Below the pieces are notes generated by a model. The model saw only the letters and a program-made list of their open reading frames with translations, did no database searches and was not told the DNA's origin. The translations under genes and the position numbers were made by a program. From Actinomycetota bacterium (GTDB lineage: Bacteria; Actinomycetota; Acidimicrobiia; IMCC26256; JAENVU01), in contig VGBT01000021.1 of the NCBI GenBank assembly GCA_016870395.1, forward strand, positions 1 to 40,062: 40,062 nt of DNA. Direction: 5' to 3'. Positions 1 through 40,062 of this stretch are shown piece after piece (the first letter of the stretch is position 1; the number at the start of each line of letters is the position of its first letter).

Positions 1-501
1 GGAGCTGGTGGAGAAGTAAGCGCCCGTGATGTAGGCGCCCACCGCGAAGGGCGCGACCGCGATCCGGCCAGACCGCACCACGCCGAACACCACCAGCAGC
101 AACCCGAATGTGGCGACGAGCTCGCCGAGGTAGAGCCCGGCACCGTCACGCACCTTCGTGGAGAGCTCGACCGCCGGGAGGTCGAACATCAGGTTGGCGA
201 CCATCGCACCGATCGCCGCGCCCACGAGCTGCGCGCCGACGTACGCGGCCGCCTCCCCGTTCCAGCTGAAACCGCCGAAGACGCGGTCGGCGAGCGTCAC
301 GACGGGATTGAGGTGGGCACCCGGCACCGACCCGACCGCGAGGATGATCGCAACACGCGCGGCCCCCGTGGCAACCGCGTTCTCGAGCAGCTCCAGCCCG
401 GTGTCGCCCGGGCTCAGGCGCTGCGCCGCGATCCCGTAGCCGATGACGGCCACGAGCAGCAGCCCGGTGCCGAGCCCCTCGGCCCCGACCCGGCGGGCCA
501 T
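1..501 (-). CDS. Aquaporin / MIP-family channel, C-terminus beyond window edge
   Basis: Partial gene of 167 codons visible, reading off the left edge. The protein is an integral membrane channel for water or small neutral solutes. The first pore half-helix motif is visible as GAHLNPVVTL (an NPV variant of the usual NPA). The last visible residues, PFAVGAYITGAYFSTSS, match the segment that in this family immediately precedes the second NPA motif, which must lie outside the window. Hydrophobic segments alternate as expected for a six-helix channel. ATG at 501 is chosen because it starts a short N-terminus (MARRVGA) directly before the first membrane helix. It lies 13 bases downstream of an NYN-domain remnant on the same strand. 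Whether it carries water, glycerol or metalloids cannot be told without the selectivity-filter residues of the missing half. Confidence 0.85.
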   Translation of the reverse strand, partial: MARRVGAEGLGTGLLLVAVIGYGIAAQRLSPGDTGLELLENAVATGAARVAIILAVGSVPGAHLNPVVTLADRVFGGFSWNGEAAAYVGAQLVGAAIGAMVANLMFDLPAVELSTKVRDGAGLYLGELVATFGLLLVVFGVVRSGRIAVAPFAVGAYITGAYFSTSS

Positions 502-514
502 CCCCCGGTCTACG

Positions 515-790
515 TCAGGCTTGCAGCGCGCGGGCGAGGGTGCCGGAGGAGAGCACCGTGGCGCCCGTCCGCTCCGCGTGCTCGCGCACCCACCCGTCGG
601 AGGAGACCACGAGGACCGGTACAGTCACGGGCAGGACGGCGGCCTCCGCCACGATCACCGCGTCGGCCTCCTCCCCCGGCGCCGAGAAGCGCACCCCGGC
701 GCCCGAAGCTCGCTTCACCGGAACGGGAGTGAGCTTCGGGTGGTGTGCCCGGCCTCGGGGCCGGCAGTACCATGGCCGGTCTTCCCGCAA
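515..790 (-). pseudogene. Remnant of an NYN-domain (PIN-like nuclease) protein
   Basis: A 91-codon open frame whose second half resembles the end of YacP/NYN-type RNase-like domains: a GVRFSAPGEEAD segment, then a hydrophobic strand ending PVLVVSSDGWVREHAE and a final GATVLSSGTLARAL. In the family these segments follow an N-terminal half holding the first catalytic aspartates (a VDGxN motif), which is absent. The first 24 residues are rich in Arg, Pro and His and look non-coding, and the upstream space is taken by the divergent yjbQ gene. The domain therefore appears N-terminally truncated. A short protein starting at GTG 718 is possible but would lack the active site. The family assignment rests on a short stretch. 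Confidence 0.45.
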
Positions 791-830
791 CCGGCATCGG
801 AGCCGGTCGCGCTTGGATCAGTGGAGCGCC

Positions 831-1250
831 ATGCAGGCCCGGTACGAGGAGTACTCGCTCGACACGCAGGGCGACGGCGAGGTCGTCGACGTCACAGCCC
901 TCGCCCAGAAGGCGATCGACAACAGCGGGTTGCACGACGGCCTCTGCACGGTCTTCGTGGCGCACTCCACCTGTGGGATGACCACGATCGAGTACGAGCC
1001 GGGCTGCAACGCCGACCTCGGCACCGTGCTCGAACGCATCGCGCCCGAGGGCGGCCGGTGGGAGCACAACGAGCGCAACGCCGACACCAACGGCCACAGC
1101 CACGCACGCGCAGCGCTCATCGGGCCCTCGGTCGTGGTGCCGTTTGCAGGGGGCGAGCTCGTCCTCGGCGTGTGGCAGAAGGTCGTCTGCGTCGACTTCG
1201 ATGACCGGCCCCGCACGCGCAAGGTGGTCGTGCAGCTCCTCGGCGTCTGA
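831..1250 (+). CDS. yjbQ: YjbQ family protein (UPF0047, secondary thiamine-phosphate synthase type)
   Basis: A 139-residue protein matching the full length of the YjbQ/UPF0047 family. Diagnostic pieces are visible in order: FVAHSTCGMTTIEYEPG near residue 45, an ERIAPEGGRWEHNERNADTN stretch, then HSHARAALIGPSVVVPF and the C-terminal LGVWQKVVCVDFDDRPRTRK. Members show weak thiamine-phosphate synthase activity, but the physiological role is unsettled; the conserved histidines probably bind a metal or phosphate. ATG 831 is preceded by GGAG with a 4-base spacer and gives the usual family N-terminus; longer in-frame extensions upstream look non-coding. It is divergent from the NYN remnant and convergent with the zinc-ribbon gene at 1272. 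Confidence 0.9.
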   Translation: MQARYEEYSLDTQGDGEVVDVTALAQKAIDNSGLHDGLCTVFVAHSTCGMTTIEYEPGCNADLGTVLERIAPEGGRWEHNERNADTNGHSHARAALIGPSVVVPFAGGELVLGVWQKVVCVDFDDRPRTRKVVVQLLGV

Positions 1251-1271
1251 GCCCGGCGCCGGGGCACGCGT

Positions 1272-1550
1272 TCAGACCCCGCCGGCCGCGTCGGCCCTGT
1301 CGGTCACGGCGTCGGTCACGGCGTCGCCCGAGAGCACCTCGATTGCCTCGCCCGTCGCGCCGCACCAGCGGCACGCGACCTCCTCGACGTCCTCGGCCAG
1401 CACCTCCGCGCTCTCCACCTCGAGCTCGCCCCCCACGCTGAAGTGGTGGAACTCCTTGACCCGCCGGGTCACGGTGACGTCGAAGCGGGTGAGATTGCCG
1501 CACGCCGAGCACCGGTAGCGGCTCGGTGGCGCGGCCATGGCGGCGATCAT
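1272..1550 (-). CDS. Small zinc-ribbon protein, function unknown
   Basis: 92 residues with two CxxC knuckles, CSACGN near residue 19 and CRWCGATG near residue 61, which together would hold one zinc ion. Between them is a compact acidic segment (GGELEVESAEVLAEDVEEV). The arrangement resembles small actinobacterial zinc-ribbon proteins without assigned function; I do not recognise a catalytic motif. An alternative ATG lies four codons in, at 1538, giving MAAPPSRYRC. The gene is divergent from the exonuclease fusion, whose start is 57 bases away, so they share a short promoter region. Confidence 0.7.
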   Translation of the reverse strand: MIAAMAAPPSRYRCSACGNLTRFDVTVTRRVKEFHHFSVGGELEVESAEVLAEDVEEVACRWCGATGEAIEVLSGDAVTDAVTDRADAAGGV

Positions 1551-1606
1551 ACCGACGCGAGGTCGGATCCCCCCTGGCGAACGCCTGTTCGCTATGGTTG
1601 CGGTCG

Positions 1607-3271
1607 ATGCTTACCTCCCCGCGCCCCGCGCAGCCCAGCTTCGACGACCTCGGCACGCCGCTCTCCGAGGTCACGTTCGTGGTGCTCGACCTCGAGACGA
1701 CCGGCGCGGCGCCCGACTCGGCCGCGATCACCGAGGTCGGCGCGGTCAAGTACCGCGCCGGCGAGCTGCTCGGCACGTTCCAGACGCTGGTGAACCCCGG
1801 CGTGCCGATCCCTCCGTTCATCACCGTGCTGACCGGGATCACGGAGGCGATGGTGCTCCCCGCGCCACCCATCGACGAGGTCCTCCCGCCGCTGCTCGAG
1901 TTCATCGGCGGCGCGGTGATCGTGGGCCACAACGTGCGCTTCGACTGCTCCTTCCTCGACGCTGCGCTCGAGACACGCGGCTACGACCGGCTCGCGCACC
2001 GTCGGGTCGACACCCTCGGCCTCGCGCGGCGCCTGGTCCGAGACGAGGTCCCCGACCTGAAGCTCTCGACCCTCGCACGCCACCTGCGCGTCTCCGTGCA
2101 GCCGAACCACCGCGCCCTCGCCGACGCGCGAGCGACGGCCGAGGTGCTCCACGCAATGCTCGAGCGCGCCGGGACGCTCGGAGTACTCGGCCTCGACGAC
2201 CTGCTCGAGCTCCCGACGATCCGCGCCCACCCGTCGGCGACCAAGCTCCGGCTCACGGCCCGGCTCCCCCGCCGCCCGGGCGTCTACCTCTTCAAGGACC
2301 GGACGGGACGGGTCCTCTACGTGGGCAAGGCGGCAAACCTCCGGTCCCGCGTTCGCTCCTACTTCGGCGGCGACGACCGCAAGAAGGTCCCGCAGCTGCT
2401 GCGCGAGACGGAGGCCATCGACTGGATCGAGTGCGCCGACGACCTCGAGGCGTCGGTGCGCGAGGCCCGTCTCATCCGCGACCTCGAGCCGCGATTCAAC
2501 CGGCGCGGCAAGGGCTGGCGCGCGTACGCGTACCTGAAGCTCACTCTCGGCGAGCGCTTCCCGCGGCTGTCGGTCGTGCGCGACGTCCGCGACGACGGCG
2601 CGCTCTACCTCGGCCCCCTGCACTCGTCACGCGCGGCCCAGACCGTGCGCGAGGCGATCGAGTCGTCGGTGCCACTCAGACGCTGCAACCGCCGCGTCGC
2701 TCGGAGCGCACCGATTACGGCCGACACCCCCTGCCCGCCCGCGCAGCTCGGCGTCGCAAGCTGTCCGTGCCGAGGGCACACCGCGGAGGATGACTACGCG
2801 GCCGTCGTTGACGCCGTGGTGCAGGGGCTGCGCGACGAGCCCGCGCTGCTGCTCGCGCCGCTCGAGGCACGCATGGAGCGACTCGCCCGGGAAGAGCGGT
2901 TCGAGGAGGCGGCGCTGACCCGCGACCGCGCCGCGGCGCTCTCCCGAGCGCTGCGGCGGCATCGCATGCTCACGTGGCTGCGCGAGTCGGGCCGCATGCG
3001 GTTCCTCACCGCGACCGGCGTGGTCGAGCTCGTCGACGGCCGCCTCGTGCTCGCCGGCGACACGGCGGCGCTGCCGTTCGACGCCGCCTCACACGTGACC
3101 GACCGGCGCGACGTCGGCGAGCTTCTCCTCGTCGCGCGCTGGATCGAACGCGCCACGGGCTCCGGCGCTGCTCGACTGCTCGGCGCCACCACCGCGCCCG
3201 CCTCGCCGCGCGGAGGCGCGCTGCCGAGCTACGAGATCGTGTCGCGGCGGGGGATGCGGCGAGGTCGCTGA
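1607..3271 (+). CDS. DEDD exonuclease / UvrC-like GIY-YIG endonuclease fusion
   Basis: A 554-residue two-domain nuclease. Residues about 20-185 form a DnaQ-type 3'-5' exonuclease with ExoI (D28 and E30 in LDLETTG), ExoII (H108 to D113, HNVRFD) and ExoIII (H168...D173, HRALADA). Residues about 215-310 form the UvrC N-terminal GIY-YIG domain, with GVYLF at 225 and LYVGKAANLRSRV at 237. The remainder has a cysteine-containing Cho/UvrC-like region (PCPP, SCPC) and a basic tail. Actinobacteria commonly carry this fusion, thought to act as a Cho-like incision/trimming nuclease in DNA repair; the role here is inferred from the domains. ATG 1607 is chosen because TATGGT lies 8 bases upstream with no Shine-Dalgarno sequence, suggesting a leaderless message. 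Its end overlaps the convergent gene at 3229 by 43 bases. Confidence 0.9.
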   Translation: MLTSPRPAQPSFDDLGTPLSEVTFVVLDLETTGAAPDSAAITEVGAVKYRAGELLGTFQTLVNPGVPIPPFITVLTGITEAMVLPAPPIDEVLPPLLEFIGGAVIVGHNVRFDCSFLDAALETRGYDRLAHRRVDTLGLARRLVRDEVPDLKLSTLARHLRVSVQPNHRALADARATAEVLHAMLERAGTLGVLGLDDLLELPTIRAHPSATKLRLTARLPRRPGVYLFKDRTGRVLYVGKAANLRSRVRSYFGGDDRKKVPQLLRETEAIDWIECADDLEASVREARLIRDLEPRFNRRGKGWRAYAYLKLTLGERFPRLSVVRDVRDDGALYLGPLHSSRAAQTVREAIESSVPLRRCNRRVARSAPITADTPCPPAQLGVASCPCRGHTAEDDYAAVVDAVVQGLRDEPALLLAPLEARMERLAREERFEEAALTRDRAAALSRALRRHRMLTWLRESGRMRFLTATGVVELVDGRLVLAGDTAALPFDAASHVTDRRDVGELLLVARWIERATGSGAARLLGATTAPASPRGGALPSYEIVSRRGMRRGR

Positions 3272-4080
3272 GCGGTCCCGGTGTCGGGCGTCGACGCGGG
3301 TTGAACCGAGGTGGACCGCTCGGGCACCCGGCGAGGGACCGCCTCGGTCCGCGCGGGATCGTCGCTCGCGGCTGCCGGGGCCGTCGCGGCGGGCGCAGGC
3401 ACGGGAACCTCCGGCATCGGCCTGGACACGCGGGTCGCGCGCGCGTCCGGCGATCCGGCGGCCGACGTACGGGGCGGGACCTCGCGGCGGTGGCTCCACC
3501 AGCGGGTGCCCTCGATGAACAGCGTCGCCAACGCGGCCGTCACCAGCGCGAGCATCGGGACGAGGAGGCACACGCGCACGTAGCGCAGAATCCCCGTGCT
3601 CGTCATGATGTCGAGCAGGCTGTCGCTGGTCAGAATCCCGGTGACCCTTGCGAACCAGCGCACGAACACGACACCGAGCACGAACGCTACGACCCAGGCA
3701 AGGAGCCGCATCGGCAGCCCCGCGACCGCCGGGACGTGCTCGCGCCTCGGGGAGCTCGCGCGCGGCCGGGAGAGCGGCACGCGCCCCGCCGGCGCAGCGT
3801 CGACTCCGGTTGCAGGCGCCGCCGACCTGGGCAAGACGCCCGTCGAGTCGCGAGCCGCGGCCCCACCACGTTCGACGGCAGCGGCGCGCGCACCTGCACC
3901 GACAGCGGGACTCGGACTCGTCGCGGCGACGCCGACGGGCTCTCGCGCGTCGGACCGGCGGTATTCGACCGGGGTCTTCAGCAAACGGCCGCAGCTCGCG
4001 CAGGTGAAGATCGGATCGCCGTCGAGCGCGTCGAGTCGGTGCTTGAACCCGCACGCCGGACATTGCAGCGCGTTCGCCAA
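3229..4080 (-). CDS. Zinc-ribbon membrane protein of unknown function
   Basis: 283 residues. The N-terminus has a zinc ribbon, CPACGFKHRL at residue 8 and CASCGRLLKTP at 27, which would face the cytoplasm. A Pro/Ala/Arg-rich linker to about residue 120 leads to two hydrophobic segments (MRLLAWVVAFVLGVVFVRWF and VRVCLLVPMLALVTAALATL). The C-terminal third is Pro/Ala/Arg-rich and probably disordered. The layout resembles MJ0042/zinc-ribbon membrane proteins of unknown role. It begins 2 bases after the trpD stop, so it is very likely translated from the same message, though nothing links it to tryptophan synthesis. Its 3' end overlaps the convergent exonuclease gene. Confidence 0.75.
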   Translation of the reverse strand: MANALQCPACGFKHRLDALDGDPIFTCASCGRLLKTPVEYRRSDAREPVGVAATSPSPAVGAGARAAAVERGGAAARDSTGVLPRSAAPATGVDAAPAGRVPLSRPRASSPRREHVPAVAGLPMRLLAWVVAFVLGVVFVRWFARVTGILTSDSLLDIMTSTGILRYVRVCLLVPMLALVTAALATLFIEGTRWWSHRREVPPRTSAAGSPDARATRVSRPMPEVPVPAPAATAPAAASDDPARTEAVPRRVPERSTSVQPASTPDTGTAQRPRRIPRRDTIS

Positions 4081-4082
4081 CG

Positions 4083-5150
4083 CTACCGACCCTCCCCCGC
4101 TCGAGCCTCGGCGCTCGTCGCGACCCAGCGCTCGAGCGTACCGGCCGCGGCGCCCGCGTCGATGGCCGCCGCCGCACGCGCGACGCCGTCAGCCATGTCC
4201 TGGGCGAGGTCCGCGACCGTCAGCGCGGCGGCAGCGTTGAGCAGGACGACGTCGCGCATCGGCCCCGGCTCCCCACCCAGCACACGACGGGCGATCTCGG
4301 CGTTGTCGGCGGGCGCGCCACCGCGCAGGTCATCCGTGCCCGCGCGCTCGATGCCGAGGTCGAGCGGATCGAGCACGTACCGGTGCACCTCGCCCTCGCG
4401 CAGCTCGCGGACGGTCGACACGTCGGTGGTCGTGAGCTCGTCGAGGCCGTCGTGGCCGAAGAAGACCATCGCCCGGGTCGCGCCGAGCTCGGCCAGCGTC
4501 GCGACGATCCGGTCGGCCATCGCCGGGTCGCTGACCCCCACCACCTGCCGCCGAACCCGCGCCGGGTTGGCCAGTGGACCCAGGAAGTTGAACGTGGTTG
4601 GCACGCCAAGTTCCTTGCGAGCGCGCCCGGCGAAGCGCATCGCGGCATGGAAGCGCGGGGCGAAGCAGAAGCCGATGCCGACCTCGTCGATGCAGCGCGC
4701 GACACCCTCGGGTCCGAGATCGATCACGACGTCGAGAGCCTCGAGGAGATCTGCCGAGCCACACGCCGACGACGCCGCCCGGTTGCCGTTCTTGGCCACG
4801 CGGGCGCCCGCCCCGGCGACCACGATCGCCGCGAGCGTCGAGATGTTCAACGTTTGCGACCGGTCACCGCCCGTGCCACAGGTATCGACCAGCGCGATGC
4901 CATTGCGCTCCTGCGCCACTGGCACGGCCTCCGCGTACCCGAGCATCGTGCGGACCAACGTGGCCAGCTCGTCGGGCGTCTCGCCCTTTGCGCGCAGCAG
5001 CGCGGCGAACGCGGCGATCTGCGCGTCGGTGGCGTTGCCCTCCAGGATCGTCGCCATCGCGTCGCGCACGAGCCCGAGCTCGAGGTCGACGCCGCGCAGG
5101 AGCGGGCCGAGCACGTCGGGCCAGGCCACTCGCGCGTCGTTGGAGTTCAC
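4083..5150 (-). CDS. trpD: Anthranilate phosphoribosyltransferase
   Basis: Transfers the phosphoribosyl group of PRPP to anthranilate, the second committed step of tryptophan synthesis, in the cytoplasm. The 355-residue protein has the family hallmarks: CGTGGDRSQTLNIS (PRPP/Mg binding), KNGNRAASSACGSADLLEAL and FNFLGPLANPARVRRQVVGV. Length is typical (about 340-350). The start is taken as GTG 5150, 4 bases after the stop of the acyl-CoA dehydrogenase, giving MNSNDARVAWPDVL; the longer in-frame extension runs inside the upstream gene. It stands alone without other trp genes, a common arrangement in Actinobacteria. Translation is probably coupled to the dehydrogenase upstream and the zinc-ribbon protein downstream. 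Confidence 0.95.
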   Translation of the reverse strand: MNSNDARVAWPDVLGPLLRGVDLELGLVRDAMATILEGNATDAQIAAFAALLRAKGETPDELATLVRTMLGYAEAVPVAQERNGIALVDTCGTGGDRSQTLNISTLAAIVVAGAGARVAKNGNRAASSACGSADLLEALDVVIDLGPEGVARCIDEVGIGFCFAPRFHAAMRFAGRARKELGVPTTFNFLGPLANPARVRRQVVGVSDPAMADRIVATLAELGATRAMVFFGHDGLDELTTTDVSTVRELREGEVHRYVLDPLDLGIERAGTDDLRGGAPADNAEIARRVLGGEPGPMRDVVLLNAAAALTVADLAQDMADGVARAAAAIDAGAAAGTLERWVATSAEARAGEGR

Positions 5151-5154
5151 GGCG

Positions 5155-6321
5155 TCAGTCCCACCAGAGATCGTGGTCGAGCACGCCCTTCGCAATCAGC
5201 CCGAGCTGGATCTGCGACGTGCCTTCGACGATCGTTAGCTGCTTCGCGTCGCGGTAGTAGAGCTCCATCGGGTGATCCTGCATGTAACCGGCGGCGCCGA
5301 GCATCTGGAGTGTGTGGTTGCTCACCTTCACCGCGAGCTCGGTCGCGTAGTACTTGCACATGGAGAGGTAGGGAACCCACTTCTTATTGTACTGCCCACG
5401 GTCGGCCATCCATGCGGCCCGGTAGGTGAGCAGCCGCGCGGCTTCGATCTCGGTGGCGAGCTCGGCGATCCTCCACTGGATCCCCTGCATGTCGGCGATC
5501 GTCTCGGTGAACGCCGCGCGCGACTTCGCGTACTCGACTGCGTACATCAGCGCGCCTTCGGCGAGGCCGATGCCCCGGGCCGCGACGATGGGACGCATGG
5601 CGTTGAGCCCGAGCATGCAGATCCGAAAGCCGCCGATCTCGCCGACGACGTTCGCTGCGGGAACCCGAACCTCGTCGAGGATCAGCTCTCCCGTGTCGAC
5701 GCCGCGCACCCCCATCTTCTTGTCGGTGCGCCCGATCGAAAGCCCGGGCGTCTCCCGGTCGACGATGAACACGCTGATGCTGTCATGCGCTCGCGAGTCG
5801 GCCGGGCCCGTCTTCGCGAAGACGCAGTACCAGTCGGCCTGGACCACCCCACTCATCCAGCACTTCGTGCCGGTGAGGACCCAGTCGTCGCCGTCGGCCA
5901 CCGCCCGCGTGCGCATCCCCATCACGTCGCTGCCGGCCTGCGGCTCCGACAGCCCGAAGGCCGCCCGCTGGGCGCCGTCGGCGATGGACGGGAGGTACTT
6001 GCGCTTCTGCTCCTCGGACCCGGCGATGAGCAGCGACCCCGTGGGGAGACGGGTGAGCAGCAGTATCAGCGCGGCGGCGTTGGAGTACTTCGCCACCTCC
6101 TCGATCGCGATCGTGAGGCCGAGGATGCCGGCCCCCGAGCCGCCGTACTCCTCGGGGATGCACAGGCCCGTGAGGCCCGTCTCCACGAAGAGCTCGAAGA
6201 GGTCCTGGGGGTAGGCCTCGTCGAGGTCGATCTCGCGGGCCCGCGGCGCGACCCGCTCCTGGGCGAGCTGGCGCACGGTGGCCTGCAGCTCCACCAGCTC
6301 GGGCGGCACGTCGAAGTCCAT
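5155..6321 (-). CDS. Acyl-CoA dehydrogenase
   Basis: FAD-dependent enzyme that introduces the alpha-beta double bond of an acyl-CoA thioester, passing electrons to ETF. The 388 residues contain the family signatures: FGLSEPQAGSDVMGMRTRA (flavin and substrate contact), WVLTGTKCWMSGVVQADWY, and near the C-terminus LYYRDAKQLTIVEGTSQIQ, where the glutamate in VEGT is at the usual catalytic-base position of short- and medium-chain enzymes. Substrate range cannot be read from sequence. ATG 6321 is used because a TAGGCT hexamer lies 10 bases upstream and residues before it look random. It heads a probable three-gene unit with trpD and the zinc-ribbon membrane protein; the functional link between them is unclear. 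Confidence 0.93.
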   Translation of the reverse strand: MDFDVPPELVELQATVRQLAQERVAPRAREIDLDEAYPQDLFELFVETGLTGLCIPEEYGGSGAGILGLTIAIEEVAKYSNAAALILLLTRLPTGSLLIAGSEEQKRKYLPSIADGAQRAAFGLSEPQAGSDVMGMRTRAVADGDDWVLTGTKCWMSGVVQADWYCVFAKTGPADSRAHDSISVFIVDRETPGLSIGRTDKKMGVRGVDTGELILDEVRVPAANVVGEIGGFRICMLGLNAMRPIVAARGIGLAEGALMYAVEYAKSRAAFTETIADMQGIQWRIAELATEIEAARLLTYRAAWMADRGQYNKKWVPYLSMCKYYATELAVKVSNHTLQMLGAAGYMQDHPMELYYRDAKQLTIVEGTSQIQLGLIAKGVLDHDLWWD

Positions 6322-6369
6322 GGTGGCGCGAAGCCTATAGGTCGACCCTCGAACACCAGGCGCCCGCAT

Positions 6370-6414
6370 CGTTGGTGATCGAAACCGTCGTAGCGACAGA
6401 TTGGATCACCAACG
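6370..6414. repeat. Nested inverted repeat between WhiB gene and acyl-CoA dehydrogenase
   Basis: Perfect 11-bp arms (CGTTGGTGATC at 6370-6380 and GATCACCAACG at 6404-6414) flank a 23-base centre that itself contains a short stem (GTCG-TAG-CGAC). It lies 17 bases after the WhiB stop and upstream of the acyl-CoA dehydrogenase. There is no T-run on either strand, so it is not a textbook intrinsic terminator. It could be a Rho-aided terminator for the WhiB message, an operator or a REP-like element. Confidence 0.6.
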
Positions 6415-6430
6415 CGGTGAGGCGGTCGGG

Positions 6431-6697
6431 TCAGGAGGCTCGGCGGCGCTGGCGGATCAGGCGGCGGCGCTCGCGCTCGGTGAGCCCACCCCAGACCCCG
6501 TGCTTCTCCCGGACGGCGAGCGCGTGCTCCAGGCAGGCCTTCCGGACCGGGCAGAGCGCGCAGATGGCCTTCGCCTCGGTCGAGTCGTCATCCTCCTCGG
6601 AGGGATGGAACACCTCCGGGTCGACGCCCTTACAGCGGGCGTGCTGCCGCCATGCGGGCGGGGGTACGACTTGTGTCATCGCAATCATGGTCTGCAT
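6431..6697 (-). CDS. WhiB-family iron-sulfur transcriptional regulator
   Basis: An 88-residue Wbl protein. Four cysteines bind a [4Fe-4S] cluster: C22 (ARCKG), C46 and C49 (ICALC) and C55 (KAC). The conserved turn HGVWGGLTERERRRL follows, and a basic tail (RQRRRAS) ends it. These proteins bind the primary sigma factor region 4 at selected promoters and respond to redox or NO. The subgroup (WhiB1, 2 or 4) is not clear; it lacks the AT-hook seen in the second WhiB of this window. Start at ATG 6697 is supported by AGGGAG 11 bases upstream; in-frame ATGs at 6688 and 6679 are alternatives. Downstream is the inverted repeat at 6370. Confidence 0.9.
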   Translation of the reverse strand: MQTMIAMTQVVPPPAWRQHARCKGVDPEVFHPSEEDDDSTEAKAICALCPVRKACLEHALAVREKHGVWGGLTERERRRLIRQRRRAS

Positions 6698-6922
6698 CCC
6701 GGGGTGAGCTCCCTGCCAACGGCCTTCTCTCGGCACGAATTCCCGTCAACCTGAGCGGCGGCGACGGCGGCCCAGCGCGGTCACCGCTTACCGATGCTCC
6801 GGCTCGCCCTAGCGCGAGCCCGGGACGCCCAGCGACATGCCTGAGCCTCCCGGGCGAGCCGGCCGGCGCCGGCTCGGTACGCTGCCCGGCGTGTCCGCCA
6901 TCACCACGGCCCCGGCCCGGCC

Positions 6923-7438
6923 ATGAGCACCGTCGACGGCCGGGCCGTCCGGCACGGCGCCCTGTGGGGTCTCGTCGTGATCGCGCTCCTCAGCGTCCTG
7001 CGCGCAGTCGTCGACCGCACCGTGCAGGACTTCGACGGCTCGATCTGGTCGCTGCTCTATGTCATCGGGATCTGGCTGGCCTTCGTCCTCGCGGGACTCA
7101 CCGCTGGGCGTCGAGCCCCCGACACGCCGCTCTCGAACGGGATCGTCGCGGGGATGGTCGCGTACCTCCTTTGGGTCCCGGTCCGGGCAGTGATCGAGCT
7201 CGTGCGCGACCAGCCCGGTGGGCTCTTCAGCGGGCAGGACGCGCCGTACACGCCCGGTCGGGCCTTCGGCGCGCTCGTGCTCGCCGCGGTGTTCGGTCTC
7301 CTGGGGGGTCTGATCGGCGCGAGAATGGGCGGTGGTGGTGAGTCGGCCGGGTGGCCGCGTGCGGGCGACGCCTCCCTTCCGGGAGGCCGAGACCCGTCCG
7401 AGGAACGTCCGGACTCCACAGGGCACGGTGCTGGGTAA
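6923..7438 (+). CDS. Four-helix membrane protein whose end overlaps rnpB
   Basis: 171 residues with about four hydrophobic segments: near 14-30 (LWGLVVIALLSVL), 45-63 (LLYVIGIWLAFVLAGL), 72-90 (NGIVAGMVAYLLWVPV) and 114-132 (ALVLAAVFGLLGGLIG). No family recognised. After the last helix the frame continues through a Gly/Arg/Pro-rich tail into the 5' third of the RNase P RNA and stops with TAA at 7436-7438, about 105 bases inside rnpB. The tail composition is dictated by rnpB, so the functional protein probably ends its fold around residue 135. No convincing ribosome binding site precedes ATG 6923. Confidence 0.7.
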   Translation: MSTVDGRAVRHGALWGLVVIALLSVLRAVVDRTVQDFDGSIWSLLYVIGIWLAFVLAGLTAGRRAPDTPLSNGIVAGMVAYLLWVPVRAVIELVRDQPGGLFSGQDAPYTPGRAFGALVLAAVFGLLGGLIGARMGGGGESAGWPRAGDASLPGGRDPSEERPDSTGHGAG

Positions 7439-7739
7439 CACCCAGTCGGGGCGACCCGCAGGAAAGTGCAACAGAGAGCAGACCGCCGATGGCGGGCCGC
7501 GAGGTCCGCACAGGCAAGGGTGCAACGGTGCGGTAAGAGCGCACCAGCGCCCGGGGTGACCCGGGCGGCTCGGTAAACCCCACCGGGAGCAAGGCCAGAC
7601 AGGGAGTGAGCGGCCCGCTCGACACTCCCGGGTAGGCCGCAGGAGCCGGCGGGCAACCGTCGGCCGAGATGGATGGCTACCCAGGGCGGTTCCGCGGAAC
7701 CGCCTGGACAGAATCCGGCGTACAGGCCGACTCACCACC
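7334..7739 (+). ncRNA. rnpB: RNase P RNA, bacterial type A
   Basis: Catalytic RNA of RNase P, which trims tRNA 5' leaders. The 5' and 3' ends pair as helix P1: 15 perfect base pairs between 7334-7348 (GGTGGTGAGTCGGCC) and 7725-7739. Conserved regions are readable in order: GAGGAACGTCCGGACTCC at about 7398-7415, GCAGGAAAGTGCAACAGAGA near 7460, the L15 loop GGTAA near 7532 that binds the tRNA CCA end, and the 3' signature ACAGAATCCGGCGTACAGGCC just before P1. The roughly 400-base length fits the type A RNA. The 5' end may be a few bases earlier. The upstream membrane-protein reading frame runs into it. Confidence 0.96.
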
Positions 7740-7828
7740 GCCACCACCTCACCGGACACCCGGAGTGACCCACATCATGGTGTCCCGTGACCCATGAACG
7801 ACGCCCGGACCCCGTGCCAATCTCACGG

Positions 7829-7865
7829 AGCGTGTCGCCTCTGGACCAAGGACAACCGACACGCT
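7829..7865. repeat. Hairpin in rnpB downstream region
   Basis: Perfect 9-bp inverted repeat AGCGTGTCG (7829-7837) / CGACACGCT (7857-7865), followed at 7875-7890 by a smaller GCCTC/GAGGC stem. Lies about 90 bases after rnpB in a region without a gene. Without a T-run on either strand it is not a clear terminator. It may help end the rnpB transcript or be part of a structured RNA. Confidence 0.45.
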
Positions 7866-7900
7866 GCGCGAGGTGCCTCTCGGGCGAGGCAAGGGTGCGG

Positions 7901-7952
7901 AAAAAGGCGGTGGGGGCGCTCCTGGGCAGGGTAGGAGCGCCTCACCCACCGC
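7901..7952 (-). terminator. Strong intrinsic terminator for minus-strand transcription
   Basis: The stem is GCGGTGGG (7907-7914) with CCCACCGC (7945-7952) plus GGCGCTCCT (7915-7923) with AGGAGCGCC (7933-7941): 17 pairs with a 3-base bulge and a 9-base loop. Read on the minus strand, the stem is followed directly by CTTTTT (7906-7901). On the plus strand there is no T-run after it. No protein gene on the minus strand ends here, since flanking genes are on the plus strand, so a non-coding minus-strand transcript from within 7953-8227 is implied. Confidence 0.65.
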
Positions 7953-8060
7953 GTCACGGAGAGTACACGGACGCGTCCCCACTCGAAGATCGCGCCGAGA
8001 CCTGCGGCCGGCCGGGAGCCACCGCCCCGGGGGGAGGAGCGGGGGCTCCACCGACCGACC
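7901..8060 (-). ncRNA. Candidate minus-strand small RNA with C-rich loops
   Basis: Upstream of the terminator at 7901-7952, the minus strand can fold GGAGCC (8049-8044) against GGCTCC with an inner CCGC/GCGG stem, leaving a loop that contains six consecutive C residues. The terminator loop itself (ACCCTGCCC) is also C-rich. Two hairpins with C-rich loops recall the actinobacterial 6C RNA class (B11 of Mycobacterium), but the linker here is longer than I would expect and I cannot test covariation. A possible minus-strand -10 (TACTCT) lies near 7967-7962. The rest of the gene-free stretch 7740-8227 shows nothing else I can name. Confidence 0.3.
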
Positions 8061-8227
8061 TCGTGGCAACAGCATCGCCCATGACGGCCGCGCACTGCAG
8101 GTCATGGGCCCGGACTTCATCGCACGGTCGCTGTCGCGTCATCGAATCGCAACGTCGGACGGGGCTCGACGATTTCGCGCGTGTCGTCGGTCACGTCCGC
8201 GAGCGGCGCCTTGGCTACCCTCCGGCG

Positions 8228-9553
8228 ATGCCAGCAGGGCCCGATGCGCGCAACCCGGCCCGCGAGTGGCTGCTCGCGCTCGGTGCCGTCCTCGTGTTCG
8301 CGCTGGTCGCGGCCTGGCTGGCCGACGACACGTGGTCCGACATCCGCACCAGCCGGCTCGACGGCGGCTGGCTCACCGACTTCCGCGACGCGATCTACTA
8401 CCCCGCGCTCGCGCTCCGGGAGGGCGTGAACCCCTACGACCCGAGCGCGTTCTACTCGGCCTACCCGGTCGGCCAGGAGTTTCCGCTCTACTCCCCCGTG
8501 CACCTCGTGGTGCACATGCCGTTGACGCTGCTCTCGCTGGCCCGGGCGCGTGCGGTCTACTTCGGCCTGAACCTCGGCCTGATAATTCTGCTGTCGGCCA
8601 CCGCCCTGCGGCTCGCCCGCCACCAGGTCACCGTGGCGTCGGTGTTCGGCTTTGCCGCCCTGCTCCTGCTGAGCGACCCGGGCTTCTGGGACCTGCGTTC
8701 CGGCGAGCCGACCTTGCTCGTGGTGCTCGGCGTGTACCTCGCGCTCGCCTGTGCCCGCGAGCGACCGGGCTGGGGCGCCGTCGGCTTGGTGCTCGCTCTC
8801 ACCAAGCCCACCTTCGGCGTGGTCCTCGTGCTGTTGATGTGCTGCCGTCGCGAGACGAGGGCTGCCCTGTGGGGCACGCTCACCGCGATCGCGATCAGCG
8901 CGGTCGTCACGCTGCGGTTGGTCGATCTCGCCGGCGGCATCGCCGCGCTCATCGACTCTCTGCGCGATGACCTCGAGGTCACGAGCCGCTCACCACAGTC
9001 GCGCCTCGGGTCTTCGCTTCGGATCGACGCACCCAACACCCTCGCTCGCCTGACCCGCGTGCGCCCCGGCGAGGCCGTCGCGACGCTCGCCGGGCTCGTG
9101 CTGCTCGCTGTCGGCGCGTGGCTGGTCTGGCGCCTCCACCGGCACGATCCGACCGGCGACCGTAGTGAGCTCGCCATCCTGCTCGCCGCGCTGCTGATCC
9201 TCGTCCCCTTCTTCCACGTCCCCTACGACGAGCTGCTCCTCGCCTGGCCGCTCGCGCTCCTCCTGCGCCGCCCGCTACGCGACGCCCCACCGTGGCCGCG
9301 GGCTTGTAGGGGCACAGTGACCGCGCTGCTCGTCGTGGCGATGGTCGGCCCCACCCGATGGGAGGGCGTGAACGACGCGTTGTCGCGCAGCGTTCTGGCA
9401 CGGCTTGCCGGCCCCACGATCCCCGGCCTCTGCCTGCTGGCCGCGCTCCTGCTCACCAGCTGGACGGCCTGGCGCGCATCCCGAGCCGACCCCGAGCGCT
9501 CACCGGGCATCGCGTCGACGCCACATCCGTTGCCGAGCACCGGCCCCGGATAG
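8228..9553 (+). CDS. GT87-type polyprenyl-phosphate-mannose mannosyltransferase (DUF2029)
   Basis: A 441-residue polytopic membrane protein of the GT-C fold. A first helix (LLALGAVLVFALVAAWL) is followed by an extracytoplasmic loop with DFRDAIYYPALALREGVNPY, the acidic loop-1 signature of GT87/DUF2029 enzymes that use polyprenyl-phosphate mannose to extend mannosides outside the membrane. About nine further hydrophobic segments follow, with RSGEPTLLVVLGVYLAL and LVLALTKPTFGVVLVLL typical of the family. The acceptor is unknown. ATG 8228 is preceded by TACCCT (8216-8221) with a 6-base gap and no Shine-Dalgarno sequence, suggesting a leaderless transcript. It ends 53 bases before bioB. Confidence 0.8.
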   Translation: MPAGPDARNPAREWLLALGAVLVFALVAAWLADDTWSDIRTSRLDGGWLTDFRDAIYYPALALREGVNPYDPSAFYSAYPVGQEFPLYSPVHLVVHMPLTLLSLARARAVYFGLNLGLIILLSATALRLARHQVTVASVFGFAALLLLSDPGFWDLRSGEPTLLVVLGVYLALACARERPGWGAVGLVLALTKPTFGVVLVLLMCCRRETRAALWGTLTAIAISAVVTLRLVDLAGGIAALIDSLRDDLEVTSRSPQSRLGSSLRIDAPNTLARLTRVRPGEAVATLAGLVLLAVGAWLVWRLHRHDPTGDRSELAILLAALLILVPFFHVPYDELLLAWPLALLLRRPLRDAPPWPRACRGTVTALLVVAMVGPTRWEGVNDALSRSVLARLAGPTIPGLCLLAALLLTSWTAWRASRADPERSPGIASTPHPLPSTGPG

Positions 9554-9606
9554 CGGCGCGGCGAGTCGCTACGCTCGGTCCGCCCGAACGACCGAGGAGT
9601 CCGGCC

Positions 9607-10683
9607 ATGGTGTCCGCCGCATTGGAGCTCGCCGAGCGAGCGCTCCTGGAGGAGCGCCGAGCGCTCACCCCCGACGAGGTGCGGGCCGTCGCGGCTCGTC
9701 CCCTCGACGAGCTCCCAGACCTGATCGCACTCGCCCACCGCGTGCGGCTCGTCTACTGCGGCAGCGAGGTCGAGCTGGAGAGCCTGGTCAACGCCAAGTC
9801 CGGTGCGTGCCCCGAGGACTGTGCGTTCTGCTCCCAGTCGGTGAAGTTCGACACCGGCGTCGACGTCTACGCGTTTCTCGACCTCGACGAGGTGGTCGAT
9901 GCCGCCCGCGCCACCAAGGCGGCGGGCGCGACCCAGTTCTGCATCGTCGTCGCGGTGCGGGGACCATCGGAACGCCTGCTCGACCGGGTGATCGAGGCGG
10001 TCGACGCGGTGCACGACGAAACCGGGCTCGAGGTCGCGTGCTCACTCGGCCTGCTCACGTCGGCGCAGGCCGCCCGGCTCGCCGCGGCCGGCGTGCGCCG
10101 CTACAACCACAACCTCGAGGCACCGCGGGCAGTGTTCCCCGAGATTTGCACGACTCACTCCTGGGAGGACCGCGTTGCCACCGCGCAGCTCGCGATCGAC
10201 GCGGGCATGGAGCTGTGCTGCGGAGGCATCCTCGGGATGGGCGAGACGCTCGACCAGCGCATCGACTTCATGTTCGAGCTCGCTGCGCTCGAACCCACCG
10301 AGGTGCCGATCAACCTGCTCGACCCGCGGCCGGGCACGCCGATGGGAGACCGCACACCCATCACGGCGCGAGAGGCGCTCCAAGCGATCGCTTTGTTCCG
10401 GCTCGTGCTGCCCGGCGCGTGGCTGCGCTTGGCCGGTGGGCGCGAGCGGGTGCTCGGCGAGCTGCAGGGCATGGGGCTGCTGGCGGGGGCCAACGCTCTG
10501 ATCGTCGGCAACTACCTCACCACCGGGGGCCGATCCCCCGACGAGGACCACGCCCTGCTCGACGCGTTGGGCATGCCGGTGGCCGACGGACCGGGTGAGG
10601 GCCGGTTCGTGGTCGACGCCACGGGCACGCACAAGCTGCCGGCGAGGCCACCCCGCCCGACGATCCCCGTCACCACCGCCTGA
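9607..10683 (+). CDS. bioB: Biotin synthase
   Basis: Radical-SAM enzyme that inserts sulfur into dethiobiotin, the last step of biotin synthesis. The 358 residues show the SAM-cluster motif CPEDCAFC (C68, C72, C75) and the family signatures YNHNLE, CCGGILGMGE, the RLAGGRE segment with the arginine that contacts the auxiliary cluster, and NYLTTGGR. Length agrees with actinobacterial BioB. ATG 9607 follows GAGGAG about 8 bases upstream, a clear ribosome binding site. No other bio gene lies in the window. It converges on the histidine phosphatase at 10808, with a hairpin between. Confidence 0.96.
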   Translation: MVSAALELAERALLEERRALTPDEVRAVAARPLDELPDLIALAHRVRLVYCGSEVELESLVNAKSGACPEDCAFCSQSVKFDTGVDVYAFLDLDEVVDAARATKAAGATQFCIVVAVRGPSERLLDRVIEAVDAVHDETGLEVACSLGLLTSAQAARLAAAGVRRYNHNLEAPRAVFPEICTTHSWEDRVATAQLAIDAGMELCCGGILGMGETLDQRIDFMFELAALEPTEVPINLLDPRPGTPMGDRTPITAREALQAIALFRLVLPGAWLRLAGGRERVLGELQGMGLLAGANALIVGNYLTTGGRSPDEDHALLDALGMPVADGPGEGRFVVDATGTHKLPARPPRPTIPVTTA

Positions 10684-10727
10684 CCCCCAGCCCGTCCCGC
10701 CCCACCCCAACGCGCCGTTCCCCGGGA

Positions 10728-10766
10728 TTGTGCGTTCAAGAGCGCATAGCGCTCCTCACGCAACAA
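10728..10766. repeat. Nested inverted repeat between convergent bioB and phosphatase genes
   Basis: The outer arms TTGTGCGT (10728-10735) and ACGCAACAA (10758-10766) pair with one bulge. The inner arms GAGCGC (10740-10745) and GCGCTC (10749-10754) pair perfectly around ATA. It sits between two convergent genes, where a bidirectional transcription stop is expected. It has no strong T-run and shares the two-level stem plan of the elements at 6370 and 25539. Confidence 0.6.
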
Positions 10767-10807
10767 ACCCGGCGGGGTGGCGCGAGGTCGGAGCCGTGAG
10801 GGTGGGG

Positions 10808-11392
10808 TCAGTGGGGCGGCAGGTGGCTGGTGTCGTTCCAGGTGAGCAGTCGCGGGACCCCCACCGGCGCGTCGATGCGCGCGATCGACGCCACCGCGCA
10901 GAACATTCGCCACGCCAGCTCCGGCCCGGCGCCCATCGCCCAGATCGCGCCGGCCTTGATCGGTGAGACGTGGCTCACCGCGACGACGGGTGGGCCGGCG
11001 ATCCGCTCGGCGCACCACTCGCCCATCCGCACACCGACGGCATCCAGGCTCTCCCCGCCCGGGGCCGCGAACGACGGGTCGGTGCGCCACCGCAGCACCT
11101 CGTCGCGGGGCAGGTCCTCAAAGCGGTGCTCGTCCCACTCTCCGTAGTCGAGCTCGACCAGGCGCTCGTCGACCTCCACCCCGACTCCCACCGCGGCGGC
11201 GATCGCGGCCGCCGTCTCTCGCGCCCGCTGCAGAGGGCTCGTCAGCACCGCCGCGATCTCCTCTGCTCTCAGCCGCTCCGCCAGCGCCTCGGCCTGCAGC
11301 CGGCCCACGTCGGTCAGCGGCGGGTCCGCGCGGCCGAGAGCGAGCCGGGCGCGGTTCGCGGCGGTCTCGCCGTGACGCACGAGCACGATCAC
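10808..11392 (-). CDS. Histidine phosphatase family protein (phosphoglycerate-mutase-like)
   Basis: 194 residues of the branch-2 histidine phosphatase fold. LVRHGETAANRARLALGR carries the catalytic RHG triad, LTSPLQRARETAAAIA the second arginine, LVELDYGEWDEHRFEDL the acidic proton donor region, and VVAVSHVSPIKA the second histidine. Substrates in this family range from phosphosugars to alpha-ribazole phosphate and cannot be assigned here. The start is GTG 11392, overlapping the TGA of the upstream membrane protein in GTGA, so translation is coupled. It is the last gene of the long minus-strand series starting with addB. Confidence 0.88.
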   Translation of the reverse strand: MIVLVRHGETAANRARLALGRADPPLTDVGRLQAEALAERLRAEEIAAVLTSPLQRARETAAAIAAAVGVGVEVDERLVELDYGEWDEHRFEDLPRDEVLRWRTDPSFAAPGGESLDAVGVRMGEWCAERIAGPPVVAVSHVSPIKAGAIWAMGAGPELAWRMFCAVASIARIDAPVGVPRLLTWNDTSHLPPH

Positions 11393-11868
11393 GCGCGCGC
11401 CTCCTCGAGCCGGCCCGCGCGCAGGAAGTCGATCCGGCGCCGCGAGTCGCGTAGCCCGAAGCGGCCGTAGGCCCACACGATCACCGCGAGGCCGAGAGCC
11501 TCCACGACCACGAGCAATGTCGGCGGTGGGAACAAGGAGTCGTCCGGGAAGTCCGAGCCGAGGAACGGCCAGAGAAACGAGACGTCGTGCAAGAACGCGC
11601 CCGACAGCACCAATCCGCAGAACCACCCGATCGGCATGCAGATCCAGCGCCGCCGCACGAGTCGGGGACGCCCGATCGTGGCAAGCATCACAACCGCGAG
11701 CGCGCCCACGGCGACGAACAGCGAGTGCCCGTACGCGTACCGCCCGAGCGGGAGGTCGACGAGCAACGGGAGCATCGCGCCGAGTGCGACCAGCCGGTAG
11801 TCGAGCCCTCGACTGCGAAAAATGTCGTGCACCGCGACGATCGACGGGCCGCAATACCAGAGCAGCAC
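11389..11868 (-). CDS. Membrane protein, metal-dependent-hydrolase-like (YdjM type)
   Basis: 159 residues with about four hydrophobic segments. The N-terminal half has GPSIVAVHDIFRSRGLDY and LGAMLPLLVDLPLGRYAYGHS, whose spaced His and Asp residues resemble inner-membrane metal-dependent hydrolases of the YdjM/LexA-regulated group. I place it there only tentatively. The start is GTG 11868, with GAGG six bases upstream and 10 bases after the RNase HI stop; residues before it are non-coding in look. It overlaps the phosphatase start by 4 bases. The role of the pair is unknown. Confidence 0.7.
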   Translation of the reverse strand: MLLWYCGPSIVAVHDIFRSRGLDYRLVALGAMLPLLVDLPLGRYAYGHSLFVAVGALAVVMLATIGRPRLVRRRWICMPIGWFCGLVLSGAFLHDVSFLWPFLGSDFPDDSLFPPPTLLVVVEALGLAVIVWAYGRFGLRDSRRRIDFLRAGRLEEARA

Positions 11869-11878
11869 CGGACGCCTC

Positions 11879-12304
11879 TCAACCTGTGGCCGCGTCGAGC
11901 GCGGCGTTGACCAGCGCGTCGGCGTCGACGTTGTCCTCGCGCCGCACGTGGACGAGGTCGACCTCCGCGTAGTCGGCGAGCAATGCCCGCGCCTGCTCGT
12001 ACAGCGTCCGAAGCCCGGCGTTGCGCACGCGGTAGCGACCCTCAAGCTGACGGACGAGCAGCTCCGAGTCGGCTCGAACCCTGATCGCTCGGGGGTGGAA
12101 GCGGCGGGCGGCCTCAAGCCCGGCGATCAGCGCGCGGTACTCCGCCACGTTGTTCGTCGCGACACCGATGCACTCGCTTACTGTCGCGAGCGGCCGCGAG
12201 GGATCGTCGGCATCCATCACCACGGCACCGATCGCCGCAGGCCCCGGGTTGCCCCGCGACCCACCGTCGCAGTAGACGATGACCGTTTCGATCGCGGCGG
12301 TCAC
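11879..12304 (-). CDS. Ribonuclease HI family protein
   Basis: Hydrolyses the RNA strand of RNA/DNA hybrids. The 141-residue protein has the four acidic metal ligands in place: D13 in YCDGGSRGNPG, E55 in NNVAEYRALI, D79 in VRADSELLV and an aspartate in REDNVDADALVNAALD. The short compact form matches the actinobacterial/archaeal-like subgroup lacking the basic protrusion of the E. coli enzyme. It starts at ATG 12304, overlapping the TGA of the CdsZ-like gene by 4 bases. In Actinobacteria an RNase HI of this type commonly follows the coiled-coil zinc-ribbon gene, and some are fused to the downstream phosphatase domain. Here the phosphatase is separate, two genes downstream. Confidence 0.92.
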   Translation of the reverse strand: MTAAIETVIVYCDGGSRGNPGPAAIGAVVMDADDPSRPLATVSECIGVATNNVAEYRALIAGLEAARRFHPRAIRVRADSELLVRQLEGRYRVRNAGLRTLYEQARALLADYAEVDLVHVRREDNVDADALVNAALDAATG

Positions 12305-13023
12305 GTCGAGGGCACGAGTATCGCGCCACAGTTGTCGCAGTGTGCGACCTCGGCATCGGCACCGGTGCGCCGGATCCGGTCGACCTCGGTGGCCGGGATC
12401 GTGAGGCGACAGCCCTGGCAGGTGTGCCCGACGAGGCGCGCCGCGCCGATCCCACGGGCGCGCTCGCGGCAGCGGCCGTACAGGGCGAGGAGGTCGGCGG
12501 GGAGGTTCCCCGCCGCGGCAGCCCTCGCGGACGCCTCGACGGCGAGCTCCGCGTCGATCGCCGCCTCCTGTTGGCCCAGCGCCGCGCGGGCCGTCGCCGC
12601 CGTGGCGGTCGCCGCCGTGCAGCGGCGCTCCAGCTCGGTGACCTCGGCGCCGAGCGCTTCCTGGCGCTCCATCAGCTCGAGCTCGCGGTCTTCGAGCGTG
12701 CGCTGGTACCGCTGTAGCTGCTCGATCTCGGCCTGCATGTTCTGCAGCTCCTTGGGGGAGCTGATCGTGCCCGAATACATGACCTTGTCGACCTCGGAGG
12801 CCTTCGCCACCGCGGAGGCGACCTCGTCCTCGAGGCGCAACACGGCGCGCTCGACGTCGTCACGGCGGGCGACGGCATCCGCAAGCGGCGCCGCGAGGCC
12901 GGCCAGCTCGGCCTCGGCCTCGGCCAACGTGTCGCGCTCGTGCAGCGTGGCCCGCCGATGACGCAGGTGGTCGGCGGCCGTGTCGTGCTCCTGGACGACG
13001 AGGAGCGCTTCGAGATCGGGCAT
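12301..13023 (-). CDS. C4-type zinc-ribbon coiled-coil protein (CdsZ / DUF164 family)
   Basis: 240 residues. An N-terminal two-thirds rich in Glu, Ala, Arg and Leu heptads forms a long antiparallel coiled coil, containing the family-typical YSGTISSPKELQNMQAEIEQ segment. The C-terminus has two CxxC knuckles, CQGC and CDNC, forming a zinc ribbon. Relatives bind RNA or DNA; proposed roles include growth-phase adaptation and ribosome or RNase association, so its place directly before RNase HI is meaningful. A TAGGCT hexamer 7 bases before ATG 13023 suggests an internal leaderless promoter, in addition to transcription from the penicillin-binding protein gene 20 bases upstream. Confidence 0.85.
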   Translation of the reverse strand: MPDLEALLVVQEHDTAADHLRHRRATLHERDTLAEAEAELAGLAAPLADAVARRDDVERAVLRLEDEVASAVAKASEVDKVMYSGTISSPKELQNMQAEIEQLQRYQRTLEDRELELMERQEALGAEVTELERRCTAATATAATARAALGQQEAAIDAELAVEASARAAAAGNLPADLLALYGRCRERARGIGAARLVGHTCQGCRLTIPATEVDRIRRTGADAEVAHCDNCGAILVPST

Positions 13024-13043
13024 CGGAGCGAGCCTACCGGCCC

Positions 13044-15155
13044 CTACGGGCCGCCTCCCCCTCTGCCGCGCGCTTCGGAGATAAGACCGCCGGTGACCGG
13101 AGGCGTGATGGTCGTCGTGGTCGTCGTGCTCGTCGTGCTCGTCGTGCTCGACGAGCTCGTCGTGCTGGACGAGCTCGTGGTCGAGGACGCGTAGGGCGGC
13201 GATGACGTGCTCGACGGCGTCGGAATCGGCCCTGCGTCGCGACCGCGGTCCGGGTCGATGTTCCGCGCCGACGGCCAGAGGCTCTTGTTCGGCTTCGTGA
13301 ACTCGAGCACCGGTTCATCCTCGAGCGCGGCGGTCATGAACTTCTGCCAGATGATCGCGGGGTAGGTGCCCCCGTACACGGCACCGAACTGGCCGACCCG
13401 CCCCATCGGCTGCGGCTTCTGCGAGGGATCGCCCATCCACACGACCGCCACGAGCTGCGGCGTGAAGCCCCCGAACCACGCGTCCTTCTTGTCGTCGGTG
13501 GTGCCGGTCTTGCCCGCAATCGTCCGGCCCGGAAGCCGCGCCCTGCCGCCGGTGCCGTTGACGACCCCGGTCATCACGTCGGTGACCGTGCGGGCGATCT
13601 CGGCATCGATGACCCGTTCGCTCTTCCCGGTGTCGTCGTAGATCACGTTGCCGTCGCGGTCCTCGACCCGCTTGATGAACATCGGGTCGTGCTTCACGCC
13701 GTCGTTGGCGAAGGTGGAGTAGACGGTGGCCATCTCCACCGGCGAGTTCCCCGTGGTCCCCAGAGTGATCGACGGGTACGACCCGACCGGGCGCCGAATG
13801 CCGAGGCGCTTTGCCATCTCCGCCACCTTCGCGGGACCGATGGCAGAGATCAGACGCACGAACGCGCAGTTGACCGAGTTCTTCGTCGCGTCCCGAAGGG
13901 TCCCGCTCCCGCCGCCTTCGCCGCTGTTGACGGGGCTCCAATCCGGGTAGCCCTTGATCGGGCAGGGACTGCTGCCGTCGATCGTGTCCTCGGGCGAGTA
14001 GCCGTTCTCCAGCGCGGTCGCGAGCGTGATCGGCTTGAACGTCGAACCCGACTGGCGTCCCGAACCGGGTCCCATCGTCGCGAGGTTGTACTGGGACTGT
14101 TCGAAGCCCGGCCCTGCGACGATCGCCCGCACCTCCCCGGTCTCGGGATCCATCACCGCCATCGACGCGGTGAAACGGGTGTTGGGCAGCACGCTACTCA
14201 CCGCGAACTGCGCCAGGTCCTGGAGCCGACGGTCGTACGCGGTGTACACGCGCAGCCCGCCGAGCATCACCTTGTTGTAGCGCTCGGTGTAGGTGCTCCC
14301 GAGCCGGTCGTCGGAGAGCAGCCGGCTCTTGACCTCGTCGACGTAGTAGTTGTCGGGCCGCAGCTCCGCCGGGGGGACCACGGTGGGCAGGGGGACCGCG
14401 TCGACCACGTCTGCGGCCTGCTGGGTGATGTAGCGCTCCTTCACCATGGCCTGGAGCACCTCGCCGCGCCGCTCCCGCGCCGCCTCCGGGTTGGTGAACG
14501 GGTTGTTGCCCTCGGGGTTGCGGATCACCCCGGCGAGGAGCGCGGCCTCGGCCAGGCCGACGTCCTCGAGCCGGCGACCCTCGAAGAACCGCTCGGCCGC
14601 GGCTCGCACGCCGTAGGAGCCCTGCCCGAAGTACACGGTGTTGAGGTACTCCTCGAGGATCCGGTTCTTGGACCACTCGTTCGTGAGCCGGAGCGCGAGG
14701 GCCGCCTCCTTGACCTTACGATCCAGGTCACGCTTGGGGTTCTTGAAGAACCGGTTCTTGATCAGCTGTTGGGTGATCGTCGAACCGCCCTGGAGCTCGC
14801 CGTCGCCCACGTTGGTGAGCGCAGCGCGCACCATCGCCTGCACGTCGACCCCCGGGTTGTCGTAGAAGGTGCGGTCCTCGGTCGCGATGACCGCGTCGAT
14901 CATCACCTGGGGCACGTCGGAGAGCTCGGCGGGCTGGCGGTCGCGCAAACCGAGGGCGTCGAGGAACTGGCCGTCGTCGTCGTAGAGCACGGTCCGCTCG
15001 TCGAGCGCGGCGAGTCGGGGTCCCACCTTGCCCGAGTACTGGCTGCTTCCGGCGAACCGCTCGAACCCGGGGATCAGCGCGACGAGACAGACACCAATGC
15101 CGATCCCGCCCAGGACGACGATGGCGACGAAGCGCAGGATCCGGCGGCTGCCCAT
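13044..15155 (-). CDS. Class A penicillin-binding protein (transglycosylase/transpeptidase)
   Basis: A 703-residue bifunctional peptidoglycan synthase anchored by one helix (residues 8-29) with the bulk outside the membrane. The GT51 transglycosylase has the catalytic glutamate E93 in ATEDRTFYDNPGVD and QGGSTITQQLIKN at 122-134. The transpeptidase has S371-TF-K374 (nucleophile), S427-V-N429 and K549-TGT. After residue about 645 comes a Ser/Thr-only tail, then a short basic Gly-rich end; such tails are common in actinobacterial PBPs. ATG 15155 has a strong GGAGGGG ribosome binding site. It lies 66 bases after the addA-like gene and 20 bases before the CdsZ-like gene. Confidence 0.95.
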   Translation of the reverse strand: MGSRRILRFVAIVVLGGIGIGVCLVALIPGFERFAGSSQYSGKVGPRLAALDERTVLYDDDGQFLDALGLRDRQPAELSDVPQVMIDAVIATEDRTFYDNPGVDVQAMVRAALTNVGDGELQGGSTITQQLIKNRFFKNPKRDLDRKVKEAALALRLTNEWSKNRILEEYLNTVYFGQGSYGVRAAAERFFEGRRLEDVGLAEAALLAGVIRNPEGNNPFTNPEAARERRGEVLQAMVKERYITQQAADVVDAVPLPTVVPPAELRPDNYYVDEVKSRLLSDDRLGSTYTERYNKVMLGGLRVYTAYDRRLQDLAQFAVSSVLPNTRFTASMAVMDPETGEVRAIVAGPGFEQSQYNLATMGPGSGRQSGSTFKPITLATALENGYSPEDTIDGSSPCPIKGYPDWSPVNSGEGGGSGTLRDATKNSVNCAFVRLISAIGPAKVAEMAKRLGIRRPVGSYPSITLGTTGNSPVEMATVYSTFANDGVKHDPMFIKRVEDRDGNVIYDDTGKSERVIDAEIARTVTDVMTGVVNGTGGRARLPGRTIAGKTGTTDDKKDAWFGGFTPQLVAVVWMGDPSQKPQPMGRVGQFGAVYGGTYPAIIWQKFMTAALEDEPVLEFTKPNKSLWPSARNIDPDRGRDAGPIPTPSSTSSPPYASSTTSSSSTTSSSSTTSTTSTTTTTTITPPVTGGLISEARGRGGGGP
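13091..13194 (-). repeat. Simple-sequence tract encoding the Ser/Thr tail of the PBP
   Basis: On the plus strand, short units of GTCGTCGTG / CTCGTCGTG / GACGAGCTC type recur. On the coding strand they spell runs of ACC, ACG, AGC and TCG codons, giving poly-Ser/Thr from about residue 657 to 683. The tract should be prone to length change by slippage without disturbing the enzymatic domains. Confidence 0.75.
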
Positions 15156-15221
15156 GACCCCTCCAGGTTCGCACACCGCGAGCCCACGACCGGGGTCACC
15201 ACCTCTCGGGACCGGCGCTGC

Positions 15222-18200
15222 CTATCGATCCTCGCCCCGGGCGAGGATCGCCCTCACCTCGGCCTTCGCCGCGTCGAGGTCGGACACCCGACGCTCGATC
15301 ACCGCCCCGGCGCTGGTGAACACGAAGACGGCCTCGACGACCTGCTCGCCTGTCGAGGCCTCGAGCGCCACCGCGTAGGCCGCACCTTGGAGCCGGTAGC
15401 GCGCGACGCGCTCGTCGGCCTCGCGCTCGTCGCGAACCGTGTCGGTCTTGTAGTCGACGACGACGAGCCCATCGGGCGTGCGGATCAGGAGGTCGACGTA
15501 GCCCTCGAGCACCCGATCGGCAGACGGTGCTGCGACGTAGCACTCGCGCCAATGCTTCCCCGCCGCCGCGGTCCGGACCACCGGGGCGTCGAGCGCGCGG
15601 CGCACGAGCACGGCGACATCCGACGCCCGCTCGGGGATCCCCTCGAGCGTGGCGTGCGTGACCGACAACCCGTCGGTCCCGGCGCCTGTCACCAGGTCGA
15701 CGGACTCGAGCACCGCGTGGACGGCCCGACCCAGCGCGGTCCCCGCACGCCCCGGTCGCCACGGAAGCTCCTGGGCCGGATCGGCGTCGTCACGCGCGAG
15801 ATCGTCGGCATCGGCCGCCAGTCCCGGGTCGGGCGCCGCGGAGCTCGCGGCGGACCGGGCGATGGCCGTCGGCGAGATCGACCGGGACCGGCGCTGGGGC
15901 TCGAGCAGCGAACGGCGCGCCTGCGACCACCGGACGCGCGCCTCGGCGTGGTCCTCGGCCTCGAGGTCCGGCACGGGCCCGGCTTCGCCCGCAGCGAGTG
16001 GAGGGACCTCGGCCGCCGGATGCCAGACTCGACACAGGTCCCCCTGCACGTCCTGGGACAAGTGCCAGAGCGTCGCCGCGAACCCCTTCTTCCCCACGTG
16101 GTGATGAGCGGCCACGAAGAGGTAGTCGCGGGCTCTGGTGCACGCGACGTACAGCAGGCGCTGCTTCTCGTACTGGTCCATCTCGGTTTCGAGGTCCGCC
16201 ATGCGATCGAAGCTGTCGGTCTCGGTGCCCTTGCCCAGCCGGATCTCGATCCCGCCCTCGGCCGGCCAGTGCACGGCGATCCCGTTGCGGCGCGCCGTGT
16301 GCGCGGTCGTGAGCCCGGACAGCACCGTGATCGGGAACTCGAGACCCTTCGCGCCGTGAACGGTGAGGATCCGCACCGCCTCGTCGTCGGACTCGGGAAG
16401 CATCGGCTCGTGGACCCGTGCACCGTCGCGCCGCTGCAGATCGGTCCACTTCAGGAACCCGATCAGGTCACCACCTTGGGACTCCGCGAACATGCGAGCC
16501 TGGTCGACGAGGAAGCGGAGGCGACGCCACACGTCACGCGGTCGTGGCTGCGCGAACGCGAGCTCGAAGCACCGCCGCTCCCTGATCACGCGCTCCAACA
16601 GCGCGCTGGGCTCCAGCCACCAGCGCTCCTCGTGCAAGGTGCGCAGCCATCCCAGCGCCCCGGCGACAGGATGGCTGTCGCCGAGCGACGCGGGCGGGGC
16701 ACGCCGGAGGTCCCAGCGCCCACCGGCGCGCACGTGCTCCCAGAGATCGTCGTCACCGCACGCCAGCGCGGGCGACCGCAGCGCGGCCACGAGCGCGATC
16801 TCGTCGGTCGGGTCGGCGACAGCCCGCAAGATCGCGAGCAGGTCACGCACCTCCTGGCTCTCGTAAACGAGCACACCAGTCTCGGCCCGGTAGGGAATGC
16901 CACGATGCTCGAGCGCGGCGCGCAGCACCGGCAGCGACGTCCGCGTCGGCAGGAGGATCGCGATGTCCTCGAGCCGGGCCGGCCTCCAGTCGTCGAGTCT
17001 CTTGTCGTAGACGGGCCACGCCTCGGAGTTCCGGCGGACGGTGTCGATCGCCGCCGCGACGTCGGCGGCCTCCAGCTCACGCAGTGCGGCAACCCTCAGC
17101 TTCTCGTCGGGATCGTGCGGCCCGCCCAGCAGCGCGACCCGATGGTCACCCGTGCCACCGCGCCGGTGCGTGACGAGCGGCTCGTACGCGGGCTGGCGGC
17201 CCGGCTCCTCGATCGGCATCACCCGTGCGAACACGTGGTTGACCCAGTCCAGGATCGTCGGCACGCTCCTGAAGTTCGTGACGACGCGCACTGGGTCGGC
17301 TCCTGCGAACGCGTCACGCGCCGCGAGGAAGAGCTCGATGTCGGCGCGGCGGAACCGGTAGATCGACTGCTTCGGGTCTCCGACGAAGAACAGCCGCTCG
17401 GACTCGACCGCCACCGCCGCCCAGGGTTCGACCACCTCCCCTTCGCCGGGCTCGAGGGCCTTCGCGATGAGGACCGCCAGCTCGATCTGGATCGGGTCGG
17501 TGTCCTGGAACTCGTCGAGCAGCAGGCGGGTGTAGCGAGCGTGAAGCGCCCGGCGCGCCGGAGCGCTCGTGCGGAGCAGACGGCGTGCGAGAACGAGAAG
17601 ATCGTGGAACTCGAGCCGGGCCTCGGCACGCCGGGCCTCGGCGGCGCCGAGGGTGAAGCGGGCCAGCTCGACGGCGAGCGCACGGAGCACGCCGTCGATC
17701 GCGCGCCGCTTCAGCGCGTCCCATGCGGCGTCGGCTGTGCCGAGAGTGGCCTTCACGTCGGCGATGTCGCCATTCCAGTTCTTGGCCTGGCCGTGTGAGT
17801 GCTTCCACTTGAGCGATGTGCGCAGGCGCCGTACGAGCTCGGCGTCGTTCGCGCCCGCCAGCAGCACCGCCAGCTCGTCGATCTCGGCCTCGTGGGCGGT
17901 GAGGTGCGCGACGAGCAGGTCCTCGGGCGCGTCGGGCAGCGGCCAGAGCGCGCGCACCGCAGCGACCGCGTCGGTCATCTCCCTGCGATCGAGCGGGTCC
18001 GGCGCCGGAACCTCCGCCACGAGCGCATCGAGCCGGTCCCAGTTCTGAGCGAACACGCGCGCGACGTCACGAAGCGACGCTCCGTACTGGTTGTCGATGC
18101 GCACCCCGAGCAACACGGCGCGGGTGACCAACTCCTCCAGGTCGGCATCGGCGAGGAGCGCGTCGACAAAGGCCTGCCACTGCTCCTCGAATTCGAGCTC

Positions 18201-18617
18201 GGAGCGGACCTCGTCGAGCACCTCCACGCGCGGCGGGAGGCCGATCTCCACCGGGTGCTCCGAGAGGATCCGCGCTGCGAACGCGTGCAGCGTGCTGATC
18301 GCAGCGATGTCAACGTCGGCGAGCCCCGCTTCGCAGCGCGCCCGCATCGTGTCGTCGGTCGCGGTCGCGACCTCCCGCTCGAGCCCCTCACGCACGCGGT
18401 CACGGAGCTCCGACGCGGCTGCCTCGGTGAACGTGATAGCGGCGATCTCGCTGAGCGGGACGCCGGCGCGCACGAGCCCGATGAGCCTAGTGACGAGCTC
18501 GTGAGTCTTCCCGCTCCCGGCCCCGGCTTCGACGAACAGCAGCTCGTGCAGCCCGTCGACCTCGATGCGCGCCCGCGCAGCGGCATCGGCGAGCGGCGTG
18601 GGAGACACCGCGCTCAT
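15222..18617 (-). CDS. addA: UvrD-like helicase-nuclease, AddA/RecB type
   Basis: 1131 residues. Superfamily-1 helicase motifs appear in order: Walker A (EAGAGSGKT, 30-38), Ia (ITFTEAAASELRDR), Walker B (LLLDEFQDTDPIQ), III (FFVGDPKQSIYRFRRAD), IV (NFRSV), V (VHGAKGLEFP) and VI (LLYVACTRARDYLFV). The C-terminal RecB-type nuclease has GYVDLLIR and VVVDYKTD with the catalytic D and K. It would resect double-strand breaks together with the AddB-like product. ATG 18617 overlaps the upstream TGA in ATGA, so the two are translationally coupled. The symbol is by domain plan; mycobacterial AdnA/AdnB are a related alternative, but the partner here lacks helicase motifs, favouring AddAB. Confidence 0.88.
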   Translation of the reverse strand: MSAVSPTPLADAAARARIEVDGLHELLFVEAGAGSGKTHELVTRLIGLVRAGVPLSEIAAITFTEAAASELRDRVREGLEREVATATDDTMRARCEAGLADVDIAAISTLHAFAARILSEHPVEIGLPPRVEVLDEVRSELEFEEQWQAFVDALLADADLEELVTRAVLLGVRIDNQYGASLRDVARVFAQNWDRLDALVAEVPAPDPLDRREMTDAVAAVRALWPLPDAPEDLLVAHLTAHEAEIDELAVLLAGANDAELVRRLRTSLKWKHSHGQAKNWNGDIADVKATLGTADAAWDALKRRAIDGVLRALAVELARFTLGAAEARRAEARLEFHDLLVLARRLLRTSAPARRALHARYTRLLLDEFQDTDPIQIELAVLIAKALEPGEGEVVEPWAAVAVESERLFFVGDPKQSIYRFRRADIELFLAARDAFAGADPVRVVTNFRSVPTILDWVNHVFARVMPIEEPGRQPAYEPLVTHRRGGTGDHRVALLGGPHDPDEKLRVAALRELEAADVAAAIDTVRRNSEAWPVYDKRLDDWRPARLEDIAILLPTRTSLPVLRAALEHRGIPYRAETGVLVYESQEVRDLLAILRAVADPTDEIALVAALRSPALACGDDDLWEHVRAGGRWDLRRAPPASLGDSHPVAGALGWLRTLHEERWWLEPSALLERVIRERRCFELAFAQPRPRDVWRRLRFLVDQARMFAESQGGDLIGFLKWTDLQRRDGARVHEPMLPESDDEAVRILTVHGAKGLEFPITVLSGLTTAHTARRNGIAVHWPAEGGIEIRLGKGTETDSFDRMADLETEMDQYEKQRLLYVACTRARDYLFVAAHHHVGKKGFAATLWHLSQDVQGDLCRVWHPAAEVPPLAAGEAGPVPDLEAEDHAEARVRWSQARRSLLEPQRRSRSISPTAIARSAASSAAPDPGLAADADDLARDDADPAQELPWRPGRAGTALGRAVHAVLESVDLVTGAGTDGLSVTHATLEGIPERASDVAVLVRRALDAPVVRTAAAGKHWRECYVAAPSADRVLEGYVDLLIRTPDGLVVVDYKTDTVRDEREADERVARYRLQGAAYAVALEASTGEQVVEAVFVFTSAGAVIERRVSDLDAAKAEVRAILARGEDR

Positions 18618-21600
18618 CGTCGCTGCTCCCGGTCCGGCGCGACGCCGGTATCCTGCGCGACGAGCGCCTCGATCCTCGCCAGCTCCGGCGCGCCGGACTT
18701 CGCCTCGGCAAACGCGACCCGATCGACCGGACACAGGGCGTCGAAGTCACAGAAGCGGCAGTTGTCCGCGGTGCCGAAGTAGCTGTTGTGCTCACCGGGG
18801 GTGGCCGCGAACCCGCCCTCCTCGATCCCGGCCGCGATCTCGCCCAGGACCTCGACGAACCGCTGCTGGACGGCGCCGTCGACCTCGTAGCCGAGGCGCG
18901 TGTAGCCGCCCTTACCGGTCACGAACCAGTACTCGGCCGAGGCCGTCACGCCCGCACCCGGCGCACCATCTCCACCGAGCTGTGCACGAGCGGCCGCCGC
19001 GTACAGCGGGAGCTGCAGGCACGTCCCGGCGAGCACCGGGTCGACATCGAGCCCCTTGTAACGGTCTGCCTTGGCGGTCTTGTAGTCGAGCACTCGCAGC
19101 GAGCCGTCGGCGAGCCGGTCGACGCGGTCCGCGCGCCCGCGGAACGCGAGCTCGCGCCCGTCGGGCAGGGTGATGACCACCGGTGCCCGGTCGTCGAACC
19201 CGAACGCCATCTCCACCTGCTCGGGCACCGCCCCGGCCATCGCCCGGTACCCGTCGTCGGCGTCGAGAAACCCGAGCAGGTCGGCAACGAGCTCCTCGCG
19301 CTGGATCCGCCACAGGAGTGGCTTGCCGGTGAGTCCTTCGGCCTCGTACTCCGCGCACACCTGGTCGGCAAGCTGCACGAGCCGATCCCGCTCGGCGTCG
19401 GGCCAACGCTCGTCCGGCGCGAGCCGCTGTGCAACGGGACGAGCGACGATCGGGGCGAGGAAGCGCTCGAGCACCTCGTGGACGAGCCGACCTCGGTCGA
19501 GCGCAGAGAGCTCGGCGATCTGCTCGGGCGCCTCGATTGCGCCGAGCCGAAGGACCGAGCCGAGGAAGTAGCGGAACGGACAGGTTGCCCACCCCTCGAG
19601 GCGCGTCGCCGAGACCACCTCCCCGCTCGCGGGCGCCGGGACCCCGCAGCCGCCGAGGTTGCCGTCCCAGCGGGTGAGCTCGCTCGAGGCGCGCGCCGCC
19701 TGGACCGCGAGCCCGGCCGCGAGCGCGGCGTCGGACGCGATCGGGTGCCCCTCGACCGAGCCTCCCCGCTCGCACCAGGCGAGCAGCCGGGCGAAGTCAC
19801 GGTCGCCGATCGAGGCGTGCACCGTCGCCTCACGGGTGCCCGCGACAAACGACGCGACCTCGGTGAGCCCGTGCTCGGCGCCGAGCTCGCCGAGGGTGCT
19901 CGTAAAGACGCGTTCGCCGCCGCGCAGCTCCGAAGCCGCGTCGAGCAGCCAGCGCGACGGGCTTCGGCCGCGGCCGGTGCGGTGATCGCCACGCGCGGAG
20001 AGGAGCAGCCGCTCGGCGCGGCCCGCGGCGATCGTGGCCAGCAGCTCGCGGTGCTGGTCGTGCACGTCCCGGGTCCGCAAGGCGAGCTCGCCGTCCACCG
20101 CGAGCTCGCGGTCGGCGTCGGCCAGCAGCGAGTCTTCCCGGCGCGGCGACGGGCATGTGCCCTCCGCCATCCCCAGCGCGATCACCACGTCGAGATCGAG
20201 CCCGAGCCCGAGCCCGAGCGAGCCGCACACCACGCCCTCGCCGAACCGGCCGATGCGTGCCGTAGGCGCCTCGAGCTCGACGCCGACGGCACGGCGGAAC
20301 ACGTCGAAGGAGGGATCGGGCTCGATCGCGTCGAGGACGGCGAGCCGCTCGAGGATCACCTCGACCCGGTCCGCGGCGTCGGCCTCCGGGCTGGGCCACC
20401 GAGCCCGGACCTGCTCGTCGCCGAGCACTTGGGCGAGCAGGGCACGCGCCCAGCGGGCCCGGCCGGACCATCCGTGTGGGATCCCGTCGGGATCCAGCGC
20501 CGCCGCGAGGTCGGTGACGAACCGCGCCAGGGCCTCGGCCTCCTCGGCTTCGCGCCGCGTCGCACGCACCGCGCCTTCGCTGCGTCCCTCGGCCTCCTGC
20601 TCGACCGCGCGCGCCCGTTGCTCGGACGAAAACGCTGCGAGCCTCTCGGCCCACTCATCGGGCCCCCGCACGACACCCGCACGGCGAGAGAGAAGGTCCC
20701 AGTGGTGGCCGGGTGCACGATGCCCGGTCGCGTCTCGCACCGGGGCGCCCGCGACGAGGGCGACCACCTCGTCGCGGCGCAGGTCGCCGTCGACGAGGTC
20801 GAGCAACCGGAGCAGGGTACGACCCGTGACGCTGCCGGCGAGGCGGCGTACCGGTGGTCCGTTGTGCGGGATGCCGGCGATCACGAGGTGCTCGTGCACC
20901 ATGCGGGCGTAGGAGCCCGACGCAGGGAAGAAGATCCCCATGCGATCGAGCGGGACGCCGCTCTCAGCGGCCGCCACGACCCGGCGGACTGCGGCCCGCA
21001 CCTCCTCGTCGGGGTCGGCGACCCGCAAGATCTCGGTGGCGCCGCTGGGTGCCGGTGGGCTGGTGGGGCCGAGGGCGACCTCGAGCCGGCCGCAGAGGTC
21101 CCGCACCGGCCCGTCGGCGTCGGTCGCACCGGTGAGCCCGACGACGACTCGGCTCGGCACCCGGTCGAGGACCGCTCGCAGCAGGTCGGCCAGCGCGGGC
21201 GAGCACGGCTGTGGGAGGTGCACCACCACGACGCCCAGCTCGTCGAGCAGGTGCCGGTCGTGCTCGACGGACCCCAGCGCGCACCGAACCAACACGTCTT
21301 CGTCCGCATAGCCCTCGAGCCGGCTTCGGACCCGCCGGAACAGGTCGACGACCGCAAACGCCCGCGACGACCCGACGGTGGCGATGCGATCGAGCGTCTC
21401 GTGGCGCGCCCGGCTCAGCTCGGCGTAGCAGCGGACGAGCGCAGTCTCGGTGGCCACGTGCCCGGCCACCGGGGCGAAGAACCCCGGGTTCGCAGCCAGC
21501 TCCTCGCGGATCGCCGCCGCGAGGACGGGGTTGGTCAGCGGTGCGAGGCCGGCCTCCGCGCTGCGCCGGCGCCCGAGCAACTCGGCGAGCCGGAACGGCG

Positions 21601-21814
21601 TGACGAAGCCCACGTTGGCGATGCCGCCGCGCGAGCCGTCGGGTGTGCTGGGCCGCCCACCCAACAGCCGCCGAGCCGAGAGACCGACCGTGTTCGAGGG
21701 CACCACGACGGTCACGGACGCGAGCGAATCGGCGGCTTTGGCCGCCGCCAGCTCCTCGGCCAGCGCCTCGGTCGCCTCCCGGCCGTAGTTCGTCACCCGC
21801 ACCGACTCGATCAC
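18614..21814 (-). CDS. addB: PD-(D/E)XK nuclease family protein, AddB-like
   Basis: 1066 residues. The N-terminal region is an inactivated helicase-like fold (VTVVVPSNTVGLSARRLLGG; no Walker A). The C-terminal 300 residues are a RecB-type nuclease: CPFRYFLGSVLRLGAIEAPEQ, GRADRVDRLADGSLRVLDYKTAK (catalytic D and K) and CRFCDFDALC. One early cysteine plus these three make the C-xn-CxxCx5C iron-sulfur staple typical of AddB and AdnA/B nucleases. It should form a heterodimer with the addA-like product encoded next door. Start GTG 21814 has a TACGAT hexamer 7 bases upstream and no Shine-Dalgarno, so a leaderless message is likely. It heads the 11-kb series ending at 10808. Confidence 0.85.
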   Translation of the reverse strand: MIESVRVTNYGREATEALAEELAAAKAADSLASVTVVVPSNTVGLSARRLLGGRPSTPDGSRGGIANVGFVTPFRLAELLGRRRSAEAGLAPLTNPVLAAAIREELAANPGFFAPVAGHVATETALVRCYAELSRARHETLDRIATVGSSRAFAVVDLFRRVRSRLEGYADEDVLVRCALGSVEHDRHLLDELGVVVVHLPQPCSPALADLLRAVLDRVPSRVVVGLTGATDADGPVRDLCGRLEVALGPTSPPAPSGATEILRVADPDEEVRAAVRRVVAAAESGVPLDRMGIFFPASGSYARMVHEHLVIAGIPHNGPPVRRLAGSVTGRTLLRLLDLVDGDLRRDEVVALVAGAPVRDATGHRAPGHHWDLLSRRAGVVRGPDEWAERLAAFSSEQRARAVEQEAEGRSEGAVRATRREAEEAEALARFVTDLAAALDPDGIPHGWSGRARWARALLAQVLGDEQVRARWPSPEADAADRVEVILERLAVLDAIEPDPSFDVFRRAVGVELEAPTARIGRFGEGVVCGSLGLGLGLDLDVVIALGMAEGTCPSPRREDSLLADADRELAVDGELALRTRDVHDQHRELLATIAAGRAERLLLSARGDHRTGRGRSPSRWLLDAASELRGGERVFTSTLGELGAEHGLTEVASFVAGTREATVHASIGDRDFARLLAWCERGGSVEGHPIASDAALAAGLAVQAARASSELTRWDGNLGGCGVPAPASGEVVSATRLEGWATCPFRYFLGSVLRLGAIEAPEQIAELSALDRGRLVHEVLERFLAPIVARPVAQRLAPDERWPDAERDRLVQLADQVCAEYEAEGLTGKPLLWRIQREELVADLLGFLDADDGYRAMAGAVPEQVEMAFGFDDRAPVVITLPDGRELAFRGRADRVDRLADGSLRVLDYKTAKADRYKGLDVDPVLAGTCLQLPLYAAAARAQLGGDGAPGAGVTASAEYWFVTGKGGYTRLGYEVDGAVQQRFVEVLGEIAAGIEEGGFAATPGEHNSYFGTADNCRFCDFDALCPVDRVAFAEAKSGAPELARIEALVAQDTGVAPDREQRR

Positions 21815-21821
21815 CAGGCGG

Positions 21822-21857
21822 ATCGTAGGCGGGGGATGTGACAGCCACGATGTGACA
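21822..21857 (-). promoter_or_regulatory. Putative addB promoter with direct-repeat operator candidate
   Basis: A TACGAT hexamer (21827-21822 on the minus strand) lies 7 bases before GTG 21814, a leaderless arrangement. Immediately upstream, the octamer TGTCACAT (minus strand) occurs twice at 21857-21850 and 21843-21836, a 14-base period, overlapping where a -35 would sit. No canonical -35 spacing is present. A regulator binding site is possible but unproven. Confidence 0.4.
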
Positions 21858-21902
21858 ACGACACTGGTTCCGGCGAGCCGGGTCGGGCGGGGTCAGGGCG
21901 AA

Positions 21903-22709
21903 TCAGGTGACGCGGCGGTAGCGCACCACGGCGAGCGTGCCGAACACGACGACGATTCCCACAATCCAGGCCACCGCCGTGACGACGTACGAGGCCGTGG
22001 GACCGCCGAGCACCAACGCCCGCACCGCATCGACCACCGCGGTTACCGGCTGGTGGTCGGCAAAGACCTGGAGCCAGCCGGGCATCGTCTCGGTCGGCAC
22101 GAACGCGGAGGACGCGAACACCAGCACCGCCATGACGGGAAACGCCGCGGCCTGCGCGGTCTCGGCGTTCGGGGCCCGCAGGCCGAAGACGGCGAACACC
22201 CATGCCATCGAGTACCCGAACGCCAGCATCAGCAGCAGCGCGGCGAGGAACGCGAGTGCGTCGGTCTGGTTCCGGAACCCCACCAGGAACCCGACCACGC
22301 ACATCAGCGCGATCACGAAGACGTCGCGCACGAGATCGGCGTTGGTGCGACCGACGAGCACCGCGGAGGGCGCCATGGGCAGCGAGCGAAAGCGCTCGAT
22401 GAGGCCGCTCTGGAGGTCTTCGGCGAGGCCGACCGCCGTGCTCACCGCGCCGAAGACCACCGCCTGGGCCCAGATCCCTGGCATGAGGAAGTTGACGTAG
22501 TCCTCGCCGGGCACCTGGATCGCGCCGCCGAAGACGTAGCGGAACATCAGCACGAAGAGCACCGGCTGAATGGTCGCGAACACCACGAGCTCGGGGTTGC
22601 GGGTGAGCGTGAGCAGGTTGCGCTTCGTGACGGTGAGCGAGTCGCGCACCGTCCAGCCGAGCGTCAGGCGACGAACGCGCGCCCGAGCGGGGACCACGTC
22701 GCCGCTCAC
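21903..22709 (-). CDS. ABC-2 type transporter permease, DrrB-like
   Basis: 268-residue membrane subunit with six hydrophobic segments. It contains TLTRNPELVVFATIQPVLFVLMF early, the family-typical FLMPGIWAQAVVFGA, and AVGLAEDLQSGLIERFRSLPMAPSAVLVGR, the coupling-helix region of the daunorubicin-resistance class. With the ATPase encoded just upstream it would export a lipid, drug or glycolipid; the substrate is not predictable. It starts with GTG 22709 overlapping the ATPase stop in GTGA. An 88-base gap separates it from addB, where a separate promoter is likely. Confidence 0.9.
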   Translation of the reverse strand: MSGDVVPARARVRRLTLGWTVRDSLTVTKRNLLTLTRNPELVVFATIQPVLFVLMFRYVFGGAIQVPGEDYVNFLMPGIWAQAVVFGAVSTAVGLAEDLQSGLIERFRSLPMAPSAVLVGRTNADLVRDVFVIALMCVVGFLVGFRNQTDALAFLAALLLMLAFGYSMAWVFAVFGLRAPNAETAQAAAFPVMAVLVFASSAFVPTETMPGWLQVFADHQPVTAVVDAVRALVLGGPTASYVVTAVAWIVGIVVVFGTLAVVRYRRVT

Positions 22710-23722
22710 TCGACGCGCTGTCCAGTGAGGCGGAGGAACACGTCGTCGAGCGTCGGCTCGCGCACTGCGAGGGTCAACGGCTCAATCGCGGCGCGCTCAA
22801 GCGCACCGACGGCGTCCATGATCGAGCGGGGGCCGGTGTTGACCTGCAGCGAGAGTGCCCGACCGTCGTCGGCATCGGTCAGCTCGCCGAGCGGCGCGAG
22901 CAGGGTGCGAGCCCCCTCGGCCGACGCCGGGTCCGCGAAGACGGCCTCGATGATCGTGGTTCCGATCCGCGCCTTCAGCTGGGCCGACGTGCCCTCCGCG
23001 ATCACCTGCCCCTGGTCGATCACGACGATCCGGTCGGCGAGACGGTCGGCCTCCTCGAGGTACTGGGTGGTGAGCAGCAGCGTGGTGCCGTCGGCAACGA
23101 GCTCGCCGATCACGTCCCAGAGGCCGCGGCGGCTGCGCGGGTCGAGCCCTGTGGTCGGCTCGTCGAGGAACAGCACGCTCGGGCGGTGCACGAGCGCCGC
23201 GGCGAGGTCGAGCCGCCGACGCATCCCGCCCGAGTAGGTCTTCACCTGGCGGTCGCCGGCGTCGTCGAGCCCGAAGCGCACGAGCAGCTCCTTCGATCGG
23301 GATCGCGACGCTGACTGCGAGAGGTGGGTGAGCCGTCCCATCATCCAGAGGTTCTCGCTGCCGGTGAGGCTCTCGTCGACCGCCGCGTACTGGCCGGCGA
23401 GGCCGATCGACTCGCGCACGCGCTGCGCGTCGTGGTCGACGTCGAGACCGAGCACGCTGGCTCGCCCCCGGTCGGGACGCATCGTGGTGGTGAGGATCCG
23501 CACCGCGGTGGTCTTGCCGGCGCCGTTCGGGCCGAGCAGCCCCAGCACCGTGCCGCGCGCCACGCCGAAGCTCACGCCGTCGAGAGCCCGGACCTCGCCG
23601 AACTGCTTCGCTATGTCGTCGACCTCGATCGCGTCGGGGATCACACTTTGCATCGTCGCGCGGTCGCGGCGGTTTTCACGACATCCGGCCGCGTAGCCCC
23701 CGTTTTCGGTCATGCACTCCAT
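22706..23722 (-). CDS. ABC transporter ATP-binding protein, DrrA-like
   Basis: ATPase subunit partnering the permease at 21903. Visible motifs: Walker A GPNGAGKTT (64-72), Q-loop region SIGLAGQYAAVDESLTG, signature TYSGGMRRRLDLAAAL, Walker B VLFLDEPTTGLDPRSR and the H-loop replaced by TTQYLEEAD, the glutamine variant usual in DrrA-type proteins. The C-terminal domain ends in REPTLDDVFLRLTGQ, also diagnostic. The start is uncertain. ATG 23722 has GGAAGG five bases upstream and is annotated, but the conserved fold begins near residue 30, so ATG 23653 (MQSVIPDAIEV, 315 residues) is a good alternative. Confidence 0.9.
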   Translation of the reverse strand: MECMTENGGYAAGCRENRRDRATMQSVIPDAIEVDDIAKQFGEVRALDGVSFGVARGTVLGLLGPNGAGKTTAVRILTTTMRPDRGRASVLGLDVDHDAQRVRESIGLAGQYAAVDESLTGSENLWMMGRLTHLSQSASRSRSKELLVRFGLDDAGDRQVKTYSGGMRRRLDLAAALVHRPSVLFLDEPTTGLDPRSRRGLWDVIGELVADGTTLLLTTQYLEEADRLADRIVVIDQGQVIAEGTSAQLKARIGTTIIEAVFADPASAEGARTLLAPLGELTDADDGRALSLQVNTGPRSIMDAVGALERAAIEPLTLAVREPTLDDVFLRLTGQRVE

Positions 23723-23832
23723 GTTGACCTTCCGACGGTCGTCGACATCTGGGCGACGCGTTCACCCCCGACCCCTACCTGCGATGGATCCAGCCCGACG
23801 ACGAGCGATGGCCCGCGTTCGGAACGGCGTGG

Positions 23833-24303
23833 ATGACCTTCGTGGCAGATACCACCTTGGAGTGCGGCCACACCTACCTCACCGACGGGCGCGACGCGGC
23901 CATGACATGGGTCACACCCGACCTCTCGTCCCTCTCGCTCCTCTCGCGCGACGCCCTCGCCCGAGGCCGCGCGATCCTGGCCGAGCACAGCGACGAGCTT
24001 TGGGCCGAGGCCGCGTTCACCACGATCCTGGCCGCCCGCGCCCACGACCTGAGCCGCTTCCATTGGACGCTGCAGTATCTCGGGATACGCACATACGCGC
24101 AGGGCACCGGACTGGGTCGGGCGATCGTGGAGCCGGTGCTCGCGACCGTGAACGACGAAGGCCTGGAGTGTGAGCTCGTGTCCTCGAACTCGCGCAACCT
24201 CTCGTTCTACGAGCGGCTCGGGTTCTCCGTGGTGGGTGAGGTCACGACCCCCGACGGCGCGGTGACGCTGCGCCCGATGCACCGACCTGCGGCCGCCCGC
24301 TGA
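23833..24303 (+). CDS. GNAT-family N-acetyltransferase, N-terminus damaged
   Basis: 156 residues from ATG 23833. The acetyl-CoA binding loop is visible as QGTGLGRAIVEPVLATVND, then ECELVSSNSRNLSFYERLGFSVVGEV, the classic end of a GNAT fold. In the same frame the homologous sequence continues upstream to about 23738 (GDAFTPDPYLRWIQPDDERW), but that part has no start codon and meets a stop at about 23722. A plausible original start, ATG 23721 (MLTFRR), is in a different frame. About 10-20 N-terminal codons seem to have been lost with a frame change. It may be a pseudogene, or a sequencing or assembly error. It converges with the protease gene, one base apart. Confidence 0.6.
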   Translation: MTFVADTTLECGHTYLTDGRDAAMTWVTPDLSSLSLLSRDALARGRAILAEHSDELWAEAAFTTILAARAHDLSRFHWTLQYLGIRTYAQGTGLGRAIVEPVLATVNDEGLECELVSSNSRNLSFYERLGFSVVGEVTTPDGAVTLRPMHRPAAAR

Positions 24304-24304
24304 C

Positions 24305-25375
24305 TCAGGAAACGACGGTGTTCGCCGTGGCCGACGCCGCGGCGACGAACATCGACTGCGTCTCGGCGTTCAGCTTCGGGCCGTTCATGGCCGTGATGCC
24401 GCTGTAGGAGTAGGAGTTGACCGACATCATGGTGCCGGATCCGCCGTTGAACGGGGTGAACCACGGACCCCCGGACGAGCCGCTGCTCATGTTGTAGCCG
24501 ACCCGGTACGTGGCGTTGGCCGTGTACGAGTCGAGACCGAGCAGGCCGCGGCAGTAGACCAGATCCTTGCCCTTGTAACGGCCGGCCGACGGGTAGCCGA
24601 ACAGGTAGGTTTCCGCCCCGGCCCCGACCGCAGAGAACTGGATCGGTTGACCGCCGACGGTCGCGTCGAGCTGGGCCGCACCGCTCTTGCCGCCCGCCCC
24701 GACGACTGCGAACGCGTAGTCGTGCACGACGGCCTGGTCGTTGAAGCCGCCGGCGGTCGTGTATTCGCGGGCGACGACGAGCGCGCTCGCGGTCCAACAC
24801 CCGAGGGTCGTGCTCGCACAGAAGGAGCCCGTGCTGGTGAGCGGCGCCGGCGCGCTGTCGTAGTCGGGGACGAACATCCAGTTCGTCGCGAACGCCCCGC
24901 CCGTCTCGTCGTACGCGCAATGCGCCGCAGTGAGGATGATCGACCGCCCACTGACCGCGTCGTTTGCGAAGCTTGCGGAGCACACGTAGTAGGAGCTGCC
25001 CATCGCGAACAGCACCTTGCCAGTCGTCTTGAGCACCTCGCCGCCGCCTGTCCACGACGAGCCGAGCGTGGTGCTGGACGTGCCGCCGCCGGCCCCCGGC
25101 TTGGCACTCGGACGGAAGGACCGGGTGTGCGGGTCGAGCTCGAAGTCGCGAGGGGTCGCCTGCGCGGCACGCTCGTTCGTCCAGAAGGCGACGACCCGAC
25201 CGTGCGCGGACCGCGGCGGCGAGACCGGCTGTGCCGCGGCGCCGCTCGCACCAATGAGCGTGGTCGGGCCGAAAAAAAGAGACGCGGCGACGCTTACAAC
25301 GGCGAGCCTTCGCCTTGCGCTCGGGACCAGCCCCCATCCCCCGCGATGCGATTCCCACGGAGCGCACGATCTCAC
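24305..25375 (-). CDS. Secreted trypsin-like (S1/V8-type) serine protease
   Basis: 356 residues from GTG 25375. A basic start and hydrophobic stretch (RRRLAVVSVAASLFFGPT, about 21-38) followed by IGASGAAAQ form a likely signal peptide. The catalytic triad is H152 (ILTAAHC), D219 (VVHDYAF) and S301 (GSSGGPWF). Several cysteine pairs (C132/C153, C186/C193) suit an exported, disulfide-bonded enzyme. The S1 pocket specificity is unclear. No ribosome binding site is obvious; frames upstream of 25375 run into the tRNA gene and so are not coding. It stands alone between an acetyltransferase and tRNA-Val. Confidence 0.85.
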   Translation of the reverse strand: MRSCAPWESHRGGWGLVPSARRRLAVVSVAASLFFGPTTLIGASGAAAQPVSPPRSAHGRVVAFWTNERAAQATPRDFELDPHTRSFRPSAKPGAGGGTSSTTLGSSWTGGGEVLKTTGKVLFAMGSSYYVCSASFANDAVSGRSIILTAAHCAYDETGGAFATNWMFVPDYDSAPAPLTSTGSFCASTTLGCWTASALVVAREYTTAGGFNDQAVVHDYAFAVVGAGGKSGAAQLDATVGGQPIQFSAVGAGAETYLFGYPSAGRYKGKDLVYCRGLLGLDSYTANATYRVGYNMSSGSSGGPWFTPFNGGSGTMMSVNSYSYSGITAMNGPKLNAETQSMFVAAASATANTVVS

Positions 25376-25419
25376 GCGCCCGGATCGAAAATCGTAGACG
25401 ACGTCCGCCGACAACGGGT

Positions 25420-25491
25420 GGGCGCTGAGGGACTCGAACCCCCGACCACCGCCTTGTAAGGGCGGCGCTCTTCCAGCTGAGCTAAGCGCCC
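25420..25491 (-). tRNA. tRNA-Val, anticodon UAC
   Basis: 72 bases on the minus strand fold into a complete cloverleaf. The acceptor is GGGCGCT/AGCGCCC (7 perfect pairs), the D arm GCTC...GAGC, the anticodon stem CCGCC/GGCGG with loop CTTACAA (anticodon TAC, reading GUA), and the T arm GGGGG-TTCGAGT-CCCTC. The 3' CCA is not encoded. A TAGCCT hexamer 12 bases upstream (25509-25504, minus strand) may be its -10 element. Confidence 0.97.
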
Positions 25492-25538
25492 GGAAGACGA
25501 ACGAGGCTAGTCCGACGCACGCTCGACCGACCCCCACA

Positions 25539-25594
25539 CCGAAACTGTCGCGTGTATCTCACGCTCTGGCGTGAGGAAGACGCGACAGCTTCGG
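25539..25594. repeat. 56-bp nested palindrome upstream of tRNA-Val
   Basis: The outer arms CCGAAACTGTCGCGT (25539-25553) and ACGCGACAGCTTCGG (25580-25594) pair at 14 of 15 positions. The inner arms CTCACGC (25558-25564) and GCGTGAG (25569-25575) pair perfectly around TCTG, with GTAT and GAAG as a symmetric internal loop. No T-run follows on either strand. It lies 136 bases beyond the whiB7 stop and 48 bases upstream of the tRNA. Possible roles are a Rho-aided stop for whiB7, a REP-like element or a protein site. The rest of 25492-25729 shows no gene. Confidence 0.75.
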
Positions 25595-25729
25595 GGGGCG
25601 CTGCTGGGTCGGCCGCGGGCGGACCGGGGCTCGTCGTCGGTCGGGGCGGCGGGGGGACATCGCCCCGACCTCGACCGTTCCGTCACCCCGGCCCGCCCCT
25701 CTGCGGCGACCGGTCGGCCCGCGCCGTGC

Positions 25730-26074
25730 TCACGCCGTCTGGCGCTGCTCCAGCACGTCTTGCACCCGGATCACGGGTGAGAGCAGCAGCGGTGGGGCCA
25801 CCTTCGGTGGCCTCCCTCGCCTGCGCTTCTGGGCCAGGACCTTCCCGTTGGCAAACAGCTCCCCGCCCCACACGCCCCAGGGCTCGCGCCGCTCGAGCGC
25901 CGCGGTTAGGCACTGCTCCCGCACCTCGCAGCCACGACAGAACTGCTTGGCCCGGGCGATGTCGTCGAGCTGCTCGGAGAAGAACAGGTCGACGAGCGCC
26001 GCCGAGCCGTCGCGGCAGCGCGCGGCGTCCCGCCACTCCTCGGTCTCGGTCATCTCGAAGGTCAGTGCGAACAT
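25730..26074 (-). CDS. whiB7: WhiB7-class regulator (redox-sensing, AT-hook)
   Basis: 114 residues. Cluster cysteines are C20, C46, C49 and C55. The segment ERREPWGVWGGELF (61-74) is followed by KRRRGRPPK (83-91), an RGRPxK AT-hook. The combination EPWGVWGGE plus AT-hook is what separates WhiB7 from other Wbl proteins; in Mycobacterium and Streptomyces WhiB7 binds the primary sigma factor and AT-rich DNA next to the -35 to induce intrinsic antibiotic resistance. Beyond the hook there is an unusual 23-residue extension (VAPPLLLSPVIRVQDVLEQR). AAGGGG lies 8 bases before ATG 26074. The long leader upstream carries a small ORF and a hairpin, as in known whiB7 genes. Confidence 0.88.
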   Translation of the reverse strand: MFALTFEMTETEEWRDAARCRDGSAALVDLFFSEQLDDIARAKQFCRGCEVREQCLTAALERREPWGVWGGELFANGKVLAQKRRRGRPPKVAPPLLLSPVIRVQDVLEQRQTA

Positions 26075-26120
26075 GGCGTTTGCCCCTTTTCGTTGGTTGG
26101 ACGGCCCCGGAAACGCAGAG

Positions 26121-26146
26121 AGGCCGCCGGGTTGCCCCGGCGGCCT
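26121..26146 (-). terminator. Leader hairpin before whiB7, possible attenuator
   Basis: Perfect 11-bp stem AGGCCGCCGGG (26121-26131) / CCCGGCGGCCT (26136-26146) with a 4-base loop. On the minus strand it begins 25 bases after the upstream-ORF stop (26172) and ends 46 bases before the whiB7 start. The tail TCTCTGCGTTTCC is only weakly T-rich. In characterised whiB7 leaders an intrinsic terminator after the upstream ORF is bypassed when translation is inhibited; the same role is inferred here. Confidence 0.6.
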
Positions 26147-26171
26147 GGTGAGACTTGCGGTAGCGGGCTCG

Positions 26172-26342
26172 CTACGGCGAGATCAGCAGGTGCCGGGGCA
26201 CGGACTTCGGGTCGGTGTTCACGCCGAAGACGTAGGGCGTGATCGACCACGAAGCGGGGGCCGGCATGGCGCACGCGCCGAGAATCCGCGCGCGGGCAAC
26301 GCCGGCTGCGACCACGAGGTGGTGCTGCGTCAGGCGATGCAT
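26172..26342 (-). CDS. 56-codon upstream ORF in the whiB7 leader
   Basis: ATG 26342 is preceded by GAGAGGA with a spacing of about 10 bases, a good ribosome binding site. The frame ends in TAG at 26174-26172. About nine in ten codons end in G or C, the same bias as the neighbouring genes, which a chance frame need not show. The predicted peptide begins MHRLTQHHLVVAAGVARARI and ends PKSVPRHLLISP; it is basic with a mildly hydrophobic centre and no recognised domain. Known whiB7 upstream ORFs are usually shorter. It could be a leader peptide sensing translation, an independent small protein, or both. No similar peptide is known to me. Confidence 0.6.
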   Translation of the reverse strand: MHRLTQHHLVVAAGVARARILGACAMPAPASWSITPYVFGVNTDPKSVPRHLLISP

Positions 26343-26436
26343 CGCTACGGGTTCCTCTCGACGTTCAGGTGCGTTCAGATCGGTGGTTCGGCTAGTTGCG
26401 GTCTTGCGGTGGCGCTGCGAGCCACGACCAGGCAAC

Positions 26437-26469
26437 CAGACCGGGGCCGAGGGCGTCAACCGATTTTAT
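26437..26469 (-). promoter_or_regulatory. WhiB7-type promoter for the whiB7 leader
   Basis: On the minus strand an AT-rich block ATAAAAT (26469-26463) is followed after three bases by TTGACG (26459-26454), a good -35. WhiB7-dependent promoters are defined by an AT-rich patch a few bases upstream of the -35, where the AT-hook binds. The -10 is poor: TTGCCT, about 18 bases downstream. The promoter overlaps the last codons and stop of the inositol-phosphatase gene ending at 26456. It would give a leader of roughly 350 bases. Confidence 0.55.
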
Positions 26470-27274
26470 CGGCACCGGGCCCCGAACCTGGAGATCCGAC
26501 GACGATCCCGAGGATCCGGGCGTGGACTGCAGGTGCCCCCACCACGATGTCACCCGAACCCAGCCAGCGGTCGGGGTCGCCCGCCCAGTCGGTGACCACC
26601 CCGCCGGCCTCCCGGACGAGCAGCGCCCCGGCGGCGACGTCCCAGGGCCCGAGGGCCAGCTCGAAGTACCCGTCGAAGACGCCGGCCGCGGTCCAGGCCA
26701 GGTCGAGGCTCGCGGCGCCTGCCCGGCGCAAGTCCTCGAACGCCCCGAACGCGGCGGCGAAGCGAGCGAGGTAGTCGTCGACCAGGTCCTTGCGCCGGAA
26801 CGGGAAGCCCGTCGCCACGATCGCCTGCGCCGGCGGCCGGGCGCTCACCGCCAATCGCCGCCCGTTGCACCACGCCCCATCGCCCGCGGCGGCGCGATAG
26901 GTGTCGCCGAGCAGCGGCGCGTGCACGACCCCCACCACGGGGACGCCGTCGGCCACGAGCGCGACCGACACGCCGACGGCCGGAAAGCGGTGCAGGAAGT
27001 TCGCGGTCCCGTCGAGCGGGTCGCAGATCCACCCGAACTCGGCGCGCTCGCCACCACCCTCCTCGCCGAAGAACGGGATCCCAGGGGCGCTCCACGCGAG
27101 CGCGGAGCGCACGGCCTCCTCGCTCGCGTGGTCGACGTCGCTGACCCAGTCGCCGGGCGCCTTCTCCCGCACGTTGCTCGGGTGGTCGAAGCCTGCCGCG
27201 ACGATCGCTCCACCTGCGCGCGCGGCCGCCTCGGCTGCGTCCGTCAGCGCAACGAGATCGAGTCGCTCGCTCAC
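26456..27274 (-). CDS. Inositol monophosphatase family protein (paralogue 1)
   Basis: 272 residues. Metal-dependent phosphatase of the IMPase/FBPase/CysQ superfamily. The metal ligands are in FGEEGGG (Glu), CDPLDGTANFLHRFP (two Asp) and PWDVAAGALLVREAGG (Asp, C-terminal motif). Substrates may be inositol phosphate, histidinol phosphate, fructose bisphosphate or phosphoadenosine compounds; none can be chosen from sequence. It starts at GTG 27274, ten bases after a second family member, so a tandem duplication or paired function is suggested. Its 3' end overlaps the whiB7 promoter. Confidence 0.9.
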   Translation of the reverse strand: MSERLDLVALTDAAEAAARAGGAIVAAGFDHPSNVREKAPGDWVSDVDHASEEAVRSALAWSAPGIPFFGEEGGGERAEFGWICDPLDGTANFLHRFPAVGVSVALVADGVPVVGVVHAPLLGDTYRAAAGDGAWCNGRRLAVSARPPAQAIVATGFPFRRKDLVDDYLARFAAAFGAFEDLRRAGAASLDLAWTAAGVFDGYFELALGPWDVAAGALLVREAGGVVTDWAGDPDRWLGSGDIVVGAPAVHARILGIVVGSPGSGPGADKIG

Positions 27275-27284
27275 AGGCTTCCGG

Positions 27285-28022
27285 TCAGCCCGCCGCGGGC
27301 CGCAGCTCGTCGAGGAGCGCGGGGGTCGCGGCCGCGACGAGATGGCGACGGGCGTTGGGATCCGCGATCTCGAGCGGGCGCACCGTCGCGTCGCGAACGA
27401 CCGCCCCGGCCTCGCTGCACACCAGCAGGCCTCCGAGGTAGTCCCACGGCGCGTGCACGCTGGCAGCGTCGAGGTACCCGTCGAACACCCCGGCCCCCAC
27501 GTCGCAGAGCGCGAGCGCGCAGGAGCCGAGCACCCGGAACTGCTTCCAGGCGAGCACCCGCCCGGGAAACGTCGAGAGGGCGACGAACGAGTCCTCGACC
27601 CTGGTTATGGCCGACGCGCTCACGCGCCGGCCGTCCCGGAACGCCCCCCCGCCGCGGACGGCGGTCGTGACCACGCCGGTCGCCTGGTTCACCACCAGCG
27701 CGGCAAGTGCCCCCTCGCGGTCGAGCGCGCAGATCGACGTCGCCCAGTACGGGAGGTGGCGCGCCGCGTTGGACGAGCCGTCGACCGGGTCGATCACGAC
27801 CACGAGGTCACCACCACCGCTCACGCCGGACTCCTCGCTCACGACTTGGACCGGCGCGCGGTGGAGCACCTCGAGTGCCGCCCGGTCGGCGACGAGGTCG
27901 ATCGCGTACTGCCCTGGCCGATCGGTGCGGGCCCGACGGTCGTCACCCTCAAGGTCGCCCAGCGCGGCGCGCACTGCGGCGGCGGCCTCGGCGAACAGGT
28001 CGAGGAGTGCTTCGGGACGCAT
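27285..28022 (-). CDS. Inositol monophosphatase family protein (paralogue 2)
   Basis: 245 residues from ATG 28022 (a TTG three codons upstream is possible). Metal ligands: VSEESG (Glu), VIDPVDGSSNAARHLPYWAT (two Asp) and APWDYLGGLLVCSEAGA (Asp). The SSN variant in place of TTN and a shorter N-terminus distinguish it from the neighbouring paralogue, so the pair is not a recent duplication. It begins 20 bases after the oxidoreductase stop and probably belongs to the same transcript as the molybdenum-enzyme genes, though its link to them is unknown. Confidence 0.88.
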   Translation of the reverse strand: MRPEALLDLFAEAAAAVRAALGDLEGDDRRARTDRPGQYAIDLVADRAALEVLHRAPVQVVSEESGVSGGGDLVVVIDPVDGSSNAARHLPYWATSICALDREGALAALVVNQATGVVTTAVRGGGAFRDGRRVSASAITRVEDSFVALSTFPGRVLAWKQFRVLGSCALALCDVGAGVFDGYLDAASVHAPWDYLGGLLVCSEAGAVVRDATVRPLEIADPNARRHLVAAATPALLDELRPAAG

Positions 28023-28042
28023 GCGGCCCAAAGTCTTCCAGA

Positions 28043-30283
28043 TCAGCCGGGCACCACCTCGACCAACGCGGTGTAGTCGGGAACGCCCGACGCCACGTCC
28101 CGCCGCCCCTGGGGCAGCAAGACGTTGCCCTCCGGGAAGAACACCTGGACGTTTCCGGATCGGATCGCGGCGACATGCACCCGGGCCGGCAGCTCACCGT
28201 GGTCGGACCGCACCATCACCCGTGCACCGTCACGTAGCCCGAGGCGGGCCACGTCGGGCTCCGCCATGAACACGGCGTCGCGCCCGGCCCCGGTCAGCGG
28301 GTCGCGCTCGGCGAGCACCATCGTGTTGAACTGCTTGCCTCGGCGCGTGCTCAGCACGAGGCGATCGGCCCTCGGCCGAGCCAGCGGCCGGACGGCGTGG
28401 AAGACGGCGCGGCCTCCCGGCATCGGGAACACACCGCCGTCACAGAGGCGCGTCCCGCCCCACTGCACGGAGTCGCCAAGGCGGCCGAGTCCGTCGACGC
28501 CGTCGTAAGCGGGCACGACTCGCGCGATCTCGGCTCGGATCGCATCGGCATCCGGGAAGCTCACGAGGTGCGCGCGGTCGGGTGCGACGCGCGCGGCGAG
28601 ATCGCAGAAGATCTCCCACTCGGCGCGCGCCTCTCCGATGCGCGGCCCGCGCACCTCGGGGCAGAAGGCGATCCGCCGCTCGGTGGTCGTCTCGGTGCCG
28701 CCGCCGGGCTGCTCGTAGCGGGTGCAGGCCGGCAGCAGCGCCACGGTGTCGGCCGGGTCGAGCAGCATCTGGCTCGTCAGCACGATGTCCTGGTGCACGC
28801 GCACCGGGACGCGCTCGAGCGCGTGGCGGACCGAGCCGGGATCTGGCAGAACGTCGAGGAAGTTGCCGCCGCTCGAATAGAGCACGTCGAGGTGGCCACG
28901 CGCGGCGGCCTCCAGCATCTGCTCCGCGTCGAGCCCCCGGCGCGTGCCGATCGGGAAGCCGTACTGCGCTGCCAGCGCGGCGGCGTGCTCCTCGTCGATC
29001 GGGAGCCCGCCCGGCAACGCGGAGGCGTACGCCCCCATCTCGGCCCCGCCTTGCACGCCCGAGTGCCCACGGATCGGCATCAGCCCCGCGCCGGGCCGAC
29101 CCACGTTGCCCCGAGCCAGGGCGAGGTTGACGATCGCGGTCACGTTGTCGGTGCCGTGCGCGTGCTGGGTGATGCCCATCGACCACACGAGCACCGCCGA
29201 ACGGGCGGCTGCGTACATCCGGGCGAAGCGCTCCATGTCGGCGCGCGTCGTGCCGGACGCCTCCTCCAACCCGGCAAACGACATGCCCTCGAGCTCGCGC
29301 AGGACGGCGTCGAACCCGGTGGTGTGCTCCCGTACGAAGGCGCGGTCGACCCCACCTTCCGAGAGCAGCACCTTGAGGACGCCGTTGAGGAACGCGACGT
29401 CGCCCCCGGTGTCGACCGCGTAGAACTCGTCGGCCATCTTCGTGCCGAACATCGCGCTCTCGAAGTTGCTCGGCACCCAGTACCGTTCGAGTCCCGGCTC
29501 ACGCAGCGGGTTGACGACCGCGACCTTCCCGCCGCGCTTGCGCGCCAGGTACAGGTACTTCATGAACACGGGCTGCGCGTTGGCGACGTTGCTACCGAAG
29601 AGGACGACGAGATCCGAGCCGATGACGTCGGTGTAGGAGCACGTGGTCGCGGCAACGCCGATCGAGCGCTTCAGGGCGACGGTCGACGGTGCGTGGCAGA
29701 CGCGCGCCGCGTTGTCGACGTTGTTGGTGCCGAAGAAGCGAGTCATCTTCTGGGCCACGTAGTACGTCTCGTTGGTGATGCCGCGGGCGGTGAGGTAGAG
29801 CGCGAACGCATCGGGGGCGGCGGCGCGGATCCGCGCGGCGACAAGGTCGAGCGCCTCGTCCCACGAGACCCTGGAGAATCCGGCGTCGCCCCGACGGCGG
29901 ATCATCGGGTGTGGCAGCCGGCCGAGCTCCCGCAGCTCGCGGCCGTCGAGCCTCCGGAGTGCCGCGACGTCGCCGAGCACTGCCGGGTCGAGCGGGCCCA
30001 TCGTGTTGAGGCGCAGCAGGTCGAGGCGGGTCATGCACAGGTGCACGCCCTTGATCGTCCAGTCGTGGAACCCCGCGACGCCCAGGGCGCACCCGTCGCA
30101 CACGCCGTGCCTGAGGATCCGCCAGGCGTAGGGCAGGTTGTCACGGTTGCGCCACGCGACCTTGGCCATCTCCAGGTACGCGTTCGCCCTCTGCTCCCCG
30201 ACGCCGTAGGGCTTGAGCCCCACCCACAAGCCGGACTTCGGGCGCCGTGGCGCCTTGATGCGGGCCGACCCCTTCCAGGCCAC
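28043..30283 (-). CDS. FdhF/YdeP family molybdopterin oxidoreductase
   Basis: 746-residue bis-MGD enzyme related to formate dehydrogenase H. The N-terminus has the YdeP-type cysteine arrangement C62-xx-C65...C83 (VCDGCALG, GVHLC) instead of the classical four-cysteine cluster motif. Cofactor-binding segments include TNNVDNAARVCHAPSTVALK, VLFGSNVANAQPVF and GHSGVQGGAEMGAY, and the C-terminal MGD domain carries STRRGKQFNTMV and HVAAIRSGNVQVFFPEGNVL. The substrate is unknown for this clade; formate dehydrogenase activity is not assured. No signal peptide, so it is cytoplasmic. The following gene order with fdhD and mobA fits a dedicated maturation cassette. Confidence 0.88.
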   Translation of the reverse strand: MAWKGSARIKAPRRPKSGLWVGLKPYGVGEQRANAYLEMAKVAWRNRDNLPYAWRILRHGVCDGCALGVAGFHDWTIKGVHLCMTRLDLLRLNTMGPLDPAVLGDVAALRRLDGRELRELGRLPHPMIRRRGDAGFSRVSWDEALDLVAARIRAAAPDAFALYLTARGITNETYYVAQKMTRFFGTNNVDNAARVCHAPSTVALKRSIGVAATTCSYTDVIGSDLVVLFGSNVANAQPVFMKYLYLARKRGGKVAVVNPLREPGLERYWVPSNFESAMFGTKMADEFYAVDTGGDVAFLNGVLKVLLSEGGVDRAFVREHTTGFDAVLRELEGMSFAGLEEASGTTRADMERFARMYAAARSAVLVWSMGITQHAHGTDNVTAIVNLALARGNVGRPGAGLMPIRGHSGVQGGAEMGAYASALPGGLPIDEEHAAALAAQYGFPIGTRRGLDAEQMLEAAARGHLDVLYSSGGNFLDVLPDPGSVRHALERVPVRVHQDIVLTSQMLLDPADTVALLPACTRYEQPGGGTETTTERRIAFCPEVRGPRIGEARAEWEIFCDLAARVAPDRAHLVSFPDADAIRAEIARVVPAYDGVDGLGRLGDSVQWGGTRLCDGGVFPMPGGRAVFHAVRPLARPRADRLVLSTRRGKQFNTMVLAERDPLTGAGRDAVFMAEPDVARLGLRDGARVMVRSDHGELPARVHVAAIRSGNVQVFFPEGNVLLPQGRRDVASGVPDYTALVEVVPG

Positions 30284-30286
30284 GGC

Positions 30287-31129
30287 TCAGGCCGCCGCGT
30301 CGACGCGCGCCGCGTGCGAGTACACGTTCCCGCGGCCTTCGCGCAGGAACCCGACGACCGTCTGGCCGAGGCGACGAGCCGCCGCGATCGCGAGGCTCGA
30401 AGGGGCCGAGAGCGCGGCCAGCACCGGGATGCCGGCCACCGCGGACTTCTGGACGATCTCGAAGCTCACCCGGCCCGACACCACCAGCACCGATGCCGCG
30501 AGTGGGAGCCGTCCCTGCATCAGCGCCTGGCCGACGACCTTGTCGAGCGCGTTGTGCCGGCCCACGTCTTCGCGCAGAACCTCGAGACACCCCTCGCGGT
30601 CGAAGAGCGCGGCGGCGTGCAGCCCTCCGGTGGCGTCGAACACCGACTGTGCGTCGCGCAGGCGGTCAGGCAGGGAGAGCAACGTCGAGAGCGGCACCGT
30701 CACGCCGCTCCCGACAGGCGCGACCGTCCGCACGACCTGGTCGAGCTCGGCCGCGCCACAGAGGCCGCAGCTCGCGTTCGCGACGAACGCGCGGCGACGC
30801 TCCGGAAGGGCGACCGGCGACCGCAGCCCGACGGTGACGACGTTGTACTCCTGTCGCCCCTGCTCTCCAAGGCAATACCGGACGTCCCGCAGATCGGCGG
30901 CACCGGTCAGGACGCCCTCGGTGTGGCAGAAGCCCGCCGCGAGCTCGAAATCGTGGCCCGGGGTACGCATCGTGACCGCGAGCGGCTCCGCAGCCTGGCC
31001 CGGGCCGTGCACCCGGATCTCCATCGGTTCCTCGGTCACGACGCGATCGGGTTGCGCGACGAGTCGACCTGCCGACGCGACGTCGATCTGGACCGGCGTG
31101 ACCGGCCGGCGCGCGGATGGGACCGTCAC
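30287..31129 (-). CDS. fdhD: Formate dehydrogenase accessory sulfurtransferase FdhD
   Basis: 280 residues. FdhD hands sulfur from a cysteine desulfurase to the molybdenum cofactor, activating FdhF-type enzymes. Key elements: SCGLCG with C121 and C124 (the active cysteine loop), TGGLHAAALFD, LREDVGRHNALDKVVG and VSGRVSFEIVQKSA. Length is typical. The GTG 31129 start lies 11 bases after the mobA stop, and the hexamer TAGCCT formed by that TAG lies 8 bases upstream of it, which may be an internal -10. It is separated from the oxidoreductase by 3 bases. Confidence 0.95.
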   Translation of the reverse strand: MTVPSARRPVTPVQIDVASAGRLVAQPDRVVTEEPMEIRVHGPGQAAEPLAVTMRTPGHDFELAAGFCHTEGVLTGAADLRDVRYCLGEQGRQEYNVVTVGLRSPVALPERRRAFVANASCGLCGAAELDQVVRTVAPVGSGVTVPLSTLLSLPDRLRDAQSVFDATGGLHAAALFDREGCLEVLREDVGRHNALDKVVGQALMQGRLPLAASVLVVSGRVSFEIVQKSAVAGIPVLAALSAPSSLAIAAARRLGQTVVGFLREGRGNVYSHAARVDAAA

Positions 31130-31140
31130 GGGGGTCGAGG

Positions 31141-31761
31141 CTATCGGGGCACCGTGATCCCGAATCGACGGGCGTCCTCAGGGGTGTCGACGTCCGCGAG
31201 GCGCCGCGGGTCCGCGACCGCCCAGGTGGTGACGTCGGGGAGGTCGAGCAAGAGCCGCAACGACCGGCGGCCTGCGGCGAACAGGTGTGCCGCCCTGGCG
31301 AGCGCGACCACCGAGTACCTCGCGCACACGACCTGGGGCTCCCCGTCGGCGTCGAGCGGCACGACAGTTCCGACACCCGGGTGGCTTGCGATCGCCCTGA
31401 CGACTGCTTCGTCGACGGAGGGCAGGTCGCAGCCGAGCACCATCACCGGCCCGGCCACCCCGAGGGCGCGGACGCCCGTGAGGACGCCGCCGAGTGGGCC
31501 GCTGCGAGCGACGTCGTCGGGGACCGCGACGAGCCCGGAGCAGCCCGGGCCCACCTCCACGACGGGACCGCACACGGCGGCGAGCACGCGACCCGAACGC
31601 GCGGCCAGCGGCTCGCCGTCGAGCAGCAGCATCGGCTTGGGCACCCCCATCCGCCGGCTCTCGCCTCCCGTGAGCAGGATCCCCGGGATCGCCACCCGTT
31701 CGTCGGTCGGCCCGCCGGTCGGCAGGTCGGTCGCCACGTTGGCAGGGTCGGTGGGGTTCAT
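31141..31761 (-). CDS. mobA: Molybdenum cofactor guanylyltransferase (MobA-like)
   Basis: 206 residues. Attaches GMP from GTP to Mo-molybdopterin to make MGD, the cofactor needed by the oxidoreductase encoded downstream. The nucleotide-binding signature is seen as GILLTGGESRRMGVPKPML near residue 27, followed by DDVARSGPLGGVLTGV and VLGCDLPSVDEAVV (the metal-binding aspartate). The C-terminal half is compact, with VDTPEDARRFG at the end, usual for MobA. The ATG 31761 start overlaps the TGA of the preceding gene. Confidence 0.9.
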   Translation of the reverse strand: MNPTDPANVATDLPTGGPTDERVAIPGILLTGGESRRMGVPKPMLLLDGEPLAARSGRVLAAVCGPVVEVGPGCSGLVAVPDDVARSGPLGGVLTGVRALGVAGPVMVLGCDLPSVDEAVVRAIASHPGVGTVVPLDADGEPQVVCARYSVVALARAAHLFAAGRRSLRLLLDLPDVTTWAVADPRRLADVDTPEDARRFGITVPR

Positions 31762-32177
31762 GCCGCCGCCGGCCGCAGCGCGTAGGCCACCACGAGCCAC
31801 TCGCCGGATCGACGCACGAGTCGAATCTCGTTGCGGACGACGCAGCCGTCCTTCAACACGAGCCGAGTGCACACCACCGCCGTGTCGCGCGCTTGAAGGA
31901 CCTCCTCCGCGGTCGCGTCCGCCACGCGCCGGCCGACCCCCGCGGCCGCGCGCGGTGCGTAGGCCGCGCGCTTCGTCGTCACGTAGTCGCCGCGCGTGAG
32001 GCCGTCGCGCAGCTCGGACCCGCACATCCGGTACACCGCGTCGAAGTCCAGCCGGTCCCACGCGTGCTCGAAGCCGAGTGCGACGTCGACCGCTCGGGGC
32101 CCGGGCTCCCGGGCGACCGCGACGATCACCACCACCGCGAGAACGATCATTGTGGTCAGGGCGGCGGGCCAGATCAT
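31758..32177 (-). CDS. Small membrane-anchored protein, NTF2/SnoaL-like
   Basis: 139 residues. One N-terminal membrane helix (WPAALTTMIVLAVVVIVAVA) precedes a domain with the LGFEHAWDRLDFDAVYRMCG pattern seen in NTF2-like/DUF4878 proteins and ending in WLVVAYALRP. These cone-shaped domains bind small ligands or act as extracytoplasmic scaffolds. It overlaps both neighbours by 4 bases (ATGA at each junction), so it is firmly part of the operon, but I cannot say what it does for the molybdenum enzyme. Confidence 0.7.
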   Translation of the reverse strand: MIWPAALTTMIVLAVVVIVAVAREPGPRAVDVALGFEHAWDRLDFDAVYRMCGSELRDGLTRGDYVTTKRAAYAPRAAAGVGRRVADATAEEVLQARDTAVVCTRLVLKDGCVVRNEIRLVRRSGEWLVVAYALRPAAA

Positions 32178-32458
32178 CGGGCCACCGCCTCGATCTCCGC
32201 GGCGAGCGCGAGATCCCGCCGGGTGAGGCCCCCCACGTCGTGGCTCGTGAGGGAAACCGTCACCGTGCGCCAGCGCACGTCGAGGTCGGGATGGTGGTTC
32301 GCGGCCTCGGCGAGGAACCCGATCCGCACGACCAGCGCGATCGCGTCCGCGAACGACGGGCACGGGAAGTCCTTTCGGATCTCGCCACCGACCCGGCTCC
32401 ACCCGGGGAGCGCCCCGAGGGCGGCGGCGACCTGCGCGTCGGAGAGGGAGCTGGTCAC
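32174..32458 (-). CDS. Pterin-4a-carbinolamine dehydratase family protein
   Basis: 94 residues covering the whole COG2154 fold. The conserved active-site stretch is NHHPDLDVRWRTVTVSLTSH followed by DVGGLTRRDLALA, with the paired histidines and downstream aspartates of the family. The classic role is dehydration of 4a-hydroxytetrahydropterin after aromatic amino-acid hydroxylation, but no hydroxylase is nearby. A subset has been linked by comparative genomics to molybdenum cofactor metabolism, which fits this operon with mobA, fdhD and an MGD enzyme. It starts at GTG 32458 and heads the unit, divergent from a cyclase pseudogene. Confidence 0.9.
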   Translation of the reverse strand: MTSSLSDAQVAAALGALPGWSRVGGEIRKDFPCPSFADAIALVVRIGFLAEAANHHPDLDVRWRTVTVSLTSHDVGGLTRRDLALAAEIEAVAR

Positions 32459-32570
32459 CTGTTCATTGTCCTACGCGGGAGGCCACCCGAGCACTCCGGC
32501 GCAACCGAGGCGCCGCTCGTCGGAAACCTCGGCCCCGCGAACCGGGGCACGCGGCCAGACGATTGGTCCC

Positions 32571-33707
32571 ATGCCTTGCTCGTCGTGCGGCGCCGGCGTC
32601 CCGGCCGACGCACGGTTCTGCCCGGCGTGCGGGCATGCCCTGGTGGCCCAGCCCGACCAGCGCCGGGTTGCTGCCGTCCTGTTCGCCGACCTCGTGGGGT
32701 TCACCCCACTTTCGGAAGGTGCCGACCCCGAGCGAATCAAGCCGCTCGTCGGCCGCGGTGCTCGAGGATGCGGTCACCCAGCGGCGCGGGCTCGACAACC
32801 CGCGCGGCCTCGCCGACGCACTTCGGTTCCGCGGGATGACCGACGTCTTCCGCAACCGGCTCGACCAGGCTGCGGCGTTGACCGACGAGGCACTCGCCCT
32901 GTTCCGCGGGATCGGCGACCAGCGCGATGAGGCGTGGCACTCCAGAACCTGGCGTGGATTGCGTTCAACCGGGGAGACAGCGTCGAGGCCGAGCGCCGCC
33001 TCGACGCATCGGCGAAGCATTTCGGCGAGATCGGCGACAGGGGTGGCGTCGCCTGGACACTGGGCCTCCTGGGGTGGGTCCGGTTCACCCAGAACAAGCT
33101 CGAGGAGGCGAGCGAGGTCGACCGAGCCCTGCGCGAGGCCGACGCTGCACGCGAGGTGTTCCTCGAGCTCGGCGACGCCTGGAGCGAGCTGCAATCGGTC
33201 ACGTCGATGATCCTGGCGCTCAACGCGCAGGGTCGGCGCTCCGCGGCCGAGGCGATGCTCGACGTGGCCGACGCGATCGCCGTTCGCCTCGCCGACTCGG
33301 GCATGCGCAACATCCCGAGGATCCTGCGCGTCATGATCCACGCGCAGAAGGGCGACCCCGAGGCCCTGCCCCTCATCGAGGCCGTCAACGCGGAGCTGGG
33401 GAAGAACGCCGCGGTCGTCACCGACGAGCGGCGGGTCACTGATGGGCCTAGCCCGTCTTCAGCAGGGCGACGTCTCCGGAGCCCTCGACCTCCTCGAACG
33501 CGCAGTCGCGCTCGCACCGAACCGTGGTTCGAGGGCGAACGCGGGCGTTGCGCTCGCGCGTGTTGCTGCCGACCGAGCCGACGAGGTAATCGCTCTCTGC
33601 GACGAGCTAAAGGACACGACGGTCACGCTCTCGACCGCTACCGGCTCGAGTTCCGCCTTGTGGGCTGGGAGCGGGTCTGCCGGCTCATGGCCGGCGTCCC
33701 GGGCTAG
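32571..33707 (+). pseudogene. Wreck of a zinc-ribbon/adenylate-cyclase/TPR regulator
   Basis: From ATG 32571 the frame reads a zinc ribbon (CSSCGAGVPADARFCPACG) and the first 25 residues of a class III nucleotide cyclase (VAAVLFADLVGFTPLSEGAD, including the first metal aspartate). It breaks near 32750. The following 180 bases in another frame, from AAVLEDAVTQRR, match the TPR region of such proteins. Then come a third stretch (LQNLAWIAFNRGDSVEAERR, from about 32938), a fourth (MGLARLQQGDVSGALDLLER, from 33442) and a final LDRYRLEFRLVGWERVCRL ending at 33707. Most of the cyclase and the whole AAA/ATPase part are missing, so at least one large deletion and three frameshifts have occurred. No functional cyclase can be made. 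It ends on a CTAG shared with the stop of the convergent dehydrogenase. Confidence 0.82.
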
Positions 33708-34681
33708 ACAGGCCGCGGCGCGCCGCCCAGTAGCGCGTCGAGCACCTCCCGACACGCGAGGCCGTCGGCGAACGTCGGTGCGCCCGGCGGTGCCACACCG
33801 GCGATCACGGCGTCGCGCACGACCTCGGCCCACGCCCGCATCGCGACGAGGTGCGGATCGCCGTCGGCCACCCGGCACTCCCACTCCGTGCGCGTGCCGT
33901 CGACGCATCGGAACACGACGCGACCGTCGTTCACACACTCTGCGACGCCCTCAGATCCGACGAACAAGAGTCGTTGCGCGAGCGACACCGGGGCGGCGAA
34001 CGAGGTGTCGATGCTCACCGACGTCCCCGCCTCCAGCTCGAGCCACGCCGTGAACCCGTCCTCGGCATCGCATGCCCGCAGCGCTCCCGCGCGGTCGGGC
34101 CGCTCCCCGACGTCGGTGCGCAACACGGCCCGCGCCAGCGCGACGTCGCCGAACAGCCACCGGAGGGCGTCGACCGCGTGAGAGCCCCAGGCGCCGACCC
34201 ATCCGCCGCCAGCCGCGCGGTCGAACAGCCAGCCGTGAGGCCGCATCGGGCTTCGCGACCCCGCGCTCAAACACGTCCACACGATGTGCCCCACCGCACC
34301 GAGCGAGCCGTCGGCGACGAGCTCGCGCAGCCGCAACCGGGCCGGTTGATGACGGAACTCGAAGTTCACGAGGTGCACGACGCCGACAGACGCCGCCGCG
34401 GTCAGCATCTCGCCGGCTTCACCTGCTGTGCGACCGAACGGCTTGTCGCACAGCACCGCGTGCCCGCCTTCGAGCGCGAGCTCGACGTGCGGGCGATGCA
34501 GGAACGGTGGCGAGTGCACCGTGACGAGGTCGAGGTCGCGACGGCCGCAAAGTTCGCGCACCGCGTCGTCGTCACGCGCGGACACGACGTCGACCACCAG
34601 GCAGCCGTCGGTCGCTGCGAAGACCGGGGCGACGACGCGCGCTCCGAACCCGGCGCCGATCACGCCGACGCGAAGCGTCAT
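33704..34681 (-). CDS. Gfo/Idh/MocA family oxidoreductase
   Basis: 325 residues. NAD(P)-dependent sugar or cyclitol dehydrogenase type. The N-terminal Rossmann motif is VGVIGAGFGARV; DLVTVHSPPFLHRPHVELAL and VLCDKPFGRTAGEAGEML follow, the latter holding the conserved CxKP-like lysine, and GAWGSHAVDALRWLFGD marks the substrate-binding domain with the usual histidine. The substrate is unknown. ATG 34681 overlaps the TGA of the upstream gene, placing it last in the series starting at 39005. Its TAG stop shares the bases CTAG with the convergent pseudogene. Confidence 0.9.
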   Translation of the reverse strand: MTLRVGVIGAGFGARVVAPVFAATDGCLVVDVVSARDDDAVRELCGRRDLDLVTVHSPPFLHRPHVELALEGGHAVLCDKPFGRTAGEAGEMLTAAASVGVVHLVNFEFRHQPARLRLRELVADGSLGAVGHIVWTCLSAGSRSPMRPHGWLFDRAAGGGWVGAWGSHAVDALRWLFGDVALARAVLRTDVGERPDRAGALRACDAEDGFTAWLELEAGTSVSIDTSFAAPVSLAQRLLFVGSEGVAECVNDGRVVFRCVDGTRTEWECRVADGDPHLVAMRAWAEVVRDAVIAGVAPPGAPTFADGLACREVLDALLGGAPRPV

Positions 34682-35355
34682 TCGCCGAACGCAGCCTCGG
34701 GGTCGGGATCGCTCGCACCCAACCCGAGGTGCAGCCGGGAGAGGAAGATGTGTCCGAGCGGACCGATCCAGAGCGCGAACACGACGGTGCCGACACCCAC
34801 GTCGCCGCCCAGCAGCCAACCCGCGCCCAGCGCGCCGAGCTCGAGGCCGGTGCGGACGGCCCAGATCGGGTGTCCACGCGCGGCGATGCTCGTCATCAAG
34901 CCGTCACGCGGCCCCGGTCCGAGACCCGAGCCGATGTAGAGCCCGATGCCCAGGGCGACGGTCACGATCCCCGCGGCGAGCAGCCCCCAGCGCGCCGCAG
35001 CGCCCACCGGCTCGCCGACGAGTGCGAGCGTGAGATCGGTGATTAGCCCCGCGCCCAGGGTGTTCACGACCGTCCCGAGACCCATCCGCTGATGCAGCGG
35101 GATCCACGCCAGGAGGATCACGATGCCGAGGGCAATCACGACGGTGCCGAAGCTGAGGCCCGTCACGTCGGCAAGTCCCTGGTGCAGCACGTCCCAGGGT
35201 GAGAGCCCGAGCCGAGCCCGGACCGTCAGGCCGATCCCGAAGCCCAGGCACGCGACGCCGGCGAGGAGTCGCGGCAGGCGCCGACGGAGCTCGGCGCCAC
35301 GGGGGAACCCGACGACGACCAGCTCGGGACGCAACGGCCGCGCGGGAATGGTCAC
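34678..35355 (-). CDS. YczE/YitT-like integral membrane protein (COG2364)
   Basis: 225 residues from GTG 35355, with about five hydrophobic segments. The family pattern LGFGIGLTVRARLGLSPWDVLHQGL occurs in the first half, and its counterpart IGLYIGSGLGPGPRDGLMTS in the second, an internal repeat typical of YczE proteins. Function is unknown in the family; some lie beside GntR or MFS genes. It overlaps nagB upstream in GTGA and the dehydrogenase downstream in ATGA. A role in moving or sensing the sugar handled by the cluster is a guess. Confidence 0.82.
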   Translation of the reverse strand: MTIPARPLRPELVVVGFPRGAELRRRLPRLLAGVACLGFGIGLTVRARLGLSPWDVLHQGLADVTGLSFGTVVIALGIVILLAWIPLHQRMGLGTVVNTLGAGLITDLTLALVGEPVGAAARWGLLAAGIVTVALGIGLYIGSGLGPGPRDGLMTSIAARGHPIWAVRTGLELGALGAGWLLGGDVGVGTVVFALWIGPLGHIFLSRLHLGLGASDPDPEAAFGE

Positions 35356-36104
35356 GCCCGTGAGTCTCGCAGCCCGGCAGCGGATGCCGGGTCGAGATAG
35401 ACGGTCGCGTGCTCGACCCGTTGCAGGATCGAGGCCGGACAGGCACTGGACACCGGTCCCTCGAGGGCCGCGGCAACCGCCGCGGCCTTGCGGGTCTCGG
35501 ACACGATCACGACGAGATCGCGGGCCCGGAGCAGTGCCGGGATCGTGGCGGTGATCGCGTACGGCGGCACCGCTTCGACGCCGGGGAAGTGTCCCTCCCC
35601 CACCTGCTGGCGCTTGCAGGCGTCGTCGAGTGCCACGACCTTGACGTCGCGATGATCGTCGAAGTCGGCCACCGGTGGGTCGTTGAACGCGAGGTGCCCG
35701 TTCTCGCCGATCCCGAGACAGCAAAGGTCCAAGGGATGCCTGCGCAAAAGCTCTGCGTAGCGCGCGCACTCCGCGTCCGGTACGAGCGATGCACCGTCGA
35801 GAAAGTAAAACGAACCGGGTTGGAGCGGCTCGACGACGTGCTCGTGCATGTAGCGAGCGAAGCTCGCAGGATGCCGATCGTTCATCCCCAGGTACTCGTC
35901 CATGTGGAAGCCGACGACGCGCGCCCATTCGACACCGGGTTCACGTGCAAGCTCCGCGAGAAAGGCGAGCTGCGAGCTCCCCGCGGCGAACATCACGTTC
36001 GCGACGCCTCGGGTCTCGATCGCCGTGACGATCACCGCAGTAACGCGTGCCGAGGCGGCTCGCGCCATCGCGGGGAGATCGGGCTCGACGACGACGGCAG
36101 GCAT
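35352..36104 (-). CDS. nagB: Glucosamine-6-phosphate deaminase/isomerase
   Basis: 250 residues. Converts glucosamine-6-phosphate to fructose-6-phosphate and ammonia. Signatures present: FAAGSSQLAFLAEL (phosphate loop variant), VVGFHMDEYLGM with the catalytic Asp, LCCLGIGENGHLAFNDPP with the Glu-Asn-Gly-His catalytic block, and SSACPASILQ near the C-terminus. The GSSQ in place of the usual GSTP-type loop is a small deviation, so a related phosphosugar could be the substrate. ATG 36104 comes one base after the GH4 stop, so translation is coupled. Confidence 0.9.
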   Translation of the reverse strand: MPAVVVEPDLPAMARAASARVTAVIVTAIETRGVANVMFAAGSSQLAFLAELAREPGVEWARVVGFHMDEYLGMNDRHPASFARYMHEHVVEPLQPGSFYFLDGASLVPDAECARYAELLRRHPLDLCCLGIGENGHLAFNDPPVADFDDHRDVKVVALDDACKRQQVGEGHFPGVEAVPPYAITATIPALLRARDLVVIVSETRKAAAVAAALEGPVSSACPASILQRVEHATVYLDPASAAGLRDSRA

Positions 36105-36105
36105 G

Positions 36106-37482
36106 TCAGCCGAAGCGCGGCAGCCAGGCCGCGGTCGCCGTGAGCATCTCGTCGGTCATGGTCTGCAGTCGGTCGACGTCGATGCGGCCGGCGAGCGGGT
36201 CGGCGAGCATCGCCGCGAAGACCAGGCCGCGATCGCCCTTGATCGCGGCCTGGACGGTGAGCTCCTGCGCGGCGCTCACCCGCCGCAGGTGCTCGGCCAA
36301 CCCGGGCGGCACGACCGCCGCGTGCGCGCCTCGCATCCCGGCCGCGTCGACGGTCCCCATCGACTCCACCACCACCTCGCGCGGGAAGTCGGGGCACTGC
36401 CCGACGTTGGGCAGGTTGACCGGGATCGTCCGCGGTCGGTCTCGCAACCGCGCGTCGATCAGAGCGGCCACCAGCTCGCCCGACGGCATCGTGGAGATCT
36501 CCGGTGCGACGAGCATCCGAGCGAGCTCGGCGACGTAGCGGTCCTTCCAGGCCTCGCGGTCCTCGATCGTGGTGAGCTGCACGCCCCAGCGCTCGCCCCA
36601 ACCCGACTCCTCGGTGAGGAACCCGGCAAAGAACTCGACGAGGTGCCGGTCGCCCGCGGCCGGGAGCACGCCGAACCGGCGAAACAGCTCGAGCTTGACC
36701 CGGTTGCCGGCGAGCAGGTCACCGCGGGTCCACGTGCCACCCTCGCTCACCTTCTCGTGACCGAGTCCTTCCGGGAGCGCGAACGCCAGCGGCTCGCCGC
36801 CTCGCGTGTCCTGGTGTTCGAGCAGGTCGCGGAGGAGCTCGAACCCGTCCGCACCGCTCACGCCCAGCTCCGTGATCACCGGAAGGTGGTTCACTCCGGC
36901 AACCTCGAGCTCGATCTCACGGAAGTCGGCATCGAGGAGCATCGCGAGGACGAACCGCGTCATGGTGACCTCGTGGCACAGGCCGACCGTCGTGATCTCG
37001 GTCTCACGGGTCACGGCGCGGCAAAGTGTGGTCATCGGGTTGGTGAGGTTCAGCAGCCACGCGTCGGGGCAGCACTCTCCCATGTCGGCCGCGATCCCGA
37101 GAAAGACCGGGATGTTGCGCAGCGCGCGGACGATCCCACCAGGCCCCACCGTGTCGCCGACACTCTGGCGGATCCCGTAGCGTGCCGGGATCTCGAGGTC
37201 GTGACGCATGCTGGCGAACCCACCGGTCGAGATCGACACGACGACATAGTCGGCGCCGTCGAGCGCGTCCCGCTGCTCCGTGGTACCGCGGGCGGTGATC
37301 GGAAGGCCGCGCAGCTCGGCGATGCGCTCGACCCAGGCCACCATCGTCGGCACCGGGTCGGGATTCACGTCCTCGACGACGATCTCGGCCTCGTGCAACG
37401 ACGGAGTGTTCGCGATGTCGACCAACAGCTTGGGCATCCATTGGTAGCTGCCCCCACCGACGATCGTGATCCGCGGCGCCAT
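36106..37482 (-). CDS. Glycoside hydrolase family 4 (NAD- and metal-dependent)
   Basis: 458 residues. GH4 enzymes cleave alpha- or beta-glycosides by a redox-elimination route using NAD and Mn. The Rossmann motif is ITIVGGGSYQWMPKLL at the N-terminus. VSISTGGFASMRHDLEIPAR and GDTVGPGGIVRALRNIPVF are typical, LLNLTNPMTTL is the substrate Asn region, and the metal ligands are Cys in VGLCHEV and His in GVNHLPV. Whether the substrate is phosphorylated is unclear. ATG 37482 lies 9 bases after the RidA stop; that TAG is part of a TAGCGT hexamer six bases before the start. Next to NagB, a glycoside of an amino sugar is the simplest inference. Confidence 0.92.
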   Translation of the reverse strand: MAPRITIVGGGSYQWMPKLLVDIANTPSLHEAEIVVEDVNPDPVPTMVAWVERIAELRGLPITARGTTEQRDALDGADYVVVSISTGGFASMRHDLEIPARYGIRQSVGDTVGPGGIVRALRNIPVFLGIAADMGECCPDAWLLNLTNPMTTLCRAVTRETEITTVGLCHEVTMTRFVLAMLLDADFREIELEVAGVNHLPVITELGVSGADGFELLRDLLEHQDTRGGEPLAFALPEGLGHEKVSEGGTWTRGDLLAGNRVKLELFRRFGVLPAAGDRHLVEFFAGFLTEESGWGERWGVQLTTIEDREAWKDRYVAELARMLVAPEISTMPSGELVAALIDARLRDRPRTIPVNLPNVGQCPDFPREVVVESMGTVDAAGMRGAHAAVVPPGLAEHLRRVSAAQELTVQAAIKGDRGLVFAAMLADPLAGRIDVDRLQTMTDEMLTATAAWLPRFG

Positions 37483-37491
37483 GGCTCGACG

Positions 37492-37953
37492 CTACCCGAG
37501 TGCCACCTCGACCTCGATCTCGACCGCCGCGCCGCGTGGCAGTGCCGCGACCCCGATCGCCGAGCGCGTGTGTCGGCCCGCGGTGCCGAAGACCTCGTGG
37601 AGAAGGCGACTCGCACCGTCGACGACCTGGGGCTGCTCCGCGTAGCCGGGTGCCGACGCGACGAACCCGATCACGGTCAACACGCGCTCGATCCGATCGA
37701 GGGACCCAAGCTGTGCGCGCAGCACCGAGAGCGCATTGAGCGCGCACCAGCGCGCGGCTTCGGCTCCCTCGGGTGTGGTGAGCGAGCTGCCGAGCGTGCC
37801 CGGACGGACGAGGGCACCTACCCGATCGCGCGGGAGCTGGCCCGAGGTCCGGGCCCGTCCGCCGTGCACCACGACGGCGTCGAGCGGATCGTGGGGCGGG
37901 TAGGGGCCCGGCAGGTCGCCGACGATCGCGGCGAGTCGGGCGTCGTGGCTCAT
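37492..37953 (-). CDS. RidA family (YjgF/YER057c/UK114) protein
   Basis: 153 residues. RidA proteins hydrolyse reactive enamine/imine intermediates released by PLP enzymes, or are diverged deaminases. Seen here: GRARTSGQLPRD, ALNALSVLRAQLGSLDRIERVL, VIGFVASAPGYAEQPQVVDGAS and the C-terminal HTRSAIGVAALPRGAAVEIEV. The arginine in TRSAIGV matches the ligand-binding arginine of the family, and the pattern is that of the YjgH/Rid-related group. ATG 37953 is 11 bases after the esterase stop, and that TAG forms a TAGCGT hexamer 8 bases before the start. Confidence 0.9.
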   Translation of the reverse strand: MSHDARLAAIVGDLPGPYPPHDPLDAVVVHGGRARTSGQLPRDRVGALVRPGTLGSSLTTPEGAEAARWCALNALSVLRAQLGSLDRIERVLTVIGFVASAPGYAEQPQVVDGASRLLHEVFGTAGRHTRSAIGVAALPRGAAVEIEVEVALG

Positions 37954-37964
37954 GGGCGCGGACG

Positions 37965-39005
37965 CTACAGCCACCGCTTCAGGAACGGGTAGGCGCGAAC
38001 GCCGTGCCACACATGGCCGCCGTCGAAGACCTCGTGCTCGAGCGCATCGGCCGGAGCGCTCATCACCGCGTACACCCGCCGCAAGTCGGCAACCGCGTCG
38101 GTCGCCGCGTCGAGCGGGAACAGGAGGTCGTCGGTGCCCGACTCCACGAGCAGCGACCTCGGCGCCACCAGGGCGCCGAGGTCGACGTGCTCGAGCTCTC
38201 CGAGCATTCCCGGGAGGACCTGCGAGCCGCACATGTTCCACGGCACCCGATGCGCGGCAGCCCACGACGAGAAGAAGCCGCTCACCACCGTGGCCCGAAC
38301 CCGCGCGTCCCACGCGGCCAGCAACAGGGCCATCGTCGCGCCGTAGGAGAACCCCACGGCGCCGAGCCGGCCGGCATCGACGAGGGGGTGCTCCTCCAGC
38401 ACGTCGAGGCACACCGTGAGGTCGTGCAGGTTCTGGGTGAGCGGGCTGACGCCGGCCATGACCGCGTGCACGAGGTTGACGTCACAGTGGTACCGGTCGT
38501 CAGGCTGCCGGTCGCCGCGCTCACCGAAGCAACGCAGGTCGGGCGCGAGGACCACGTAGCCGCGTTGCGCGAGCCGGTCGCCGTAGTTGCCCTGGTGATC
38601 CTCGATCGCGGCGCGGATCTCCGGGCCGTCGAGACCGCACACCTCCGACTTGCCGGGTCCGTGCCCGTGCAGCGCGAGCACCGCGGGGCCAGGCTCGTCG
38701 CGATCGTGGGGCACGAGCAGGAACGCGGCGACGCTCATGTCCGGTTCGGCATCGAACACGAGCCGGTCGCGCCGGTAGCTGCCGCAGTCGATGGACGCGG
38801 TGACCTCGACGTCGGGGGGTATCGGATGAGGCAGTGGACCGAGCAGATCGGAGAGGCGACCGCGCAATCGGGCCCTCCAGGCCGGGATCGCGGCAAGATC
38901 CGCGGGGACGGGATGTGCCGGCCGGACCTCGTCGAGTCGCAGCTGCCAAGAAGCCCAGGGCGACAGGTTGCGAACGCGCTTCGGCTCCGACTCGGTCGCG
39001 CTCAC
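37965..39005 (-). CDS. Alpha/beta hydrolase, acetyl-xylan-esterase/dienelactone-hydrolase-like
   Basis: 346 residues. The nucleophile elbow is GFSYGAT (serine), the acid lies in ESGTDDLLFP and the histidine in DGGHVWHG, a complete triad in the right order. GPAVLALHGHGPGKSE is the oxyanion-hole region. Such esterases often sit near glycosidases and remove acyl groups from sugars, which fits its place at the head of the GH4-NagB series. No signal peptide, so it acts inside the cell. The start is GTG 39005; the TAG stop at 37967-37965 overlaps the possible -10 of the RidA gene. Confidence 0.85.
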   Translation of the reverse strand: MSATESEPKRVRNLSPWASWQLRLDEVRPAHPVPADLAAIPAWRARLRGRLSDLLGPLPHPIPPDVEVTASIDCGSYRRDRLVFDAEPDMSVAAFLLVPHDRDEPGPAVLALHGHGPGKSEVCGLDGPEIRAAIEDHQGNYGDRLAQRGYVVLAPDLRCFGERGDRQPDDRYHCDVNLVHAVMAGVSPLTQNLHDLTVCLDVLEEHPLVDAGRLGAVGFSYGATMALLLAAWDARVRATVVSGFFSSWAAAHRVPWNMCGSQVLPGMLGELEHVDLGALVAPRSLLVESGTDDLLFPLDAATDAVADLRRVYAVMSAPADALEHEVFDGGHVWHGVRAYPFLKRWL

Positions 39006-39095
39006 CGCGACACGTGACGCGACGCCGCGTTACCCGAGCCGGCGCCGTCGATCACGGCCGGTCACCGTACGGAGAGAAACTGGAAGCGTCAAGCG

Positions 39096-39760
39096 ATGCA
39101 GGTCGGATTCATCGGTCCCGGCGCGATGGGACTGCCGATGACCCGGCACCTGGTGGAAGCAGGGCACGCGCTCACCCTCGCTTCCCGTTCCCGCCCGCCG
39201 ATCGACGCTGCGGTGGCGTTCCGGGCGAAGGAGGGCCGCGACCCCGAAGCGGTCGTGCGCGCGAGCGACGTGACCATCCTCTGCCTGCCGAGCTCCCCAC
39301 ACGTGATCGACGTGCTCGATACGGCGATGCTTGCGCTCGGGCCGAACAAGATCGTGGTCGACACGTCCACCATTGATCCCGAGGTGGAGCGCGCGCAGCA
39401 CGAGCGGGTCGGGGCAACGGGGCGCGCTACTTCGAAGCACCGTTGTCGGGAGGGACCGCCGGTGCGCAGGCGGGCACCCTGACCCTGATGGTCGGCGGCG
39501 AGGCCGCGACGCTCGAAGCCGCTCGGCCGGCACTCGACCCGTTCTCGGGCCTAGCCGTGCACGTCGGCGGGCCCGGGATGGGCCAGGTCGTGAAGCTGTG
39601 CACCAACCTCGTCTCCGCGGCACAGATGCTCGCGACCGCGGAGGCCACAGTGATGGCCGAACGTGCGGGGGTCGACCTGGCCCAGCTCCACGAGGTCCTC
39701 ACCCACGCCACGGGTGACTGCGTGGCGGTCCGGACGCGCCCGCCCGCACCCGACCGATGA
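39096..39760 (+). pseudogene. 3-hydroxyisobutyrate-dehydrogenase-like protein, frameshifted and truncated
   Basis: ATG 39096 with GGAAG about 9 bases upstream opens MQVGFIGPGAMGLPMTRHLV, the GxGxMG NAD-binding start of the beta-hydroxyacid dehydrogenase family. The frame continues through VTILCLPSSPHVIDVL and VVDTSTIDPE. It then shifts near 39410-39425, in a G-rich run, and resumes one frame over as APLSGGTAGAQAGTLTLMVG and GPGMGQVVKLCTNLVSAAQM, which hold the family's SGG substrate motif and catalytic lysine (VKLCTN). The second frame ends at 39760 after HEVLTHATGDCVAVRTR, roughly 70 residues short of the usual C-terminal domain. The frameshift could be a sequencing error, but the missing end cannot. 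Confidence 0.8.
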
Positions 39761-39923
39761 GGGTGCCGACCCACTCGCCGTCGGCAAAGGCAGGAGGCCC
39801 AGGCATGTCCCCGCGGCCGGAAGCGCCGGACCGTTCGGTCGACGCACCGGCGCCGGGCGCGCCGAGCAAGGCAACGACCGTGACCCCGCCGAGCAACCGG
39901 CGCCACCACTGCGGCTGACCCAA
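39699..39923 (-). CDS. Fragment of a secreted protein, function unknown
   Basis: 74 codons from TTG 39923: a basic start, a hydrophobic stretch (LLGGVTVVALLGAPGAGAS) like a signal peptide, then a short region with MPGPPAFADGEWVGTLIGRVR. The latter resembles the beginning of secreted domains of unknown function. The frame then runs into the dehydrogenase remnant on the other strand and stops, so only the N-terminus exists. A longer start at 40001 is possible but adds unconvincing residues. Composition and the abrupt end suggest a rearrangement joint near 39700-39750. Confidence 0.35.
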   Translation of the reverse strand: MGQPQWWRRLLGGVTVVALLGAPGAGASTERSGASGRGDMPGPPAFADGEWVGTLIGRVRAGASGPPRSHPWRG

Positions 39924-40062
39924 CCCGGGCCACCTCACAAGACCGCGGTATTCCGCTACCGAGCGGGAGTCAATCTCCCACGGGACCGTCGCGGGGCGCA
40001 TTCGTCATGCTGCGCGGTGAGGTCTGCGCATCGAACGAGTGATGCGCACCTGAGTGGTGGGG
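39924..40062. other. Right-hand end, no gene recognised
   Basis: The last 139 bases show no open frame with a start and ribosome binding site that I can support, and no recognisable RNA. Short A/T-containing patches (near 39950 and 39970) make it a likely promoter region for a gene beyond the edge. Confidence 0.4.

Follow-up and report, generated by a model that had tools for sequence, protein, structure and literature searches.

Does the small Wbl gene on the minus strand of this stretch of DNA (the window, 40,062 nucleotides from an actinobacterium of the class Acidimicrobiia) encode WhiB7, and is it switched on and off in the way known for that regulator? WhiB7 is a master switch for actinobacterial resistance to ribosome-blocking antibiotics, and in Mycobacterium and Streptomyces its control involves an upstream open reading frame (uORF) and a terminator (PMC11550727, PMC9618640, PMC4128351, PMC3905903, PMC7157823). 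The window locus, gene and leader together, spans 26470 to 25730 on the minus strand, and we consider it very probable that it is a whiB7/wblC orthologue under the two-layer control known from these two genera. The features on which this reading is based are collected in Table 1.

The protein has the Wbl fold (Pfam Whib, 62.5 bits, 5.7e-17). The alignment places its four Fe-S cysteines at residues 20, 46, 49 and 55, followed by EPWGVWGGE at 64-72, which holds both the EPW triplet and the G[VI]WGG motif, and then by the AT-hook RGRPPK and a tail of 23 residues ending in -TA. The Pfam AT_hook model scores it at 10.3, under the cut-off of 17.4, and a search of NCBIfam gave no model match. The best PDB match is M. 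tuberculosis WhiB7 with 71.6 bits, the next family being WhiB with 35.8 bits. In the reverse search, with the M. tuberculosis WhiB7 sequence (which agrees with PDB 7kif over residues 25-90) as query, the window gene came first at 71.3 bits, ahead of another Wbl of its genome at 39.8 bits, so the two are reciprocal best hits. In a maximum-likelihood tree with named WhiB7, WhiB, WhiB1, WhiB3 and WhiB4 proteins and five other Wbl proteins of the window genome, the protein lies inside the WhiB7 clade (support 100/99), which bears out the assignment made in the sequence-only reading, and the clade including it has a single origin in 100% of the bootstrap trees. Judged by these comparisons, the window gene is a true whiB7, an orthologue of whiB7/wblC (Wbl class V). 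Its closest named relative, at 83% identity, comes from an 'Acidimicrobiia bacterium' from Lake Baikal (L056), which bears out the class given in the sequence-only reading. Of 60 near genomes, about three quarters have a whiB7 orthologue.

The window genome (2.98 Mb, 98.9% complete) has seven Wbl genes, and a second one of them is found in the window (6458-6652, minus strand). Two or three whiB7 paralogues per genome were seen in L052 (G059) and G170, with about 1 kb between two of them, and in the L052 pair a typical terminator stands at only one of the two. The WhiB7 proteins of family f11 (L053-L055, small genomes) are very divergent, with about 44-50% identity, and are without the EPW triplet; their C-terminal alanine is kept, and so is the terminator hairpin in L053 and L054.

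Table 1. Features of the whiB7 locus, in window coordinates.
Feature	Position	Strand	Evidence
whiB7 CDS, 114 aa	25730..26074	minus	Pfam Whib, PDB match, reciprocal best hit, tree
Shine-Dalgarno AAGGGG of whiB7	26083..26088	minus	sequence
Terminator hairpin AGGCCGCCGGG-GCAA-CCCGGCGGCCT, 11-bp GC, weak T-run after	26121..26146	minus	sequence, relatives
Stop-codon hairpin GTAGCG-AGCC-CGCTAC around uORF stop TAG; predicted antiterminator tip	26160..26175	minus	fold, relatives
uORF, 56 codons, MHRLTQHHLVV...LLISP, stop TAG	26172..26342	minus	ORF, relatives, shuffles
Predicted antiterminator strand GCCCCGGC-A-CCT within uORF, pairs with terminator 5' arm	26188..26199	minus	duplex, arm-swap test
Shine-Dalgarno AGAGGA of uORF	26353..26358	minus	sequence
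Predicted -10 TTGCCT, TGG before it	26430..26435	minus	TGgTTnnnT conserved in 74-promoter alignment
-35 TTGACG	26454..26459	minus	TTGAC in 74 promoter-scored leaders; unique with AT site
Predicted WhiB7 AT-hook site AAAAT, three bases (CGG) upstream of -35	26463..26467	minus	conservation, genome-unique motif

The window leader holds a translatable uORF and after it a terminator. An AGGA lies 10 nt before the ATG of the uORF, and the stop codon is 25 nt before the terminator hairpin. This geometry is shared: a uORF preceded by a Shine-Dalgarno sequence and ending 20-32 nt before the hairpin was found in 59 of 97 orthologous leaders (mean 25.6 nt, sd 2.7), compared to 3.1% in shuffled sequence, while the remaining 38 have no uORF that passes the strict Shine-Dalgarno filter. 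The window hairpin has a weak T-run behind it (CTCTCTGCGTTT) and goes undetected in a generic terminator scan. Of 111 Acidimicrobiia-like leaders, 98 have a hairpin of its type, AGGCCG[CT]CGG..CCGGCGGCCT, a conservation beyond the needs of a mere terminator.

A second partner for the 5' arm of the terminator is found inside the uORF, with a predicted duplex of -22.2 kcal/mol. Pairing of the arm with the uORF at -28 to -17 nt from the end of the stop codon was seen in 71% of the leaders and in 11% of shuffled ones, and own arms pair better than swapped arms, -22.2 as compared to -18.8 kcal/mol, with none of 5000 permutations as good. At one site of the arm, where C and T alternate, the arm/uORF pairs are 19 C-G, 11 T-A and 3 others; of the 13 readable cases with T instead of C in the arm, 11 have A instead of G in the uORF, and the 3' arm of the terminator keeps its G. 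Relatedness inflates these raw counts, and on the WhiB7 tree they therefore come down to four well-supported independent contrasts, of which about two agree, none oppose and two are unchanged, too few for significance. The window leader folds far better than its shuffles (z -4.8), and the form into which it folds is the antiterminator. Prediction and comparison thus both point to a competition between antiterminator and terminator. At the gathering score no Rfam family covers the leader, and within the window genome whiB7 is the one gene that a covariance model of the leader detects; the next independent match (E 0.04) sits in an apparently coding stretch, and was rejected as another gene sharing the attenuator.

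The best local hairpin near the uORF stop contains the stop codon itself in 49 of the 59 leaders, and 64% are above the 95th percentile of shuffled sequence. The hairpin sequences differ by family (GTAGCG..CGCTAC, CGACGTAA..ACGTCG, CAGCTGATCAGCTG) and the pairing is kept. In the predicted antiterminator fold the hairpin forms the apical part, and it is the antiterminator strand and this hairpin, both absent from the sequence-only reading, that on the predicted folds make the leader a switch. A ribosome at the uORF stop would melt the hairpin; a role in pausing of the polymerase is also possible. The hairpin could even be mainly an RNA-polymerase pause hairpin, which keeps transcription in step with the first ribosome in the manner of the trp leader, the 25-nt gap then being the pause distance. 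Its position and the spacing of about 25 nt to the terminator, constant across the classes, agree with this, but the same data fit a role as antiterminator tip and the two roles are compatible, and that pausing is the main role seems to us rather unlikely. In the accessible part of the literature on whiB7 and wblC no earlier description of the stop-codon hairpin was found.

With the hairpin taken as the tip of the antiterminator, the switch could work as follows. Ribosomes running freely to the uORF stop would open the stop-codon hairpin and mask the antiterminator or pull it apart, and with the antiterminator blocked the terminator would form and whiB7 would be off. If a ribosome inhibitor or a lack of amino acids slows translation along the uORF, the antiterminator would form and RNA polymerase would read through into whiB7. 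WhiB7 would in turn bind AAAAT beside the -35 together with the primary sigma factor and boost its own promoter. We infer from this arrangement that the window leader would be induced by antibiotics.

The uORF peptide is weakly conserved, and it is therefore probably translation as such that is sensed, and not one arrest peptide. The pooled pN/pS of the uORF is 0.79 over 20 pairs, which means that selection acts weakly on the coding sequence of the peptide, and the peptides of different families are unrelated although spacing and RNA pairing persist. Under the other explanation the uORF product would be one particular peptide that senses a drug or arrests the ribosome, as in the erm and TnaC leaders, and a stall, for instance around ACAMPA.SWS, would flip the switch. 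A profile of the uORF peptide does recover 29 leaders from the same taxonomic order at E<1e-4 (16 of them its seeds) and none on the reverse strand at this level, and between the window and its nearest relative pN/pS is 0.35. Such conservation of the peptide may however stem from the RNA structure, and with the pooled value as it is we do not favour a conserved arrest peptide, which appears improbable compared to general translation sensing.

That the leader begins far upstream, and not just before 26074, was part of the sequence-only reading and agrees with a conserved, predicted WhiB7-type promoter about 350 nt upstream; if transcription begins near 26424-26422, the leader is about 349 nt long. 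The promoter consists of AAAATCGGTTGACG, an 18-nt spacer and TTGCCT, and the TGA within its -35 doubles as the stop codon of the upstream gene, of the inositol-monophosphatase family. The consensus of 74 leaders, which were chosen by promoter score, is TAAATC..TTGAC, 17 nt, TGgTTnnnT. In Streptomyces and mycobacteria, WhiB7/WblC promoters are characterised by an AT site three bases upstream of the -35 (PMC7157823, PMC3905903), and here this site is present as a conserved sequence feature. The motif WAAWTNNNTTGAC has one occurrence in the 2.98-Mb genome and 0 in the control. A generic sigma-70 scan misses the window promoter because TTGCCT lacks the A at position two of TANNNT, and no canonical promoter was found by it at the locus. 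This A-less, weak -10 is itself conserved among the relatives, as would be expected for a promoter that depends on an activator, and we infer autoactivation of the window whiB7 with the primary sigma factor. An unseen proximal promoter driving whiB7, with the hairpin terminating only a short uORF transcript or the upstream phosphatase gene, would suit the lack of any canonical promoter in the generic scan, but is very improbable: most of the 74 leaders carry a WhiB7-type promoter at a position of about -340 to -550, the window promoter is unique in its genome, and in the comparison of own and swapped arms the antiterminator is coupled to the terminator arm.

The preferred reading, an attenuator behind an autoactivated promoter, can be set against known systems with the help of over 100 relatives of the window locus. 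The AT-rich patch beside the -35, the leader with its uORF, the GC hairpin and the Wbl protein were all found in this order on the minus strand, as had been proposed, with support from shuffles and relatives, and the order of promoter, uORF and hairpin recurs in most of the relatives. Mycobacterium whiB7 (M. tuberculosis, M. marinum, M. bovis) belongs to the same protein clade, with EPW-GVWGG and the RGRP AT-hook, and is alike in its promoter AAAATCGGTTG, a start about 350 nt upstream, a uORF and then a Rho-independent terminator (PMC4128351, PMC3905903), but the terminator differs (GGCCACGG..CCGTGGCC) and the uORF peptide is unrelated to that of the window. The three Mycobacterium leaders have the promoter GAAATCGGTTG or GAAAATCGGTTG, the uORF and a terminator 3' arm that is echoed at the uORF end, and their spacing from uORF stop to terminator is the same as in the window lineage. 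In probable Streptomyces leaders, from actinomycete genomes of 7-10 Mb, the uORF stop precedes the terminator by 22-26 nt and, as in the window lineage, lies in a small hairpin, here CCTGAT..ATCAGG; unlike the window they have a uORF of about 90-110 codons and the terminator AGGGCCGCGGA..TCCGCGGCCCT. A uORF attenuator of Streptomyces wblC was reportedly the subject of work by Lee, Lee and Roe in 2022. Attenuators of the ilvB/trp type have the same leader ORF and competition of terminator and antiterminator, but the window uORF is without a recognised run of regulatory codons, and the window attenuator controls a transcription factor and not a biosynthetic operon. The switch logic is, by comparison of the leaders, common to the classes though uORF peptides and terminator sequences differ. 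The sequence-only reading stressed a non-mycobacterial lineage, but outside the mycobacteria the architecture was already known from Streptomyces wblC, for which two papers describe a terminator and an antiterminator under uORF control (PMC11550727, PMC9618640). What these sequences appear to give is the known whiB7/wblC attenuator, now extended to the class Acidimicrobiia with a fixed geometry; a search of the accessible literature for work linking Acidimicrobiia to whiB7 or to attenuation found nothing relevant.

The tail behind the AT-hook had been described as an unusual addition. It is real, but a peculiarity of the window protein it is not: Acidimicrobiia-like orthologues have a median of 23 residues after the hook (7-38), compared to 3-8 in the named Actinomycetia including Mycobacterium, and both sequence and length of the tail drift among WhiB7 proteins. 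The last residue is alanine in 115 of 121 WhiB7 proteins, 111 of which end in [SVTIA]A; for 412 long ORFs taken from these loci as background the share ending in alanine is 11%, and none of the five other readable Wbl proteins of the window genome has alanine at its end. WhiB1 of M. tuberculosis is a Clp substrate, degraded via its last residues (PMC3946367). The simplest reading is that the terminal alanine of WhiB7 is perhaps a Clp degron; a WhiB7-wide rule of this kind was not found described in the literature searched. We suggest, tentatively and as something short of probable, that WhiB7 in general combines a stop-codon hairpin placed at a constant distance (about 25 nt) from the terminator, with termination of uORF translation as the signal, and an alanine Clp degron for fast reset, both ancestral to Actinomycetia and Acidimicrobiia.

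The strict WhiB7 promoter motif was not found before any other gene of the 2.98-Mb genome. Ten sites of the WhiB7 type have one mismatch, and the motif search gave no convincing regulon of resistance genes, the strict motif being unique to whiB7 and the relaxed matches unconvincing. One site with one mismatch (L188, G000:C49) lies in front of genes for a marR-like regulator and a transporter of the MFS type and overlaps a palindrome; it may mark a regulon member or be a plain MarR operator. The spaced pattern gave a second match, which has an SOS-like box in it and was set aside as a regulon member. At L190 (G000:C74:6637-6673) a promoter with CGAACGCCTGTTCG, an SOS/LexA-like box, precedes a putative DUF222/HNH (13E12-type) protein.

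Downstream of whiB7 there is a near-perfect palindrome of roughly 50 bp (about 25541-25592), CTGTCGCGT.....TCACGC....GCGTGA..., which is an interspersed repeat, present at about 18-20 further sites of the genome, with 37 strand-wise matches (about 20 loci) and 0 in the reversed control, and looks like a REP-type element of the window genome. A tRNA-Val(TAC) also lies downstream of whiB7 (25417-25491, minus strand), and an RNase P RNA is found at 7339-7738 of the window, on the plus strand.

The comparative set shows exactly which bases to mutate, and defines a fixed geometry, for work in a laboratory host, and the alanine rule offers a simple test of how WhiB7 is switched off. The presence of what appears to be a complete switch in a mostly uncultured environmental class also implies that inducible responses to ribosome inhibitors are probably older than the split between Acidimicrobiia and Actinomycetia.
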